NCBI GenBank assembly: GCA_029568995.1
Contig: JAKPYU010000189.1
Coordinates: 1 to 64,000, forward strand
Direction of reading: 5' to 3'
Length of the DNA stretch: 64,000 nt
From: Candidatus Omnitrophota bacterium
GTDB lineage: Bacteria; Hinthialibacterota; Hinthialibacteria; Hinthialibacterales; JAKPRU01
The notes below the pieces were generated by a model. It worked only from the letters and a program-made list of their open reading frames with translations, made no database searches and had not been told where the DNA came from. Every line of letters starts with the position of its first letter. Position 1 is the stretch's first letter. A program made the translations under genes and the position numbers. Positions 1-64,000 of the stretch are shown here, in pieces.

Positions 1-174
1 GCAGCCACGGCAAAGCCACAACCCTCGATCCATTGCCCAAGCCTCACTGGCACCGCAGACCGGGCAGAGGAATCCCATCGGCCACCGCAACGCATACAAA
101 TACGCCCGGCAAGCGCTTTCCACCGAAAACCGCTCTTCCAGTTCCAGAAGCGTCCGGGGATAATCCTCATTCAT
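1..174 (-). CDS. IS1595-type transposase, N-terminal part (runs off the left edge)
   Basis: The reverse strand reads without a stop from an ATG at 174 to the window edge (58 codons). It begins MNEDYPRTLLELEERF, then ACRAYLYALRWPMGFLCPVC, and ends GLWLCRGC. The order 'YP-T-L-E-E-RF', 'C--YL--LRWP-GF-CP-CG' and a second CxxC is the N-terminal zinc ribbon of IS1595 (ISXO2-like) transposases. The DDE catalytic domain would lie outside the window, so whether the element is intact cannot be told. No terminal inverted repeat could be fixed upstream of the start, although a palindromic-repeat remnant ends near 255. Confidence 0.75.
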   Translation of the reverse strand, partial: MNEDYPRTLLELEERFSVESACRAYLYALRWPMGFLCPVCGASEAWAMDRGLWLCRGC

Positions 175-288
175 ACACCCCATACTACAGGTTGGGGTCG
201 GTTGAGTCAAGTAAATATCCATAACTTAATGACATTGGGTCAGGTGGGGGTTGACCTACTCCACATTCCTTGCTCTATCACGCGAGAC

Positions 289-333
289 GCCATGCTTTCT
301 TGATACAAATCACCCGTCCCGCCGGTCTGTCGC
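289..333 (+). repeat. Diverged copy of the 40.6-41.1 kb dispersed repeat
   Basis: The stretch begins GCCATGCTTTCTTGAT and continues with CAAATCACC and a GCCGG core. It matches the repeat units near 40954-41010 over the first 16 bases exactly and more loosely afterwards. It lies between the transposase fragment and the 3' end of the isomerase gene. The rest of 175-344 shows no gene; 240-255 (AGGTGGGGGTTGAC) matches the tail of the palindromic repeat at 40672-40712. Confidence 0.55.
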
Positions 334-344
334 TCAAGCATTCC

Positions 345-1325
345 TCAGACCAGTCCCCGAAGGAATTCCGCTTCCTTCTTCAGAATCGCACCGCGCTCTT
401 CCTGCGGGAAACGGCTCAGGGATTCGTTCTCGATGCAATAGTCTCCGAAATACCCTGCTGCCTGAAGAATCGCAACCACCTTCTTGAAATCGATATCTCC
501 TTCGTAGATGGGACTGCAATATTTCCCGTATTCCCATCCGATCTCTCGCCGGATATTCTGTTTGTCGTCGGGATAGTTGATGCTCTTGCAGTGTGTGTGG
601 TAAACGCGAGATGCGTATTTCTCATAGAGCTTGTAGAGGTCATCCAGGGGATGGCCGAACCAGTAGAAATTCCCCGTGTCCAATGTCAGTCCCAGCGCCT
701 TGGAGCCGACTCCGTCAAAGAGTTTGTCCAGAAATTCCGGATCGTTCGTTGTGTCTCCGTGGTTCTCGATTCCATAACGGATATCCGTGTCCTTGACGAG
801 GTCCGCCAGTCGTCTGCAGACAGTGGTGGCGAATCGAAGAAAATTCGCACGGTCTTTGAGTCTCCGGGGCACCACATCAATTCGAATGGCTTTCACATCC
901 AGCTGTTTGGCGGCAAGGACCACTTTACTCACAAAGGCAATCTCCTCTTCGGGTCGTTCATCGAAACGATTGGCAAGACAGAATGACGTGATCTGCAAGC
1001 CTTGTTCGGTGACATCGTTCCGAAGGTCGGCAATCGCTTCCGCCGATCCGATCGAGTATTTCTTTCCACCTTTGGAGATCTCGGAACACCCCCCCTCGAA
1101 ATCCACGTATACTTCCACACCTTCCACACCAATGGCCTTCATGGCTTCCCAGGGAGTTGCGGCTTTGACCTCGCCCAGATTGGCATCCCGGCAGGCGATC
1201 ACCGGTTTCTTCTGTGTGTCGGCGGACCATCCAAGGGACGACTTGGCGAGCAAACCGGCACCGGCCAGGCAGGCACAGGATGTATGAATGAAATCTCGGC
1301 GAGTTGGATCGTTCCGGTCGATCAT
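345..1325 (-). CDS. Tat-exported sugar phosphate isomerase/epimerase-like TIM-barrel protein
   Basis: 326 aa. The N-terminus has a twin-arginine signal (RRDFIHTSCACLAGAGLLA, residues 9-27), so the protein is probably exported folded. The rest reads as a xylose isomerase-like AP endonuclease-2 TIM barrel, with family-type segments 'GVEGVEVYVDFEGG', 'KAIRIDVVP', 'YGIENHGDT', 'LGLTLDTGNFYWFG' and 'VYHTHCKS', which carry the expected metal-binding Glu, Asp and His residues. The start is supported by AGGAG eight bases before ATG. The substrate is unknown; exported members of this family are often found with sugar-degrading genes. The gene stands alone here. Confidence 0.85.
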   Translation of the reverse strand: MIDRNDPTRRDFIHTSCACLAGAGLLAKSSLGWSADTQKKPVIACRDANLGEVKAATPWEAMKAIGVEGVEVYVDFEGGCSEISKGGKKYSIGSAEAIADLRNDVTEQGLQITSFCLANRFDERPEEEIAFVSKVVLAAKQLDVKAIRIDVVPRRLKDRANFLRFATTVCRRLADLVKDTDIRYGIENHGDTTNDPEFLDKLFDGVGSKALGLTLDTGNFYWFGHPLDDLYKLYEKYASRVYHTHCKSINYPDDKQNIRREIGWEYGKYCSPIYEGDIDFKKVVAILQAAGYFGDYCIENESLSRFPQEERGAILKKEAEFLRGLV

Positions 1326-1508
1326 GTTACGTTCTCCTGGAGTGAAAATCGTTCTTTCGTGACACGTGACATCCTCTCAAATTATCACAGAAAACAGGCA
1401 TTTGAAGGGATTATCTGTTTTCCGGGCCGGTGCGATAACTCCCTGGAAAGATCGCTGGGTGTAGAATACATTGCTTTTCGAGTTCGATATCCGAAGCGTC
1501 TTCCTGGG

Positions 1509-2114
1509 ATGGATATGTTCGAGAGCAAGCTTGGTTTACGTGCATTCACCCTGATCGAGCTGCTGATCGTGGTCGCCATTATCGGAATTCTTGCGGCGAT
1601 TGCGGTTCCGAATTTCATGAACGCGCGCGTGCGGGCCAATGTCGCCCGCGCGGAGGCCGATCTACGTGGGCTTGTCACTGCGGCTCAAACATACCGGGTG
1701 GATAACAATGCTTTCCCCATGGATGCGACGGATACGCGAGGTCCGGGCCAGGTTCTTGGGTATTGCCCTATTGCACTGACCACGCCGGTTGCGTACATCA
1801 GCGCAATCCCCCGCGATGTGTTCCGTTTGAACGAGCAACGGGATGATGGGGGGAGCGCATACTTCGCCGGTTTGAAGACGCCACCCTACTGGTATGTCCA
1901 AAATACGCCGACAAGTGGTTGGGCGACGGCTTATTGGGCCGAGTTCCTCATCGAGCGTCGCGCGTCCAAATCGCTTGAGTTTCTCTTCGCGTCCATCGGC
2001 CCGGATGTCAAATGGCGGGTTGGGTCGGGAACCAGCGAGCCGATTCGATTCGTGGAATATGCAATGTCCAACGGAGTGAACAGCTTCGGCGACATTATCA
2101 TGACAGGTCCCTGA
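1509..2114 (+). CDS. Type II secretion-like pseudopilin
   Basis: 201 aa from the ATG at 1509; a second ATG at 1515 is equally possible. The prepilin signal is RAFTLIELLIVVAIIGIL, with Ala rather than Gly just before the cleaved Phe and Glu at +5. It is followed by the VPNFMNARVRANVARAEADL stretch typical of pseudopilins in uncultured environmental lineages. The C-terminus has SNGVNSFGDIIMTGP, a tail motif shared with the pseudopilins at 2134 and 58768. No secretion ATPase, secretin or peptidase gene lies nearby, so the assembly machinery is elsewhere. The gene is convergent with its neighbour at 2134-2670 with a 19-base gap. Confidence 0.85.
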   Translation: MDMFESKLGLRAFTLIELLIVVAIIGILAAIAVPNFMNARVRANVARAEADLRGLVTAAQTYRVDNNAFPMDATDTRGPGQVLGYCPIALTTPVAYISAIPRDVFRLNEQRDDGGSAYFAGLKTPPYWYVQNTPTSGWATAYWAEFLIERRASKSLEFLFASIGPDVKWRVGSGTSEPIRFVEYAMSNGVNSFGDIIMTGP

Positions 2115-2133
2115 AGCCAGAGATCCGCTCCAC

Positions 2134-2670
2134 TCAAAAGGACAAGCCATGCCAGGACGTGTGAATCACATCCCCGCTACTGTTGATCCCGTTTGAGACC
2201 TGGAAAAGGAGTGTCTTGAACGCCGTCTTCTCCGACAGGATCGGGTCCAGATTGAAAACGCCGGTATCCTCATCCGCATCCGGTCCGAGTCCGTGCAACA
2301 GCCAGGCATTCATGCATTTCGCCGGACCATAGGAGGTGTAATCGTAATTGGTTGTCTCGCTGTCATGGGTTGAGCGAAATGTCCTGCGGAACGGATCGGC
2401 GGGTATGGCGGCGATATAAGCCACCGGGGAGGTCAAACGTCTCAATTCCTGGTACGGATTGCTGCCCATCCATCCGAAAAAGCATTTGTTGTCCAGCTGG
2501 TACATCACCATGGCATCCCCCAGGGCTTTCAGGTCGCTTTCCATTCTCGCGACCAGTGCCTTTGTGCGGGCATTGAGAAAATTCGGCACGGCAATCGCCG
2601 CAAGAATTCCGATAATGGCGACCACGATCAGCAGCTCGATCAATGTGAATGCGGGTTTTCGAGCACTCAT
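2134..2670 (-). CDS. Type II secretion-like pseudopilin
   Basis: 178 aa, starting MSARKPAFTLIELLIVVAII. It has Ala at the -1 position of the predicted prepilin cleavage site, Glu at +5 and a single hydrophobic helix, then VPNFLNARTKALVARMESDL. The middle includes TSPVAYIAAIPADPF, similar to TTPVAYMSSIPKDPF in the pseudopilin at 58768. The tail SNGINSSGDVIHT parallels SNGVNSFGDIIMT in the convergent gene at 1509-2114, so the two are paralogues. It lies 102 bases downstream of the glycosyltransferase gene on the same strand but has its own spacing, so co-transcription is uncertain. Confidence 0.88.
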   Translation of the reverse strand: MSARKPAFTLIELLIVVAIIGILAAIAVPNFLNARTKALVARMESDLKALGDAMVMYQLDNKCFFGWMGSNPYQELRRLTSPVAYIAAIPADPFRRTFRSTHDSETTNYDYTSYGPAKCMNAWLLHGLGPDADEDTGVFNLDPILSEKTAFKTLLFQVSNGINSSGDVIHTSWHGLSF

Positions 2671-2772
2671 CGTATCCGAAACCTCCGTTGAATCCTGCCC
2701 GTTGCCCTCCTGGTCGGTCGAGAAATCGTTGAGAACGCAGTCTTAGTTTACCACAATTCCTTCTTCCGCGCT

Positions 2773-4038
2773 TCAGCGACTTACGGAAATGCGAATGAGA
2801 TTTTCCAGGATTTCCCTCCACTGGTTCAGTGTTGCGCCAATGGTGAATGGCTGGACCGCGTTCGAATCGCACGAGCCTCCCTGCAATTTTCCAGCCAGCC
2901 ATCTCCAGTGAAGCGAGAAAATCGCTTGGGTGATTCCTTTCACATCCTCCGGAGAGACCACCATACCGCCAACCGACCGGATCACATCTGCGGATGCCCC
3001 GACCTGCGGAGTGATACCGAGAATGGTATTCCCGCTACCCAGGTAATCGATCAGCTTGGAGGGAAGAAACAGGTTCACATCCATGGGAGCATCGATCAAC
3101 AGCAGAACATCCGCTGTCTTCATCAGCACGAGGCTTTCGAGATATCCGACCGACCCCCGGAACGCCACAACCGATGTCAGATCGTATTCCTCGAGAATCT
3201 TGGAGGAATCCGCAGGACAGTTCCCGATGAACTCAAAGAAATAGTTGTCCAGGATTTCGGGATGAGTCTGTCGGAGGTGCACAAGTGCCTCCAGCAATGG
3301 CCTTGGCGTGCGTGGTCCATAGAAATTCCCGATGGAACGAAACAGCAGTCTCTCGTTGCGCGGTCTCACTTGCGGATAGAGATCCCCATCGAAACAGTGT
3401 GGAATGACCACGGCTTTCTGCTGCCATGAAGACCGGTATTTCTTCATCGTCAATTCACTCGTGTATTCCGAAGTGAAAACGACGGTATCCGCATGACCGA
3501 TCACGTATGCTTCAAGCCTTCTCTGAATGGCATCCGAGAGAAAACGCCGGTCGGAATAGGGATTATCCACCCAGGGATCGCTGAAATGCGCAATCCATGG
3601 TTTCCTCCAGGCGCGCTTCAGAATCGCCCCGGCAAGATGGACGGACATGGGATTACCAAACGTCGCGATGGCGTCGAAATCCCCCGGTTTAAGTCTCCTC
3701 CGTGCAATCCTCGCGGCCCGCAGCGACCAGGGCAAATAGGGGTCCGGCACCTGGCCCGCAAACGGACACAACCGCAACAGGCGTCCGTACCATTTCTTCA
3801 GCACTGGGTCCGCGCTGACCTCGATCCGTTCACGGATCGAGGGATAGATCTGAGCCAGACCCGGATCACGGTTGCCCCACAGTGTGTCCGGTTTTCCGCA
3901 GAGGACTGTTGCGTTCCATCCTATCGCGGGAAGGTGGGCGATGGTGCGCTGAACCTGGATCGACCGGGGACTCAGCAGTGGGGGATAGTAGCAGGACAAG
4001 GCCAGTAATGAACGCACAGAATTCTCCGTTACAGCCAT
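2773..4038 (-). CDS. Glycosyltransferase, GT4-like (GT-B fold)
   Basis: 421 aa from an ATG at 4038. The open frame extends further upstream, but this start overlaps the asnB stop by 10 bases, as expected for coupling, and the sequence upstream of it is not family-like. The opening ALSCYYPPLLSPRSIQVQRT and the later WIAHFSDPWVDNPY, VVFTSEYTSELTMKKY and LPSKLIDYLGSGNTILGITP segments are those of GT4-type transferases acting on surface or extracellular polysaccharide precursors; the last segment contains the sugar-nucleotide-binding region. The N-terminus is cytoplasmic or peripheral. Pairing with an asparagine synthase is common in polysaccharide biosynthesis clusters. The sugar is unknown. Confidence 0.83.
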   Translation of the reverse strand: MAVTENSVRSLLALSCYYPPLLSPRSIQVQRTIAHLPAIGWNATVLCGKPDTLWGNRDPGLAQIYPSIRERIEVSADPVLKKWYGRLLRLCPFAGQVPDPYLPWSLRAARIARRRLKPGDFDAIATFGNPMSVHLAGAILKRAWRKPWIAHFSDPWVDNPYSDRRFLSDAIQRRLEAYVIGHADTVVFTSEYTSELTMKKYRSSWQQKAVVIPHCFDGDLYPQVRPRNERLLFRSIGNFYGPRTPRPLLEALVHLRQTHPEILDNYFFEFIGNCPADSSKILEEYDLTSVVAFRGSVGYLESLVLMKTADVLLLIDAPMDVNLFLPSKLIDYLGSGNTILGITPQVGASADVIRSVGGMVVSPEDVKGITQAIFSLHWRWLAGKLQGGSCDSNAVQPFTIGATLNQWREILENLIRISVSR

Positions 4039-5921
4039 CTTCTCGCCCAGATCTCGAGAACAAATAGTATCCAGGCTTTTTGCACTTCGGTTGGGGACCC
4101 TCCGTTCCGAGCGGCCCGGATCGCTTCCCGGATGCTTTCTTTTCGGAACAGGCTTTCCGTAAAAGTGTCTTTCGAGAGCAACGTATCTTCCACATATTGC
4201 CCGAACTTGTCTCGCATCCACAAATCCAGCGGAACGGGGAATCCCTTTTTCGGACGCGTGAGAATGGAGTCCGGGAGACGGTCATGCGCAAACCGTCGCA
4301 CCAGGTACTTGGTAATATACTTCCCATCTGCATCCCGCTTGATCTTTCGTTCCGGCGGGCGTTGCGCCGCCCAGGCCACAAGGCGGTGATCCAGAAACGG
4401 AACCCGCAGTTCGATGGAGGTCGCCATGGTCATTTTGTCCGCCTTCATCAGGAGATCCTCCACAAGCCAGTCCTGGCTGTAGGCGTACAGAATCTGGTGA
4501 AGCGGCTCTTTCGCTCGCACCGCCCGGTAATACCCGGCAATGATCTCTTGAGAGTCGGCAAATCTCGGCGCGTCCGGCCAGAGAACCGACTTCTCCGGTG
4601 TCGTAAAGAAATCCGTGATATAGGGCCGGAACGCCGCGTTTCTATGCGCGAGTGGTATATTCAGGCGGTCGATTCGCTCAACTGCATGGGTGTTTCCCAG
4701 CAATCGAAACAGGCTCCGTGGCAGCGTGTGTCGAAGGAAAAGCGGAAACCGGTGCAGCGTTCGGATCTTATCCCAATAGGCAGCGGCACGGTCCAGCGTA
4801 TATCCCGCGAAGATTTCATCCGCCCCTTCTCCCGAAAGAACCACCTTCACATGCTTTGCCGCCAGTTTCGATACGAAATACAGGGGAATCGAGGCCGGAT
4901 CGGCCAGTGGTTCATCGGTATGCCAGGCAAACTCCGGCAGGAAGTCGACGAAATCCTGCAAGGTGATTTCGATTTCGTGATGGTCGGTCTTATATCGCTG
5001 GGCAATTTCCCGCGCGTAGGGCAATTCATTGAATGCGTGCTTGTCCGCAAGCGCGACGGAGAAGGTACTCAGCGGCGTGTTGTGCACTTCTGCCACGGCC
5101 GAGGCCACCGTGCTCGAATCCAGACCGCCGCTCAGAAGGATTCCTACCGGAACATCCGCGATCAGCCGACGTTTGACTGCATCCAGAAACAACTCCGAAA
5201 ACTCCCGGTAATCGTCTTCCTCATTGGTTGGAGTTGATTCTTCCGGGTATGGAATCTCCCAATAACGCTCCGGAACAGGATCGGTCTTTCCGGCTTCGAG
5301 AGTGAGTGTGTGTCCCGGCGGGAGTTTTCGGATGTTCTTCCAGATCGTTCCCGGTTGGGGGACGTACCGGAATGTGAGGTAATTCCACACGGCTTCCAGG
5401 TTCAATTCCTTGGGGATGACTCCGGTCGCAAGGATGGATTTCATTTCCGATGCGAAAAGAAACGTGCCTCCCCGCTGCGCATAATAGAGTGGTTTGATTC
5501 CCATGCGGTCGCGGGCCAGGAAGAGACGCTGGTTCCGTTCATCCCAGATCGCGAAGGCAAACATGCCGATCAATTCCTGCACACAGCGGGGGCCGAGTTC
5601 TTCATACAAGTGAAGGATGGTTTCCGTATCGGTCTTGGTGGAGAATTGGTGTCCCTTTTTGAGGAGATCTTCGCGGAGTTCCCGGTAATTATAGATTTCT
5701 CCGTTGAAAACGATCCAGCAACTTCGATCTTCGTTTGTGATGGGTTGCTTGCCGGTGGAGAGGTCGATGATGCTGAGCCGACGCATTCCCATCCCATAGG
5801 AGCCTTGCAGGTAATGCCCTTCATCATCGGGACCGCGATGAGAAATCACACGGCACATTTCCGTGATGATGCCCTCATCGACACCCCCGTCTGTCTTCCA
5901 TATTCCCACAATTCCGCACAT
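4029..5921 (-). CDS. asnB: Asparagine synthase (glutamine-hydrolysing), AsnB type
   Basis: 630 aa, typical for bacterial AsnB. It starts MCGIVGIWKT, so Cys2 is the amidotransferase nucleophile after Met removal. The class II glutaminase domain (about residues 2-210) includes ISHRGPDDEGHY, RLSIIDLSTGKQPI and FNGEIYNYRELRE. The synthetase domain follows, with the ATP pyrophosphatase loop LLSGGLDSSTVA and later VVLSGEGADEIFAGY and MATSIELRVPFLDHRLV. The likely reaction is amidation of aspartate (or of a related acid or cell-surface sugar) with glutamine and ATP. The glycosyltransferase gene follows with a 10-base overlap, which favours a role in polysaccharide modification over housekeeping asparagine supply. 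Confidence 0.92.
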   Translation of the reverse strand: MCGIVGIWKTDGGVDEGIITEMCRVISHRGPDDEGHYLQGSYGMGMRRLSIIDLSTGKQPITNEDRSCWIVFNGEIYNYRELREDLLKKGHQFSTKTDTETILHLYEELGPRCVQELIGMFAFAIWDERNQRLFLARDRMGIKPLYYAQRGGTFLFASEMKSILATGVIPKELNLEAVWNYLTFRYVPQPGTIWKNIRKLPPGHTLTLEAGKTDPVPERYWEIPYPEESTPTNEEDDYREFSELFLDAVKRRLIADVPVGILLSGGLDSSTVASAVAEVHNTPLSTFSVALADKHAFNELPYAREIAQRYKTDHHEIEITLQDFVDFLPEFAWHTDEPLADPASIPLYFVSKLAAKHVKVVLSGEGADEIFAGYTLDRAAAYWDKIRTLHRFPLFLRHTLPRSLFRLLGNTHAVERIDRLNIPLAHRNAAFRPYITDFFTTPEKSVLWPDAPRFADSQEIIAGYYRAVRAKEPLHQILYAYSQDWLVEDLLMKADKMTMATSIELRVPFLDHRLVAWAAQRPPERKIKRDADGKYITKYLVRRFAHDRLPDSILTRPKKGFPVPLDLWMRDKFGQYVEDTLLSKDTFTESLFRKESIREAIRAARNGGSPTEVQKAWILFVLEIWARRWL

Positions 5922-5934
5922 GATTCCGATTCCT

Positions 5935-6190
5935 CAAGGAAAGACCACTCTGTCCACCCTGTCCACTCCGTCCCCCCCGTCCACCCTGTCCACTCCGTCC
6001 ATCATCCTATTCTTCCCATTTGTCCCATCTGTCCCATTCGTCCTATTTGTCCCCTCTATGCCTCTTTTCCCTCTATCCACCCCATCCATTCTTCTCTTCA
6101 ATTCTTAATTCGTAATTCTCAATTCTCTCCCCCCTCCTTTTCTTCTTCGTGTCCTTGTGTCTTTGTGGTTTTTCCTTCGTTTCATCCTTT
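5935..6190 (+). repeat. Pyrimidine-rich tract with 9-nt period
   Basis: This 338-base gap between asnB and the AsmA-like gene holds no convincing gene. From about 5951 to 6060 it is a degenerate 9-nt tandem repeat: GTCCACCCT, GTCCACTCC, GTCCCCCCC and so on, then TTTGTCCCA-type units. A 21-base unit recurs at 5954 and 5981. Further on (about 6099-6130) come AATTCTTAATTC/AATTCTCAATTC units and a CTTCGTGTC-CTTGTG stretch. Similar tracts occur near 18830, 25650, 41180, 45250 and 45810, always pyrimidine-rich on this strand. Confidence 0.7.
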
Positions 6191-6259
6191 CTTTCCGTCT
6201 ACGCCGTATGTTTTGAGCGTAGTGGCGTTTTCCGCACGTGTAAAGGAGGTGGAATCGAA

Positions 6260-9200
6260 TCAGAAGGGATACAACCGTTTGAGGGGATTCGCTTTTTGCA
6301 GGAAAGAAATCCGGATGTCGGGGGATTCGAAGGACTGACTGCGGAGGCGCGTCCAGACATCCTGAAAGGATAGCTCGCGATCCGGGGCGTTCAAGGCAAT
6401 CCGCACCGTATGAAAAACCGGCGGAAAGATCCGTTCCACGAGGGTCGGCGGCTCAAGGAAATAGTACATCTCCCCGTCCTGGAATTTTCCCCACAGGAAG
6501 AACCGATCCTGATCGAGCTTGGCGCGCAGCCCCAGCCTGCCGTACGAATACTCCGACCGATCCATCAGAATCCTCGTGGATGCCTGTTGCCCCATGTCGA
6601 AAATCATCTTCAGCGCCTCCCGGCTGATCGTTCCTGTCCCCGGATCGCTTTCCACGTCCAGATCGAACGAAACCGGCTTGATGTTTTCGCCCAGCAGGAG
6701 CTGCAAGTCTCTGACGGAACCGGAGACCGTTCCCTCAATCCGTCCGAGTTCCAGCCAGTCGCAAACTTGGGCCAGATCCAGACGCTCGAATGAAATATCG
6801 CCACCCCAGATCGGATAGGATGAAAAAACCTGCAAGACACGGATGTCGGAGATAACGGCATGTCCGCCGAAGATCCCCATCTGCATATCCCCTGTTGCCG
6901 CCAGGACATCACCGGATATGGTCACTTCCGACAACCGGGCTTCCACTTCGGATGGTTTATTCAGAAGATCCGAATTGTCCGATTCGGCAACACTCTCTTT
7001 ACGATGAAATTGAACCGAGGTCTGTGTCAGGGAATGCGAAGAGAGCGGCTGTGTGATTCGCACTGGCCCGATCTTCGCATTCCCTCCCTGAAGTGAGAGA
7101 GAAATCGGTTCCTTCCATTCAATGTCACCATCGACAATAAGGGGCTGAAGGACAAGATCCTCTACGGTTTCTGATCCCCACTGAATTCGGTTTGCGGAGA
7201 GACGCATCGGTCCACGGGCTTGTAGCCGTGGCTCGGATGATCCCGGCGCGTCCAATCCGGCAGCCAGATCCGCCGAGATCCCCTGGAGGGCAATCTCGTT
7301 TCCCATCTCGGCGGTATTCAACGTTGCGTGGAGTGTTCCCTCCGATTTCACTCCCTCCAAGTCTTGCGCCATGGCAAATTCAATTCGCGCAGAACCATCT
7401 ACATTGAGACTTGCCGCATCCGGCCATTTGGCCGCAAGAAGCCCCTGGAGCAATTCCCGATAGATCGCGTTCAGATCGCTGCCTGTCAGAGTGGCCTCCA
7501 GTTGGCGGGAATTGGACGTCCACGAACCTTCACCATGCACCGCCAACCCGCCCGGACACATCACGTCCACCGACCGAAACCGGGTGCTTCCCTCTTTCCG
7601 AATCCATTCCAGGTCCGATGAGACATCAAAACGTTTCCCGGCGGCGTCGAGATACAATCCGCTCGGCAGCAAGGCCGCAAAATCGGACAACGTTGTTTGT
7701 GTCTGTGCCCGGATGGTTCCCTGCGAATCGGATTGCGCATCCACTTTAAGCGTTGCGTTCAGGTTCTCCCATTGCACCGGGATCTCGCGTGACTCCGCCA
7801 GAAGGCGACTCTCGCTCAAGGTCGCTTGCGCGCTCGCCTTCCAATCCCGTTCCCGAATCCACTCGCCCCGAACCTGAATATCCGCTTTCCCGCCGAAATC
7901 CAAACCCTCCAGTTTCAGATTCTTCCATATCTGTTTCGCAGAGGAATAGAACTCGGCGAGATCTTCCAGATGAAGCACAAGGTCGTATGTGATGGACTGC
8001 ACACCCTTGGAATCCGTATTGGCGACGGCGGTTCCTGTGAGAGTGAAGAGATTGCAGGAGGATTGAATGTCCGAAATCTCGATGGGGGCCGTGTTGTTTG
8101 GGCGCGTGATCTGCGCGGAGAAATCCCATTCGGGAACCGTGAAATCTTCCCATTTGGGTTGTTTAGCTGAAATGGAAACGCTCCCGGCCAGCGATCCTTC
8201 CTGGCGCAGGAATACCTGGTTGTTGATATGGACTTCCGAGGCGGAGGATGTTGCGCTGGGAACGACAAGGTTGGCGATTGCCACCAGAAGGTTCAGGCGC
8301 TTCTCAGCCGGTTGAACGGAGAACTTCGCCTCCAGGTCTGCCATGCCGGAAGGCGTATCTTTTGCCGCCGCATTGGGAATGGCGAGATTCCACAGGCGAT
8401 CCAGGGGCAATTTCCTGCTCTGAAGATTCCCGTCGATTTCAAGCGAAGGCGAAACCGCCCCCGAAAGGTTCCCGTCGATCTGACAGAATCCCGGTGCATC
8501 GAACGTGATCCGATCTGCCGTAAATGCTTTCCAGCCCGCGCTGGTAATTTGACCGATGGACAGGCTGAGCCGAGGGACATCCAGCGTGCGTTCTCCGGCC
8601 TCCAGGCTATCGACCTCTGCGGAGAATTTCAGCGTGCCCTTCTGAATGCCGGTTCGCGGATGGATTGTGGATCGAAGGTCCAGTTGACCGGTTCGAGTCT
8701 TGATGTGAAATCCGGGTCTTGAATACTCAAAGGGATCGAGAAATACATTCATGGATATATCGCCCGTCTGCGTTACCGGGATGTTCACCTGTCCCGATGC
8801 GGAAGCGATTCTCAACGGGGGTGTGTTCTGCCCGCTGGAGAACGCGATCTGGTTCAGGTTGATCGCAGTCTGCGCGGAGAAAGGCGACAGCGAGGCAATT
8901 TGCATGGAGATTGAACCGGGTGGTGTCTGAGCGGCTTCCGGTTTCCCCAGACGAAGAAGGACATCCAACGGCCCGGTGGGTGGGCAGGTCGCCAGGCAGG
9001 ATACTCCGCTCTGAAGATTCGCCGGAATCCACTTCGGCATAAACGATCCCGGAAGCCAGCCGAATCCGTCGGTCAGCAGAGTGAACGATGCGCCCTTATC
9101 CTGGGACGAGAATCCTTGCGTGCGAGTCTCCAGCTCGACCTTTGTCCCATCGGAGGATTTCGCGGTTCCGACCAGGTGAAGGCGCTCCGCCTTCATATCC

Positions 9201-9850
9201 CGTCGGATAGAAATGTCCTCAATCCTGATTTCTCCTCCACCGACAGCGGCATGAAACTTCCCATCGCTGATTTCCAGATCCCCCAGAACATTCATGCAGA
9301 GGTCTTCGGCCACGGTCAGGATTCTGCGGAGATCGTCCGGATTGATTTCACGAGCGGGACCTTCGGGCTGTTCAGCCGCACCCCCTTGAATGGCGATATC
9401 CGGTTCGTCGATCTCGATGGCGACTCTTCGGCCCGCATCCGTCCGTTTCCAACCCACGTCGATGGCAGCGGCGGCGATCTTCAGTCCTTCCGAAAGCCCT
9501 GACAGGGAATGGAGTTCACGAAGGCCCACCTCCCCTTCGCCCAGCATGGACCACTTCAAAACCATCTTGCCTGCGCTCAGCCGTCTGGCCTCGCCTTCTT
9601 TGGGGGCAATCTCAACCGCCACGTTCAACAGAGAAGGTTGCAGAAATGGGGAAACGGCGGCCCCCTCCCATTCGGCTTTCACGCCACGGGAGGCAAGCTG
9701 TTTCCCGATCCATTCCTGACCCGATCCGGAGATCAGAAACCAATACATAACCAGATATCCGATCAGGTACAATCCCAGCAGAATCCCAACAAAGATCAGG
9801 AGGAATTTTCTGCCCCGCCGACTTAACGAAAAGAACTTTCTTCCGTCCAT
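6260..9850 (-). CDS. Giant AsmA/YhdP-like membrane-anchored protein
   Basis: 1196 aa. One N-terminal transmembrane helix (about residues 16-38: LIFVGILLGLYLIGYLVMYW) follows a basic cytoplasmic start. A very long periplasmic region of repeated short beta-strands comes next, as in AsmA/TamB/YhdP-type proteins that span the periplasm and carry lipids to the outer membrane. The C-terminal part (DMGQQASTRILMDRSEYSYG, LRAKLDQDRFFLWGK, and an IFP-VFHTVRIALNAPDRE segment) resembles the closing domain of the AsmA-like family. ATG is preceded by GAGGTGG. This implies a two-membrane cell. No operon partner is seen. Confidence 0.75.
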   Translation of the reverse strand: MDGRKFFSLSRRGRKFLLIFVGILLGLYLIGYLVMYWFLISGSGQEWIGKQLASRGVKAEWEGAAVSPFLQPSLLNVAVEIAPKEGEARRLSAGKMVLKWSMLGEGEVGLRELHSLSGLSEGLKIAAAAIDVGWKRTDAGRRVAIEIDEPDIAIQGGAAEQPEGPAREINPDDLRRILTVAEDLCMNVLGDLEISDGKFHAAVGGGEIRIEDISIRRDMKAERLHLVGTAKSSDGTKVELETRTQGFSSQDKGASFTLLTDGFGWLPGSFMPKWIPANLQSGVSCLATCPPTGPLDVLLRLGKPEAAQTPPGSISMQIASLSPFSAQTAINLNQIAFSSGQNTPPLRIASASGQVNIPVTQTGDISMNVFLDPFEYSRPGFHIKTRTGQLDLRSTIHPRTGIQKGTLKFSAEVDSLEAGERTLDVPRLSLSIGQITSAGWKAFTADRITFDAPGFCQIDGNLSGAVSPSLEIDGNLQSRKLPLDRLWNLAIPNAAAKDTPSGMADLEAKFSVQPAEKRLNLLVAIANLVVPSATSSASEVHINNQVFLRQEGSLAGSVSISAKQPKWEDFTVPEWDFSAQITRPNNTAPIEISDIQSSCNLFTLTGTAVANTDSKGVQSITYDLVLHLEDLAEFYSSAKQIWKNLKLEGLDFGGKADIQVRGEWIRERDWKASAQATLSESRLLAESREIPVQWENLNATLKVDAQSDSQGTIRAQTQTTLSDFAALLPSGLYLDAAGKRFDVSSDLEWIRKEGSTRFRSVDVMCPGGLAVHGEGSWTSNSRQLEATLTGSDLNAIYRELLQGLLAAKWPDAASLNVDGSARIEFAMAQDLEGVKSEGTLHATLNTAEMGNEIALQGISADLAAGLDAPGSSEPRLQARGPMRLSANRIQWGSETVEDLVLQPLIVDGDIEWKEPISLSLQGGNAKIGPVRITQPLSSHSLTQTSVQFHRKESVAESDNSDLLNKPSEVEARLSEVTISGDVLAATGDMQMGIFGGHAVISDIRVLQVFSSYPIWGGDISFERLDLAQVCDWLELGRIEGTVSGSVRDLQLLLGENIKPVSFDLDVESDPGTGTISREALKMIFDMGQQASTRILMDRSEYSYGRLGLRAKLDQDRFFLWGKFQDGEMYYFLEPPTLVERIFPPVFHTVRIALNAPDRELSFQDVWTRLRSQSFESPDIRISFLQKANPLKRLYPF

Positions 9851-10063
9851 GACAGACCACCTCTGTGAAGATTCCGGATACGACTATCCGTACTGAGTAT
9901 ACACCTTTCAGCCTTCTATTACTCAGTGAGAATGTAAATCGACACGGGAAGCCGGGTTGTGGTATCCGGATCGAACCGGTTCATGTCGCCGACTAAACAA
10001 CTCATGTTTGGCATTGGAGTTGCTATTGACCGTCTCAGGAGACGGAAAAAAGAGGAGAATATC

Positions 10064-11818
10064 ATGTCCACTGTCACGAATGTTGAATCGACTTCTCCCC
10101 GCCCCCCGTTTGTGCAGAAATCCTCATTTCAGCAATCCGGTGGGGCGTTTGAGAACACCCTGATTGCGGCGGCGGATTCGCAGCCGAGACGGAAGGGGCT
10201 GGCGGCTCCCGCTCCCGCCCGTGCCTCGGCCCTGGAACTGCCCCCGGCTTCCATCAATTTCAAACCGAAAACCACAACCTCCGCTCCGTCTTCCATCGGC
10301 CTGTTCCGACCGCTTCCTCTCGCGGGAAACACCCAGATATCCCCAACAATCATCGCGCAACCGGTCAGCCCGACCGCGACGCAGTCCGCACCGGTTACAG
10401 TCCCGCAGGCCGCATCGGAGGGATTGGCGGAACAGGTCATCTCCGACTACAAAGAATATCAACAACTGATGGACAGCAAGCCTCAGGCGAATCCCGTATC
10501 GTCTCAGGCTATATCCGAATCGGCGGATCTTCGACCGACTTCCCCCCTGCCGGCCTCGCCCGAAACGGCCATTCCGTACGGACAAGCCATGGCACAAAGT
10601 GAAGAAAGTTCCATTGTGCAGGAACCTTCCATCACAGCCTCTTTCCGGGAACCCAGGTCGCCATTTCCGATTCTCACTACTCCCGTCACCCCGACGACCC
10701 CTGCTGTATCGGTTGCCTCCTCCGCCCCGGTGACAGCGGCCGTTGCAGAGACTGAATCGCCACAACCGGTTCAGAAGACACCCATCGGGGAAGCCCTCGC
10801 TGCCTATAAAGATGAACAACTGCTCTCCAACGCCGGTGGGGACAACTACATCCGCAACGGCGAAACCATGGAGATCAATCCCGACTACGATCACACGCAG
10901 TTTTCCCAGCGCGTCGGCAAGGACCTGACCGACGCAAAAGAGAACCTGAAAGATGCCGTCGGCGATCTCTCGACCGGATCGATAACGCATTACCGGGATG
11001 AATCTGGCGAAATCCAGGCACGGAAACGTCCGGGCCTGTTTAAGACCTTGGGCAATTTCGGCAAAGACATCGCCAGCGGACTCACCCTGGGGATCTATCG
11101 TCCCAACGGCGACGAGGCTCCAACGGGGCTTAGCCGCGTAACGTATCCGTTCAAGAAAGTCTTTGTGGACGGGGTAATGAAGGACCTGGTCATTGGTGTG
11201 CCGAACAGCCTGATCCATGCCGGGGAGCACACCACCCTGGCGGCCCTGAACACCGGCGAAGCGTTGCCGGATGCCACCATCGGGACCGCCCCCGCCGGAA
11301 GGCAACTGACCACATCGACATTCGACAATACCCAGGTCGGCGCGAGCTACGTCGCTGATGTAATGCCCTCCGGTGAAGCGTGGGGACGGGTCGGTGCCGC
11401 CGGACAGGACGGAAATTGGGGAATGCCGATTGCCACCAACTGGAAGGCCTCGGAGTACAACACTACAGATCCGCGATTCCTTGGTGTTCGCAATACCGGA
11501 TTTCGGAAAGGCATTGAGACCATCGGGACGTTGGGGATGGGAGCTGCTGTCGCCGCTGCAAACGCTCCTGTGGCTGCCGTGGCCGGTGTAGCAGCCATGA
11601 ATCCGGGCACGAGCGAAATCCCTTCAGAGGAGCTCATTCAGAAAGAGCCTTCTTCACCCATGCCCTCTCCGGCGGAAATGGACCCCGAACTGGCTGCCGC
11701 CCTCGAAGCCCTCTACAAGGCGCGAGAAAAGCAGGCTCCGGGATTCACACAAACCGATTCCTCGTTTACGGCTTCCGCTGCCGCCAATCGACGGCCGAAA
11801 CTCTGGCAAAATCCATAA
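10064..11818 (+). CDS. Unrecognised Pro/Ala/Ser-rich protein
   Basis: 584 aa from ATG at 10064, preceded by AGAGGAG at a good distance; the longer frame upstream has no better signal. Residues 1-275 are low-complexity Pro/Ala/Ser/Thr with no signal peptide or membrane helix. Two short segments inside it resemble each other (QVISDYKEYQQLM and EALAAYKDEQLLS). The C-terminal half is more ordered: RPGLFKTLGNFGKDIASGLT, FVDGVMKDLVIGVPNSLIHA, then a Gly/Ala-rich hydrophobic stretch near GTLGMGAAVAAANAPVAAVA (about residues 490-525). I do not recognise the family. It is a single-gene unit ending in a strong terminator. A structural or surface role is possible, but nothing shows it. Confidence 0.7.
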   Translation: MSTVTNVESTSPRPPFVQKSSFQQSGGAFENTLIAAADSQPRRKGLAAPAPARASALELPPASINFKPKTTTSAPSSIGLFRPLPLAGNTQISPTIIAQPVSPTATQSAPVTVPQAASEGLAEQVISDYKEYQQLMDSKPQANPVSSQAISESADLRPTSPLPASPETAIPYGQAMAQSEESSIVQEPSITASFREPRSPFPILTTPVTPTTPAVSVASSAPVTAAVAETESPQPVQKTPIGEALAAYKDEQLLSNAGGDNYIRNGETMEINPDYDHTQFSQRVGKDLTDAKENLKDAVGDLSTGSITHYRDESGEIQARKRPGLFKTLGNFGKDIASGLTLGIYRPNGDEAPTGLSRVTYPFKKVFVDGVMKDLVIGVPNSLIHAGEHTTLAALNTGEALPDATIGTAPAGRQLTTSTFDNTQVGASYVADVMPSGEAWGRVGAAGQDGNWGMPIATNWKASEYNTTDPRFLGVRNTGFRKGIETIGTLGMGAAVAAANAPVAAVAGVAAMNPGTSEIPSEELIQKEPSSPMPSPAEMDPELAAALEALYKAREKQAPGFTQTDSSFTASAAANRRPKLWQNP

Positions 11819-11841
11819 GACCATCGTTCGTTTGAACAACG

Positions 11842-11872
11842 AAACCGCCGGGGAAACCTTGGCGGTTTTTTT
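11842..11872 (+). terminator. Rho-independent terminator
   Basis: The perfect stem AACCGCC/GGCGGTT (11843-11849 with 11861-11867), loop of 11 bases, runs into a T-tract. It begins 25 bases after the stop of the 584-aa gene and separates it from the thioredoxin-NHL gene. Confidence 0.85.
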
Positions 11873-11942
11873 GATTGTACATTGGATTGAGTCGGTACAT
11901 TTGTAGAATATGCGGTATTCGGACTGAAAGGGATCACATCGG

Positions 11943-13826
11943 ATGTCTCTCAGAACAATCAAAGCGCCGGAACTGCCCGATGGGCATACATGGTTCAACA
12001 CGGAGCGCCCTCTCCGGTTCGGAGCGGAGTTGAAAGGCCACGTGGTTCTTCTGGATTTCTGGACTTACTGCTGTATCAACTGCATGCACATCTTGCCGGA
12101 ACTGGCGGAATTGGAGCGGGAGTATCGAGACAGACCGTTCGTTGTTATCGGAGTGCACTCGGCGAAATTCGAAAACGAGACTGTACCGGAAAATGTGCGA
12201 ATGGCCATTCTCCGGTATGGAATCGAGCATCCGGTCGTTGTGGATCGGGATTTCATGATCTGGCATTCCTATGCAGTCCGCGCATGGCCTACGCTGGTGC
12301 TGGTAGACCCGGAGGGATATGTCGCTCTGGCGATGTCCGGTGAGGGGCATCTCTCCATGCTGGATGATGCAATCCGCTCCCTGCTGGAGCAGCACCATCA
12401 GAAAGGGACATTGGCCGCTCAGCCTCTCACACTCCGGCGGGAATCGCAGGTCAGTGCCGCGTCGGGACTGTTGTTTCCCGGCAAAATCCTGACGGATATC
12501 GAGAACGGGCGCATCTTCATTGCCGATTCAGGCCATCATCGGATTGTCGTCGCCGATCTGACTGGAACTGTTCTGTTTACCATCGGAAGCGGGAAACAGG
12601 GATTGAAAGATGGTGAATTCTCAGAAGCACAGTTCAATCACCCCCAGGGAATGGCACTTCTGGACTCCATCCTGTATATCGCCGATACCGAGAACCACTG
12701 CCTCCATGCCGCCGATCTTCAACAAAAGGTCCTGACCACGGTCAGCGGAACGGGTGTGAAGGTGTTCGATTTCAAAGGTGGTGGACTCGGAACAAAACAA
12801 CCTCTCAATTCGCCCTGGGATGTCGCAGTCGTCGGAGATGTCCTATATATTGCCATGGCGGGATCGCACCAGATCTGGACTTACGATCCGAAGACGCAGA
12901 TCGCAGAGGCGTTCGCCGGGACCGGTCAAGAGAACATCATTGACGCGCATCGAACCCGTGCAGCGCTGGCTCAACCGTCCGGTCTCTGTGTCCAGGATCG
13001 TTACCTCTATTTTGCGGATTCCGAGGTCAGCGCCATTCGTGCGCTGGACCTTGACCAAGGCACAATCCGTACCCTGGTTGGGAAAGGCTTGTTCGAATTC
13101 GGAGACGTCGATGGCGACCGAAATGCCGCACGGCTCCAGCATCCGCTTGGTGTCGCTGCCTGGAAAGACACTCTGCTTGTGGCAGATACGTACAACCACA
13201 AGATCAAACAAGTAGATCCTCAAGACGGCGGCGCGAAAACTCTGTTTGGCACAGGAAGATCCGGGCTGGGCTTTCCCGGCAAGGAATCGGCTTTCTATGA
13301 ACCCGGCGGCCTGACCGTACTTGGAAATCTTCTATTCGTCGCCGATACGAACAATCATCGGATTGTCCGCGTGGATTTGTCCAACAGGGAATGGAGCGTT
13401 TTTCAATTGAAATGGACCAAGAAGGTCGAGAACAACAGCACTTCCCGCGAACTACTCTCGGAAATTGTTATCGCGCCCGGCCTGGTGGAAATGGAAGTGG
13501 ACATCGTTCTGCCCCCCGACGCGGAATTGACTCCCGACTATCCGATACACCTTCACGTTGAGGGTGGCCCCATTCTGGTCGAGAACGCAGCACGGGATCT
13601 CCGGTTTGATTCTCCCGCACTCCCTCTCCAATGCGAAATCCAGGTGACTGACGCGGCGACAACCGGCACCTTGCTTGTGGACCTGGATTTCGGCTATTGC
13701 CTGAAGAAGAACGGAGTATGCATTCCCTCACAGATGGGATGGATCCTCCCGATTCGACTGCACCCGGATGGGAAGACACACATTCCTCTCACCGCCTCGT
13801 TTATCGATTCCGGCTCCCAGCAGTAG
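11943..13826 (+). CDS. Thioredoxin-NHL repeat protein (NHLRC2-like)
   Basis: 627 aa. Residues 1-150 are a thioredoxin/TlpA-like domain with WTYCCINCMH; the redox pair is C44-I-N-C47, preceded by C43. Residues about 160-480 are an NHL beta-propeller with repeated blades such as GRIFIADSGHHRIVVADLTG, LYIADTENHCLHAAD, LLVADTYNHKIKQVD and LFVADTNNHRIVRVD. A C-terminal beta domain (about 500-627) follows, as in animal and bacterial NHLRC2 proteins. There is no signal peptide, so it is probably cytoplasmic. The biochemical role of this family is not settled. The gene has its own region downstream of a terminator. Confidence 0.9.
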   Translation: MSLRTIKAPELPDGHTWFNTERPLRFGAELKGHVVLLDFWTYCCINCMHILPELAELEREYRDRPFVVIGVHSAKFENETVPENVRMAILRYGIEHPVVVDRDFMIWHSYAVRAWPTLVLVDPEGYVALAMSGEGHLSMLDDAIRSLLEQHHQKGTLAAQPLTLRRESQVSAASGLLFPGKILTDIENGRIFIADSGHHRIVVADLTGTVLFTIGSGKQGLKDGEFSEAQFNHPQGMALLDSILYIADTENHCLHAADLQQKVLTTVSGTGVKVFDFKGGGLGTKQPLNSPWDVAVVGDVLYIAMAGSHQIWTYDPKTQIAEAFAGTGQENIIDAHRTRAALAQPSGLCVQDRYLYFADSEVSAIRALDLDQGTIRTLVGKGLFEFGDVDGDRNAARLQHPLGVAAWKDTLLVADTYNHKIKQVDPQDGGAKTLFGTGRSGLGFPGKESAFYEPGGLTVLGNLLFVADTNNHRIVRVDLSNREWSVFQLKWTKKVENNSTSRELLSEIVIAPGLVEMEVDIVLPPDAELTPDYPIHLHVEGGPILVENAARDLRFDSPALPLQCEIQVTDAATTGTLLVDLDFGYCLKKNGVCIPSQMGWILPIRLHPDGKTHIPLTASFIDSGSQQ

Positions 13827-13881
13827 ACACATCCGCTCGGAACCCGCACAATAATACAAATCTGTAGAAGGCAGGACTCGT

Positions 13882-14817
13882 ATGTCCCGGATTTCTCTGC
13901 CCTGTATGGTTCTGTTGTGGGGCTGGACTCTAACCGGATGCAGTGTTGCCGAAAAACAAATCCCCGGCACTCATGCGGCGTCCCTGGATCTGGCCTCCCC
14001 GGTCGCGGTTCTTCCGTTTGTCTGGAATGAGGCGGTCAAACCAAAAGACCGGGAGAGCCTTACGGATCTTCCCCAGCTTGCTCGCTCGATTTTCGCAGAA
14101 TCCTTCGCAACCCTGCCTTATGAGGACATGGACCAGGCGGTCGTTCTCAAGAAAATCCAGGATGCCGAATTTCTGGAGGAGAACCGCTGGCAGGCAATGA
14201 AATCCGGCGATTTGGCGTCCACCATCGGCGCAGGAACACTGGTGGAGGGCGAGATCACGAAGGCTTCTCTGGGCAGAGGCGGCCTCTGGAGCAGCACGGT
14301 TTTCGGCATTCGCATTTCACTCGTTGACGCAAAAACGGAAACTCTGCATTGGCAGGGAACAGCGGAATCCAAACGCTACGGCGGGATTCTGTATCACGCC
14401 GGGCAGGCGACCGAACTCCTTTCCGAACTGTCGAGCAAAGAGGCGCAACGTCGGCAAGTACTGCAAACCATCATCCGGGATGCCGTCCGCAAAATCCTGA
14501 TGACTCTTCCACCGCCTGCAAACCTGGAGATTCTTACACCAGCGATTGAGACCCACCGGGTGGACATTCAACCCGGTCCACCGAAGGAAATCCTCGTTGA
14601 AATACGGGGTACGCCCGATTGTATCGGTACATTCGATATCGGATCGTTCCGGCGATTCATCCCGCTTTGGGAAGTGGAAAGCGGTGTCTATCGGGGCGGC
14701 TATATCGCCCAACCGAACGACTCTGCTGAAAGGCAGGAAGTACGGATTCGTCTGGAATCCCGCCTGGGCGTGGCCACGGTAAAGCAAGTGGAACAGGAGT
14801 CGGTGACACTGCCATGA
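13882..14817 (+). CDS. Exported lipoprotein, first of a paralogous pair
   Basis: 311 aa. The signal ends in the lipobox LTGC (Cys20), so it should be lipid-anchored. The body resembles small envelope lipoproteins with an alpha/beta core: VAVLPFVWNEAV at the start, then AGTLVEGEITKASLGRGGLW and RISLVDAKTETLHWQG. The C-terminal 70 residues (GTPDCIGTFDIGSFRRFIPL, ESGVYRGGYIA) form a separate beta domain that is repeated in the next gene. The stop overlaps the next start by ATGA. I infer a two-subunit envelope complex; GNA1162/LpoB-like folds are a possible comparison but not established. Confidence 0.7.
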   Translation: MSRISLPCMVLLWGWTLTGCSVAEKQIPGTHAASLDLASPVAVLPFVWNEAVKPKDRESLTDLPQLARSIFAESFATLPYEDMDQAVVLKKIQDAEFLEENRWQAMKSGDLASTIGAGTLVEGEITKASLGRGGLWSSTVFGIRISLVDAKTETLHWQGTAESKRYGGILYHAGQATELLSELSSKEAQRRQVLQTIIRDAVRKILMTLPPPANLEILTPAIETHRVDIQPGPPKEILVEIRGTPDCIGTFDIGSFRRFIPLWEVESGVYRGGYIAQPNDSAERQEVRIRLESRLGVATVKQVEQESVTLP

Positions 14818-15812
14818 AGATTCTTATTCGAATCCATTGTGTCCTGTTCGTCGCCTTGATGTGCATTCCGCTGAGTCCCGTTTATGCTTCTGTTTCGAAG
14901 AAAGTGATTGTCGCTCCCAAGGTCGATTTCAGCGGGCCTGTTCGGGTGGCGCTCTTGCCGATGGAGGCGAAGGAGAGTTGGGAAGACGGCTCGCAACATA
15001 CCCGCCGTGCCTTCTATGGCGAGCTGCTGGAAATCCCGGAATTTCGCCTGATGGAACCCGCTGCGGTTGACCGCCTTCTTGAGCAGAAAGGTCTTCTTCA
15101 GGAGAACCGTTGGAGCAAGGAAGATCCGGAGATTCTCGCGGATTTGCTCAATGTGGATTTTCTGATTTATCCCCGCCTGACTGCCTGGACACAGCGGTAT
15201 TTCCTTCTGCAGTCGCAGACCTCCGTTGCTGTCCGCGCATTCATGGTCGATGGACACACCGGCGACCGGGTTTGGGAGGCAGAATCGAAAGCCAAATTCC
15301 AGAAAGGTCTGACCGGGATTCCGACTGGCGGGGCGGCACTGGCCCTGGAGCCTCTGCGCGGCATGAGCAAGCGGTTCTTATATGAATGTGCCTTTGATGC
15401 TGCACATGGACTATGGGAATGCCTTGTGCCGCAGCCATCGGAGGAGCAACAGACAAAAAAATCCGGTGGACAAGTCAACTCGAAATCTTCGCGACAGAAG
15501 AAACAGACGGATGCTCAACCGGAATCGGTGGAATCCGCCTTGGCAATCACCTCTGTGGATGCTGTCTCGGAAGAGAATGTGCTGACTGTAACCCTTGATG
15601 GAACAGCGGACTGTACGGCATCGTTCTTCTCTGGTGATATGAATCGCTTGTTTCCACTCACTGAAATCGCTTCGGGCCGATATCGGGGACAATATCGAAT
15701 CCCTCCGGGAATTGCACTTTCTCCTGCCCAGGTGGAGGTTCGTCTTGTCTGTCCGGACGGCCGTGCCGTGATCGGGCGAGTGGAACAGGCCGACAATGTG
15801 AAATCCCAATAG
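14814..15812 (+). CDS. Exported protein, second of a paralogous pair
   Basis: 332 aa with an ordinary signal peptide (MKILIRIHCVLFVALMCIPL, cleavage likely after VYA). Its opening, VRVALLPMEAKESWEDGSQH, parallels VAVLPFVWNEAVKPKDR in the upstream lipoprotein, and both contain LQENRW/LEENRW. The C-terminal domain GTADCTASFFSGDMNRLFPL followed by SGRYRGQY matches GTPDC, FRRFIPL and SGVYRGGY of the partner. A Ser/Lys/Gln-rich linker separates the two parts (about residues 200-240). The ATGA overlap with the upstream gene indicates translational coupling. The function is unknown. Confidence 0.72.
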   Translation: MKILIRIHCVLFVALMCIPLSPVYASVSKKVIVAPKVDFSGPVRVALLPMEAKESWEDGSQHTRRAFYGELLEIPEFRLMEPAAVDRLLEQKGLLQENRWSKEDPEILADLLNVDFLIYPRLTAWTQRYFLLQSQTSVAVRAFMVDGHTGDRVWEAESKAKFQKGLTGIPTGGAALALEPLRGMSKRFLYECAFDAAHGLWECLVPQPSEEQQTKKSGGQVNSKSSRQKKQTDAQPESVESALAITSVDAVSEENVLTVTLDGTADCTASFFSGDMNRLFPLTEIASGRYRGQYRIPPGIALSPAQVEVRLVCPDGRAVIGRVEQADNVKSQ

Positions 15813-15830
15813 AATGGCTTGTTTCGTTTT

Positions 15831-17963
15831 ATGAATCCCATCGAAAAATACATCGGTTGCCTGGTCGGGCTTGCCATCGGTGATGCGTTCGGGTCGGGCG
15901 CTCCATCTCATGGCTCGGATCAATCCAAGACTCCATCGGATCGTTCCCAGGGCATCCTGCCGGGCGGATTTCTTCTGTATAACTCAGACACACAACGCGC
16001 CTTGCTGTTGGCGGAGTCCCTGACGGAGTGCGAGGAACCCAACCCGGAGGATTTGTGTGCCCGTTTTCTGCGCATGTCGGAAGGTCCGAGACATCTGCCG
16101 CTGGGGAGTTTCCGACGATCGGGGCGGAACTTCCGCATGTCGCTCGACAAACTGAAAGCGGATTGGGCCTGGGATCAGTCGGGGGCGGACTCGCCCGGAA
16201 TTGGCACAGCGGCCCGAATCGCACCCCTGGGATTGATCGCTGAAGATCGGACCGAATTGATCGAGCAGACCATTCGCCTGTCCCTGCCGACCCATCGCGA
16301 TCCGAGAGCAATTGCGGCAGCGGTTGCGATTGCGTTTCTAATCTTTGATGAGATTTGTGGACAGGGGGAACCAGGTGAGACCGGCCCGGCCATGCGACTG
16401 CGGCGAACCGTGGAAACCGTGCTGGAAGCCGAAAACCGCATGGAGCGGGAATATCGCAACCGGATCACGCTGGATTCTTCGCCGTTCCTGCATCAGATGT
16501 CGGAAATGGTAAAGGTTGTGGAGACCTGCCTGGACCTGGATCGGGAGACTGCGCTGGAACAAATCGCAGAGCGGGCATCCGCTCTGTTCGGACATCCGGT
16601 TTCGGCTTCAACGGGATTGTCCCTTGCCGGGGTTTCGTCGGCGATCTGGTTTGCGATGAGCCAGGCATTCGACTTCCAGGCCGCTATCACCGAAATCCTC
16701 CATACGCGAGCCGATGCAGGAAGCATCGGTACAATTGTGGGAGCGATTTGTGGCTGTATTCGCCCCGATACGATTCCTGCCGAGTGGAAGGATCTTCTGA
16801 TCAACGTGGACCAGATTGTCCTTCGCGCAAAAGCACTGGCCGGTCTGGAAATCCCCGGGGACTTGTTGCGCGACTTCCGCCGGTTCGAGCAGACCTGTAC
16901 CGAACAGTTTCACTTTCACCGGAAAACCCACCGAACACCGTTGCGGGCCTATTCGGAGGTGACAGCGGAGGATGATCGGGTTTTCGGTATTCGTGTCATC
17001 TCCGGACGCTCGGGGGATCCTTGCGTTTTCTTCTTTGATGGAAACCTGGATCTATGCGGACTGTTCGATCTGGGACGCACGTTCCCGCTTCGTCCTCCCG
17101 ATATACGCCGCATGGACTACCTGTTTGTCACGCACAGTCATATCGACCATTTCATTGGATTCGATCACATACTTCGCCATTCGCTCAACCGCCCGAACCT
17201 GCTCCATGTTTTCGGCCCGCCGCATATTGCCGCGCAGGTCCAACACCGCTTGCGAAGCTATATCTGGAATCTGCGGCGTTCGCTTCGATTGGATATTCGG
17301 ATTCATGAGATCGACGAGTCAACCATCACCGTCTCGAATATCTCGATGCAGACAGCGTTTGCACACCGCGATGAGGAGGACTCGCATCCGCATCAGGGAG
17401 TCATTTTTGAAACGGAACGATTCTTATTTCGGGCGGCAACTCTGCGCCACGGAATGCCGTGCCTGGGATACGCCATTGAGGAACCGGCCTCTGTCCGAGT
17501 CGATAAAGACCGCCTGGAATCTTCGGGATTGCACCCTGGCCCGTGGTTGAACGTGCTCAAGACAGCTTGGCGTTCCGGTACCCTGGATGAAACCGCGCTG
17601 GATATTCGTGGCAGGGAGTATCCCGCGCGGTCGTTGGCCCAGGACTTACTGGTGGAGCATCCGGGAAGGAAAGTCGCTTATGTGGTGGATACCGCGTATA
17701 CCGATGAAACACGGGTACGCATTGTCGAACTGGCGCGTCATGCCGACCTGTTTCTCTGTGAGGCCGCCTTTTCCCAGCAACTGGATGCGGACCAGGCCAA
17801 ACGCAAATTCCATCTCACCGCGTTTCAAGCCGGAACCCTCGCCAGGGAAGCCGACGTGAAACGTCTGCACATCTTCCATTTCTCCCGCCGCTATCAGACA
17901 AGACCGATGATCCTGATCCGGGAAGCCAAACAAGCCGCCGGGGGAATTGAAGTGACGTATTGA
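15831..17963 (+). CDS. ADP-ribosylglycohydrolase-like / RNase Z-like MBL fusion
   Basis: 710 aa from ATG at 15831 (a TTG four codons upstream is the alternative). Residues 1-340 look like the ADP-ribosylglycohydrolase family (GCLVGLAIGDAFGSG, PGIGTAARIAPLGL). The metal-binding motifs are altered: the usual S/T-D-D-T is N51-S-D53-T, and the usual G-D-x-D-T is A294-D-A-G-S. Residues about 370-710 are a metallo-beta-lactamase of the RNase Z kind: THSHIDH (H435, H437, D439, H440), D620 in VVDTAYT, H661 in KFHLT and H683 in HFSRRY. The MBL zinc ligands are therefore complete while the hydrolase site looks degenerate. The gene is six bases short of being contiguous with the upstream pair. Confidence 0.8.
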   Translation: MNPIEKYIGCLVGLAIGDAFGSGAPSHGSDQSKTPSDRSQGILPGGFLLYNSDTQRALLLAESLTECEEPNPEDLCARFLRMSEGPRHLPLGSFRRSGRNFRMSLDKLKADWAWDQSGADSPGIGTAARIAPLGLIAEDRTELIEQTIRLSLPTHRDPRAIAAAVAIAFLIFDEICGQGEPGETGPAMRLRRTVETVLEAENRMEREYRNRITLDSSPFLHQMSEMVKVVETCLDLDRETALEQIAERASALFGHPVSASTGLSLAGVSSAIWFAMSQAFDFQAAITEILHTRADAGSIGTIVGAICGCIRPDTIPAEWKDLLINVDQIVLRAKALAGLEIPGDLLRDFRRFEQTCTEQFHFHRKTHRTPLRAYSEVTAEDDRVFGIRVISGRSGDPCVFFFDGNLDLCGLFDLGRTFPLRPPDIRRMDYLFVTHSHIDHFIGFDHILRHSLNRPNLLHVFGPPHIAAQVQHRLRSYIWNLRRSLRLDIRIHEIDESTITVSNISMQTAFAHRDEEDSHPHQGVIFETERFLFRAATLRHGMPCLGYAIEEPASVRVDKDRLESSGLHPGPWLNVLKTAWRSGTLDETALDIRGREYPARSLAQDLLVEHPGRKVAYVVDTAYTDETRVRIVELARHADLFLCEAAFSQQLDADQAKRKFHLTAFQAGTLAREADVKRLHIFHFSRRYQTRPMILIREAKQAAGGIEVTY

Positions 17964-17975
17964 ACGGAAGGGTGA

Positions 17976-17991
17976 GGCTCCTGCCGAGCCG
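17976..17991 (+). repeat. Dispersed 16-bp repeat, copy 1
   Basis: GGCTCCTGCCGAGCCG lies 13 bases after the stop of the fusion gene and recurs exactly at 57903-57918, where a matching inverted arm makes a 14-bp hairpin. Here the inverted arm is missing or short (GCTCGG follows). Confidence 0.6.
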
Positions 17992-17999
17992 CTCGGATC

Positions 18000-18794
18000 T
18001 CACCAAATCACCCGCTCGTTCGAGGGTTTTCTCGCCGGGATCTCGATTTGCCTGACCATACGGGCCAAACCAAATCCCGACGGTTGATGAAACACCTTCA
18101 GGTTGCACCAATCGGAATACTGGTAGATCTCCGGATTCTCATCGAAATCATTCACACAAAGATCCAGCCCGATTTCGATTCCGGCATCGACCTCCCCAAG
18201 ACCCAGGTCGCTCCAGGGAATCGCGATTTCGGTTACGTATCCCTTGTCCGGCTCGTCATCGTTTAGTGTTCCGTCGATCACGGTTTTGGAAAGAGCATTC
18301 CCGTTCCAGGAATGGTCGATCTTACCGTCCGATGTACCCCGGTCATCAAGAATCGCGCCGTTGAGATTGACATGCCAGCAATAATCGTCCGGCAGCCATT
18401 TGTTGCTGCGATCCAGTCGGGTATCGATCAGGATTTCCACCCCGTCATCGCCGGGGAATGCCGTATCGTGTTCCGTGTGCGTCGCGCGAAGGTATGAATC
18501 CTTAACGGAGAAGGCGACATAGAGATTTGTCTTATCCCACAGTACCCACGCACGCGCGGTGTTGCGATTCGGCGAATCGATGTCATCCATAAAAAACACG
18601 GCCTGCGCGTCTTGCCAGGATGCCTCATCCATGACGCCGTCCACACGGATCGCATTCGGCGTGTAGGCCACTTCCATTACGCAGGGCCATGGGGCGACAG
18701 CCATTCTCTCCACCGGCTCCGAGGTCCGGCAGCCGCTGACGCACGCCAACGCCAGAAAGACTGTCGAAAGCACAACCACACTTTTTCCAGGCAT
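18000..18794 (-). CDS. Lipoprotein with CBM9/DOMON-like carbohydrate-binding domain
   Basis: 264 aa from ATG at 18794, chosen because GGAGG precedes it and the signal MPGKSVVVLSTVFLALACVS with lipobox VSGC begins there; the longer frame runs through low-complexity repeats. Residues about 45-260 match the CBM9-like fold: a 'RVDGVMDEASWQDAQ' strand, 'TNLYVAFSVKDSYLRA', 'GDDGVEILIDTR', 'VTEIAIPWSDLGL' and 'EIGLDLCVNDFDEN'. Such proteins bind sugars or act as accessory modules at the cell surface. The neighbours give no pathway. Confidence 0.8.
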   Translation of the reverse strand: MPGKSVVVLSTVFLALACVSGCRTSEPVERMAVAPWPCVMEVAYTPNAIRVDGVMDEASWQDAQAVFFMDDIDSPNRNTARAWVLWDKTNLYVAFSVKDSYLRATHTEHDTAFPGDDGVEILIDTRLDRSNKWLPDDYCWHVNLNGAILDDRGTSDGKIDHSWNGNALSKTVIDGTLNDDEPDKGYVTEIAIPWSDLGLGEVDAGIEIGLDLCVNDFDENPEIYQYSDWCNLKVFHQPSGFGLARMVRQIEIPARKPSNERVIW

Positions 18795-18815
18795 CTCCAC
18801 GAATCCTCCAAACCG

Positions 18816-18905
18816 CTCCCCCCTCCGATCATCCCCACTGGTCCCATCCGTCCCATTCTCTTTCCCAATCCGCAATCCCCAATCCGCAATCCCCAATCCC
18901 CTCCG
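18816..18905 (+). repeat. Pyrimidine-rich spacer with short tandem units
   Basis: CCAATCCGCAATCC-type units are tandemly repeated about three times between 18866 and 18902, preceded by GGTCCCATCCGTCCCATTC. This resembles the 9-nt-period tracts elsewhere in the window. It lies upstream of the CBM9-like lipoprotein gene and downstream of cheV. Confidence 0.6.
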
Positions 18906-18907
18906 CC

Positions 18908-19870
18908 CTATCCTTCAGCAGAAATCCCGGAAGGCGCTTCCACTTTCAATCCCTGCACGAGTCGATCCACGATATTCACCAATTCCCCGATCTCAGGCTT
19001 GGTGATTTGTGCATTGGCTCCTACGCTCTGTCCTTTCCTTCGATTCTCATCACTGATAATCGAAGAGAAAATGACCACCGGCAAATCCATCAGTCGTGCG
19101 TGTTCTTTAATCAACTTCGTGAAATGGAGACCATCCATCTGCGGCATTTCAATATCGGTGATTACCGCATTGATTCGACTCTTGACGGGTTCTCCTTCCC
19201 CGATCTCGGCCAGTGTTTTCTTGAGGAATTCCCACGCCTCCTGGCCGTTGTTGCAGCAATACAGCTCTCCGTATCCCGCGCTCTGAAGAGTCTGCGTCAG
19301 CATGGATCGCATCATGTGTGAGTCCTCGGCGATCAGGATGTTGCATTGGCTCCGGTCGAACACGGTTTCTCGGTCGAATTGCGGCGAAACCAGTTTCTCG
19401 CTGGGCGAGATTTCCTGAACCACCTTTTCAAAGTCAAGCATGGGAACCAGCTGGTCGTTGATATGGGCCATACTCGTGACATACCCCGAATCCCCCAATC
19501 CCTTGGGGGGCGGCTCGATCTGCTCCCAGGAAACGCGGTAGATCCTGTCCACACCGTCCACCCAGAAACCGAACCAGACATCATTGAACTCCGTCACGAT
19601 CACCCGGTCGCTTGCCCGAATGTCCTGCTGAGGTAATCCCAGCCAAATCCGGACATTTACGGCCGGGACCACAATCCCCCGCAGGTCGAACACACCCAGC
19701 ACATGCGGGTGACGTTCGGGCGGACGGAGCAACTCCGGTGGACGAATGACCTCCCGCACTTTGGCCACATTGATTCCGTAGGTCTCGTTCTCGACCCGGA
19801 ATACCAGGATTTCGAGCTCATTGGTTCCTGCTTCCATCAAGATCTGGCTTCTGATGTCGGAAGTGTCCAT
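18908..19870 (-). CDS. cheV: CheV-type chemotaxis coupling protein (CheW-REC)
   Basis: 320 aa from the ATG at 19870; upstream codons in frame are not family-like. Residues about 10-165 are a CheW domain (ILVFRVENETYGINVAKVRE, VLGVFDLRGIVVPAVNVRIW). Residues about 185-310 are a receiver domain with acidic pocket IAEDSHMMRS and phosphoacceptor TDIEMPQMDGL, plus the conserved Lys in QITKPEIG. It couples chemoreceptors to CheA and tunes adaptation by phosphorylation. No other chemotaxis or flagellar gene is present in the window, so its partners are elsewhere. Confidence 0.9.
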   Translation of the reverse strand: MDTSDIRSQILMEAGTNELEILVFRVENETYGINVAKVREVIRPPELLRPPERHPHVLGVFDLRGIVVPAVNVRIWLGLPQQDIRASDRVIVTEFNDVWFGFWVDGVDRIYRVSWEQIEPPPKGLGDSGYVTSMAHINDQLVPMLDFEKVVQEISPSEKLVSPQFDRETVFDRSQCNILIAEDSHMMRSMLTQTLQSAGYGELYCCNNGQEAWEFLKKTLAEIGEGEPVKSRINAVITDIEMPQMDGLHFTKLIKEHARLMDLPVVIFSSIISDENRRKGQSVGANAQITKPEIGELVNIVDRLVQGLKVEAPSGISAEG

Positions 19871-19976
19871 GGGATTGACCTCGTATTTGGGAATACACAC
19901 CCGCCGTGGCAAGGTGTGTTCTGAGGGCACGGATAAGACAAGTCTATCAACTGCCGATGGATTCCGAAGTCTCAGT

Positions 19977-20945
19977 TCAGAGTTCCTCGAACGGCGAGAA
20001 CAACACGCTGACCGACTCGCCGTTATGGATACGCCGAATCGCTTTGGCAAACATCCGCGCAACCGAGAGCACCCGGATCTTGTCGATTCGTTTCTTGCCC
20101 TCCACCGGAATGGAATTCGTGACAACGACCTCTTTCAGGGAGGATTCCTGGATTCGCTCGACCGCCTGGCCCACAAGAACCGGATGCACGGCCCCGGCGG
20201 TGATTTCCACAGCACCGGAATCTTCAAGCGCTTTCACCGTATTCAATAATGATCCACCCGTGCTGATTTCGTCGTCCATGATGATCGCGCGTTTGCCTTT
20301 GACATCGCCGATAATGTGCCGGACCACGGATTGATCGTCATTGCCGGCCCGACGCTTATCCACAATGGCCAGGGGTAAGTTCAAATGGCGGGCGAACTTC
20401 TCGGCTCGCTTCGCGCTTCCGGCGTCCGGGGCTACCACCACACAGTCGGTCAGATCCTGGTAACGCCAGTAATCCACCAGAATGGGTGTCGCGATCAGAT
20501 GGTCCGTCGGAATCCGGAAAAATCCCTGGATCTGGAACGAGTGCAGGTTCATGGTCAGGATTCGGTCCGCCCCGGAGGCTTCCAGGAGATCGGCGACCAG
20601 CCGTGCGGCGATGGAGATGCGCGGCTGATCCTTCTTGTCCGACCGCACGTATGGAAAATACGGAAGCACCGCGGTCACTCGACACGCCGAGGCGTGTTTC
20701 AGCGCATCAATCATCAACAGCAATTCCATCAGGCGTGTGTTGACCGGAGAACAGGAGGTTTGGACCACAAACACGTCGCATTCCCGCACATTTTCCTGAA
20801 TCTTCACAAAGAGGTTCTCATTGGCGAATTCCTGGATCTCCACTTTACCTGGCTCGATGTCCAGGTACGGACAGATCTCATTCACGAGGCTCTTGCTTGC
20901 ATTGCCGCTGAAAACCTTCAAGGCTCTGCCGGTTCCTGTTGTCAT
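19977..20945 (-). CDS. prs: Ribose-phosphate diphosphokinase
   Basis: 322 aa, close to the usual 315. It makes PRPP from ribose 5-phosphate and ATP for nucleotide, histidine and tryptophan synthesis. It begins LKVFSGNASKSLVNEICPYL; the family features present include FANENLFVKIQENVR, LPYFPYVRSDKKDQPRISIA, LTMNLHSFQIQGFF, and the PRPP loop IIMDDEISTGGSLLNTV. It is cytoplasmic. The substrate loop 'FANENLFVK' differs slightly from the common 'FSDGE', and 'DDEISTGG' from 'DDMIDTAG', which suggests a divergent branch of the family. It sits as a single gene. Confidence 0.9.
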   Translation of the reverse strand: MTTGTGRALKVFSGNASKSLVNEICPYLDIEPGKVEIQEFANENLFVKIQENVRECDVFVVQTSCSPVNTRLMELLLMIDALKHASACRVTAVLPYFPYVRSDKKDQPRISIAARLVADLLEASGADRILTMNLHSFQIQGFFRIPTDHLIATPILVDYWRYQDLTDCVVVAPDAGSAKRAEKFARHLNLPLAIVDKRRAGNDDQSVVRHIIGDVKGKRAIIMDDEISTGGSLLNTVKALEDSGAVEITAGAVHPVLVGQAVERIQESSLKEVVVTNSIPVEGKKRIDKIRVLSVARMFAKAIRRIHNGESVSVLFSPFEEL

Positions 20946-20997
20946 TCTTTTACTCCATGCGGTTTCCGTTGTTGTGATCAGGTTTACTCAATAGTAG

Positions 20998-21121
20998 AAC
21001 CCCACCCCAACCCTCCCCGTAAACAGGGAGGGAACATTCTTCCCCCCGTTTACGGGGGGATTGAGGGGGGTGATGGCTTCGTAACCCCCACCCTGATTCT
21101 CCCCGCAAGTGGGGAGGGAGA
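20998..21121. repeat. Cluster of G/C palindromic repeats (REP-like)
   Basis: Three palindromes lie in tandem between ackA and prs: CCCTCCC/GGGAGGG (21011-21032), the perfect TCCCCCCGT/ACGGGGGGA (21041-21060), and CTCCCC/GGGGAG (21099-21116), each followed by or preceded by CCCCACCC/GGGGTG tails. Read on the minus strand, the first unit resembles the 33-bp repeats at 45184, 53496 and 59379. It may act as a terminator for ackA, but there is no T-tract. Confidence 0.75.
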
Positions 21122-21132
21122 TAAAAACAGAA

Positions 21133-22335
21133 TCATTGACCGGCATTCAGCAATTCGACTGTCGCACGGGCAACGATCAATTCTTCGTTTGTCGGGACCA
21201 CCCAGATGGCGGTCCTGCTTTCTTCTGAGCCGATACTACCTTCCTTCCCTGATTGTTCCGCATTCCGCCGGTCATCGAGGATGATCCCCAGCGGTTCCAG
21301 TCCTGCGCAGATCCGCCGGCGGACCTCGGCTCCCCGTTCCCCAATGCCCCCCGTGAAAACCAATGCATCCAGGCGGCCCAAAACGGCAAGAAAGCCGCCG
21401 ATTGTCTTCTTTACATCATAGCAGAATGCTTCCAGCGCGAGATGTGCCTCCGCATTCCCTTCGGCTTCTGCCTTTTCAATGTCCCGAACGTCGGCGGAGA
21501 CCCCGGACAGACCGAGGAACCCACTCTGTCTTGTCAGAAGACGAACGACTTCTTCAATGGAAAGACCCTCCTGCTGCATCACGTACAGCACCGCAAACGG
21601 GTCCAGGTCGCCGTTCCTTGTTCCGTGAAACAGTCCGGACTGCGGCGAAAATCCCATGCTGGTATCGACGCTTTTTCCGCCCCGGATCGCACAAATCGAG
21701 GAGGATCCGCCGAGATGGCAGGAGATCACGTTGATCTCCTCTTTTGGGAGACTTAGGAGTACCGGAATCCTCTCGGAGATGTATCGGTGCGAGGCCCCAT
21801 GGTAACCGTATCGTCGGATGCCGTGGCGATCTCGCCATTCTTTCGGCACCGCGTACACCCGCGCATATTCCGGCATTGTTGTGTGGAATGCGGGTTCGAA
21901 TAGCCCCACCAACGGCGTGTTCGGCATCGCTTCGCGGAACAGGCGGATTGCTTTCACATACGGGGGATTGTGAGCAGGGGCCAGGAATGTATAGTCCTCC
22001 ATTCCTTTCAGCACTGGGTCGGTGATCCGAACACAGCCGTCAAAGCCTTTCGCGATCACCGTCTTGAATCCGACTGCTGTAATCTCGCCCAGGCCGGAAA
22101 TCACGGCGGATGGACCGGAGGTGAGCAGCTGAATCATCCGCCCGATAGCCGCAGGGTAGTCCGGTAAAGGCTCTATCGTCGAGCCGCTCTCCCCCCCGCA
22201 GGTCCACGAGAGAATGGCGTCCTGCGACCCGATCTTCTCAAATCGTCCCCACGCGAGAGACTTCTCCTCCGGGAAACGGATCAATTGAAACTTCAGGGAG
22301 GTGCTCCCGACATTGGCAACGAGGACATTGCTCAT
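21133..22335 (-). CDS. ackA: Acetate kinase family (acetate/propionate kinase)
   Basis: 400 aa from ATG at 22335, where MSNVLVANVGSTSLKFQLIR gives the first phosphate-binding segment; the longer frame adds 15 non-family residues. Other family segments are VGLFEPAFHTTMPEYARVYA, RRYGYHGASHRYISER, VISCHLGGSSSICAIRGGKS, DTSMGFSPQSGLFHGTRNGD and FTGGIGERGAEVRRRICAGL. It interconverts acetyl phosphate and acetate with ADP/ATP in fermentation or acetate activation. 'NVGSTSLKFQL' in place of 'NAGSSSLKYQL' and 'SPQSGLFHGTRNGD' in place of 'TPLEGLMMGTRSGD' mark a divergent subfamily. No pta gene is adjacent. Confidence 0.88.
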   Translation of the reverse strand: MSNVLVANVGSTSLKFQLIRFPEEKSLAWGRFEKIGSQDAILSWTCGGESGSTIEPLPDYPAAIGRMIQLLTSGPSAVISGLGEITAVGFKTVIAKGFDGCVRITDPVLKGMEDYTFLAPAHNPPYVKAIRLFREAMPNTPLVGLFEPAFHTTMPEYARVYAVPKEWRDRHGIRRYGYHGASHRYISERIPVLLSLPKEEINVISCHLGGSSSICAIRGGKSVDTSMGFSPQSGLFHGTRNGDLDPFAVLYVMQQEGLSIEEVVRLLTRQSGFLGLSGVSADVRDIEKAEAEGNAEAHLALEAFCYDVKKTIGGFLAVLGRLDALVFTGGIGERGAEVRRRICAGLEPLGIILDDRRNAEQSGKEGSIGSEESRTAIWVVPTNEELIVARATVELLNAGQ

Positions 22336-22487
22336 GATCGACTCCGCTGGGGGATACTGGGATGTAAATCCGGGCTGCACGCCGGTGGCTAGTCTACTGT
22401 CTGCACCCCGCCAAGACGAGGGACATCGCCCTGCTCCTGGGGAACAGATAACCGGGCAGGCGCGAAGGCCTACCCTGTCTCAGTAGG

Positions 22488-22513
22488 GGCAATCCCCCCG
22501 TGGTTGCCCCTGC
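22488..22513. repeat. AGGGGCAA/TTGCCCCT palindrome
   Basis: This 8-bp inverted repeat with a C/G-rich loop lies between the ackA start and the T-box leader. It resembles the GTAGGGGCGATTC palindrome at 24551. Both may be copies of a mobile palindromic repeat; a role in the leader RNA is not evident. Confidence 0.55.
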
Positions 22514-22589
22514 CTTCTCCACGCCAAATTCCCCTCCAGGCTTGACTTACGAAGCCTCCGTGCCGATAATTTCCGGTACATACGAAAAG

Positions 22590-22846
22590 GCGCCGAAGAG
22601 GAGTAGTAAGCGTCCTTGCGGAAATCGAGAGAGCCGGTGGGTGGTGCAAACCGGTTTTTCGCAGTGCTGAACTCGCCTCTGAGCCGTCCCGGTGAACGGA
22701 GCACTCCTCACTACTAGCCGGGGCCGGGTTCGCCCGTGACAGCGATGAATCAAGGGTGAGATTGCGCATTTGAGGTGTCAATCTCACTGAACCAGGGTGG
22801 TACCGCGGAACATTTTCGCCCCTGAAGCAATTCAGGGGCGTTTTTC
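22590..22846 (+). ncRNA. T-box riboswitch, leucine type, upstream of leuA
   Basis: All main T-box parts are visible. Stem I base is AGAGG/CCTCT (22597-22601 with 22676-22680). The specifier loop has AGTA on the 5' side (22602-22605) and GAACTCG on the 3' side, giving a CTC (Leu) specifier at 22672-22674 followed by a purine. The distal part has AGAGAGCCGGTGGGTGGTGC pairing through CCGGT/ACCGG. Stem III is GTGAGATTG/CAATCTCAC (22756-22787). The T-box sequence AGGGTGGTACCGCG is at 22794-22807, and a terminator follows. Uncharged tRNA-Leu should stabilise the antiterminator and switch on leuA. The CTC reading is my inference from position; the motif itself is direct. Confidence 0.92.
22817..22845 (+). 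terminator. T-box-controlled terminator
   Basis: The perfect 10-bp stem CGCCCCTGAA/TTCAGGGGCG (22817-22826 with 22831-22840), GCAA loop and five Ts lie directly after the T-box motif. It is the alternative to the antiterminator. Confidence 0.92.
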
Positions 22847-22875
22847 ATTTTCGGGCCTGAAAGGAGGTGGTCTCG

Positions 22876-22995
22876 ATGCCATGTCTTCTTACCGATGACA
22901 GCGACGAGAGCGACCTTGGTGACCTTCCGCTACAGAGACTGAATCCGGCCCTTCGAGGCCACCCATTTCATAAGGAGAACGAACATGTCAGATAG
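22876..22995 (+). CDS. Possible 39-aa leader peptide overlapping leuA
   Basis: After the T-box terminator comes a very strong ribosome site, AAAGGAGGTGG, then ATG at 22876. The frame encodes 39 residues, begins MPCLLTDDSDESDLGDLPLQ, contains seven leucines and stops at TAG 22993-22995, eleven bases inside leuA. The leuA start at 22985 has its own AAGGAG, so translation coupling between the two is possible. There is no homologue to support it and the protein may be incidental. It is too short and too acidic at the N-terminus to assign a function. Confidence 0.4.
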   Translation: MPCLLTDDSDESDLGDLPLQRLNPALRGHPFHKENEHVR

Positions 22996-24523
22996 AATTA
23001 TCATATTCGATACCACGCTGCGGGATGGCGAACAAGCCCCCGGTTTTTCCATGAATCTGCAAGAGAAAATCGAATTGGCCCGACAGCTGCAGCGGCTGAA
23101 AGTGGATGTCATCGAGGCGGGATTCCCGATTTCCTCTCCCGGCGATTTTGAGTCGGTCAAAGCCGTCGCCCAGCAGATCGAAGGCCCTCAGATCTGCGGC
23201 CTGGCGCGCGCCCGAAATGAGGATATCGACTGCTGCTGGGAAGCCGTAAAAGACTCCGCCCGCCCACGTATCCACACATTTATCGCCACCAGCGATGTCC
23301 ATGTCGAAAAGAAACTCCGCAAGACCCGGCAAGAGGTCAAGGAAATCGCCGTTCGCGCGGTCGAACGCGCCAAGAAATACACCGACAATGTGGAGTTCTC
23401 CACCGAGGATGCCGCGAGAACCGATTGGGATTATATTTGTGAGGTGATCGAGGCGGCCATCAACGCCGGGGCAACGACCATCAATGTCCCGGATACCGTG
23501 GGATACTCCAATCCATGGGAGATAGAGAATCTGTTCCGATACATTTTCGAGAATGTACCCAATGTCCGTAAGGCTATCATATCCTGCCATTGCCACAACG
23601 ATTTGGGGCTGGCCGTGGCCAATTCACTGGCCACGGTCCGCGCCGGGGCCAGGCAGGTGGAGTGCACCATCAACGGGATCGGCGAACGGGCCGGAAACGC
23701 CTCGCTGGAAGAGGTCGTGATGAACCTGAAAACCCGCCGCGAATTCTTCGGGTTCGAGACGAGTATCGACACAAGCCAGATTTATCCCGCCAGCCGCATG
23801 TTGACACGGTTCACCGGCGTTTCCGTCCAGCCCAACAAGGCCGTCGTCGGCGCGAATGCCTTTGCGCATGAGGCCGGGATCCACCAGGATGGCGTTCTGA
23901 AAGAGCGCACCACCTATGAGATCATGACCCCCGAATCCGTCGGCTGGACCGGCCAGGGCATGGTGTTGGGCAAACACTCCGGACGTCATGCCTTCAAGGC
24001 TCGCCTGGAGGAACTGGGATTTTGCCTGAACGAGGAGGAACTGGAAAAGGCGTTCGAGGCGTTCAAGGTACTGGCCGATTTGAAAAAGACCGTTTTCGAT
24101 GAGGATCTGATTGTAATCGTCCATCAGCAGGCCCTCTCGGGCGATCTGGATCGGTATATCCTGCACGATTTGATGATCGAGGTCGGCAAAAACGGACCGA
24201 GTGCCACCGTGGTGTTGCGTTCAAACGGTGATACCTTCCAGGAAAGCGGGTCGGGAGATGGTGCTCTGGATGCCGCGTTCTCGGTGATCAAGAAGATGAC
24301 CGGCCTGGAGGAATCCGTTCTCACGAACTACAACTGCTCTTCGGTAACTCAGGGCACGGATGCCATCGCGCAATCGACCATTTCCTTGCGATACAAGCAG
24401 AAAGAAGTCGTCGGGCGCGGGACGGATACCGATGTTGTCCGCGCAAGCGTCAAGGCGTTTGTGGATGCCGTCAATCGCCTGCTCATGACCGAAACCAGGG
24501 AACCGGTAAAGGATATTGTTTGA
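22985..24523 (+). CDS. leuA: 2-isopropylmalate synthase
   Basis: 512 aa, the usual size for the LeuA type with a C-terminal allosteric domain. The TIM barrel (about 1-280) starts with FDTTLRDGEQAPGFSM (Asp9 metal site, Arg13) and has VEFSTEDAART, SCHCHNDLGLAVANSL (HxH metal ligands) and CTINGIGERAGNASLEE. A linker with HEAGIHQDGVLKERTTYEIM and GKHSGRHAF follows, and the regulatory domain is about 380-512. It condenses acetyl-CoA with 2-oxoisovalerate in leucine synthesis, and leucine likely feeds back on the C-terminal domain. Control is by the upstream leucine T-box. Citramalate synthase is the alternative, but the T-box specifier favours LeuA. Confidence 0.92.
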   Translation: MSDRIIIFDTTLRDGEQAPGFSMNLQEKIELARQLQRLKVDVIEAGFPISSPGDFESVKAVAQQIEGPQICGLARARNEDIDCCWEAVKDSARPRIHTFIATSDVHVEKKLRKTRQEVKEIAVRAVERAKKYTDNVEFSTEDAARTDWDYICEVIEAAINAGATTINVPDTVGYSNPWEIENLFRYIFENVPNVRKAIISCHCHNDLGLAVANSLATVRAGARQVECTINGIGERAGNASLEEVVMNLKTRREFFGFETSIDTSQIYPASRMLTRFTGVSVQPNKAVVGANAFAHEAGIHQDGVLKERTTYEIMTPESVGWTGQGMVLGKHSGRHAFKARLEELGFCLNEEELEKAFEAFKVLADLKKTVFDEDLIVIVHQQALSGDLDRYILHDLMIEVGKNGPSATVVLRSNGDTFQESGSGDGALDAAFSVIKKMTGLEESVLTNYNCSSVTQGTDAIAQSTISLRYKQKEVVGRGTDTDVVRASVKAFVDAVNRLLMTETREPVKDIV

Positions 24524-24550
24524 TACCGAACCCTGTGCCCGTAATTCCCT

Positions 24551-24578
24551 GTAGGGGCGATTCACGAATCGCCCCTAC
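24551..24578. repeat. Perfect 13-bp palindromic repeat
   Basis: GTAGGGGCGATTC (24551-24563) faces its exact complement GAATCGCCCCTAC (24566-24578) across two bases. It starts 28 bases after the leuA stop. A T-tract is absent, so it is more likely a mobile palindromic repeat than an intrinsic terminator. Confidence 0.75.
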
Positions 24579-24653
24579 GGGATTGTCTTTAAAGGGGCAT
24601 TCTCACCGAGTTACCTGAATCTGTCCCGGACTCTGCGAATGTACCCACAGACT

Positions 24654-24676
24654 TCTCCCCCAAAGATTGGGGGAGA
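24654..24676. repeat. TCTCCCCCAA/TTGGGGGAGA palindromic repeat
   Basis: A perfect 10-bp inverted repeat with a 3-base loop, followed by GACACAGAGGGGGTTGA. Almost the same unit occurs at 57978-58020. Apart from these two palindromes, the 363 bases between leuA and the pseudopilin gene show no gene. Confidence 0.75.
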
Positions 24677-24886
24677 CACAGAGGGGGTTGAATGCATCAT
24701 CATTTTAACCCACCAGGCCCGCTGATCCCCTTCGCGCTTACAATTCAATCTGACACTTCCGCTAAAATAGGCTACTTTCCTTCCTGAACGGGTTTCATGG
24801 AGCGCCTCGGGGGAAACGCTCGCCCTGGGGAGCGGGAAATCCGAGGCTTTGCACGTACATACGAATCAAGGGATTGGAGGAGAATG

Positions 24887-25594
24887 ATGCGTACTCGGTG
24901 GATGCTGTCGGTGGAGTCTTCGTCACGTGGGTTCACCCTGATCGAACTGCTGGTAGTCGTGGCTATTATCGGAATCCTGGCAACGGTCGCGTTTCCGAAT
25001 TTCAGTTCCGCGTTGATCCGGGCCAAGGTCAGCCGTGCGAAAAACGATCTCAAGACGTTGGACACGGCGCTGGAGATGTACTATATGGACAATGGGAACT
25101 ATCCGTATGTCCAGGACAAGGGCGGTGTGGAATGGCAAATGCCCGCCGGATTTCCTGCCGGTCATACCAATGGCCCGGCGGGATTGACCACTCCGATTTC
25201 GTATCTGCACAGGGCGCTGCGAGACCCGTTCCTGTTGGAGCAGGGGGATTGGGGCAATGAGGGAAATCCGTTGCTGTATTACGAAAGGTGCGGTTTCGGA
25301 TATGACTTCACCGGAACCTTTGCCGAGGTGAAGCTGGTTCGGGTTCCGGTGGATGCGAATGGGACACTGCTGGGAACCGCTCCGGACTATGAAGAATCGG
25401 ACTGCTCCAAGGTGCCCACGCGCTGGGTCGTATACAGCGTCGGCCCGGACCAGACACACCGTGTTCTCAATCCAGACGGGACCGTCCTGGTCCGCTCGCG
25501 CTACAGCATCCTGAACCGGTACGACCCCACGAACGGCACAATCAGCCAGGGGAATATCCTTCGATTCCCCGGCGGCCTCTCGTTCCCCGAGTAA
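24887..25594 (+). CDS. Type II secretion-like pseudopilin
   Basis: 235 aa from ATG at 24887 (GGAGG six bases upstream; an ATG three bases earlier is too close to it). The leader is MRTRWMLSVESSSRG, cleaved before FTLIELLVVVAIIGILATVA with the standard Gly at -1 and Glu at +5. It continues FPNFSSALIRAKVSRAKNDL and LEMYYMDNGNYPY, the pseudopilin pattern of this genome. It ends NRYDPTNGTISQGNILRFPG, the same C-terminal signature as the pseudopilin at 58768 (YDVSNGLVSPGDIIRVG). It is a single gene with no secretion partners. Confidence 0.88.
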   Translation: MRTRWMLSVESSSRGFTLIELLVVVAIIGILATVAFPNFSSALIRAKVSRAKNDLKTLDTALEMYYMDNGNYPYVQDKGGVEWQMPAGFPAGHTNGPAGLTTPISYLHRALRDPFLLEQGDWGNEGNPLLYYERCGFGYDFTGTFAEVKLVRVPVDANGTLLGTAPDYEESDCSKVPTRWVVYSVGPDQTHRVLNPDGTVLVRSRYSILNRYDPTNGTISQGNILRFPGGLSFPE

Positions 25595-25624
25595 GCCGCG
25601 TCGATACAAGGCAACGCGAATCAA

Positions 25625-25770
25625 GGCATCGGCATCCGTTCCGTCGTCCCTGTCCGTATCTTCGTGCCTTTGTGGTTCACTTCCCCCTCCCCCCGTCCCT
25701 GTTCGTCCGTGTCTGTCCGTGTCCGCCCCTGTCTCCCCCTCTTCTCTTCATCATGCTCATCCTCTAATCC
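25625..25770 (+). repeat. Pyrimidine-rich spacer between convergent genes
   Basis: The gap between the pseudopilin and the next minus-strand gene is mostly C and T on the plus strand, with GTCCGTGTC-type 9-nt periodicity (about 25700-25735) and a CTTCGTGCCTTTGTGGTT stretch also found, in diverged form, at 6147-6170. Confidence 0.6.
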
Positions 25771-25830
25771 CACGAATCACGGTTCAGACGGACGCTTCCG
25801 CCGGACAGAATCCATATACTCAATGAAGCA

Positions 25831-26862
25831 TTACCGATCTTTATCCGGAACCGCCTTGTTGCCCCCAACGCACTTCGGCCGCACGTACTTCTGAAGCGTC
25901 CCTTTCCGCCACTTGTATTCAAGAGTTTGATCATCCAGGTCATGGATAATCGCGCCTTCCGGAAAATCCATTTGAAACGCACCCATTGCGGCAAAATCCG
26001 GATTCCATCGTATATTGGAACGGCGTATTGTCTGGACGGAACTCCATTCCGATTTGTTGCCCTCTTTCTTGAACCATGTTCTGCTGATGGTTCCTTCCAT
26101 GACAACCGGTCGACCATCGACATCTGAAATCTTAACGTTATCCAGAACAAAAATCTCTCTGGAAAGTCGACCTTCGGTGAACGTCTGTTCCACCACTATC
26201 TTGCGATGCAAGTACTCGTTTTTCGGTTCCAGCCACATAGTGCAATGGCCGGCGGGGACATCTCCCTCAATAACGACACATTGGACATTACCAACGGTTT
26301 CCATCGACGGGTGAATAACAGCACTACCGGATTGAATGAGAAGCTGCGCGCAGTTCCCTCCCTCACTGAGATAGCCCTCCAAAACGCCTGAAAGATCGCG
26401 GATGTCCTCTTTCGTCTTGGAAGTCAGCCCATTTTCAAGGTTGAAATTGGCAGCGAAGAAGTCAGTGTCAAACCGAGTTTTTCTATAATAATACCTGTCC
26501 CCTTGCCACATACTGCGTGTTTCACATTCCACTGGGAGAGGTGTTGACGGCTTCTCCGACTGCCCTTTCCATGTAGTATGTCTTTCGATGGTGTCAGTTA
26601 ATGGGCCGTTCTTTCTGAATTGGGCAAGAATCTGCACTCCATACGACTCTGACGGAGTGATCGATTGAATAGACCAGGTTGCTTCAATATCCATGGAATA
26701 GGGCGGGAATTCCGATGTGCCCTTTGCCAACTTCTCAAGAATTCCTGTTAATGAATCTTTATCCAGTGGCGGTACAGGTTGAGATTCAATCGTAGAGGCA
26801 AGGACAACCATTGCGATCGCTGAATAGATGAATCCGAATAAGTAACGTAACCATCCTTTCAT
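25831..26862 (-). CDS. Exported protein of unknown function
   Basis: 343 aa. The start MKGWLRYLFGFIYSAIAMVV is a signal peptide or anchor. The rest is beta-rich and reads like a sorting or binding fold: MDIEATWSIQSITPSESYGV, MWQGDRYYYRKTRF, VVIEGDVPAGHCTMWLEPKN, and RKIVVEQTFTEGRLSREIFV. The pattern 'strand, turn, WLEP-KNEYLHRKI' recalls outer-membrane lipoprotein-sorting (LolA-like) proteins, but this is only a resemblance. No family is assigned. The gene lies upstream of a truncated-looking pseudopilin on the same strand, 55 bases apart, so they might be co-transcribed with the pseudopilin first. Confidence 0.65.
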   Translation of the reverse strand: MKGWLRYLFGFIYSAIAMVVLASTIESQPVPPLDKDSLTGILEKLAKGTSEFPPYSMDIEATWSIQSITPSESYGVQILAQFRKNGPLTDTIERHTTWKGQSEKPSTPLPVECETRSMWQGDRYYYRKTRFDTDFFAANFNLENGLTSKTKEDIRDLSGVLEGYLSEGGNCAQLLIQSGSAVIHPSMETVGNVQCVVIEGDVPAGHCTMWLEPKNEYLHRKIVVEQTFTEGRLSREIFVLDNVKISDVDGRPVVMEGTISRTWFKKEGNKSEWSSVQTIRRSNIRWNPDFAAMGAFQMDFPEGAIIHDLDDQTLEYKWRKGTLQKYVRPKCVGGNKAVPDKDR

Positions 26863-26917
26863 GATCCCGCATCCTTTCGTCTGTCAGATCCTTTTCAACA
26901 GCCAGGTTGTTGAAAAG

Positions 26918-27205
26918 TCAGGGAAAGGCGGCCTGATATATCCACCCCGCAGAGAAGATGCAATATATCCCAGATTGATGTAAGGGCAGTTCTTCCTTCC
27001 CCTCGACGTGTCCGGGAATATCTCCCTGATCCATGAAATACATCTGCTGGGCCGTTTCGTAGGTCTGCTGTGCGCTGATGGAATCCGCAACTCGATCACG
27101 AATCTGAGCATTCATATAGATCGGCACGGCGATGGCCGCAAGAATCCCGATGATCGTCACGACAATCAGAATCTCAGTCAACGTGAAATCGAATGGTCGT
27201 ATCAT
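26918..27205 (-). CDS. Short pseudopilin-like protein
   Basis: 95 aa from ATG at 27205, with AAGGAG eight bases upstream. The hydrophobic segment is DFTLTEILIVVTIIGILAAI followed by AVPIYMNAQIRDRVADSISA. Glu at +5 is kept, but the residue before the predicted cleavage is Asp instead of Gly or Ala, so processing may be poor. It is half the length of the other pseudopilins here and lacks their C-terminal signature. It may be a minor pseudopilin or a shortened relative. Confidence 0.75.
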   Translation of the reverse strand: MIRPFDFTLTEILIVVTIIGILAAIAVPIYMNAQIRDRVADSISAQQTYETAQQMYFMDQGDIPGHVEGKEELPLHQSGIYCIFSAGWIYQAAFP

Positions 27206-27393
27206 CCTATGAACTCCTTGGTGCCGTATTCGCCATTCTCGTTCTTCTGTCTTCCCTTCTTCCGCTAGACTATTCTCCACCTGTCTATCCATGAACACCA
27301 CGGACGGACGCCCGGGATTTAAGGCGTCCGTCCACGATTTGTCAACATCTACAAGATTCGTTCAGGCTTCGTTCTCGACTTCCCTGAACGGCA

Positions 27394-28785
27394 TTAGTGA
27401 AGTTCCCAGTCCTGCACGGGTGTCTGGAACGGTGACCGGAATAACCGAAGCACCATTTCCCGCACGCCGAGCAAGTTCGTGTTACTGTCTTCCCACCCGA
27501 TTGCGGCAACTCCGTTGCGCATGGAAGCGCGCGGGCGTCGGTCTTCAGACGTGAACCAATTCTCCGTGGAAGCGGATGTCACTATGAATGAGGGCGTTGC
27601 CGGAGTCCCGTCCGCATTGAAAAACCGACAGGCGATCAACCCGGTTCCGGGAGCGAAGTCAACACCGGGGTACGACATATCACGCCACACGGCCAGGAAG
27701 TTTCCATTCTCGTCGATAGCCCCGTCCACGCGGTCGGCTCCCAGGCCGTACTGAAAATCGGGAGTATCCACATCGAACGCGGGGACCTTCACGGTCCCGT
27801 TCTTATTGAACACGGCCGCGATGCAGCGGCCTCCCGTCTGGTTGACTATCAGGCAGTCACCCTTGGGATTGGCATGGAATCCGGCGCTGTCTCCGCGTCC
27901 ACCCTGGTTAATCAGCGGATCCACGGTTGAGAGGTCGATCTGGTTGGTGGTTGGTGTGCCGTCATTGCTGTAGAACCGCAGGCATACAGGTCCGGCGGTA
28001 TATCGCGCGGCAAATCCGCCTTCGAACACCGCACAGCCGTGCCACATCTCGCCCCGGGCGTCCGTTGTCTGAACCGCGACCGGGGGCTTCACGATGGTCC
28101 CGTCAGGCTGGACAATCCCCATGATGATCACGCGGTCTGCATTCGGCAGGCCAAACAGATCCGGCCCATCCCCGGCTTGGCGATCCTCTCCGAACACGAC
28201 GATGTTTCCGTTGCTTAAGATTCCGGCATCACCTATGCGCATGGCGCCTTCCCGAAGGATAAAGTCCGTCGGGTAGGGCAGCACAATGTGTCCATTGAAC
28301 GTCCCGTCGTTATTGATCATCTGCATGGCGGGGGTACTGTCAACTCCGCCGAGGAACGCAAGAGATTCCATGTAGTTCTCCGGTTGCGTTGTGCCGTCGA
28401 AGTCCCAGAAAGCAGATCCGAAAAGAACTCCGGGACCCCAATCATTGCAGTGCATCTTGGGGCCCCAGCCGCCGTTCAAACCCGTCGGACTCCCATCCGG
28501 CTTGGCAAACGCCAAAGGCCCTGCCACTCTGTTGCCTTGCGAGTCAACCAATAGCCAGCAGGTACCGATCACGGCTTGGTTGTCCTGCCATCCGGTCAAT
28601 ACACTCCCATTGCTCAGAATGGTGACTCCCAGGCTTTCGACTGTGCCCCCGTTCATGTCACCGGGGTTAAGGATGATGTTGTCTGTGAGCGCCACGACGC
28701 CCGATTGTGGGAGCGGTACCGGCACGCCGTGGACCGTCGACGCGATCAGAAAACCCAGAACGCAGACTGTCATTTTTCTCATCAT
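27394..28785 (-). CDS. Exported protein of unknown function with Trp-x-Leu tail
   Basis: 463 aa from ATG at 28785 (AGGAGG eight bases upstream). A signal peptide, MMRKMTVCVLGFLIASTVHG, comes first. The body has repeated short beta units such as GVTILSNGSVLTGWQDNQAV, RIGDAGILSNGNIVVFGEDR and GAIDENGNFLAVWRDMSYPG, suggesting a beta-propeller of 'strand-SNGN-strand' blades, though I cannot name the family. The extreme C-terminus is TPVQDWELH, like the ends of two other exported proteins in this window (SAVGDEWMLYQ, TGVSSWELF). The gene stands alone with a long leader region. Confidence 0.7.
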   Translation of the reverse strand: MMRKMTVCVLGFLIASTVHGVPVPLPQSGVVALTDNIILNPGDMNGGTVESLGVTILSNGSVLTGWQDNQAVIGTCWLLVDSQGNRVAGPLAFAKPDGSPTGLNGGWGPKMHCNDWGPGVLFGSAFWDFDGTTQPENYMESLAFLGGVDSTPAMQMINNDGTFNGHIVLPYPTDFILREGAMRIGDAGILSNGNIVVFGEDRQAGDGPDLFGLPNADRVIIMGIVQPDGTIVKPPVAVQTTDARGEMWHGCAVFEGGFAARYTAGPVCLRFYSNDGTPTTNQIDLSTVDPLINQGGRGDSAGFHANPKGDCLIVNQTGGRCIAAVFNKNGTVKVPAFDVDTPDFQYGLGADRVDGAIDENGNFLAVWRDMSYPGVDFAPGTGLIACRFFNADGTPATPSFIVTSASTENWFTSEDRRPRASMRNGVAAIGWEDSNTNLLGVREMVLRLFRSPFQTPVQDWELH

Positions 28786-29628
28786 TCTCACTACCTCCTG
28801 AGGGTATTGTCACTCAATCCTGCAACCTTTGCCTGAAACCTCCTTCTCGGACATGAAAAACCCGAAACCGATTCATGTCCAAGCGCGGACTTATATGAAT
28901 TTCTCATCACCTCCTTTCGATAAAGGAATACAACCACACTCCAGGAAAACATCCCGGCCCCTCGACAGGGGTCCATAGGCATGACTTTCCTGTACGCTTC
29001 AACTCGGTCATGACGGCCTGTTCCGCATAACCTGGAAGCCCCTGGTACAAACAGTAATTTACGTGGCTGAGACGTTTGTGAGGAGCACAACAACGAGCGA
29101 ATATGGAGAGGTGCTTGATGGCAAGCCGATTACGGTGGGCTCATTGCGTCATATTTAGGCGGGATGACTTCTTGCTGTCTCGCGTTATATCGCGAAAACC
29201 GGAGGTTGCCAATCTCGCAATTTCTTTCGTGACAAGAGGTTACGGAGATCATACGATTTCGCAGACCTTTCACTCCCTTGCCCAAAAGCAGATCATGTTG
29301 AAATTACTATCCTCTTCTTTGTTTGTCATGTCAAGCAGTTTCTCATGCAGAATTCTAGAATTTCGGTCCCCGGGTTGAGGCTCGGGATAGACTGGGTTCC
29401 GTCCGCAAGAACACACTTTGCGCAGTCTTACTTGCTTACCGTAAGCACGCGGGTCGACAAGGAGCCGAAACAAGCCGCCTGTGGGAGGGTATAGATAAGT
29501 TCAGTGTTTTCAATCAAATAAGATGGATGGATTGACAATTCTCAAATGAGCCACCAACCTTCCCGGACCGATTGACTCCACGACCGGCAATCTGTAATGT
29601 CGGGGCGGGATGTTCGAGTGACGACGCA
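28786..29628. other. 843-base region with no convincing gene
   Basis: No frame here has a recognisable product. On the minus strand, in the leader of the upstream exported-protein gene, there is an inverted repeat GGACATGAA/TTCATGTCC (28849-28880) and a near-perfect ribosome site AAAGGAGGTG (28908-28917). The first ATG after that site is only two bases away, so the 38-aa frame it opens (28907 to 28791) is doubtful. Frames of 67 and 91 aa at 29270-29473 (-) and 29103-29378 (+) look incidental. The region could hold promoters for both flanking genes. Confidence 0.5.
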
Positions 29629-31398
29629 ATGGACAGAAATCCGCCGAGATACGATCCGATGGGTGCTTCCAATGGAAAGCCTCCTGAAGGCTTCCATGCC
29701 TTGGCACAGAAGATCCTCCACTATTCCACCAGCGTCGTCTCCCGCATCGACTTTCTTCGTGAAATCACGCGGATGCTCCTGGAATTCAGCGAATGCGATG
29801 CAGTGGAACTCCGCGTCAAGAAAGAGAACGAGTGCTTCCGATGTGAAGCCATGTCCCCCCTCGAACTTCCCCCTGCCGTCGAGATATCGCGGCGCACATT
29901 CCGGGACAAAAACGCATGGCTCGCCTCTTCCCATGAATGGACTTGCTTTGAGAAGATTTGTCGAGCCGTAGCCGAGAGGCGATACACAACTCCGACTCCT
30001 TTCTTCACGAGGCACGGGAGTTTCCGGACCGGCGATATGGAGCATGCCATGCCCCGTCTTGCCGCCTTGGGGCTTGCGGGCGCAAAGGATTCGTTCCGTC
30101 CCGGCGGGGATTACCGATCTCTGACCGTAATCCCGCTGACGGCCGGAAAGGAGACCATCGGAGTTTTGGCGCTGAAGAGCAAGGCCGTCAATCGCTTTGA
30201 CGAAAATGAAACGGCGGCTTACGAGAATCTCGCACAGACCGTCGGACTGGCTCTTGCAAGTCAACTGGCCCAGGTTACTCTGCACGAGCGGGTGAAAGAA
30301 TTGACCTGCCTGTACAGTCTCGCGCAACTCACCGAGCGCCCCCATGTTACCCTGGAGGAGATCTTTCAGGGCATCGTGGAACTTCTGCCTCCGGCGTGGC
30401 AGTACCCGGAGATCACGGCAGCACGCATCATCCTTGATGGGAGCACCTATTCGACACCCGACTTCCAAAAGGCCGTTCACGTCCAGTCCAGCGATATCGT
30501 TGTGGACGGTGTACGACGCGGCGCGATCGAAGTGATGTATGGCGAGGAACGGATCGAACTGGACGAAGGCCCCTTTCTGAAAGAAGAAAGAAGCCTGATC
30601 GACACACTTGCGCGGCAGATCACCCTGCTGATCCAGCGTCGCCAGGCGGATGAGGACCGAGCACATCTGCAGGAACAACTGCGTCATGCCGATCGCCTCG
30701 CGACAATCGGCCAGCTGGCCGCCGGTGTTGCACATGAGTTGAATGAACCCCTGGCGAGCATCCTCGGATTCGCGCAACTCACCGAGAAATGCCCCGATCT
30801 TCCGGACCAGGCCGCCAGGGACATTCGTCGAATTGTTACGACCGCGCTTCATGCACGCGAAATCGTGAAAAAACTGATGTTATTTGCCCGTCAAACCCCG
30901 CCACGCACAATGCCGGTCAACTTGAATGAGATCGTGGCAGACGCTTTAGGCCTGCTTGAATCCCGCTGCATCGAAAACGACATCGCTGTTATGCAACATC
31001 TCTCCAGGAATCTTCCCGAAATCACAGCGGACCCGTCCCAACTGCACCAAGTCCTCATCAATCTGGTTGTGAATGCCATTCAGGCCATGCCCGACGGCGG
31101 AACACTCACCATCCGCACACAAGCAAAGCGTGACTGGGTGGTTCTTGCCGTACAAGATACCGGGGTCGGCATGACCCAGGATGTGCTTCGGCAACTGTTC
31201 ATTCCCTTTTTTACGACGAAAGATATCCATGAAGGAACGGGACTCGGCCTTCCCGTGGTCCATGGAATTGTGACCTCTCATGGGGGGAAAATTCATATTG
31301 AGAGTGCTCCGGGAGAGGGCGCTCGATTCGAAATTCGATTCCCGGTAATCGACCGGCTACAAGATAAGGATCACCATGCCGACCACCTCGTCATCTGA
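29629..31398 (+). CDS. Soluble GAF sensor histidine kinase
   Basis: 589 aa from ATG at 29629 (a TTG 57 bases upstream is possible). There is no membrane helix or signal peptide, so it senses a cytoplasmic cue. Residues about 20-210 form a GAF-like domain (YRSLTVIPLTAGKETIGVLA) and a second GAF-like stretch precedes the kinase. The kinase core has the H-box RLATIGQLAAGVAHELNEPL, N-box VLINLVVNAIQAMPDGG, G1 VQDTGVGM and G2 GTGLGLPVVHGIV. It is coupled to the downstream regulator by a 23-base overlap. A redox or nucleotide ligand would fit the flavoenzyme operon it probably controls, but the ligand is not evident. Confidence 0.88.
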   Translation: MDRNPPRYDPMGASNGKPPEGFHALAQKILHYSTSVVSRIDFLREITRMLLEFSECDAVELRVKKENECFRCEAMSPLELPPAVEISRRTFRDKNAWLASSHEWTCFEKICRAVAERRYTTPTPFFTRHGSFRTGDMEHAMPRLAALGLAGAKDSFRPGGDYRSLTVIPLTAGKETIGVLALKSKAVNRFDENETAAYENLAQTVGLALASQLAQVTLHERVKELTCLYSLAQLTERPHVTLEEIFQGIVELLPPAWQYPEITAARIILDGSTYSTPDFQKAVHVQSSDIVVDGVRRGAIEVMYGEERIELDEGPFLKEERSLIDTLARQITLLIQRRQADEDRAHLQEQLRHADRLATIGQLAAGVAHELNEPLASILGFAQLTEKCPDLPDQAARDIRRIVTTALHAREIVKKLMLFARQTPPRTMPVNLNEIVADALGLLESRCIENDIAVMQHLSRNLPEITADPSQLHQVLINLVVNAIQAMPDGGTLTIRTQAKRDWVVLAVQDTGVGMTQDVLRQLFIPFFTTKDIHEGTGLGLPVVHGIVTSHGGKIHIESAPGEGARFEIRFPVIDRLQDKDHHADHLVI

Positions 31399-32740
31399 AA
31401 AACGGTCTGTCCTGGTTGTGGACGATGCTCCCAATACCGTTGAATTGCTGGAGAGGAATCTCTCCTCTCAGGGGTACACGGTGTTTACCGCGCCCGGTGT
31501 GCCGGAGGCACTCACCATCCTCCAAGCCACACCGATTGACCTGGTCATCACGGACCAGAAAATGCCCAGGGTCAGCGGCCTCGATCTGGTCCGCTACGTC
31601 CGCGAGAATCTCCGGGACACGGAAGTGATCATGATAACCGGGTATCCCTCCATCGAGGGCGCGGTGAAAGCGGTCAAGATCGGGGCGGAAGAGTACCTCG
31701 CCAAACCATTCACGGATGAGGAATTGCTCTCCGCCGTGAGCCGTGCGTTCGAGAAGATGTGTGCGCGCAGGCGCGAAAAGGCGGCAACGAACCACGAAAC
31801 ACCCCCACCCTATGGCCTTATTGGAGAATCCGCGCCGATGCGACAGGTCTACAGGGCCATCGCGAAGGCGGCATCCACTTCAGCAACCGTCCTGATTGCC
31901 GGGGAAAGCGGAACCGGCAAAGAACTTGTGGCCAGAGCCATCCATTACGGAAGCCCACGCGCTTCCGCTTCCTTCGTGCCGGTCAACTGCGGCGGGATAC
32001 CGGAGAGTCTGCTCGAAAGTGAACTGTTCGGTTTTACCAGGGGGGCGTTTACGGGAGCCACGGAAACCCGAGCCGGATTTTTCCAGACAGCCGATGGCGG
32101 CACCGTTTTTCTCGATGAAATCAGCGAAACCAGCCTGAATATGCAGGTCAAACTCCTGCGCGTCCTCCAGGAGAAAGAAGTGCGCATGGTGGGATCGAGC
32201 CGGGGACGGAAGGTCGATGTCAGAATCCTGGCCTCAACAAACAACGATTTACCGACCTTGGTCAAGAAAGGTCTCTTTCGGGAAGACCTCTACTTCCGAC
32301 TTAACGTAATTGCCATCGATCTTCCTCCTCTCCGGCAGCGGGGGGATGACATCCTCCTGTTGGTCCGTTATTTCACCGAAAAAATCTCGAAAGAGCTCGG
32401 CAAGACCGTGCCCCGGTTTACACCGGAGGTGCTTCACATCCTTCGTGATTGCCACCACTGGCCCGGCAACGTGCGCGAACTGGAGAATCTCGTCCACCGC
32501 CTGGTTGTCATGACCGAGGCAGAGTGCATACAAACTCCCGATCTTCCTCCCTACATGCGTTTTTCTGTTCTGTATGAACCGGATCTGAACCGCACATTAG
32601 CCGAGGTCGAAGTGGAATATATACGGAATGTCCTGGCGAGCGTTCATGGAAACAAGACCAAGGCGGCACAGATACTCGGCATCGACCGCAAGACATTGCG
32701 GGATAAGATCAAAAATGGAGTGGAAGACCCCGACGATTAA
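31376..32740 (+). CDS. NtrC-family sigma-54-dependent response regulator
   Basis: 454 aa. The receiver domain (1-125) has VVDDAPNTVE and phosphoacceptor D60 in VITDQKMPRVSG. The AAA+ domain has Walker A GESGTGKE (176-183), the sigma-54-contacting GAFTGA loop (223-228) and Walker B GGTVFLDEIS. The Fis-type helix-turn-helix is at the C-terminus (NKTKAAQILGIDRKTLRDKI). It activates sigma-54 promoters when phosphorylated by the kinase encoded just upstream. A -24/-12 promoter lies 157 bases downstream of its stop and precedes the Cys-rich protein/NuoE/NuoF operon, making that its likely target. Confidence 0.93.
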   Translation: MPTTSSSEKRSVLVVDDAPNTVELLERNLSSQGYTVFTAPGVPEALTILQATPIDLVITDQKMPRVSGLDLVRYVRENLRDTEVIMITGYPSIEGAVKAVKIGAEEYLAKPFTDEELLSAVSRAFEKMCARRREKAATNHETPPPYGLIGESAPMRQVYRAIAKAASTSATVLIAGESGTGKELVARAIHYGSPRASASFVPVNCGGIPESLLESELFGFTRGAFTGATETRAGFFQTADGGTVFLDEISETSLNMQVKLLRVLQEKEVRMVGSSRGRKVDVRILASTNNDLPTLVKKGLFREDLYFRLNVIAIDLPPLRQRGDDILLLVRYFTEKISKELGKTVPRFTPEVLHILRDCHHWPGNVRELENLVHRLVVMTEAECIQTPDLPPYMRFSVLYEPDLNRTLAEVEVEYIRNVLASVHGNKTKAAQILGIDRKTLRDKIKNGVEDPDD

Positions 32741-32789
32741 CGGATCAATCACTGGGGAATTCCTCCCCAGCGGTTCAAAAACTCTCAGC

Positions 32790-32808
32790 GTAATTCTGCC
32801 CCAATTAC
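32790..32808. promoter_or_regulatory. Possible upstream activator site
   Basis: The inverted repeat GTAATT-N7-AATTAC is centred about 100 bases upstream of the -24 element, the usual distance for a sigma-54 activator. It is only 6 bp per arm and single, so it is a weak prediction. Confidence 0.35.
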
Positions 32809-32896
32809 CCTTCTTTATCCTTCTGTAAATCATCTGAAACTGTTATTTCCCCGGTTTTCTCCCATTCTCGTACACAGAAATCCTGCCATGGGTGAT

Positions 32897-32912
32897 TGGC
32901 ACACAATGTGCT
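32897..32912 (+). promoter_or_regulatory. Sigma-54 (-24/-12) promoter
   Basis: TGGCACACAATGTGCT matches the TGGCACG-N4-TTGCW consensus at all but two positions, and the invariant GG (32898-32899) and GC (32910-32911) are ten bases apart as required. Transcription would start near 32922, about 80 bases before the first gene of the flavoprotein operon. An NtrC-type activator gene is immediately upstream. I found no equally good intergenic match elsewhere in the window by eye. Confidence 0.85.
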
Positions 32913-33004
32913 CTGTCTCCTGTTCGGAATCGGGTCGATCTGTTTGGGTGGATCGTTTTTTTATCGGAAATGCGGTGGCAGAAAGATCCAAAGGAGAAGT
33001 TACG

Positions 33005-33280
33005 ATGTCCGAAGAGTACCGTGGGATTTGCTCTACGTGCATTTATGTTTCAACCTGCCGTCTACCCAGCCCTCACGTGGGACCCGTGTCCCACTGCGAA
33101 GGATTCGATAGTCGAACGGATATCCCGGCCAGGATCGCTCCACCGGCGATTCCCGGTGAATCGAATCGTTCGGAAAGAGACAATCATTACACGGGCCTGT
33201 GCTCCGATTGCGAAAACATGGAAAGCTGCGCGTTTCTTGAGCCTGAGGGAGGAGTCTGGCACTGCGAGGAATATCGATAG
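33005..33280 (+). CDS. Small Cys-rich protein with duplicated metal-binding motif
   Basis: 91 aa from ATG at 33005 with AAAGGAG upstream. It consists of two copies of one unit: GICSTCIYVSTC ending VSHCEGF (C9, C12, C18, C31) and GLCSDCENMESC ending VWHCEEY (C66, C69, C75, C87). The spacing is C-x2-C-x5-C-x11/12-C in both. Each copy could bind zinc or an iron-sulfur cluster. A Pro/Arg linker joins them. Its stop is directly followed by the GTG start of the NuoE-like gene, so it is the first gene of the operon. Function unknown: an electron carrier, assembly factor or sensor is possible. Confidence 0.75.
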   Translation: MSEEYRGICSTCIYVSTCRLPSPHVGPVSHCEGFDSRTDIPARIAPPAIPGESNRSERDNHYTGLCSDCENMESCAFLEPEGGVWHCEEYR

Positions 33281-34171
33281 GTGACACAAGGATCTGTCAG
33301 CTCCGATCAAGAGGAAATCCGTCGGGAATTATCCGTGAACCCGGATAGAATTCGGGAGATCTTGGATAACCACAACCGGGACCGAGGCGGTTTGATCGCC
33401 ATTCTCGAAGAAATTCAGGCTGAGTATTGCTATCTCCCCGAAGAAGCCCTGCGGATGGTGAGCGAGGGGACAGGGCGATCTCTCGTGGATATTTATGGGA
33501 TCGCCACATTCTACCATGCATTCAGCCTGAAACCCCGTGGGAAACATCTGATTTGCGCATGCGCGGGAACGGCGTGCCATGTTCGCGGCGCGCCGAGAAT
33601 TGTGGCGGAACTTGAAAGGCAGCTTGGAATCAAAAGCGGCGAAACAACCCCCGATAATGCCTTCACATTGGAGACGGTGAACTGCCTGGGAGCCTGCGCT
33701 CTGGGACCGGTTGTTGTAATCGACGGCCGTTACTTCCCGAAAGTCAGAAAATCCAAAATCAGACAGCTGCTGGATCAGACCGTTGCGGGATTCGATGATA
33801 TTCCGTCGGGAGAAGACGGGCAGGTATTCCCCATCGAGGTGAGCTGTCCCCGCTGCAATCATAGCCTGATGGATGCAGCGGTCGTTATCGACAATCTCCC
33901 GTCGATACGAGTCAGTGTGTCCTTCGATCACAACCACAGCCGACTTAGACTATCGTGCTTGTATGGTAGTCCCAGCAGTTCGGCAGAACAGGATATCCCG
34001 CAGAACACCGTAATGACCTTCTACTGTCCACACTGTCACAGGGAACTGGCCGACACGTCCATTTGCCCGATCTGTGAAGCACCGATGGCGTCGATGATGG
34101 TAAGTGGCGGAGGTGCCGTTCGGGTGTGCTCGCGTCATGGATGCAAGGGCCGCTTGTTGGATCTGTTCTGA
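33281..34171 (+). CDS. NuoE/HydC-like 2Fe-2S subunit with extra C-terminal domain
   Basis: 296 aa from a GTG start that abuts the previous stop. Residues 1-165 are a NuoE-like thioredoxin-fold ferredoxin: IAILEEIQAEYCYLPEEALR, DIYGIATFYHAFSLKPRGKH, with cluster cysteines C94, C99, C135 and C139 (CAGTAC, NCLGAC). Residues about 170-296 are unusual for the family and hold CPRC (189-192), CPHC and CPIC pairs plus a final C--HGC, suggesting one or two zinc ribbons. It should pass electrons between the NuoF-like flavin and the other clusters of the complex. Length is well above the usual 160-170 aa. Confidence 0.88.
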   Translation: MTQGSVSSDQEEIRRELSVNPDRIREILDNHNRDRGGLIAILEEIQAEYCYLPEEALRMVSEGTGRSLVDIYGIATFYHAFSLKPRGKHLICACAGTACHVRGAPRIVAELERQLGIKSGETTPDNAFTLETVNCLGACALGPVVVIDGRYFPKVRKSKIRQLLDQTVAGFDDIPSGEDGQVFPIEVSCPRCNHSLMDAAVVIDNLPSIRVSVSFDHNHSRLRLSCLYGSPSSSAEQDIPQNTVMTFYCPHCHRELADTSICPICEAPMASMMVSGGGAVRVCSRHGCKGRLLDLF

Positions 34172-34229
34172 CGCTTGCCCGTGAATCCTGATTGGTTGAG
34201 CGTGATTTGCTCCAGAGAGGAAACCATCT

Positions 34230-37200
34230 ATGCCGAGGTTATGTTCGATAGACGACTTGAAGGAACTGCGTAGCCTGTTCCTGGCCGATCTGGATCGAAG
34301 TCTGCCACGCCTGGTAATGTGCGCCGGGACAGCCTGTCGCGCAAGCGGCGCCAACAACATCATCGGCGCGGTGCAAGGATACATCATCAGGAAAGGTTTA
34401 TCGGATCGAATCTCACTCCTGACCACCGGCTGCCACGGATTCTGCGAAATGGGCCCCTTTATCCTGGCCGAGCCGCAACGGGCTTTCTATACGCAGGTCA
34501 ACATCGACGACGTACCGAAAATTGTCGATGCCGTGCTTTCAAACCGGTATCTCGATGAGTTGCTGTATCGGGACCCGCATACGGGAGAACCCTTCTACAG
34601 ACTGGACGATATCCCCTTTTTTAAGAATCAGCGGCGAACCATTCTGGGTATGAATCAGAAGATCGACCCGACTCGGATGTATGACTACATAATCCGGGAC
34701 GGATATGCCGCGCTGGAAACAGTGCTCGCGAATGGGGATCCCCGGTGGGTGGTGGATCAGATCAAGATTTCCGGTCTGCGCGGTCGCGGAGGCGGCGGCT
34801 TTCCCACAGGTCTGAAATGGGAAATGCTGGCCGATCAGCCCAATCGGAATGGCAAATTTGTCGTGTGTAACGCGGACGAAGGAGATCCCGGCGCCTACAT
34901 GGATCGCAGCGTCCTCGAAGGAAATCCCCACAGCATTATCGAGGGGATGATCATCGGGGCTTACGGAACAGGAGCCACCGAAGGAATCGTCTATGTTCGA
35001 AACGAGTACCCGCTTGCCATTCAGCACCTTCTCATTGCGCTCAAACAGGCCCGCGAACACGGGTTGCTGGGAAAAGACATCCTTGGAAGCGGTTTCTCCT
35101 TCGACATCCGCCTCGTGCGAGGTGCCGGAGCATTTGTCTGCGGGGAAGAGACTGCGCTGATCCGCTCCATCGAAGGGAAGATGGGGGAACCTCGTCAACG
35201 CCCGCCCTACCCGATTCAGAAAGGGATCGATGGCAAGCCGACCGCAATCAACAACGTCGAGACATGGGCCAATATCCCCGTCATTATCCGCACCGGCGCG
35301 GAAGAATTTGCACAAGTCGGGACAAAGAACAACTCCGGCACGAAAATCTTTAGTCTGGTGGGAAAAATCAAGAATACGGGCCTGGTCGAAGTTCCCATGG
35401 GGATCACCATTCGGGAAATCATCTACGACATCGGCGGCGGACCGGTCGGCAAAGCAAAGATCAAGGCGGTTCAAACCGGCGGACCTTCCGGCGGATGTAT
35501 CCCCGCCGAAAAATTCGACCTGCCCATTGATTACGACAGCCTGGCCAACGCGGGATCCATCATGGGATCCGGTGGCATGATTGTCATGGATGATAACACG
35601 TGCATGGTCGATGTCGCCAAATACTTCATGAACTTCCTCAAGGATGAATCCTGCGGAAAGTGTTTTACCTGCCGAAAAGGCACACAACGGATGTCGGAGA
35701 TCCTTGGCGATATTTCGGAGGGGAAAGGTACACGGGAACAAGTCGATCTCCTGGAAGAACTGGCCCTGGTGGTCAAGGACACCACAATGTGCGGTCTCGG
35801 CCAGACCGCCTCCAATCCGGTACTTAGCACACTCCGCTATTTCCGGGGTGAATTCGATCGGCACATCGTCGATAAAAAATGCGATGCTTTTGTCTGCAAA
35901 AATCTCGTGGGCGCGCCTTGTCAGACTGCTTGCCCACTCGGAACAGAGCCTTGGCGCTATGTTGCCCTTCTTGAGAAAGAACAATATGAGGAAGCCTACC
36001 GGGTAATCCGGGAACCCAATCCGTTCCCGTCGGTTTGCGCTCGAGTCTGCGATCGGAAATGCGAACAGAGATGCCAACTCAGCGCCGGCGGAGGCGATCC
36101 ATTAGCCATCCGCGCCTTAAAGCGATTTGTCACCGACCACGTGGACCCGTCGGTCTATAAGCCGATGAGGATTCAACGGAACGGCGACCCCGTGCCCAAG
36201 GTGGCTGTCGTGGGAGCCGGACCCGCCGGTCTCTCGGCAGCGCATGATCTTTCTCTTCTCGGCTACAAGGTCACGGTGTTCGAATCCGAGGAGGAACCCG
36301 GCGGAATGCTGATGAGCTGTATCCCGGCTTATCGCCTGCCTCGGGAGGTACTTCGCAAGGAAATTCGTTCGCTTCTCGATGAGAATATCACGCTGAAATG
36401 CGGAACGACCCTGGGGCGGGATATAACAATCGACGACTTGTTCCGGGATGGATTCAAGTCGATCTTCCTGGCAATCGGGGCCGACAAAAGCTGGCGACTG
36501 GATCTGGAAGGAGAAACCCTGGAAGGGATCTATTCATCTATGCAGTTCCTGAAAGCCCATAATCTGCGGGGAAAAGAGTTGGCGGGCGGGCTGGTAGGCA
36601 TTATCGGAGGCGGCAATTCCGCTGTCGATGCCGCCAGGGTCGCCATGCGTCAGAAGAATGTCCAAGGGGTAACCCTTCTATACCGCCGCACATCTCAGGA
36701 GATGCCCGCTTATGCGGAGGAAGTCGAAGCTGCCCTGGAGGAGGGAATCAAACTTGAAACACTCGTATCGCCCGTGCGAATACGCTATATCGAAACCGCA
36801 ATGAAAGAGGGAATTAAGGTTGAGACAATGGTCTCACCGGTAAAAATTCACTCCAAAGACGGTCGCCTGGTTGGTATCGAATGTATCCGGAATACACTGG
36901 GTGAACGGGATGCAAGCGGCAGACGCCGGCCAATCCCGGTGCCGGGCACGGAGTTCACCATTCCGTTGAACACGTTGATTGTTGCCATTGGCGAACGCCC
37001 GGATAGCGAATGCCTGGCCTCGATGGGATTGAAACTCGATAAAGACGGCCGATTGTGCGTCGATCCAAGAACTCTTCGCACAAGTCGAGACGCTGTGTTC
37101 GGGGGTGGAGACCTGGTCACCGGCCCCTACACGGTCGTGGATGCCATTGCCGCCGGAAAACGCGCGGCAGCAGTAATCGACCGCTATCTCCGGCGCAACG

Positions 37201-37469
37201 AACTACCCGAATCGCCCAACATCAATTTGCCCGAGGTCTTTATCGAACCGGTTGTGTCGGGTGATGAACAGCAAGAGGAATTGAAAAGATCTGAACCGCC
37301 CTCTCTACCCATTGAGCTGAGAAGGAAGAGTTTTGCGGAGGTGGAGGGGGGCCTGTCTGCCGAGGAAGCAGCCAGAGAAGCGAGAAGATGCCTGCGATGC
37401 GACCTTGAGTTTACATGGCGAAACAACGATCCGGCAGGCTGTGTCGCCGCAGAAGGGAAACCGGCATGA
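34230..37469 (+). CDS. NuoF/HydB-like flavoprotein fused to an NfnB/GltD-like oxidoreductase
   Basis: 1079 aa in one unbroken frame. Residues 1-100 are a thioredoxin-like 2Fe-2S domain (C31, C36, C68, C72). Residues 110-530 are NuoF: FMN/NADH site GLRGRGGGGFPTGLKW (182-197), VCNADEGDPGAYMDRSVLEG, and the 4Fe-4S ligands C475, C478, C481 and C521. Residues 550-640 carry a GltD-type Cys-rich segment (from C564) and 655-1060 an FAD/NADPH module: VGAGPAGLSAA (661-), IGGGNSAVDAA (792-). The C-terminus SAEEAAREARRCLRC is also GltD-like. Such a protein can link NADH, NADPH and iron-sulfur carriers, as in the HydABC and Stn/Nfn families. Residues 835-873 contain a repeated segment. Confidence 0.9.
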   Translation: MPRLCSIDDLKELRSLFLADLDRSLPRLVMCAGTACRASGANNIIGAVQGYIIRKGLSDRISLLTTGCHGFCEMGPFILAEPQRAFYTQVNIDDVPKIVDAVLSNRYLDELLYRDPHTGEPFYRLDDIPFFKNQRRTILGMNQKIDPTRMYDYIIRDGYAALETVLANGDPRWVVDQIKISGLRGRGGGGFPTGLKWEMLADQPNRNGKFVVCNADEGDPGAYMDRSVLEGNPHSIIEGMIIGAYGTGATEGIVYVRNEYPLAIQHLLIALKQAREHGLLGKDILGSGFSFDIRLVRGAGAFVCGEETALIRSIEGKMGEPRQRPPYPIQKGIDGKPTAINNVETWANIPVIIRTGAEEFAQVGTKNNSGTKIFSLVGKIKNTGLVEVPMGITIREIIYDIGGGPVGKAKIKAVQTGGPSGGCIPAEKFDLPIDYDSLANAGSIMGSGGMIVMDDNTCMVDVAKYFMNFLKDESCGKCFTCRKGTQRMSEILGDISEGKGTREQVDLLEELALVVKDTTMCGLGQTASNPVLSTLRYFRGEFDRHIVDKKCDAFVCKNLVGAPCQTACPLGTEPWRYVALLEKEQYEEAYRVIREPNPFPSVCARVCDRKCEQRCQLSAGGGDPLAIRALKRFVTDHVDPSVYKPMRIQRNGDPVPKVAVVGAGPAGLSAAHDLSLLGYKVTVFESEEEPGGMLMSCIPAYRLPREVLRKEIRSLLDENITLKCGTTLGRDITIDDLFRDGFKSIFLAIGADKSWRLDLEGETLEGIYSSMQFLKAHNLRGKELAGGLVGIIGGGNSAVDAARVAMRQKNVQGVTLLYRRTSQEMPAYAEEVEAALEEGIKLETLVSPVRIRYIETAMKEGIKVETMVSPVKIHSKDGRLVGIECIRNTLGERDASGRRRPIPVPGTEFTIPLNTLIVAIGERPDSECLASMGLKLDKDGRLCVDPRTLRTSRDAVFGGGDLVTGPYTVVDAIAAGKRAAAVIDRYLRRNELPESPNINLPEVFIEPVVSGDEQQEELKRSEPPSLPIELRRKSFAEVEGGLSAEEAAREARRCLRCDLEFTWRNNDPAGCVAAEGKPA
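36732..36848 (+). repeat. Internal coding duplication in the GltD-like part
   Basis: Residues 835-851 (ALEEGIKLETLVSPVRI) are followed, 22 residues on, by 857-873 (AMKEGIKVETMVSPVKI), identical at 12 of 17 positions. The DNA copies (36732-36782 and 36798-36848) have drifted at most third positions, so the duplication is not recent. Confidence 0.85.
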
Positions 37470-38146
37470 TTACTCTGAAAATTAACGGATTGCAGGTTTC
37501 GGTTGAAGAGGGCACAACCATCCTCGAAGCCGCGCGGTTTCTCGGATTCCCGATCCCGACCCTGTGCTACATGGATGGGCTGTCGCCGTATGGGGCTTGC
37601 CGTCTGTGCGTGGTAGAGATCGGCGAAGGTCCGAAAGCCAAACTGGTTTCCTCCTGTACCTATCCGGTTGAGGAGGGCCTGAACGTGCGAACCGGCTCTC
37701 TGCGCGTGCTCCGGGCACGCAAGATGATCATCGAACTGCTGTTGGCTACTTGTCCGCAATCGAAGATCATACAGGATCTGGCCTCCGCCCAGGATGTGCG
37801 TCAACAGCGGTTCAAACAGGAACACGAGGATTGTATCCTTTGCGGCCTCTGCGTGCGGATGTGCGAGCAACAGATGATGGCCCGCGCCATCGGCTTTCGC
37901 GGTCGCGGCCAGAACCGAAGTATCGGGACACCTTTCGATATCCGCTCCGAGGATTGCCGATTGTGCGGCGGCTGTATCTACGTCTGTCCCGCCTGCCAGC
38001 TTCGCTGTACGTATACCGAACCGGATAAGGCCATCTGCGGCGGATGCGCGAACCTCGCTCCGCCCTGCGCCGAGAAAGAAGCATTCAATGACAGAATGTG
38101 CTACATGGACCCCTGTGTGGCTTGCGAAATAGAAAAGCAAGGATGA
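37466..38146 (+). CDS. NuoG-N/ferredoxin-type 2Fe-2S and 4Fe-4S subunit
   Basis: 226 aa from ATG at 37466, overlapping the upstream stop by ATGA. It starts MITLKINGLQVSVEEGTTIL, a plant-type 2Fe-2S fold with C34, C45, C48 and C64. It then has two 4Fe-4S motifs, DCILCGLCVRMC and DCRLCGGCIYVCP, and more cysteines near the end (CGGC, CYMDPCVAC). The arrangement is that of the N-terminal part of NuoG/HydA or of stand-alone bifurcating-complex ferredoxins, but the NuoG His-Cys cluster ligands are missing. It likely wires the NuoF-type flavin to the FMN protein encoded next. Confidence 0.85.
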   Translation: MITLKINGLQVSVEEGTTILEAARFLGFPIPTLCYMDGLSPYGACRLCVVEIGEGPKAKLVSSCTYPVEEGLNVRTGSLRVLRARKMIIELLLATCPQSKIIQDLASAQDVRQQRFKQEHEDCILCGLCVRMCEQQMMARAIGFRGRGQNRSIGTPFDIRSEDCRLCGGCIYVCPACQLRCTYTEPDKAICGGCANLAPPCAEKEAFNDRMCYMDPCVACEIEKQG

Positions 38147-38166
38147 TCGGAAAGGAATCCAATACG

Positions 38167-39753
38167 ATGTCGATGACTCTCTCCAGAATCAACGCCTCCG
38201 CAGCAACGTTGACGAAAAACAGGACCGAACAGTCCGTCGTTCCCGCATCGGGCATGTGCGTCACCTGCGTAGACGGCTGCATCGGGATGTGTGAAATCGG
38301 GAAATCCGCTTATCGGGGCCATGAAGTCATCTACCCTCAACCGTTCGGGGTGATTACAACGGCGGCGGAGAAAACGTATCCCGTTGACTATTCCCATTTC
38401 AACATCATGGGCGGCGCGGTCGGCGCACAGGGCGTCGAGGCCGACAGCGATAAAGCCATTTTCCCGGCGGTGAACCTGGAAGTGGCGTTCGGTCATGACA
38501 ATGGAATCCGGTTCCGTCGCCCGTGGATTATTCCGGGGATCGGGTCGACCGACATTGCCAAGAACAACTGGGAAGGCCTGGCTATCGGGGCCGCTCTGGC
38601 GGGAACGGGTCTGACAATCGGCGAAAACGTGGTCGGCATGGATATGCAGGCGGTCATTAACGGCCGTGTGACGGATACGGTGGACCTGAAACGCCGGGTG
38701 AAACTCTATAAAGACCACCAGCAGGACGGCTACGGGGCCATTGTCGTGCAGGCCAATATCGAAGACACGCGGCTTGGGACGCAGGAATATGCAATTGAAA
38801 AACTCGGTGTGGAGTGCGTGGAACTCAAATGGGGCCAGGGCGCGAAGAATATCGGAGGAGAGGTAAAGATTCGCGATCTCAAGAAAGCCCAAGTGCTCTA
38901 TGAACGCGGCTACATGGTGCTCCCGAATCCGACCGATCCGAATGTCATCGAAGAGTTCCATCGCGGTTCGTTCAAGGAGTTCGAGCGTCATTCCCGAGTG
39001 GGAATGGTAACCGAAGAGTCATTCGCCCGGCGAATCAAGGAACTCCGTAAGGCAGGCGCCAAATATATCTTTCTGAAAACCGGGGCGTATCGCCCGGCGG
39101 ATCTCGCGCGCGCGATCGTATTCGCATCCCGCTACAAACTCGATTTGCTGACCGTGGACGGCGCGGGTGGCGGAACCGGCATGAGCCCCTGGCGTATGAT
39201 GAATGAGTGGGGGATTCCGCCTGTCTACCTGCACTCGCTTCTGTACCAATATGCGAAGCGCATTTCGGACAAGGGCGAATATCTCCCCGCGCTGGCCGTG
39301 GCGGGCGGATTTACCTTCGAGGACCAGATTTTCAAAGGTCTTGCTCTCGGAGCGCCGTTTGTGAAACTGGTCGGCATGGCCCGCGCGCCGATTGCAGCCG
39401 CCATGGTCGGCAAGACAATCGGTCGCACCATCGACGATCGCCAGGTTCCCGTGTATATCGAACGTTTCGGATGCTCCAGGGAAGAGATATTCGTAACCGC
39501 CGGCAAACTCCGCCAGGAGATGGGGAATGAGGCATTCGAAAAAGTTCCTACCGGTGCGCTGGGTCTCTACACCTATTACGAGCGACTGGATCAGGGCTTG
39601 CGCCAGCTGATGGCCGGTAGCCGCAAATTCGCTCTGAAATACATTTCACGAGACGACATTGCGGCGCTGACCCGCGAAGCCGCTGAAATCAGCGGGATTC
39701 AATACATCACCGACGTGGACCGGGATGAGGTGGAGAAGATTTTCGGGAAGTAA
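38167..39753 (+). CDS. GltB-like FMN-binding protein (glutamate-synthase central/FMN domain type)
   Basis: 528 aa from ATG at 38167 (AAAGGA upstream; an ATGA-overlap start at 38143 is possible). Residues about 60-480 match the FMN-binding TIM barrel of glutamate synthase: WGQGAKNIGGEVKI, VDGAGGGTGMSPW (331-342) and GAPFVKLVGMARAPIAAAMV. The segment after this, GKTIGRTIDDRQVPVYIERF, lacks the C-x5-C-x4-C 3Fe-4S ligands of GltB. Instead the N-terminus has C31-x2-C34-x3-C38-x3-C42, a possible 4Fe-4S site. There is no glutamine amidotransferase or GXGXG domain, and none lies nearby. The role is therefore inferred to be an FMN-dependent oxidoreductase; glutamate synthesis from free ammonia or another acceptor is open. 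Confidence 0.85.
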   Translation: MSMTLSRINASAATLTKNRTEQSVVPASGMCVTCVDGCIGMCEIGKSAYRGHEVIYPQPFGVITTAAEKTYPVDYSHFNIMGGAVGAQGVEADSDKAIFPAVNLEVAFGHDNGIRFRRPWIIPGIGSTDIAKNNWEGLAIGAALAGTGLTIGENVVGMDMQAVINGRVTDTVDLKRRVKLYKDHQQDGYGAIVVQANIEDTRLGTQEYAIEKLGVECVELKWGQGAKNIGGEVKIRDLKKAQVLYERGYMVLPNPTDPNVIEEFHRGSFKEFERHSRVGMVTEESFARRIKELRKAGAKYIFLKTGAYRPADLARAIVFASRYKLDLLTVDGAGGGTGMSPWRMMNEWGIPPVYLHSLLYQYAKRISDKGEYLPALAVAGGFTFEDQIFKGLALGAPFVKLVGMARAPIAAAMVGKTIGRTIDDRQVPVYIERFGCSREEIFVTAGKLRQEMGNEAFEKVPTGALGLYTYYERLDQGLRQLMAGSRKFALKYISRDDIAALTREAAEISGIQYITDVDRDEVEKIFGK

Positions 39754-39789
39754 GGTCTTTATTCCGGCCAACCACAAGCATCAGGGGTG

Positions 39790-40533
39790 TCAAAGCGCCT
39801 TCCACAGCGTGATGAGACGCTTGCTTTCGACTGTATAGGCGGAAGCGTCATAGTCTCCGTAAACGCTTGACAGATCCAATTGAACGGTCGGCATGATCTG
39901 TTTTAATTCCGGTAGCGTATAGTATCGCAGATCCCAACCACTTTCCTTGCGTTCACTTCCGGACTCAAGAACGGAACGCCGCGTCAAGACGCAAGAGGAA
40001 GCGTTAAAAGTAGTCGTCCGGTGATGCAACCGGCCATCTTCCAGCTCCTTCGTGTCGTTGCGTTTCCCAGCACCGAAGAATTCCGAAAGCCAAAAGATAT
40101 TTGCCTGGTCAAAAAAGAAACAACCGCCAGGTTTGAGTGCACGGCGGATTCGCCCAAAGATATCGATGTTTGTCATGTCATCGTAGAACGCCAGAGAGCT
40201 GGACATTGAAAGAACGACGTCGAACGCCTCGACTATGGATAGACCGCGCATGTCGAAGATCTCGAATGTCACGGCAGCCGCCTGTTTCTGTGCGTTGATT
40301 CTGGCTTGCTCTATGTAGTCCGCCGACTGGTCAAATCCAGTCACCCTGTATCCCCTGTTCGCCAGGGCAATCGCGTGACGACCGTAGCCACATGCAAGGT
40401 CGAGGATTGCATCTTCCTGTCGGAGGAGCGCCGATTTTTCAACAAAGTCCACTTGTGCCTCGGCTTCTGATTCCTTGTAGAAATCTGTGGCAATCTGGAA
40501 TTCGTTTGTGTAGTAGGATTCGTGAATTGTCAT
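39790..40533 (-). CDS. Class I SAM-dependent methyltransferase
   Basis: 247 aa from ATG at 40533; a GTG start at 40605 would add 24 residues. Residues about 40-150 are a Rossmann methyltransferase: AILDLACGYGRHAIALANRG (motif I), YRVTGFDQSADYIEQAR, then FEIFDMRGL and VLSMSSSLAFYDD and the ALKPGGCFFFDQANIFW strand. The small-molecule acceptor is not evident. It is convergent with the flavoprotein operon and separate from it. Confidence 0.85.
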   Translation of the reverse strand: MTIHESYYTNEFQIATDFYKESEAEAQVDFVEKSALLRQEDAILDLACGYGRHAIALANRGYRVTGFDQSADYIEQARINAQKQAAAVTFEIFDMRGLSIVEAFDVVLSMSSSLAFYDDMTNIDIFGRIRRALKPGGCFFFDQANIFWLSEFFGAGKRNDTKELEDGRLHHRTTTFNASSCVLTRRSVLESGSERKESGWDLRYYTLPELKQIMPTVQLDLSSVYGDYDASAYTVESKRLITLWKAL

Positions 40534-40610
40534 GGTGAATTCCCGGGTGTCAACCTCCTGCACGAACCGCCACGCTCTAGTGTCCTGTAACTGAATTATC
40601 TTCACAGAGT

Positions 40611-40661
40611 CCCGTTATCGCGAGCCTCCCTCCGGCGGGGCCGGTGATTGGGCAAAGAAAG
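40611..40661 (-). repeat. Dispersed repeat copy, inverted
   Basis: Read on the minus strand, it contains CCCAATCACCGGC then CCGCCGGAGG and CTCGCGATAACGGG, a copy in the opposite direction of the units at 40954-41010 and 41032-41088. Confidence 0.65.
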
Positions 40662-40671
40662 TGGGGGAGAG

Positions 40672-40712
40672 GTCCCTCCCCCGAAGATCGGGGGAGGTTA
40701 GGTGGGGGTTGA
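40672..40712. repeat. REP-like palindrome CCTCCCCCGA...
   Basis: CCTCCCCCGAAGATCGGGGG and its continuation GAGGTTAGGTGGGGGTTGAC form a hairpin with a G-rich tail; the tail is repeated at 240-255. It belongs with the palindromes at 24654 and 57978. Confidence 0.7.
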
Positions 40713-40751
40713 CTGGGTACCACAAAACTCCCCGGCCTGCCTGTCGATGAC

Positions 40752-40864
40752 CGAGCTTTCTTAGGAGCGAAGCGTGGCAATCTCATTGTTCGAACGAGTG
40801 AGATTGAGATCGACACGTCGCGGCCCTTCGCAGACTCAGGGGCCGCTCCTCCTAAGAAAGCTCG
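40752..40864. repeat. Nested palindromic element
   Basis: CGAGCTTTCTTAGGAGCG (40752-40769) faces CGCTCCTCCTAAGAAAGCTC (40844-40863), complementary except for a 3-base insertion. Inside are CAATCTCA/TGAGATTG arms (from 40779) around the palindrome GTTCGAAC, and GAGATCGACACGTCGCGGCC, repeated as GAGATCGCCACGTCGCAGCC from about 40880. It may fold into a long branched hairpin. No gene lies between 40534 and 41212. Confidence 0.65.
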
Positions 40865-40937
40865 CCCATCGTAAGCCTGAGATCGCCACGTCGCAGCCCT
40901 TCGCAGACTCCGGGCGGCTCCTCGCGATGACGGGTCA

Positions 40938-41147
40938 TCGCGGTTCCGTGAGGCCATGCTTTCTTGATCCCAATCACCGGCTCCGCCGGAGTGCCGCTCG
41001 CGATGACGGGACGGGGCACGGCCCCGCGAGGCCATGCTTTCTTCTCCCAATCACCGGCTCCGCCGGAGTATCGCTCGCGATGACGGGACGGCCCCGGATA
41101 CTATGCTTTCTTATTCCAAATCACCGGCCCGGCCAGAGGGATGCTCC
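40938..41147 (+). repeat. Array of about 78-bp degenerate repeats
   Basis: Three units start GCCATGCTTTCTT (from 40953), GCCATGCTTTCTT (from 41031) and CTATGCTTTCTT (from 41101). Each continues CCAATCACCGGCTCCGCCGG, whose CCGGC-TCC-GCCGG is a small hairpin, then CTCGCGATGACGGGACGG. The third unit is cut short and diverged. A unit of this family also lies at 289-333 and an inverted one at 40611-40661. The regular unit and lack of unique spacers rule out a CRISPR array. Confidence 0.75.
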
Positions 41148-41164
41148 GAATTGTCCCACCACGC

Positions 41165-41232
41165 TGTAATCACCCGATCCTCTGTCTTTTTCTTCAATTC
41201 ATAATTCATCTTTCATCCTTCATCCTTCTCCC
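41165..41232 (+). repeat. Pyrimidine-rich tract
   Basis: CT-rich with CTTCAATTCATAATTC and CTTTCATCCTTCATCC units just beyond the 3' end of the large exported protein gene (the last few codons lie within it), of the same type as the tracts near 6100 and 45850. Confidence 0.55.
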
Positions 41233-44200
41233 CCCTCACTTCATACCGTATCGCCTTCGCCTGTGCGATAATCCGCCATCCCCCTTCAATCCGCTCCACC
41301 GTTGCCTCTCCGACTGCGTTTCCATCCACGTCAAAGGCCTCAACCTCCAGGTTCTCTGCGCGCGCAATCTCCCCAATCGCCCGCCGCACATCCCCCTGGC
41401 TATACCGGCCTTCGGGTTTGCCGATCTCGATCTTTTCAACACCCTCCACTGCGATGATCGAAAGCCCCTCCTCTTCACCCGCCGCCGGGCACACCGCCAA
41501 CGCGCCGGAGGTTCGTATCCCCGCATACTCCGTCTCCTGCCCGCGTCCGTCCACATAGACACACATCGGCGAACCTACCAGGTCCGCCCGATGCCCCTCT
41601 TCCATGCTCGACTTCTCGAAAAATTCCTTGCCTTTTATCGCGATCCATCCGAACGGCGATAACGTCACCTGCTCCCGGTCCACATCCACCGTCCATTCTC
41701 TCTTTCCATTGCCGTTCACCCAGATCCGCAGACCGTTCGGATACCGGATGAACATTCGGTTATTGCGCCATTGCCCCGTGAGAAATGCCTCGGATGATGA
41801 GATAAGATCCTCATTGGTCCCATACAGAATCACTTCCGGCTCCTGCATCACATACCGGCTCTGGAGTTGCTGAAGCATGTAATACGACCGGCAGGTTTGA
41901 CGAATCCCGTGGCTTTCTTCCACCAGCCAGCCGATATGCCCGTACGCGATGGTCGCCGCGATAAACTGGTCGATGCTCTTCTCGATCCGTTCCGGCTTGT
42001 TCCACCCTTCACAGCGCTGGAAAAATCCGGCGGTCCAGGGCATCCCCATATCCACCGTCAGCGGGTGCATTTTCAGCAGATCGAAATGGGGCAGGTACGG
42101 GTATTCCCACAGGTTCAGGTTGCTGTAGGTCAGCCCGTAATTCCCCGTGGTCAGTCCGGTATACAGCCACTGATGATTGCCTTCCGACCAGCAGTGATTC
42201 TTGTAGATATCCTGATCGTGCAGCAGCAGCTCCCCGTAAGCGTAAAACGTTGAGGCAAACGTTCCCGCGCCGGGCACACGGGCATCGTAATCCGTGCGGT
42301 CCCATGGCGAGACCGAGGTATGCACGTCCGTGTAGGCCGCGTCCGTTCCGAACTTCTCCTGCACAATCGGCGCGATCTGTGCATCCGCTTCCACGGCACA
42401 AAGCGCCTTCGGCGAATAGCAGCGATACCACGCTCGAACCCACTCCCCGCTCGAATCCCGCATCACCCAATCCTCATCCCAATAGGCGTTCACCGGCGAG
42501 AAATCGCAGTAATTCGTGTACAGGCCGGATCGCCAGCCGAGAGACTTCTGATGAGCGATATACTTTTTCAGGGCTTCATCGCCACCTTTTCCGGGCGCGG
42601 CTTCCGTGCGGAATGTGAAACTCTCTCCTTCATCCCGCCAGGTGATTTCATGATTGCACTGCGTCAGCATTTCAATCCCATAAGCCCGCAGCATTCGCGA
42701 CCGCTTCATTTCATTCTCGTAATTGCTCGGTCCCCAACTCTCCTGCCACAAACGCTGACCGGCAATGTGTCCCTCTTTCGCGGGCGGATTTGGAATGGTG
42801 CACAGGGTCTCCTCAAACATCGGCGAAACTGTGAAGAAAATCCGCTCGAACAGGTCGTTTCGCACTCCATCCGTTCGTGGGAGGTATCTCACGCCGCCGT
42901 TCAGGTAAATCCCGTCCTGCTTGATTTCATCCGTCGCGTATGGCTTGGAGCCGTTCGACTGATACCAGTCCATCCACACCGATGCGAAACACGGCGCTTC
43001 CCCTCTCAGCGCGAGCACACACAAATGATGCCGCCCATAATTGATATAAGGCAATTGGAATAATTCCGGCTCCGCCCCTTCGGTCAGTTTCCCGTAGGCC
43101 AGTTCGGTCGCCTTTCCGCCTTTGCAGAAAAAGTCCACAACCAGGGATTTCTGCCAGATCCGCAGATGGCTCTCCACACCGTGCGCCCAGACAAGTCGAA
43201 CAACATCATTCTCCAGCACCGCCTCGGTCAACTGCGTGGACTTCGGCTCTTCTTCAAACAGAACTCCGGCTCCCACAAGCCCGTTCCCCACCTTGGTTCC
43301 GTCCAGAAATATTTCCACATACCCAAGGTCTTTCTGCCCCGGATGAAGGCGATATTCCAACTCTGCATCTTTCCCCTTGTAGAAGAACTCGAATGTCCCA
43401 TCCTCGCCTTTTTGAACTGCGTTTCGATATCTCGCCTGGTAATTCTTCGGTAGAATCGTTTCGTTCCGGGTGGGGAAGGGAAGCTGTCCCGGCCCCGTGT
43501 TTGCCCCCACAGACTGGCCGGGGAATGGTTCGATCCCGCGTTTCGGGCGCGGATCGAACCGGAGCGGCTTCAGGTCTTCTTTGAAAACGGTCAGATCCTC
43601 AAGAAAAATCGCCTGGTCTTCCTGGTTGGAACAGCCGACGATCTTCAGCCCCGTAAACACGCCTTTGTCTCCGAGCTTCGCAACCGTCTCCCTGGCGATT
43701 TTCCGGTGAATCAGCCACCATTCTTTCCATCGGACCTGCGCCAGGTCGATCTCGTAGGCGTTCTTCTCCGCATCTTCCGCAAGAAAATACACTTGAACCG
43801 AGGGCGTCTTCGGGTCCTCGGTATATCCCCAGTTATTCCCGTGCACCCAGAGATGAACGCACTCCACCTCATTCCCCAGGGGGATCGGGGCGGGCGGGCG
43901 AAGGATCACCGTGCTGTCTTTGCCCGTGCCGTGATAGAGGAGTTTCCCCGTGTTCGATTCCCAGACCCGCTGTTCCGAGGATGGGTACGCCCGCGCCACA
44001 GCGCCTCCACTGCACTCCAGCGACCATCCATCCAGCGAATCGAAATTGACCAGCGGCGTCCGACCCGGTTTCCGGTTCGCCCTCACCATTTCGTAGGGGC
44101 GGTCTCCGACCGGCTCCTGGGCGGGTTTCGGCTCCGCGAGGTTGGCCACTCGGATTTCCCCCGCAGGGTCCGCGATTGCCTGAATCGCAAGTCCCATGAT

Positions 44201-44254
44201 GAACCCGGAAAGGATAATCAGAAAAAATGTCGCATGGACGGCTTGATTTCTCAT
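41213..44254 (-). CDS. Large exported glycosidase-like protein
   Basis: 1013 aa from ATG at 44254 (AAGGAG eight bases upstream). A signal peptide or anchor comes first (MRNQAVHATFFLIILSGFIM). Residues about 60-230 look like a jelly-roll sugar-binding domain (NFDSLDGWSLECSGGAVARA, VHLWVHGNNWGYTEDPKTPS). The central part (about 480-800) reads as an (alpha/beta)8 enzyme with TNYCDFSPVNAYWDEDWVMR, KFGTDAAYTDVHTSVSPWDR and HCWSEGNHQWLYTGLTTGNY, including conserved-looking Asp and Glu residues. A C-terminal beta region follows. It resembles uncharacterised members of GH101/GH36-like clans but no family is certain. It is probably a secreted polysaccharide-active enzyme. Confidence 0.65.
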   Translation of the reverse strand: MRNQAVHATFFLIILSGFIMGLAIQAIADPAGEIRVANLAEPKPAQEPVGDRPYEMVRANRKPGRTPLVNFDSLDGWSLECSGGAVARAYPSSEQRVWESNTGKLLYHGTGKDSTVILRPPAPIPLGNEVECVHLWVHGNNWGYTEDPKTPSVQVYFLAEDAEKNAYEIDLAQVRWKEWWLIHRKIARETVAKLGDKGVFTGLKIVGCSNQEDQAIFLEDLTVFKEDLKPLRFDPRPKRGIEPFPGQSVGANTGPGQLPFPTRNETILPKNYQARYRNAVQKGEDGTFEFFYKGKDAELEYRLHPGQKDLGYVEIFLDGTKVGNGLVGAGVLFEEEPKSTQLTEAVLENDVVRLVWAHGVESHLRIWQKSLVVDFFCKGGKATELAYGKLTEGAEPELFQLPYINYGRHHLCVLALRGEAPCFASVWMDWYQSNGSKPYATDEIKQDGIYLNGGVRYLPRTDGVRNDLFERIFFTVSPMFEETLCTIPNPPAKEGHIAGQRLWQESWGPSNYENEMKRSRMLRAYGIEMLTQCNHEITWRDEGESFTFRTEAAPGKGGDEALKKYIAHQKSLGWRSGLYTNYCDFSPVNAYWDEDWVMRDSSGEWVRAWYRCYSPKALCAVEADAQIAPIVQEKFGTDAAYTDVHTSVSPWDRTDYDARVPGAGTFASTFYAYGELLLHDQDIYKNHCWSEGNHQWLYTGLTTGNYGLTYSNLNLWEYPYLPHFDLLKMHPLTVDMGMPWTAGFFQRCEGWNKPERIEKSIDQFIAATIAYGHIGWLVEESHGIRQTCRSYYMLQQLQSRYVMQEPEVILYGTNEDLISSSEAFLTGQWRNNRMFIRYPNGLRIWVNGNGKREWTVDVDREQVTLSPFGWIAIKGKEFFEKSSMEEGHRADLVGSPMCVYVDGRGQETEYAGIRTSGALAVCPAAGEEEGLSIIAVEGVEKIEIGKPEGRYSQGDVRRAIGEIARAENLEVEAFDVDGNAVGEATVERIEGGWRIIAQAKAIRYEVRGEKDEG

Positions 44255-44424
44255 GCTGTGCGCTCCTTGCAGAAAATGATCTCCCATTGTGGACCAGACT
44301 TCGAATGATTTCCAGCGGCTTTGGTTGACTCTACAAAGATCTGTCTGATAAAGTTAGGCAATTCAAGCGGTAGGCGTGATTTTATTTCGGATGCCCCGCG
44401 ATATTCATGACCAGAGGGAATAAT

Positions 44425-45060
44425 ATGGTCGATTTTCAGGAACTCGCAGACAGTGTGTATGGCGGTAAGAAAGACAAGGTCGAGGAACTGGTGAAGGCCG
44501 CGATCGGCGAAGGGCACAGCGCCAAGGAAATCCTCGAAGAAGGACTGATTCAGGGCATGAACCGGATCGGGATCGACTTCAAGAACAACCGGGTGTATGT
44601 CCCGGAGGTCCTGATCGCAGCCCGCGCGATGAAAGCCGGAATGACCATCCTCCGACCGAGAATCGTCGAGGAGAAGGTGGAACCGAAAGGCCGTGTCGCA
44701 ATCGGAACCGTCAAGGGCGATCTGCACGACATCGGCAAGAACCTGGTCGGGATGATGCTGGAAGGTGCAGGATACGAGGTCATCGACCTCGGCGTGGATG
44801 TCGCCCCCGAAAAGTTCATCCAGGCAAACAAGGAGAAAGGCGTCGGTCTGATCGGAATGTCTTCCCTGCTGACAACGACCATGCTCGCCATGCGGGATGC
44901 CCTTCAGGCTTTCGAGCAGGCCGGAATCCGGGAGAATGTCAAGGTTATGGTCGGTGGTGCGCCGGTCACCCAGAAATGGTGCGATGAAATCGGCGCGGAT
45001 GGCTATGCCCCCGATGCCGCTTCCGCCGTCGAACTGGCTGAATCGCTCATCTGCGCATAA
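44425..45060 (+). CDS. Corrinoid (B12-binding) methyltransferase protein
   Basis: 211 aa from ATG at 44425 (GAGGG upstream). Residues 1-85 are the four-helix cap (EELVKAAIGEGHSAKEILEE). Residues 90-211 are the B12-binding Rossmann domain with GDLHDIGKNLVGMM (the DxHxxG cobalt-ligand motif), GYEVIDLGVDVAPEKF and IGMSSLLTTTM, then VMVGGAPVTQKWCDEIGADG. It is the methyl-carrier subunit of MtaC/MtbC-type systems using methanol, methylamines or methoxylated compounds. No substrate methyltransferase or activating protein is adjacent, so the partner is elsewhere. Confidence 0.9.
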   Translation: MVDFQELADSVYGGKKDKVEELVKAAIGEGHSAKEILEEGLIQGMNRIGIDFKNNRVYVPEVLIAARAMKAGMTILRPRIVEEKVEPKGRVAIGTVKGDLHDIGKNLVGMMLEGAGYEVIDLGVDVAPEKFIQANKEKGVGLIGMSSLLTTTMLAMRDALQAFEQAGIRENVKVMVGGAPVTQKWCDEIGADGYAPDAASAVELAESLICA

Positions 45061-45111
45061 CCCCATCGGATCTCTGAGCAGTATCCCACGGATACTGGGA
45101 TAGGATCATCA

Positions 45112-45153
45112 AGCGATGCAACGGGCCACACCTGTCCGTTGCATCGCTCTTTT
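45112..45153 (+). terminator. Rho-independent terminator
   Basis: The perfect 13-bp stem AGCGATGCAACGG/CCGTTGCATCGCT (45112-45124 with 45136-45148) is followed by CTTTT. It ends the corrinoid protein gene. A second small palindrome CAGTATCC/GGATACTG is at 45079-45097. Confidence 0.8.
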
Positions 45154-45183
45154 CCCCTCTTCCCATCGCGGACCCCTTCTTCC

Positions 45184-45216
45184 CCCTCTCCCTCCGGGAG
45201 AGGGTTGGGGTGAGGG
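45184..45216 (+). repeat. 33-bp REP-like repeat, copy 1
   Basis: CCCTCTCCCTCCGGGAGAGG followed by GTTGGGGTGAGGG: a hairpin and a G-rich tail. An identical 33-mer is at 59379-59411 and a three-mismatch copy at 53496-53528, all in the same orientation. Confidence 0.85.
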
Positions 45217-45239
45217 CCGCCAAACCCCGTCGGTCCCAT

Positions 45240-45310
45240 TCGTCCTATTACTCGATCCCCCCGTCCACCTCGTCCCCCCTGTCCACTCCGTCCACTCCGC
45301 CGTCTGTGAT
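45240..45310 (+). repeat. Pyrimidine-rich 9-nt-period tract
   Basis: It contains CCGTCCACCTCGTCCCCCCT, then GTCCACTCC and GTCCACTCC units, matching the tract at 5951-6003, upstream of the Mth938-like gene. Confidence 0.65.
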
Positions 45311-45336
45311 ACACTGTCTTATGAGGCACACCGCCC

Positions 45337-45699
45337 ATGACCACCACAATCGACACCACCACCTTCGGCTCCATCACAATCAACGGAACAACCTACGACT
45401 TCGATGTCCTCATCCGTTCCACCGGCGAAATCGAAAAGCGCAAGAAAAAACTCTCCAAGCAGGTGTACGGCAGCTCCCACACCCTCTCTAAGGACGAAGC
45501 CAAACACTGTTATGAAGAGGGCCTCCGGACCATCGTGATCGGCAGCGGGCACGAGGGCGTTCTTCACCTCTCCGAGGAGGCAACCGAGTATTTCGAGAAG
45601 AAAGGGGTCGAGGTCATTTTATGCCCGACCCCCGAAGCCATCAAAATTTTCAATAAGCGAACCCCCTCCACCGCCGGTCTCTTCCATATCACCTGCTGA
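45337..45699 (+). CDS. Mth938-like domain protein
   Basis: 120 aa, the normal size of the MTH938/NDUFAF3-like fold. Typical segments: FGSITINGTTYDFDVLIRST, 'GTGHEGVL-like' IGSGHEGVLHLSEEATEYFE, GVEVILCPTPEAIKIFNKR. The biochemical role of the family is not known; eukaryotic members help assemble respiratory complex I, but that cannot be carried over here. It is a single gene on the plus strand. Confidence 0.85.
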   Translation: MTTTIDTTTFGSITINGTTYDFDVLIRSTGEIEKRKKKLSKQVYGSSHTLSKDEAKHCYEEGLRTIVIGSGHEGVLHLSEEATEYFEKKGVEVILCPTPEAIKIFNKRTPSTAGLFHITC

Positions 45700-45764
45700 A
45701 CCATGCCGCACGGCCCCCCGCCTTCATGGTCCCGCCAAATGCCAATCCTCCCCAAAAACCGCAT

Positions 45765-45920
45765 GATTCTGCATTTGTCCCTGTTCATCCGTGCCTGTCC
45801 ATGTTTGTCTGTCCACCCTGTCCAACCCGTCCACTCCTCTCTCTTCAATTCTCAATTCCTAATTTTTAATTCTTAATTCCCCCGTCCACCCCCATTCATC
45901 ACGCCTGCCCTATTCAGTTA
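45765..45920 (+). repeat. Pyrimidine-rich spacer
   Basis: CT-rich with GTCCACCCTGTCCAACCCGT and CAATTCTCAATTCCTAATTT then TTCTTAATTC units, the same two motifs as the 5935-6190 tract, upstream of the large LamG protein gene. Confidence 0.6.
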
Positions 45921-45955
45921 TATTTCACAATCACTTTCTATCCCGGAGCACTCCC

Positions 45956-48900
45956 GTGAAAAACCTCTTCTGCCTGGCCCTTCTTTTCATCATCGGACAT
46001 TCCGCCCCCGCAGGCGCCCTGTCAGTGTCACCTACTCCCTCTTTCTCCTTTCACATCGAGGAAACCTCCGGCATCCCCCGCTATTTCGAACCGACACAGG
46101 TCAGCCTTCCCTTTGCGCAGGGTATGCTGAAAGAACCCAACACGATCTCCATCTCCGACTCCTCCGGCCAAGCCATCCCCTTTCAAGCCGAGGTACTGGC
46201 CCGTTGGGATGACAACTCCATTCGCTGGTTTCTGATCCGCTTCCTGGCGAGCATCCCCACAAACGGGACAGCCGATTTCAGGGTTAACATCGTTGCCGAT
46301 AATCCAATTCCCTCCGAGTCGCCAATGGCCCGCCAGGAAGGTTCAACGTGGATCGTTAACACCGGCCCGATATCCGCCATGATCGGCGCGGAGCATAACG
46401 GTACCTTTGCCATAACAGACAAAGAAGGAAACAGACTATTCACACAGATTCCCCGCCTCACCGTCTATTCCCCCACCGGACAAGAACATCGCTGTGCCCC
46501 GCCGGATAGGATTCAGGTAGAGGAAAACGGCCCACTGTACACTTCCGTCTTCTTGTCCGGCCCGATGATCGCAGAAGACACTCAATACAACGGCCTGTTC
46601 CAATACGAAACCCGCTTTCATTTCTGGCGCGGACTTCCACGCGTGTTGGCGGAACACACCGTCATAGCCGCGCGAGGCGCGGAGAAGGGAATTACGATTG
46701 TCGATGGCATCGTTGTCGATATGAAACTGGAGGCCGCTTTTTCCAACTACGCAATCGGGACCGAGCAAGATTGCTATTCCGGTGACCTCAGTCCGTCCGA
46801 TTCGGTATATCTGAAACAGAACTGCGCATACTGGCATGAATGCACCCAGGGTTCTGATCCGCAAGTGGAGCCTGTGAAATACGTTGTATTGGAGTCCGAT
46901 TTCAGCTATGGAATAGTCGATCAAGAGGGCAGGGAACTGCAAAAGGGAGAAAAGGCTTCCGGTTCACTCATGGCTACTGCTGACAATCGTTCCTTCGGTA
47001 TAGCTGTACGCGACTTCTGGGAGGAAGGCCCAAAAGGGTTGCGTGTTGCCGGAGATGGTTCCGTTGCAGTCGAATGCTACGCGCATTGGACCCCGCAACC
47101 GGGCGAATCACGACCCGAACGGATTCGAACTCCGGATTTCTCTACCCATCCGCGACTCAGTGCCTGGGCCGAAGCAGCCAATACCAGTCCGGAAGACCGT
47201 ATACGCCTCTGGCTCAAAGAAACCGGCTATTCCGGCCCTGTCCGTCGCGGTCCTTTCCGCTTCGGTGAAGGCCGGGCAATAACGACTGACGTGCTTTATT
47301 CCTTCGGCGAAAATAGCAACACTCAGCCCGATATTTCAATTCTGCAGGCTTTTCGATACCCCCTTATCCCAGTCGTCGATCCAAAATATGTCGCCTCTAC
47401 CCACGCCTTCCCCTTTATTAACCTTGCAGCCGCTGAAAGCGGGCTGCCGGTATTCGAAAAAGGTCTGAAAGACTTATTCGATAACTGGAAAATACACGCC
47501 ATCCGCTACGGATTCCTTCATTTCGGCGATGACCAGTGCGCCTGGGGATACAACGGTACTGTTCCGGCAACCACCGATGACCAGGAATACGACACAACAC
47601 AATGCCTGACCATGCAATTCGTCCGAACGGGAGACCCGGAATATCTTCGCTGGGCAAAAATCTGCGCCCGGCATTTCATAGATGTTGACCAGGTCCATCC
47701 AAGCGGGAAGTTACACTATCATGGATACACATCGGGCGGCGACTACCATGAGGAAAATGTCGGATGCGATATGGGCGGGCATCCCTATATCGGCGGAATC
47801 GTCAACCATTATCTGCTCACGGGTGACCGCCGGAGCCTGAGGGGGATTCAACGGCTGGCTCATGCGCTCGCGGATTACGGATCAAACGCCCGTGAACTGA
47901 TTTTGACAACGGACGGACGCTCGCTAAGCCGGGCGGGTGTTTGTTTGGCCGCCATTTACGATCTCACACGGAATCCGGCACATCTGGAACCGGTCCATAA
48001 GATGGTCGATACGATTAACCACCTTTCCGGCGATGTAACCAACGATCTCCGTGGCGAATCCCCTTTTGGGATGTGGTGGCTGAATCACAGCGAAATGTGC
48101 TATCACGTTCGCGAGTTGCTTGTCCGTTATCACGTCGCTACCGGCGATGAACGTACATTGGCTACTCTGAAAATGGCCCTGGATCTATATATTCACGATT
48201 TGTGGGACAACCAGGAGGAGGCCTGGCGCGGCTTCCTTGGCGCGCCACATGATTTCAACATGCCCTATGAGCAACCCGTTGTGCGAGAAGGCCGAAACAT
48301 GTATACGAAAACCGGCTATGCTGCCGCTGAAATTGGTTTTTCTTTCGCGTATCTCGCGGCAATCACTGGCGATCATTCCTATCTGGCTCCTTTTCTGGAT
48401 TACTTGGACGACTTGGGATCCGATTATGCCGTCGGTTTCGGGAACCGCCAGTTCGCCCGACAGCAACTCTGGTCCTTGCCGTTCGTTTCTTTGTTGCCGA
48501 AAGACTGGCCCGAAACACGCGACACACTTGTCCGGAAAGAAGCATTTCGCGCTACTCTATCGGAATCCAACGGATTGAATGCCTGGACACCGGATGGCAT
48601 CATAACCGGCCGTGTTACTGGTGATTTGCAATGGGCAGATAGCCCTTTCGGGAAAGTATTGCGGACATTCGGAACAAGTTATGTTTCTTTTCCTGCACCA
48701 CAAAACATTCTGGAAATGCCGGGTACCGTCTCCTTCTGGGTCCGAAAAGATGAGGCTCGATGGGATCGTAAACCGTGGCCGTGGTATGGCGAACTTCGAG
48801 GATTACTTTATATCGGCTCGGAAGTACGCGAAACCAACGCGCTTGACTTAATGATGCTGAAGGAGAATCTGTGGACCCGCCTGTACGATCATCGGGGCTG

Positions 48901-49189
48901 GGAAACCGCTGCGATTCACTCCCCATCGCCGGAATGGGACACGGGAGCCTGGCATCACATTGCGGTTGTATGGAACCGGTTCCGCCTCACCACGTACGTG
49001 AACGGCGTGGAAGTCGGCAGGGAAACCCGGTTCGGATTGCCGAACGGTGGCCAGACCGAGATGGACCTGGGCTGGCGTCCAACAAATCGTTACGGCCAGG
49101 CGGATTATTATGATTTACGTGTATTTCGGGCCGCTCTACCGGAATGGCGAATTCGTGAAATCTATAATGAATCAATACCCATACAATAA
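45956..49189 (+). CDS. Large exported YetA/PcRGLX-like protein with LamG domain
   Basis: 1077 aa from GTG at 45956. The signal peptide is KNLFCLALLFIIGHSAPAGA. Residues about 30-170 match the N-terminal beta (RIFT-type) domain of YetA/PcRGLX proteins (VSLPFAQGMLKEPNTISISD, RWDDNSIRWFLIRFL). The middle (about 400-840) is an alpha/alpha-barrel-like region with repeated tryptophan/histidine helices (RWAKICARHFIDVDQVHPSG, KLHYHGYTSGGDYHEENVGC). Residues about 890-1077 are a concanavalin-like LamG domain (SFWVRKDEARWDRKPWPWYG, TYVNGVEVGRETRFG). The family is thought to act on pectin-like or sulfated glycans, but no substrate is clear. The catalytic residues are not identified. Confidence 0.75.
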   Translation: MKNLFCLALLFIIGHSAPAGALSVSPTPSFSFHIEETSGIPRYFEPTQVSLPFAQGMLKEPNTISISDSSGQAIPFQAEVLARWDDNSIRWFLIRFLASIPTNGTADFRVNIVADNPIPSESPMARQEGSTWIVNTGPISAMIGAEHNGTFAITDKEGNRLFTQIPRLTVYSPTGQEHRCAPPDRIQVEENGPLYTSVFLSGPMIAEDTQYNGLFQYETRFHFWRGLPRVLAEHTVIAARGAEKGITIVDGIVVDMKLEAAFSNYAIGTEQDCYSGDLSPSDSVYLKQNCAYWHECTQGSDPQVEPVKYVVLESDFSYGIVDQEGRELQKGEKASGSLMATADNRSFGIAVRDFWEEGPKGLRVAGDGSVAVECYAHWTPQPGESRPERIRTPDFSTHPRLSAWAEAANTSPEDRIRLWLKETGYSGPVRRGPFRFGEGRAITTDVLYSFGENSNTQPDISILQAFRYPLIPVVDPKYVASTHAFPFINLAAAESGLPVFEKGLKDLFDNWKIHAIRYGFLHFGDDQCAWGYNGTVPATTDDQEYDTTQCLTMQFVRTGDPEYLRWAKICARHFIDVDQVHPSGKLHYHGYTSGGDYHEENVGCDMGGHPYIGGIVNHYLLTGDRRSLRGIQRLAHALADYGSNARELILTTDGRSLSRAGVCLAAIYDLTRNPAHLEPVHKMVDTINHLSGDVTNDLRGESPFGMWWLNHSEMCYHVRELLVRYHVATGDERTLATLKMALDLYIHDLWDNQEEAWRGFLGAPHDFNMPYEQPVVREGRNMYTKTGYAAAEIGFSFAYLAAITGDHSYLAPFLDYLDDLGSDYAVGFGNRQFARQQLWSLPFVSLLPKDWPETRDTLVRKEAFRATLSESNGLNAWTPDGIITGRVTGDLQWADSPFGKVLRTFGTSYVSFPAPQNILEMPGTVSFWVRKDEARWDRKPWPWYGELRGLLYIGSEVRETNALDLMMLKENLWTRLYDHRGWETAAIHSPSPEWDTGAWHHIAVVWNRFRLTTYVNGVEVGRETRFGLPNGGQTEMDLGWRPTNRYGQADYYDLRVFRAALPEWRIREIYNESIPIQ

Positions 49190-49232
49190 ATAAAATGCAA
49201 TAAGGGCATGTGATCAGGCCCGAAAAAGAAGC

Positions 49233-50402
49233 TTATCGATCCCTTTCAGTACGGACGCCTGTTGCTTGATTGACCACAACGCCTGTCCTCCAGGCCTTCG
49301 ATACCGGCTTACCCGTAAGGACATCTTCCTCTGTGAAAGTAGCCATCAAAATCTGTTTCTTGGCGGTTCGCTCAAAATCATAAATCAGGTAAATCGTTTC
49401 ATCTATTGCCTGGACTCCATCGGGATAGGACACCCCGCAACGTTCGTCGATCATCAGCCCCCCTGCCCATGTTTCTCCGTCATCCTGGGAGACAAAAGCT
49501 TTCAAGTGCGAACGGGCCTTTCCATCAGGCGGATCATGTTTCACAAAAAGAAGATTACCAGAATGGAGACGACGCATAAAAAAACGTGCATGAGGAATAT
49601 GAGTCACGTGTGCTGCGGATTTTCCTTCACTCCAGGTCTTCCCGCGGTCTGCAGAGTAGCATTCCCCGATTCCATATTCCGTGCGAACTAGTTTCCATAA
49701 ATCCCCATTATTCTTCTCCACGATGATATGCTCATCGCAGGACCGCTCCGGCACTCGCGACTGCCCGAGAAACTCCCAATTCTTCCCCTGGTCTTTCGAT
49801 ACAATCACATTGGAACCGCTTTCATTATCCAGCGGCCGCTCATAGGCCGCATCGGTTCTTCTCGGTGGGAACGCCCATACTGCCGCAGGTAAAAGCCACT
49901 CCCCGGTAGACAAAACCGTCGGTTTATTCATCATGATTCCGTGACAGATCCTTTTTGGCTGAGACCACGTTGGACTCTCGGAATTCGGGTTCTTCGTCGT
50001 AATGCACCAGACACCGGATCGTCCGTCCCACCAGCCGTACGATTGCGCCCAGAAAAGCCATAATGTACCGGTTGGGTCAATCCATAGCGCCGGATCGTAT
50101 GCCCGAACCTCGCCTTCCGGATCGATTACCAGCCGCAGATCTGTCCACGTATGTCCGTCGTCTCCGCTTGTAACCAGCATCACATAATTCTCAGGCCCCT
50201 CTCCCTCACCTCCTCCATACCATGTTGCCCACAAACGACCGCTCTTTGCACGCTCAATTCCCGGAATGCCCTGGAATACTCTCGTTGCATCCCCATATTT
50301 CGCACCGGGATCCGTGCTTATTTTCGGAGACATTAGCGCAGGATCGTCGGAAACCGATAATCCTGCGACAAGGTTAAATATACACATAAAATAGGAAAGC
50401 AT
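49233..50402 (-). CDS. Sialidase/neuraminidase-like six-bladed propeller protein
   Basis: 389 aa. Four Asp-box (BNR) turns of the S-x-D-x-G-x-x-W kind are visible: TSGDDGHTWTD, VSKDQGKNWEF, YSADRGKTWSE and VSQDDGETWAG, each closing a blade. The arginine-rich face includes RSHLKAFVSQ and RLHSGNLLF. The N-terminus (MLSYFMCIFNLVAGLSVSDD) is a weak signal sequence, so export is likely. The gene follows the SSS symporter by 15 bases on the same strand. Together with an AGE-type epimerase this suggests use of a sialic-acid-like or other glycan, although many such family members in uncultured phyla have other substrates. Confidence 0.85.
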   Translation of the reverse strand: MLSYFMCIFNLVAGLSVSDDPALMSPKISTDPGAKYGDATRVFQGIPGIERAKSGRLWATWYGGGEGEGPENYVMLVTSGDDGHTWTDLRLVIDPEGEVRAYDPALWIDPTGTLWLFWAQSYGWWDGRSGVWCITTKNPNSESPTWSQPKRICHGIMMNKPTVLSTGEWLLPAAVWAFPPRRTDAAYERPLDNESGSNVIVSKDQGKNWEFLGQSRVPERSCDEHIIVEKNNGDLWKLVRTEYGIGECYSADRGKTWSEGKSAAHVTHIPHARFFMRRLHSGNLLFVKHDPPDGKARSHLKAFVSQDDGETWAGGLMIDERCGVSYPDGVQAIDETIYLIYDFERTAKKQILMATFTEEDVLTGKPVSKAWRTGVVVNQATGVRTERDR

Positions 50403-50417
50403 GAATACACACCACCT

Positions 50418-52196
50418 TTATGTTGAGATATTTTTCATATACTTCCGATATTGAACGCGAAACAGCAGCGCCGTCAATAGTCCAATAATTATCGCAATAA
50501 TTGCAACATTCCACCGTGCGATATACAGGCAGGAAAGCGCGATCACACCGACCGCGACCGACACGGCCCCCAGGAGCGCAATGCCGAATCCGCGCGGGAT
50601 TGGTTTCCAGCCGGGAGATTCGATCCCGGATTTCTCCGCGATTGGCCCCCACCAGCCCAGCGGATGCGCCCTGCGATAAAAGGCAACTAACACTTCATCC
50701 GGCTCGGGCTTCGTCAGCAGGGCCACCATTATCCATAAAACCGTGGTTGCGGCCATGGATGTAAGTACAACGATGTACTCCACATCTTCCTGAGGCTGAA
50801 TAATGTGCCGAAAAATGACGTATTTATTCAGAAGGAATATAAACGGCCCTCCAAAGGAGGCCGCCAGGCGCGCTTGAATATTGAATCGCCACCACCACCA
50901 TTGCCCCCAATTCGCCGTCAACTCGGCGGAGGATAGACCGAGCATAAACACGGATATATCGATTACATTCTCTGCACGCGTCGCCACTAGGATGGCGAGA
51001 CCGAGAATGACGCATGTGACGATGCGGCCGACATTCATGTAATGTTTCATCGACGCGGCTTTTACAAAGCAACGTCGGTAAATGTCATTCAAAAAGACCT
51101 GCGCTCCAAAATTTACATTTGAATCGACCGTAGACATAATCGAAGCGCCGATGGCAATGATCGCCAGGCCGATTAGCCCCCCGGGCATGTAATGCGCCAG
51201 CAACATACCGTAACTGAGCTCCTTGTTGATACTGCCGTCATACAGCCCCGGCCATTTCACCATGGCCCCGAGGGCCGGCAGAGTCAGGACGGCTAACATG
51301 AAGAACAGGACAACCTCTGTCCAGATATACATCTTCGAGGCTTCCCTGGCGCTGCGGCAGGAAATCAAACGCTGCCCTTCCATGGCTCCCGCCATCGGGG
51401 CAACATCGCCCCCATATCCCACCGCTGTTCCCACGGTCCATGCAATAACCCCCATCAGCCCCAGCAGTTCATGGCTCCTGGGAGGATGCCACGAAATGAC
51501 GGCCTCCCCGAATTGGCTAACCAGGGCGTCGTGCAATCCTTGTGGCCCTCCAAAATCCTGCAGGACAAGTGCCATCAGCAGAATCGACGCCGCAATCATG
51601 ATAAGGGATTGAAACAAATCCGACACTACAACCCCAATCAGTCCGGATAGCATGACATAAAACAAAAGAACAGGAATCACCAACAAGTATGTTTCATACT
51701 GCTCCCACCCAAGAATCGCGTGAAAGACCTTGTGCAATCCTAGAAGGCCCGACCCGGTCCATGCCACGACCGCGATGAACGCGCTGCGCAGCGCGATCCA
51801 CCCACGCATGACAAGGGCGGGTCTTCCGCTGAAACGCAATTCATAGAACTCCGGCGAGGTGAATATCTTCAAATGATGCCAGGAAACCGCAAACAGAACA
51901 CAACCGATCAGCAACGCCAGCCCGAATCGGCTGATATACCACCAGCAGATAAACAAGCCACAAATCACCGTCATACCGCAATAGGCGGGTGCAACATCCG
52001 CATTCATGCACGTCGCCGCATACGAGACCCCATTCAGCCATCCAGGTAAATTTCGGCCCGCCAAAAAATAATTCTCAATGTCTTTCTGAGCAAACCGGCG
52101 ATAATACAAACCCATCGCTACTAGAATAAGCATGTAAACGCCCATCACAACATAGTCGATGACCTGCAAAGTGACTTGAGGAACCTCGGATTCCAT
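50418..52196 (-). CDS. Sodium:solute symporter (SSS family)
   Basis: 592 aa from ATG at 52196 (GGAG nine bases upstream). It has about 13-14 hydrophobic helices; the family signature region GWLNGVSYAATCMNADVAPA lies after the second helix, and the sodium-site helices include AIIAIGASIMSTVDSNVNFG. A C-terminal loop (LLTKPEPDEVLVAFYRRA) precedes the last helices. It brings in a small solute, likely a sugar or sugar acid, with sodium. It lies between the AGE-type epimerase and the sialidase-like gene, which hints at uptake of the sugar they handle. Confidence 0.88.
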   Translation of the reverse strand: MESEVPQVTLQVIDYVVMGVYMLILVAMGLYYRRFAQKDIENYFLAGRNLPGWLNGVSYAATCMNADVAPAYCGMTVICGLFICWWYISRFGLALLIGCVLFAVSWHHLKIFTSPEFYELRFSGRPALVMRGWIALRSAFIAVVAWTGSGLLGLHKVFHAILGWEQYETYLLVIPVLLFYVMLSGLIGVVVSDLFQSLIMIAASILLMALVLQDFGGPQGLHDALVSQFGEAVISWHPPRSHELLGLMGVIAWTVGTAVGYGGDVAPMAGAMEGQRLISCRSAREASKMYIWTEVVLFFMLAVLTLPALGAMVKWPGLYDGSINKELSYGMLLAHYMPGGLIGLAIIAIGASIMSTVDSNVNFGAQVFLNDIYRRCFVKAASMKHYMNVGRIVTCVILGLAILVATRAENVIDISVFMLGLSSAELTANWGQWWWWRFNIQARLAASFGGPFIFLLNKYVIFRHIIQPQEDVEYIVVLTSMAATTVLWIMVALLTKPEPDEVLVAFYRRAHPLGWWGPIAEKSGIESPGWKPIPRGFGIALLGAVSVAVGVIALSCLYIARWNVAIIAIIIGLLTALLFRVQYRKYMKNIST

Positions 52197-52221
52197 TCGT
52201 GTATGCTCCAAAAGAAAGATG

Positions 52222-53409
52222 TCATACAGACTCGGCTAAATGCCCGAATTCCAACGCACACCGATACAGCGCGCGCGGAACATGAAAACATCCCTTCCAT
52301 TTGCCACCTTTCAGATCGAGGAACACCTTTCCCTCGCGGCTCAGGTAACCGAACCATTCTCCGTATTCCGGGTCGGGGAATCGCTCCCAGGTATACTCAT
52401 GGACCCGCTCGAACCAGCTCCAGCATTCCTCCCTTCCGGTAAGGCGATACCCCATGATCAGCGCAACCAGCGTCTCCAGGTGCGCCCACCAGAGTTTCCG
52501 ATCCCATTCGAGTTGCTGCGGCGGCTTGCCTTCGATATCCAGGTAATAGAGAAGTCCGCCATACTCGGTGTCCCAGCCATAGTTCAGCGTGTGTAGCAGA
52601 ATATCTACACACAAAGAGATCGTCTCTTGGTCTCCTTTCCGGTGTGCAATATCCATAAGGAACCATGTCGCCTCAATGCCATGGCCCGGAAGAATCACGC
52701 GGCCCTCGAAACAATTTACATGGCCCCCATCGGGCGAAACATGTTCAAACAGGAGATTATGCTTCCGATCCAGAAAATCCGAGAGAATCTCTCGGACAGA
52801 CGCATCCACAGTATCTGACTGAAAAGAGCTGTCTTGAAACCATTCCAGTTCCGAACACAGGTTCGACAGAATCATCGGCACGGCCAGTGCTTTCATCGGT
52901 CTTGATCCGGGATAGGCCTTCGTATATTGTCCCTTGGGATTCCCCTTGCGCCGAAGAATGTTCGCGAACGTCTTCGCGGCAATGTCCCTGGCCGATTCAT
53001 CCCCGGAGGCAAGGGCGTATTGGCTGAACGCCATCGCCGCAAAGCAGTCCGAAAATATATTATATGGTTGAATTAACGGTCTCCCCGCCCGGTCCAGGGA
53101 AAAATACCAATTTCCCCCGTCATCCATTCCATGCCGCCGAAGAAAGTCCGCCCCATGCCGGGCAATGTCCAGCCACTCGGATCTCTTCTCCAGTTGGTTG
53201 TAAAGCGTGGAGAACATCCACACCTGCCTCGCCTGAAGCCAGACAAACTTGTCCGTGTCGAAGCAATGGCCGCATCGATCCAGGCAGGTGAAATAGCCGC
53301 CGCATTCACGATCAATGGAATGCCGCTCCCAAAAGGGAATCACATCCTGCAATAAAGCATCCCAGTACTGCTTCTGATACGCGTGAAAGGTTTCTCTTGT
53401 CGGCTTCAT
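52222..53409 (-). CDS. N-acylglucosamine 2-epimerase (AGE) family protein
   Basis: 395 aa from ATG at 53409 (AAGGAG ten bases upstream; an ATG nine bases earlier is too close to it). The alpha/alpha-barrel pattern of the family is clear: [80 protein letters not shown], the GHGIE His-Glu, and [20 protein letters not shown]. Members epimerise N-acyl sugars or mannose/glucose disaccharides, or isomerise keto sugars. It is cytoplasmic and stands between the ABC transporter and the SSS symporter, so it likely handles an imported sugar. Which epimer is formed cannot be told. Confidence 0.85.
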
Positions 53410-53495
53410 CCTTCTCATTCTCCTTTTTCTTGTCCAGGATCGCAACATCTATACTTGGCTGATCTCTCTTCTCCCCCCGAGGACCAGTCTCTTCT

Positions 53496-53528
53496 CCCTC
53501 TCCCTACTGGAGAGGGTCGGGGTGAGGG
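53496..53528 (+). repeat. 33-bp REP-like repeat, copy 2
   Basis: CCCTCTCCCTACTGGAGAGG then GTCGGGGTGAGGG, differing from the copies at 45184 and 59379 at three positions. It lies in the 153-base gap between the AGE and permease genes. Confidence 0.8.
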
Positions 53529-53562
53529 TCCTTCCAGTAGGACAGGCGTCCCTGCCTGTCAA

Positions 53563-54390
53563 CTAACCTTTCAACCCTCCCGTAATGATCCCGCGTATAA
53601 ATGCTCTCTGCGCGATAAAAAACAGGACCACAACCGGCAGCACCATTAACGTACTCGCGGCCATCAGCATCCCCCACTCAAGAGCGTGACTGCTTTGGAA
53701 TTGCTGAAGCCCAAGCGAAAGGGTAAATTTCTCCGGACTTTGGAGGTAGATCAGCGGATTCAAATAATCTACCCAGCTCCACAGAAAGGAAAACACAACA
53801 ACGGTTACCAGCCCGGTGATGGAAAGGGGCATCATGATTCGCGCATAGATTTGCCATTCGGAGCATCCATCAATGCGCGCCGCCTCGCTGAGGGCCTCCG
53901 GTATTCCACGAAAGAACTGACGCAGCAGAAAAATGAAAAAAGATGTCCCCAGAAAGGAGGGTACAATCAGCGGCGCAAAAGTGTCGATTAGCCGCAAGGT
54001 CCGAAAAATGACAAAAACCGGAATCATGGTGACCTGCGGCGGCAACAGCATGGTGGCCAGCATCAGGTAAAAGCAGGCATCGCGCCCACGCCAGGGGATT
54101 CGGCTGAAACTGTATGCGACCAGGGACGCGCTGAGCACATTACCCAAGGTATTTGCCGCAGAAATGATCAGGGTATTCCAGAGATACCGCAGAAAGGGAA
54201 TAAACGTGAGTGCTTCCAGGTAATTGCGCCAGCGAATGGGCCAGGGAAACCAGTCGGGAGGAAATGTAAAGATCTGATGGTTTGTTTTGAGTGAGGAAAT
54301 AACCATCCACCAGAACGGCAGGAAAAAGAGAAACGACCCCGCGAAAAGCGCGGCGTAAATCCACGTCCGGTCGTTTGACTTTCTCGGCAT
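53563..54390 (-). CDS. ABC sugar transporter permease (MalG/UgpE type)
   Basis: 275 aa with six membrane helices. The EAA loop that contacts the ATPase is EALSEAARIDGCSEWQIYAR followed by IMMPLS, matching the EAA-x3-G-x9-I-x-LP pattern. The N-terminal FAGSFLFFLPFWWMVISSL helix and following SFSRIPWRGRDA are typical of this permease family. It pairs with the permease encoded just upstream. Confidence 0.9.
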   Translation of the reverse strand: MPRKSNDRTWIYAALFAGSFLFFLPFWWMVISSLKTNHQIFTFPPDWFPWPIRWRNYLEALTFIPFLRYLWNTLIISAANTLGNVLSASLVAYSFSRIPWRGRDACFYLMLATMLLPPQVTMIPVFVIFRTLRLIDTFAPLIVPSFLGTSFFIFLLRQFFRGIPEALSEAARIDGCSEWQIYARIMMPLSITGLVTVVVFSFLWSWVDYLNPLIYLQSPEKFTLSLGLQQFQSSHALEWGMLMAASTLMVLPVVVLFFIAQRAFIRGIITGGLKG

Positions 54391-54402
54391 CCTCGCAGTC
54401 CT

Positions 54403-55317
54403 CTATCGTTCCTCCGCGTAATGAACCCAACCGCTCGTTTTTAGAATGACATAGATCACGGCCAGCGAAATCAGAAACAGAATCCAGGCCATCGCACTCG
54501 CATATCCCATTTGGAAATGCTGAAAAGCGTGCTGATAGAGATACAGCGCATACACCAATGTAGAACCTTCCGGCCCCCCGGCTCGGCCGCCGTATTCCGG
54601 CGAAATACCGGTGGTCATGATATAAACCTGTGTGAAATACTGAAACGAGGCGATCACGCCCATGATCAGGTTAAAAAAGATCACGGGACTGATGCAGGGC
54701 AGCGTGATGTTCCATAGGCGTTGCAGTCGATTTGCGCCGTCCACCAGGGCGGCCTCGTGGAGACTCTGCGGTACCTGCTGGAGTCCCGCGAGGAAAATAA
54801 TCATGATATTTCCCACGCCCCAGAGATTCGTTAAAATCAGCGCCGGTTTGGACCAGGCCGGATCGGTCAGCCAGCCGGGGCTATTCACGCCCAGGGTGGC
54901 GAGGAGGGCATTGATACACCCATACTCCGGATTCAGAATCCACACCCAGAGAATGGCAACGGCTACCACAGGAACAACACTGGGAAGGTAGAAGACGGTA
55001 CGAAAGAAGGACAGGAATCTGACATCCGTGTTCAGAAGAGCTGCGAGGGAAAATGCGAGCACGAGGGAAAGAGGAACTCCAAAGACCATCATGTACAGGG
55101 TGTTATAGAGCGTTTTCAGAAAATGCGGGTCCTCAAATAAAAGAATCCGGTAATTCTCCAATCCTATAAAGATCGGTTCGCGCACAACATTGTAACTGCA
55201 GAGAGAATAATAGAAACTGGCAACGATCGGTCCCAGCGTAAATATACAGAATCCCAGAATCCAGGGGCTGGCGAACAGAAGACCGTTCTTGAAATGGAGT
55301 CGTTCCTGTCGAGTCAT
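54403..55317 (-). CDS. ABC sugar transporter permease (MalF/UgpA type)
   Basis: 304 aa, six helices. The EAA loop is SLHEAALVDGANRLQRLWNI followed by TLPCIS. The N-terminus (LHFKNGLLFASPWILGFCIF) and SFYYSLCSYNVVREPIFIGL match the family. It overlaps the end of the substrate-binding protein gene by ATGA, and the partner permease starts 12 bases after its stop, so the three are one operon. Confidence 0.9.
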   Translation of the reverse strand: MTRQERLHFKNGLLFASPWILGFCIFTLGPIVASFYYSLCSYNVVREPIFIGLENYRILLFEDPHFLKTLYNTLYMMVFGVPLSLVLAFSLAALLNTDVRFLSFFRTVFYLPSVVPVVAVAILWVWILNPEYGCINALLATLGVNSPGWLTDPAWSKPALILTNLWGVGNIMIIFLAGLQQVPQSLHEAALVDGANRLQRLWNITLPCISPVIFFNLIMGVIASFQYFTQVYIMTTGISPEYGGRAGGPEGSTLVYALYLYQHAFQHFQMGYASAMAWILFLISLAVIYVILKTSGWVHYAEER

Positions 55318-56657
55318 GAATTCTCTTCTGTAATGCCAAGATGTCGTAGCGAGCGATCCAGCTCCCCTTGCAGTCGATGATTCAGAACGGGCAATGCCTT
55401 TTCCGGTTCAACCGCACCGGAACAGATATTCTCCATGATATTGTTGAACTCGTTGTAGAAAAATTGTCCGATGGGAAGGGCAGGGAGGGGCCGGGCGCGA
55501 CCCTCAAGAAAAAAATCAATAAAGATCCGCATTCGAGAATGGTAGACATCTGCATAAGCCGGATCGTTCAGCGCAGCGCGTAAGGGTGGAACATTGTACA
55601 GTGTCGCGGCGAAACGCGCCGATTGCGCCGGTGAAATCAACCAGGACAAAAAAGTCCACGCGGCATCGGCATTCCGACATCCCTGCGGAATAACCCAGAA
55701 ACTTCCGGTCATGGCGCTCTGGCTTTTCTGATTCGGTACGGTGCTCACAAAGGGAATCAGGCCATAATCCAGGTCGGGGGCATTGCGCTGGATAAAGGAG
55801 ATCTGCCACTGCCCGTCTTCCCGCATGGCGAGTTTCTCTCTGTAAAACGGATTGTTCGGGCTGTCGTATTCGCCGAAGGTCGCAACAAACCGGCGGTAAT
55901 TATCCATTCCGTACTCGCGATAGAGGGAGGCGATCCAGTTCATCGCTTCCACATTTTGCGGCGAGTCGATAAGAAATTGTCTGGTATGGCGGTCATATAA
56001 GTCGCCCCCGAAGTTCCACATCCAGATGTAAGAATACTGGAATTCGGGAATGAAGCCGATCCGCTCCAATTTCCCGGCGTCATCACGTCGCGTAAGACGT
56101 GCGGCACATTCTCTCAGTGAGTCGATATCGCCGGGCGGAGATTCCGCGTCTAGTCCCGCCTCAGTGAACAATCCCTTATTGTAGAAAATCATCCATACAT
56201 TCAATGCCGTGGGAACACCATACTTCTTATCACTGAACATTCCATATTCCCAGACATTCGGCAGGTAGTCCTCCGGCCCAAGCTCGTCGCGGTCCAGGTA
56301 GTCATTCAGCGGAATAAAACACCCGGCCTCGCCCATGGTCGGCAGCATCCAGTCCCACACCGTCGCGATATCCGGCGGAATTCCTCCGGCAATCGCAGCC
56401 ATTAACTTGTCGCCGATAATGAAAAAAGCCGGTTTCACCTGGATCTGCGGATGCGTGTTATTGAATTCCCCGACCAGTTCCTCAAGGAATTTTCCTTCAT
56501 AGCCGCCCCAGGCATGCCAGAAAGTCAGGCGGATTACGGAGTCGTCCTGTTGCCTGCCACAACCGGAAGTTACCAGCAGAATGGTGAATATCATCAGTCC
56601 GGTTCGCTGATGGTGGGTGAGACCTGTCGCGTCGAAGATCCGGTACAGGCAATTCAT
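55314..56657 (-). CDS. ABC sugar substrate-binding lipoprotein
   Basis: 447 aa from ATG at 56657, which overlaps the preceding stop by ATGA; a shorter start at 56594 would place the signal first. The lipobox is LVTSGC (FTILLVTSGC). The mature part is a family 1 extracellular binding protein: VIRLTFWHAWGGYEGKFLEE, VVGEFNNTHPQIQVKPAF-like segments, SAMTGSFWVIPQGCRNADAA and AWTFLSWLISPAQSARFAAT. It captures the sugar for the two permeases. No ATP-binding subunit is encoded here. Confidence 0.9.
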   Translation of the reverse strand: MNCLYRIFDATGLTHHQRTGLMIFTILLVTSGCGRQQDDSVIRLTFWHAWGGYEGKFLEELVGEFNNTHPQIQVKPAFFIIGDKLMAAIAGGIPPDIATVWDWMLPTMGEAGCFIPLNDYLDRDELGPEDYLPNVWEYGMFSDKKYGVPTALNVWMIFYNKGLFTEAGLDAESPPGDIDSLRECAARLTRRDDAGKLERIGFIPEFQYSYIWMWNFGGDLYDRHTRQFLIDSPQNVEAMNWIASLYREYGMDNYRRFVATFGEYDSPNNPFYREKLAMREDGQWQISFIQRNAPDLDYGLIPFVSTVPNQKSQSAMTGSFWVIPQGCRNADAAWTFLSWLISPAQSARFAATLYNVPPLRAALNDPAYADVYHSRMRIFIDFFLEGRARPLPALPIGQFFYNEFNNIMENICSGAVEPEKALPVLNHRLQGELDRSLRHLGITEENS

Positions 56658-57841
56658 GTTTCTTGCCGGATGAAATCCTCGGCAGAGGATATCTCGGTTT
56701 GCCCTGAAGGGTACGGTGTATTCGAACAATAGGAACTCAAGTGTTCATAATACTGCCGATACAACTCCGCGGCTACGGAACCGGCGGCGGGATTCATATA
56801 GTCGAAATAACTGAATGTGACAATCCGTTCGACAGAATCGGAGACTAGTTCCATCTGGCGAATCATTCTCTCGTGCGGTGCAGGATTGGCCGCCCAGGGT
56901 TCCCAGTCCAGGGGCACTCCCGCCTGCTGGTCGAACATCTCGATATCGGCCCAGAGTTGCTTCCCGCAGGCTCCGGCAAGGCTTTTCAAGATGAAGAAGC
57001 ACGCGGGAATTTCCAGCAGCCGATCCTCTTTAAAAATCCCCACGCTGTCCTGCATCATGATGATATCGACCATGGAAATCTGCCGAAATATCCGCTCCCA
57101 TAGACCTTTGAATGCTTCCAATCCGTTCGTAACCGTAAAATACGGCGCAATGGCCGTCGGCCGGTCGCCGGGCATGAGCTTGCAACACATCGCAATCGAA
57201 TTGACCCAATTCGGCAGGCACGAGGGATCTTCCGTCTCCTCCACAAACACATTGCATAATTCGTAGGGGATATACCAGCCGTGGAAATTGTCGTAACGCC
57301 CATATTTTTCCTGGATCTCCTCAATAAGAAAGCGACTCCTATCCAGCAATCGAATCAGCTGTGTCTTGGATTGCAGCATCCACGCAATCTCCACATGGGG
57401 CAGGCCGATCCAGATCTCCATGCCCAACCCCAGGGACTCCTGGAGAACCGCCTCCACCAGGTCCGTGTCGGAAAGACGGGAATAATGGCGCGAATCATAA
57501 CAGACACCGCCCGGATTGCCGGTCAATAGGATCAACGTGTTAAGTCCGATGTCCTTCAGGAGAGGATATTGCCCCGCACGATAGGATGGATCGCTCCAGC
57601 GTTCGCACAGATTCCGCTCATTGAACGGGACAAAGGTCCCCGCGATGGGGAGCGTTTGCCCTCCGGCAGGCGGCTGACAAAATCGGTCGGGGATCTCCAA
57701 CTTCCCCGTGCCGTTCTGCAGAGATCGGAAAATGATGTCCTGGTGACGTTTTCGCAGGTCCGGCGAGACAAGAACCTGATCGTGAAGACTCTGGGAGATT
57801 GTTTCGGTGGAACCAACAAATGTCTCATCGCACTGTGACAT
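56654..57841 (-). CDS. DUF4434-like (TIM-barrel) protein
   Basis: 395 aa from ATG at 57841 (GAGG seven bases upstream). No signal peptide is seen. The C-terminal 270 residues match the protein at 61830-63863: FHGWYIPYELCNVF here and FAGWYIPYELCDAF there, PTAIAPYFTVTNG and PVLISPYFTTYLT, VDIIMMQDSVG and VDIVAMQDSVG, LWADIEMFDQ and FWWNVETFRQ. These fit a glycoside-hydrolase-like barrel of the DUF4434 type; the conserved Glu/Asp residues in those segments could be catalytic. It is the first gene of the ABC transporter operon, so it may process the imported sugar. Confidence 0.78.
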   Translation of the reverse strand: MSQCDETFVGSTETISQSLHDQVLVSPDLRKRHQDIIFRSLQNGTGKLEIPDRFCQPPAGGQTLPIAGTFVPFNERNLCERWSDPSYRAGQYPLLKDIGLNTLILLTGNPGGVCYDSRHYSRLSDTDLVEAVLQESLGLGMEIWIGLPHVEIAWMLQSKTQLIRLLDRSRFLIEEIQEKYGRYDNFHGWYIPYELCNVFVEETEDPSCLPNWVNSIAMCCKLMPGDRPTAIAPYFTVTNGLEAFKGLWERIFRQISMVDIIMMQDSVGIFKEDRLLEIPACFFILKSLAGACGKQLWADIEMFDQQAGVPLDWEPWAANPAPHERMIRQMELVSDSVERIVTFSYFDYMNPAAGSVAAELYRQYYEHLSSYCSNTPYPSGQTEISSAEDFIRQET

Positions 57842-57902
57842 AATCATGCCTCGATTGGCCTGCCACGGCTCAGGGGATTGACCGAATGATCGGGAAGGCA
57901 AG

Positions 57903-57948
57903 GCTCCTGCCGAGCCGATCCTCTTATCACGAGCGGCTCGGCAGGAGT
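57903..57948. repeat. Dispersed 16-bp repeat with inverted arm, copy 2
   Basis: GGCTCCTGCCGAGCCG at 57903 is repeated exactly at 17976. Here CTCCTGCCGAGCCG (57905-57918) faces CGGCTCGGCAGGAG (57935-57948), a perfect 14-bp hairpin. It sits 60 bases upstream of the DUF4434 gene. Confidence 0.75.
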
Positions 57949-57975
57949 ATCTGTCTAAAACCCTCGAGTAGGCTC

Positions 57976-58020
57976 ACAACCCTCTCCCCGAAAGATTGGG
58001 GGAGACACAGAGAGGGTTGA
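57976..58020. repeat. REP-like palindrome
   Basis: CAACCCTCTCCCCGAAAGAT then TGGGGGAGACACAGAGAGGG and TTG: two nested inverted pairs (CTCCCC/GGGGAG and CAACCCTCT/AGAGGGTTG). Its core nearly matches 24654-24676. No gene lies between 57842 and 58132. Confidence 0.75.
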
Positions 58021-58132
58021 ACTCATCAGGCCCGGCGACTTCGGGTCTTTTAAGCCCCCCTCAAAATCCTCGACTTGATGACCTTGCCCCCCAGGACGAT
58101 ACGAACCGCCTGCCCGATCTGCACACAGTGGC

Positions 58133-58708
58133 TTACTGGTAAAGCATCCACTCGTCTCCCACGGCGGAGGTTCCTTCGGATTTGAATACCTCGATCTCCG
58201 AAAGGAGGCTGTGATGCCCCGCCACTTCCGATTCCAGAATCAGCTTTACCCACCGCGCCGCAACAGGACCGCCGGTCCATGTGTACGTATAGTTTGCTTC
58301 GGCACCTGTATCTTCCGTGACCGCTTCGCCCCAGTCGGCAAAGCCCGTTGTCGCGCTCGTGCTGGAACCGGAAACCAGGATCTGCTTCTGCGCCGGGACT
58401 GCCGAACTGATCGAAACAAATACCGTCACAACAACAGAACCGATATCGCTTTTCGCCGAGGCCAGGTCGATAACGATGGAACGGGGATTCACCGCGACCG
58501 ATCCGTCCCAACCGGTCACCGGATCCCACGCCCAATCCTTGACCCCGTTCGTCAGCTCTCCGCCTGCATCGCCCAGCCAGTCGGTGCGCAACGGTGGATC
58601 CGCCGTGTAGGTCATTCCAGCCGCATAATTCACCGGCTGTGCCGAAATGCCGCCTGCCACCACCAGAGCCAAAACCGCCACCGGAATCGAAAACCAAAAC
58701 GTCCTCAT
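58133..58708 (-). CDS. Exported discoidin (F5/8 type C)-like protein with Trp-x-Leu tail
   Basis: 191 aa from ATG at 58708. The signal peptide MRTFWFSIPVAVLALVVAGG, cleaved near SAQP, is followed by one discoidin-like domain: DWAWDPVTGWDGSVAVNPRS, IVIDLASAKSDIGSVVVTVF, TYTWTGGPVAARWVKLILES and LLSEIEVFKSEG. Such domains bind sugars or surfaces. The C-terminus is SAVGDEWMLYQ, one of three similar tails in the window. It lies near a pseudopilin and another discoidin protein on the same strand. Confidence 0.8.
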   Translation of the reverse strand: MRTFWFSIPVAVLALVVAGGISAQPVNYAAGMTYTADPPLRTDWLGDAGGELTNGVKDWAWDPVTGWDGSVAVNPRSIVIDLASAKSDIGSVVVTVFVSISSAVPAQKQILVSGSSTSATTGFADWGEAVTEDTGAEANYTYTWTGGPVAARWVKLILESEVAGHHSLLSEIEVFKSEGTSAVGDEWMLYQ

Positions 58709-58767
58709 TTGCCTTTCTCTCCTTTTGGGTGAGATTTTGTCTTGCGACAATGCGCAAGCAGAAATTC

Positions 58768-59334
58768 TTATCCAGCCGCGCTGTTGCGCAAACTGGGACC
58801 GACCCGAATGATGTCCCCGGGACTCACAAGCCCATTACTCACATCATAGCGGTTATCCCCGAATGACCATTGCAACTGCTTGTCCGGCCCCACGGAATAA
58901 AGAATATAATTCGCTCGCCCGTCAAATTCGCCGTAATTGAACGGCGCATTCGATCCGAAATAAACGTAACATTGGTACCACCCGATCTTCTCATCATTGG
59001 GTGGAACAAAGGGGTCCTTTGGAATGGAACTCATATACGCCACCGGCGTGGTAAGAACAACGATTCCGGTCACGGTTTGATCCATCCCGTTCAGGTTGAT
59101 CTTGACTCGTTGGGGGGCAATCAAACCAGTCCCGTTATCCACGGGATACGCATTATGGTCGATCTTGTACGCCGTCAGGGAGTCTTCAATGGAACGCTGT
59201 TCGGAATACACTCGCGAGATCGTCGCCCGCAGCCGCGCGTTGAGGAAATTGGGCACGGCAATCGCCGCCAGAATGCCGATGATGGCCACAACGATCAGCA
59301 ATTCAATCAACGTGAAACCATATCTGGCCTTCAT
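58768..59334 (-). CDS. Type II secretion-like pseudopilin
   Basis: 188 aa. The leader MKARYG is cleaved before FTLIELLIVVAIIGILAAIA, with Gly at -1 and Glu at +5. It continues VPNFLNARLRATISRVYSEQ and LTTPVAYMSSIPKDPF, and ends YDVSNGLVSPGDIIRVGPSL, the shared C-terminal signature. It sits between two discoidin-like exported proteins, as if the three form one envelope-related group. Secretion machinery is not nearby. Confidence 0.9.
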   Translation of the reverse strand: MKARYGFTLIELLIVVAIIGILAAIAVPNFLNARLRATISRVYSEQRSIEDSLTAYKIDHNAYPVDNGTGLIAPQRVKINLNGMDQTVTGIVVLTTPVAYMSSIPKDPFVPPNDEKIGWYQCYVYFGSNAPFNYGEFDGRANYILYSVGPDKQLQWSFGDNRYDVSNGLVSPGDIIRVGPSLRNSAAG

Positions 59335-59378
59335 GATAGACCTCCGGATTTCTCTGTTCCGTCAACCAAATGCCTTCT

Positions 59379-59411
59379 CCCTCTCCCTCCGGGAGAGGGT
59401 TGGGGTGAGGG
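59379..59411 (+). repeat. 33-bp REP-like repeat, copy 3
   Basis: Identical over 33 bases to the copy at 45184-45216. It lies between the pseudopilin and the discoidin-domain gene, in the same strand orientation as the other copies. Confidence 0.85.
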
Positions 59412-59437
59412 GGTCTGCCTCCACCCACACTCTGCCG

Positions 59438-60544
59438 CTAAAACAACTCCCAACTCGACACCCCCGTGGGAACGCCCTGGTAAACCTCCAGCTCACATGC
59501 AAACGTCGTGAATGTATTTGAATCGCTTCCCATGGTGACAAACCGCACATAACGTGCACTCACCGGCTGTTCAGGAATCAGCAGGTAGGGCACGTTACTG
59601 AACGGCGGATCGTCATCGTGGTCGTATAACTTCGGTACCATCCCCAGGCGGGTAAACTCCGTTCCGTTATCGGAAACCTCCACGTACGCTGTCCCCACAA
59701 CAAAGACAAACGCCATCTCCCAGGCAGCGTACCAGGAGCGAAACGCCACGAGGTCGTGCTCCACAGCACCCAGATCAATCGTGATGTTCAGCGCATCGAG
59801 GCCGGTGAAATTCATCCAGCCGGTCACATCCGTTGAGGCATCTGCCGCCAGCTGGCCGTCCGTCAGGCGAATGCCATCGTCCGGACGACTCCCGTCGTTC
59901 CCGGGCGGATCGGTCATGTATGGCTTTCCAACCGCAATGTTCGTCGCGTCAGCCGGGATTGCGATCTCCCGCAATACCGCCACTTCCGAACACATCACAT
60001 TCCCCGGCGGACTCTCCACGTAGAATCGCACATACCGGCCGGACACCGGCTGGGTAAGCGTCAAATCGTTGATGGAATGACGGATGGTATAGTCGTTCGC
60101 ACCCGGTTCCGACATGTCCTCACTGCTCGCGTTGCCCAACACCGTGTAATTCGTGCCGTTTGTCGAAACCGAAACCTGCGTTTCGGCAATCCAGTCGGCG
60201 ACCGGCCCGCCCTGCCCGGTGTAATCCACCGCCCAGAACACCCGGAACGAAAGAAGGTCATCTCTTGTCTGTCCGAGATCCACAACAATCTCCAACGGCT
60301 CGGCAAGCCCCTGCCAGGCAATGAACCGCTCGCCTTCGTTCTCACGATTCAAGCCGTCCGTGAGAATATCCTCCGATTGCGATCCAACCGGCCAGACCTC
60401 CACATACCCTCCAAGCGCCACATCCTCCCATCCCGTGCGCACCGTGATGTCGTCGGGGGATTCGTAAGGGAATAGAAACTCATCCTGGGCCATTGCCGTA
60501 CAGACAACCATACAAAGGGAAACAGCCACAATTGAGAACTTCAT
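59438..60544 (-). CDS. Exported protein with two discoidin-like domains and Trp-x-Leu tail
   Basis: 368 aa from ATG at 60544, directly after GGAGGTCACC. The signal peptide MKFSIVAVSLCMVVCTAMA is followed by two related beta domains: one with LEIVVDLGQTRDDLLSFRVF and VSGRYVRFYVESPP, the other with LNITIDLGAVEHDLVAFRSW and VSARYVRFVTMGSD. Both follow the F5/8 type C pattern. The C-terminus is TGVSSWELF. A LacI-type operator lies 27-40 bases upstream of the start (60571-60584), so it is probably repressed by the divergently encoded regulator. Confidence 0.85.
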   Translation of the reverse strand: MKFSIVAVSLCMVVCTAMAQDEFLFPYESPDDITVRTGWEDVALGGYVEVWPVGSQSEDILTDGLNRENEGERFIAWQGLAEPLEIVVDLGQTRDDLLSFRVFWAVDYTGQGGPVADWIAETQVSVSTNGTNYTVLGNASSEDMSEPGANDYTIRHSINDLTLTQPVSGRYVRFYVESPPGNVMCSEVAVLREIAIPADATNIAVGKPYMTDPPGNDGSRPDDGIRLTDGQLAADASTDVTGWMNFTGLDALNITIDLGAVEHDLVAFRSWYAAWEMAFVFVVGTAYVEVSDNGTEFTRLGMVPKLYDHDDDPPFSNVPYLLIPEQPVSARYVRFVTMGSDSNTFTTFACELEVYQGVPTGVSSWELF

Positions 60545-60570
60545 GGTGACCTCCAAAACCCTGATGGGAA

Positions 60571-60584
60571 TGCACACGTTTGCA
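60571..60584. promoter_or_regulatory. LacI-type operator, discoidin-gene side
   Basis: TGCACACGTTTGCA, one mismatch from a perfect palindrome with central CG, lies just upstream of the discoidin protein start. It matches the site at 60739-60752. Confidence 0.7.
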
Positions 60585-60738
60585 TAAACCTATCCTATAT
60601 CAATCATTCAATCCCTGTCAATCCCCTGACGCAAAAATTTTAATAAATTTTGAGATATTACTCTATCTTGAATAAAATCAATCGGATTTGTCGTTCCATT
60701 TCCGATGTTCTCTCGGAAAACTGAGAATTGCGGGCTTG

Positions 60739-60752
60739 TGCAAACGTTTGTT
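60739..60752. promoter_or_regulatory. LacI-type operator, regulator side
   Basis: TGCAAACGTTTGTT, with a core CAAACGTTTG that is a perfect palindrome, is 43 bases upstream of the LacI-family start. With the other site it suggests autoregulation and control of the divergent gene. The AT-rich stretch 60640-60690 between them probably holds the promoters. Confidence 0.75.
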
Positions 60753-60795
60753 TCAAAGTTATCCTGTCTGAAACATATTATGAGATCGTCCGTCC

Positions 60796-61833
60796 ATGAA
60801 TCGCAGAACCACCATTAAAGACATCGCGGCCCAACTCGGCGTTTCCCATAGCACCGTGTCGCGGGCCTTGCGCGGCGACAAACGGATCTCCTCCACAATG
60901 ATCGAGAATGTCCGCCGCGTGGCGGAAGAAATCGGATATCGCCCGAATATCCTGGCCTGCGGACTCGTCCATAATCGCACCAGCCTCATCGGTATCCTGA
61001 CCAGCAATGTGCGGGGATCTTTCTTTGCGGATGTCATTGACGGCGCACAGTCCGTCCTCGACAAGCGGCGATACAGCATTCTTCTCTGCTGCTCACACAA
61101 GAATCCCGTCGCGGAACGTGCGCACCTGGAGATTCTGATCGACAAGCAGGTGGAGGGAATCATTCTTCTGCCGGTCACCAGCTGCGGAACCAATAGCCGC
61201 GTGATCCGCCAGGCACAGGATCTCCACATCCCCATCGTGATCGTCGGTACCCGCAAGAAGGACGTGGATGCCCCCATGATCGGCACCGACAATGAGGAGG
61301 GCGGATATCTCGCCGCCAGGCATCTCATCGACTTGGGACACCGACGAATTGTTTATATCACCCCTTCGCGGGAAGATCTTCACTCCAAATGGCACCGCTT
61401 CGGTCTGGAGAATGCTCAACGGTATCGGGGATTTCTGCGTGCTATGACGGATTGCCGTCTGGGTGCGGAGGCCACTACCCTCGAAATTGACCCCGAACTC
61501 CAGGATATGAATCCCCTTCGGGATATGCTGAAGAAAAAATTTCCGCCGACCGCGTTCTTCGCTTATTCCGATCAGCTCGCCATTTCCGCGATGCAGGCCT
61601 CCCTGTCCTGGGGATACCGGGTGCCGACAGATCTTTCCTTTGTCGGATTTGATGACATTGACTTCGCCTCGCTGGTTTACCCGCCGCTGACCTCGATTGC
61701 GCAACCCAAGGTGGATATGGGACGCTTCGCCGCAAAAAAAATCCTCAACCAGATCGAAGGATTGCCGGAGGATGATTTATCCTGCACCCCGGAACTTCGT
61801 AAACGGGATTCCAGCGGCCCGGCCCCGAAATGA
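60796..61833 (+). CDS. LacI-family transcriptional regulator
   Basis: 345 aa. The N-terminal helix-turn-helix and hinge read TTIKDIAAQLGVSHSTVSRA and LRGDKRISSTMIENVRRVAE. The effector domain is periplasmic-binding-protein-like: LIGILTSNVRGSFFADVIDG, VIVGTRKKDVDAPMIGTDNE, PTAFFAYSDQLAISAMQASL and DLSFVGFDDIDFASLVYPPL. It probably binds a sugar and controls the sugar-related genes around it. Two operators lie in the promoter region upstream. Its stop overlaps the next gene by ATGA. Confidence 0.93.
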   Translation: MNRRTTIKDIAAQLGVSHSTVSRALRGDKRISSTMIENVRRVAEEIGYRPNILACGLVHNRTSLIGILTSNVRGSFFADVIDGAQSVLDKRRYSILLCCSHKNPVAERAHLEILIDKQVEGIILLPVTSCGTNSRVIRQAQDLHIPIVIVGTRKKDVDAPMIGTDNEEGGYLAARHLIDLGHRRIVYITPSREDLHSKWHRFGLENAQRYRGFLRAMTDCRLGAEATTLEIDPELQDMNPLRDMLKKKFPPTAFFAYSDQLAISAMQASLSWGYRVPTDLSFVGFDDIDFASLVYPPLTSIAQPKVDMGRFAAKKILNQIEGLPEDDLSCTPELRKRDSSGPAPK

Positions 61834-63863
61834 AAGGTGTCGTTATGGATGCTCACCGCCACTCACGCCAGAATCTGCTGACCGGAATACTGATCGGATT
61901 ATTGGGTTTATTCTCTTCTGTGCCGACAGGATTCGCCATGAAGAATAACTTTTCTCCTCCTTTTCCCAACCGCAAGATCGGGCTGTCGGTGGCTCTCCTG
62001 GAGACCGGATCTGCCCCGACGGTCTTTACCTCATCCACGGACTGCGCCTCCCAGCTGAACCAGCTCAAGACGCTGGGAGTCCCGGCCCTCCTGGTCAATG
62101 CAGGACGCCCGTTCGCGGCGGTGAGCCTGCAATCCGAGGACCCCCTTTCGCAGATATTCAATGCCGCCGAATCCCTGGAGATCCTCATTATGTTGCCGAG
62201 AGAGGAACCGGATTGGCTTTCCCTGGACGGCGACGGTCTTGAAAAGACCCGTGCCGCAATGCTCCGCTATGCCGAGGAGATTCACTCACGGTTCGGCACG
62301 AAAAGCGCCTTTGCAGGATGGGTAATCCCTTGCGAGATCCCCGATGGACGGTTGGCGGATGAGACAGAACGGACACGCCTGGCGGAGTTCTATGCTTCAC
62401 TGGTCTCCGCGCTGAAGGGTCTCGATTCGACCCGCGTCATCGCCGGTCTCGGTCGCATGTCTTTCGAGAATGACACCCCGGCAGTCAAAGAAAATTGGGC
62501 CGGTTTCCTGGAAATCGCCAAACTCGATATCCTCATTCTGCGAGGCGTATCGGAGACTGTTCATCCGAAAGTCAACGAACACCTGTGGGCGGTCACCCGT
62601 GCCGCCGATGAGCAATCCGTGCGCATGTGGGCAACCGTGGAGACCTTCTCAAAGGATGGCGAATCCATCGCACCGGCCGAATTCGGGCTTGTCGAACGTC
62701 AACTCACATTTCTCAGAAAATATGCCGAACACCTCGTCGCCTTTCCTGCCACGCAATATCTTCTGCCCGATACCGCCGATTCCACGTCGAAAGAAAACGC
62801 GCAGCGGCTGTATCAGGATTACCAGAACTGGTATCGGCAGCAGAGCACAAGTTTCTCTTATTTGACACCGATCATGCCGCCCGTCCCGTCCGAACCGCCT
62901 TCCAGGACGATACAGGGCAGTTTCGCTCAGATCATCGGCGCGGCGCAGTATTATGCCGATCCGGTCTATGTCGGCAGAGAGCTGGACCACATGAAAGCTG
63001 TCGGAATTGAACTGATCATTCCCGATTCCACCTTCAAGGACAAAGCCTATTATCCGTCGCAGATCATCACCGGACGTGAAGCGGAGGGAGATGCGCTTGG
63101 CACAATTCTGGATGAAGCCGGAAAGCGGGGAATGCAGATGTTTCTTTCCCTGCCGCACTACGATTACTCCTGGGTATGGACATTCAACTCGGATACGGAT
63201 GCTTTTGTGCAGAAGGTCGAACCGGTTATTGAGGAGCTGCATGGTCTCTACGGGGATCGTCCGGCCTTCGCGGGATGGTATATCCCGTATGAATTGTGCG
63301 ATGCGTTTCTGGGGGATTCCTCACATCGAAAGCGGATTGCCGGTGCCTTTCATCGGATGGCGGAGATCTGTCATCGGCTCGCCCCCGGAAAGCCGGTCCT
63401 GATCTCGCCCTATTTCACGACATATCTGACGGATGAGTCTTTCACCACCATCTGGGAAGAAGTCATCTCTCTCAGTGGCGTGGATATCGTCGCCATGCAG
63501 GACAGCGTGGGGGCACTGAACGTCTCCGGCACGGAGACGCTTAGGATTCAGTGTCTGCCGCATTATGTTCTTATGATCTCCGGAATCTGTTCGCGAAGCA
63601 ATGTCGCATTCTGGTGGAACGTTGAAACCTTCCGGCAAACCCATGGGAATCCGATTGACCAGGAAAACTGGGGCGCAACCACCGCTGACTTCGAGCGAGT
63701 CAAATTCCAGGTCCTCTTTGCGGCACAACATGCAACCAAGTTGATTCAGTTCGATTTCCCTCACTATTTCAGCCCGGTCTATGCCAACTCCTCCATTGCC
63801 CAGCGCAATCGACCGTTTTATGACGCTTACAAGAGCTGGTTCGAATCCCTCCAATCTCCATAA
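61830..63863 (+). CDS. Exported protein with two DUF4434-like domains
   Basis: 677 aa starting at the ATGA overlap with lacI. A signal peptide or anchor is present (about residues 14-36: NLLTGILIGLLGLFSSVPTG). The first half has LSVALLETGSAPTVF, FAGWVIPCEIPDGRL and ILILRGVSETVHP, a diverged barrel with counterparts of 'GWYIPYE'. The second half (about 360-677) is a clearer DUF4434-type domain: PAFAGWYIPYELCDAFLG, GVDIVAMQDSVGALNV and VAFWWNVETFRQTHG. It resembles the protein at 56654-57841. It is co-expressed with the regulator and is likely an exported sugar-active enzyme. Confidence 0.82.
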   Translation: MKGVVMDAHRHSRQNLLTGILIGLLGLFSSVPTGFAMKNNFSPPFPNRKIGLSVALLETGSAPTVFTSSTDCASQLNQLKTLGVPALLVNAGRPFAAVSLQSEDPLSQIFNAAESLEILIMLPREEPDWLSLDGDGLEKTRAAMLRYAEEIHSRFGTKSAFAGWVIPCEIPDGRLADETERTRLAEFYASLVSALKGLDSTRVIAGLGRMSFENDTPAVKENWAGFLEIAKLDILILRGVSETVHPKVNEHLWAVTRAADEQSVRMWATVETFSKDGESIAPAEFGLVERQLTFLRKYAEHLVAFPATQYLLPDTADSTSKENAQRLYQDYQNWYRQQSTSFSYLTPIMPPVPSEPPSRTIQGSFAQIIGAAQYYADPVYVGRELDHMKAVGIELIIPDSTFKDKAYYPSQIITGREAEGDALGTILDEAGKRGMQMFLSLPHYDYSWVWTFNSDTDAFVQKVEPVIEELHGLYGDRPAFAGWYIPYELCDAFLGDSSHRKRIAGAFHRMAEICHRLAPGKPVLISPYFTTYLTDESFTTIWEEVISLSGVDIVAMQDSVGALNVSGTETLRIQCLPHYVLMISGICSRSNVAFWWNVETFRQTHGNPIDQENWGATTADFERVKFQVLFAAQHATKLIQFDFPHYFSPVYANSSIAQRNRPFYDAYKSWFESLQSP

Positions 63864-64000
63864 GGTACGCGGAAGCCAACCACCGCAGCGCCATCTGACC
63901 ATCTCGCCGCCGGTTGACATTCCGAGTCCGCTGGCGCATCGCCGAATGAGGATTTTGGCGTTTGGGAATTGGATTGACGTTATTCTGTGAAAGGAATGAG
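63864..64000. other. Right-edge region with no gene seen
   Basis: After the DUF4434 gene there are 137 bases with no supportable frame. TTGACA at 63915 and TTGACG near 63974 could be -35 elements for a gene beginning beyond the edge, but no matching -10 was fixed. Confidence 0.4.

Follow-up and report, generated by a model that had tools for sequence, protein, structure and literature searches.

An RNase Z-type nuclease fused to a degenerate ADP-ribosylglycohydrolase-like domain in a genus of Hinthialibacterota

Gene and domain organization of the locus

The analyzed DNA (hereafter referred to as the window) was a 64,000-nucleotide stretch of contig JAKPYU010000189.1 from a bacterium deposited as Candidatus Omnitrophota. 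A reading frame that is open throughout encodes a 710-aa protein (Table 1), in which an ADP-ribosylglycohydrolase (ARH) domain was recognized in the N-terminal half (119.5 bits against PF03747, above the cut-off of 26.2) and a metallo-beta-lactamase (MBL) domain was assigned by Pfam to the C-terminal half. An in-frame TTG is located at 15819, 5' of the ATG at 15831, and the sister species conserve this ATG as the start. In sequence comparisons, the ARH half matched the solved structures of TTHA0831, MJ1187, Tri1, and ARH3, and the MBL half matched the solved RNase Z structures of B. subtilis, human, and E. coli. The original prediction of a fusion between an ARH-like and an RNase Z-like half was borne out by the PF03747 and PRK02126 profiles and by two further species. 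Identity between the species was 93% in the MBL half, 82% in the ARH half, and 74% in the linker.

Two lipoprotein-like genes upstream of the fusion match each other at about 24–43% identity. The upstream gene order is the same in the three species and the downstream genes differ, which suggests that the two lipoprotein-like genes and the fusion form a three-gene unit, and the GNA1162-like gene is probably co-transcribed with the fusion. Genes for putative envelope lipoproteins always precede the nuclease fusion in the three species. In addition, a thioredoxin-NHL-repeat gene (11943–13826, + strand) lies within the conserved gene block in the window and is missing from this position in the two sister species.

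Table 1. Positions of the fusion gene, its domains and motifs, and the two upstream genes in the window
Feature	Position	Strand	Remarks
Related lipoprotein-like gene	13882..14817	+	Overlaps GNA1162-like gene; same order in three species
GNA1162-like lipoprotein gene	14814..15812	+	Directly upstream of fusion in all three species
Fusion gene (ARH pseudo-hydrolase + RNase Z-type MBL)	15831..17963	+	710 aa; stop 17961–17963
ARH domain PF03747, residues 9–316	15855..16778	+	Pfam profile, E=2.9e-34
Lost catalytic Glu (ARH3 E41, 'GAPxE'), P25	15903..15905	+	E in 49/49 reference ARHs
Degenerate metal motif 1, Y50-N-S-D-T-Q55	15978..15995	+	ARH3 YTDDTA; D77 -> S52
Retained T-H155-R-D-P-R-A, ARH pocket histidine	16290..16310	+	H invariant in 49/49 ARHs
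Degenerate metal motif 2, R293-A-D295-A-G297-S298	16707..16724	+	ARH3 GGDTDT; D316 -> G297, D314 kept as D295
Linker, residues 341–382	16851..16976	+	Least conserved part across fusion orthologues
RNase Z-type MBL domain (NF002558/PRK02126), residues 383–705	16977..17945	+	NCBIfam, E=1.3e-91
Metal motif H435-x-H437-x-D439-H440	17133..17150	+	Aligned family conservation
Metal ligand H540	17448..17450	+	Aligned family conservation
Flexible-arm (exosite) GP motif, P569-GPWLNVL-K577	17535..17561	+	Sequence comparison
Metal ligand D620	17688..17690	+	Aligned family conservation
H661 of HxT loop, catalytic His of RNase Z	17811..17813	+	Aligned family conservation
Metal ligand H683 (HFSRRY)	17877..17879	+	Aligned family conservation

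The nuclease half

The seven metal ligands, the HxT loop, and the exosite arm of RNase Z were all found in the fusion. Every residue shared by at least 90% of the aligned family members is present in the fusion (H435, H437, D439, H440, H540, D620, E644, H661, H683, G570, W572, and K577). Retention of HxHxDH (residues 435–440) and of the later His/Asp ligands (H540, D620, and H683), which had been predicted, was therefore corroborated, and H661 is to be added to them.

Against NF002558, the MBL half scored 307.2 bits over 332 of the 345 model positions, below the curated cut-off of 315; a standalone relative (L019) was likewise under this cut-off with 281 bits. By these scores, the MBL half is a clear PRK02126 homologue just below the cut-off. 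The score against the RNase Z equivalog model TIGR02651 was 133.9 bits, under the cut-off of 292.95. The structural model of this half had pLDDT values mostly above 90, and its best PDB match was the B. subtilis RNase Z-tRNA(Thr) complex (2fk6).

Standalone PRK02126/NF002558 proteins of about 340 aa were found in Nitrospinota, Methylomirabilota, Geobacteraceae, Bradyrhizobium, and others. They are 36–43% identical to the fused MBL and have in common with it all metal ligands and the motifs GPxGIxxxVxGKLxGYTWN and PGPWLxxLK, whereas the fused MBL is placed on a long branch of its own. Canonical bacterial RNase Z (B. subtilis Rnz, 1y44/2fk6/4gcw; TIGR02651) shares the fold, the seven ligands, the HxT loop, and the flexible arm, but its N-terminal part is replaced in the fusion protein.

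The ADP-ribosylglycohydrolase half

Three positions that were invariant in 48 aligned reference ARHs, E25, D52, and D297, have lost their residues in the fusion; the D52 count is partly circular because some references were retrieved by patterns containing the TDDT motif, and the invariance of the glutamate and of the second aspartate is less affected. The human ARH3 counterparts of these residues are E41, D77, and D316. In metal motif 1, Y50-N51-S52-D53-T54 aligns with Y-T76-D77-D78-T79 of ARH3, so that [ST]DDT with both aspartates is replaced by NSDT in this species and by TSDT in the sisters; N51 is unique to this species, and the sisters carry the usual T. In metal motif 2, D295-A-G297-S298 aligns with D314-T-D316-T317, and DAGS takes the place of DxD[ST] with both aspartates in all three species. 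The glutamate expected after GDAxG is P25 in this species and H in the sister species. The alignment with ARH3 was unambiguous around both metal motifs. Thus, the predicted absence of one aspartate from each metal motif (D77 -> S52 and D316 -> G297) held up under a better alignment, which revealed a further catalytic loss that had been missed, that of the ARH3 E41 counterpart.

The positions T51, N124, M128, and G293 were also altered relative to the 48–49 reference ARHs. D53, T54, H155, D295, R129, and S298 (T or S in the family) were retained, and the fusion matched the ARH family at 21 of 32 highly conserved positions. Since the counterparts of E41, D77, and D316 are absent, the ARH half should not hydrolyze its substrates by the ARH di-metal mechanism and would be classed from its sequence as a pseudoenzyme. 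It shares the ARH fold with the ARH/DraG family (ARH3, DraG, TTHA0831, MJ1187, and the Tri1 immunity protein), from which it differs by these three losses.

Modeling of both domains had been proposed together with the original prediction. The first AF2 run gave a good model for the MBL half only, and a second run, to which ARH relatives from viral contigs were added, gave a good model for the ARH half (pLDDT 83, pTM 0.86). The best PDB matches of the latter were MJ1187 and human ARH3 with TM values of about 0.6–0.8, and the ARH fold is predicted to be intact.

Conservation and selection within the genus

Only two other genomes of the 193 searched contain the full-length fusion; they belong to this genus, and their proteins are 85 and 87% identical to that of the window. 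One of these sister genomes (G002) is the same record as locus L126 (JAKPRU010001064), a MAG submitted under the name "Candidatus Omnitrophota bacterium". The three genus genomes are draft MAGs that are 90–94% complete, with contamination of 5–7%. The degenerate ARH motifs, the junction, and the upstream genes were common to the three separate assemblies, and D53, T54, D295, S298, and H155 were unchanged in all three species. Relative to the sisters, dN/dS was about 0.17 in the ARH half and 0.04–0.05 in the MBL half, at dS of about 0.6–0.8. Purifying selection acts on both halves, and it is stronger on the nuclease. As the same fusion and losses recur in two further species, the gene is neither a chance nor an assembly join, and with selection on both halves it is neither a chimera nor in decay.

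Distribution of the fusion and its relatives

A full-length pattern scan of GTDB contigs revealed no relative of the fusion. Among the 80 best PRK02126-type loci from an MBL-alignment scan of the same contigs, the domain was fused only in the same genus; 79 of the 80 were standalone, and no ARH relative was present in their flanks (up to 6 kb). No relevant MBL was located beside the nearest ARH relatives, although a generic-looking MBL lies about 1 kb away in L228. Viral contigs contained no MBL relative and two distant ARHs, none fused, and no plasmid record spanned most of the fusion. An apparent 765-aa fusion of a nitroreductase-like protein and an MBL (L133) was rejected, as its frame was read across a run of N. 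In the other 11 genomes of the phylum, neither the fusion nor a convincing RNase Z match of either kind was detected; nine of them encode other ARH proteins.

The closest ARH relatives (tree support 97/96) were standalone proteins of 440–460 aa (L217, L218, and L220–L222), which have a Lys/Arg-rich C-terminal tail where the fusion has the nuclease. Metal ligands have been lost repeatedly among L217, L218, L220, L221, and L222 (TDAA, SSNT, TDET, and GETAA), including independent losses in L218 (TDAA) and L221 (SSNT and GETAA); others keep an intact site. In trees, both fused halves are now on long branches. With the fusion confined to one genus and its relatives standalone, the distribution looks like a single event that joined members of two scattered families. 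The search for the same fusion in other genomes had a mixed outcome, which in part tells against the original reading: every genome of the genus examined carries it, with both halves under selection, but beyond the genus the domains occur separately and without linkage.

PADLOC defence models matched neither the fusion nor three of its ARH relatives. In the collection of papers searched, none mentioned ribonuclease Z together with ADP-ribosylglycohydrolase, and none brought the latter together with metallo-beta-lactamase, fusion, and NAD. Each domain family is known, but a protein that unites an ARH pseudoenzyme and a nuclease of the RNase Z type does not appear to have been described before.

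The fusion as a putative tRNase Z

No RNase Z-like gene other than the fusion was found in any of the three genus genomes. Of 31 tRNA genes sampled from the window's genome, 28 do not encode the CCA end, and the same holds for 16 of 17 from a sister; such genes create a need for 3' trimming to the discriminator, for which a nuclease of this type would be useful. None of 22 genomes with a PRK02126-type gene contained a canonical RNase Z of full length; two entries of this set apparently represent a single genome, and another is the genome of the window itself. Among the 193 genomes, none of the 16 with a PRK02126-type gene had a canonical enzyme and 26 others had one; this count alone is not significant (about two would be expected), and the genomes are not independent. 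The direction of the counts is consistent with PRK02126 standing in for canonical RNase Z, a replacement that may extend over many phyla.

We favour, with a confidence slightly above even, the reading that the protein is an active tRNase Z of the PRK02126 subfamily carrying the N-terminal ARH pseudoenzyme as an accessory module. This reading draws on the complete set of ligands with the HxT histidine, the confident model that best matches an RNase Z-tRNA complex, the position of the gene as sole RNase Z-like gene in three nearly complete genomes, the predominance of tRNA genes lacking CCA, and the lack of co-occurrence with canonical RNase Z in the genomes tested. It also draws on the loss of three invariant residues, the selection on both halves, and the predicted ARH fold. 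Several points weigh against it: scores were below both the PRK02126 and the RNase Z equivalog cut-offs, the canonical enzyme's N-terminal part has been replaced, and the source MAGs carry some contamination. Furthermore, we know of no published activity or experimental characterization of PRK02126 proteins. The phylum also provides a counterexample, as no RNase Z of either type was detected in the order-mate G003 and ten other members; since 13 of 15 tRNA genes lack CCA in G003, whose loci are among L096–L124, the phylum can evidently mature tRNAs without RNase Z, which speaks against an essential role. On the whole, the fusion nuclease is probably the tRNA 3'-end processing enzyme of the genus.

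In the proposed mechanism, the nuclease half would cut pre-tRNAs after the discriminator base, using a metal-bound water activated by the HxHxDH cluster and H661. By analogy with ELAC2, the dead ARH half may serve as an accessory surface that positions the RNA or a partner, or that responds to a ligand; ADP-ribose or an ADP-ribosylated RNA end is a candidate. ELAC2, the long-form tRNase Z, consists of an inactive N-terminal MBL half and an active C-terminal nuclease. The fusion would follow the same logic of an inactive N-terminal domain before an active nuclease, but where ELAC2 has a second MBL domain as its dead half, the fusion has an unrelated ARH fold. If the fusion is the tRNase Z of the genus, it would represent a bacterial counterpart of ELAC2 in which an unrelated dead enzyme has replaced the dead half, and it would point to the poorly studied PRK02126 proteins, which may replace canonical RNase Z in many bacteria. 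ARH2/ADPRHL1 is likewise an ARH pseudoenzyme with a retained role (PMC7390403), although it is a vertebrate heart protein without a nuclease fusion.

Alternative roles of the two halves

The ARH half might target or gate the nuclease by binding, without cleavage, to ADP-ribose, to a ligand derived from NAD, or to an RNA or protein that is ADP-ribosylated, which we regard as unlikely. The more specific version, an eraser turned into a reader of ADP-ribose on RNA ends or partner proteins that would direct or gate tRNase Z, is modelled on ARH3 variants and is rated somewhat lower still. The ARH3 variant D77A is inactive, yet binds ADP-ribose 23-fold more tightly (KD of 0.06 vs. 1.42 uM; PMC8141533), and E41A has been crystallized with ADP-ribosyl ligands (PDB 7akr, 7aks, and 7arw). 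The counterparts of D77 and E41 are among the residues changed in the fusion, and those of D314, D78, and H182 are kept, a pattern that would suit a reader. The D316 counterpart, a ligand of both metals, is lost, which would not suit one; the affinity of ARH3 for ADP-ribose depends mostly on the second metal, the metal-free protein has a KD of 81 uM, and D314A, which loses the second metal, binds 44-fold more weakly (PMC8141533). N124 is also gone, as is the GG that precedes the DxD motif (RA or RP in the fusion), and the nearest neighbours scanned included no recognizable ADP-ribosyltransferase gene. Phosphate ends of RNA that carry ADP-ribose are substrates of ARH-like enzymes, which remove the modification (PMC11833690), making a reader of such ends conceivable; in view of this activity, the earlier remark on how little has been described of links between ADP-ribosylation and RNA now goes too far. 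If the ARH half does still bind ADP-ribose, it would be a natural eraser-turned-reader on an RNA nuclease and a direct, testable link between ADP-ribosylation and RNA processing, in which NAD-based signalling would be connected to tRNA 3' processing or to the decay of modified RNA.

It is also rather doubtful that the ARH half has become a scaffold for structure or dimerization that binds no ligand and whose old pocket is functionless. In favour of a scaffold, the codons of the ARH half change about four times as fast as those of the MBL half, many residues of the catalytic pocket are lost while structural glycines are kept, and pocket decay recurs in standalone relatives (L218 and L221). The five ARH residues that are constant in the three species, however, go beyond what a pure scaffold would need.

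A small-molecule phosphodiesterase, acting on a cyclic nucleotide or on ADP-ribose cyclic phosphate in place of tRNA, is an improbable identity for the MBL half. ADP-ribose cyclic phosphate is the product left by tRNA 2'-phosphotransferase. The MBL half weakly matched a cyclic-nucleotide phosphodiesterase model (E 1e-13), and its fold relatives include YhfI and arylsulfatase-type MBLs. It nevertheless scored far better with the PRK02126 and RNase Z models, and it keeps the long exosite arm with the GP motif, an arm that is missing from short relatives of the phosphodiesterase type.

Residual hydrolase activity of the ARH half through rearranged metal ligands is very unlikely: the counterparts of D78, D314, and T317 (as Ser) are kept and S52 could conceivably bind a metal weakly, but those of E41, D77, and D316 are all lost, and single alanine changes at D77, D78, D314, or D316 are enough to impair ARH3 (PMC8141533). 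An assembly chimera or annotation artefact, a concern raised by the draft state of the MAGs, is refuted by the identical fusion, junction, and upstream genes in three assemblies that differ at the level of 85–87% identity.

T-box leader in the window

A T-box leader (RF00230, 117 bits) was detected at 22584–22826 on the + strand, immediately ahead of a 2-isopropylmalate synthase-like gene (22985–24523). To our knowledge, T-boxes are uncommon outside Bacillota and Actinomycetota.
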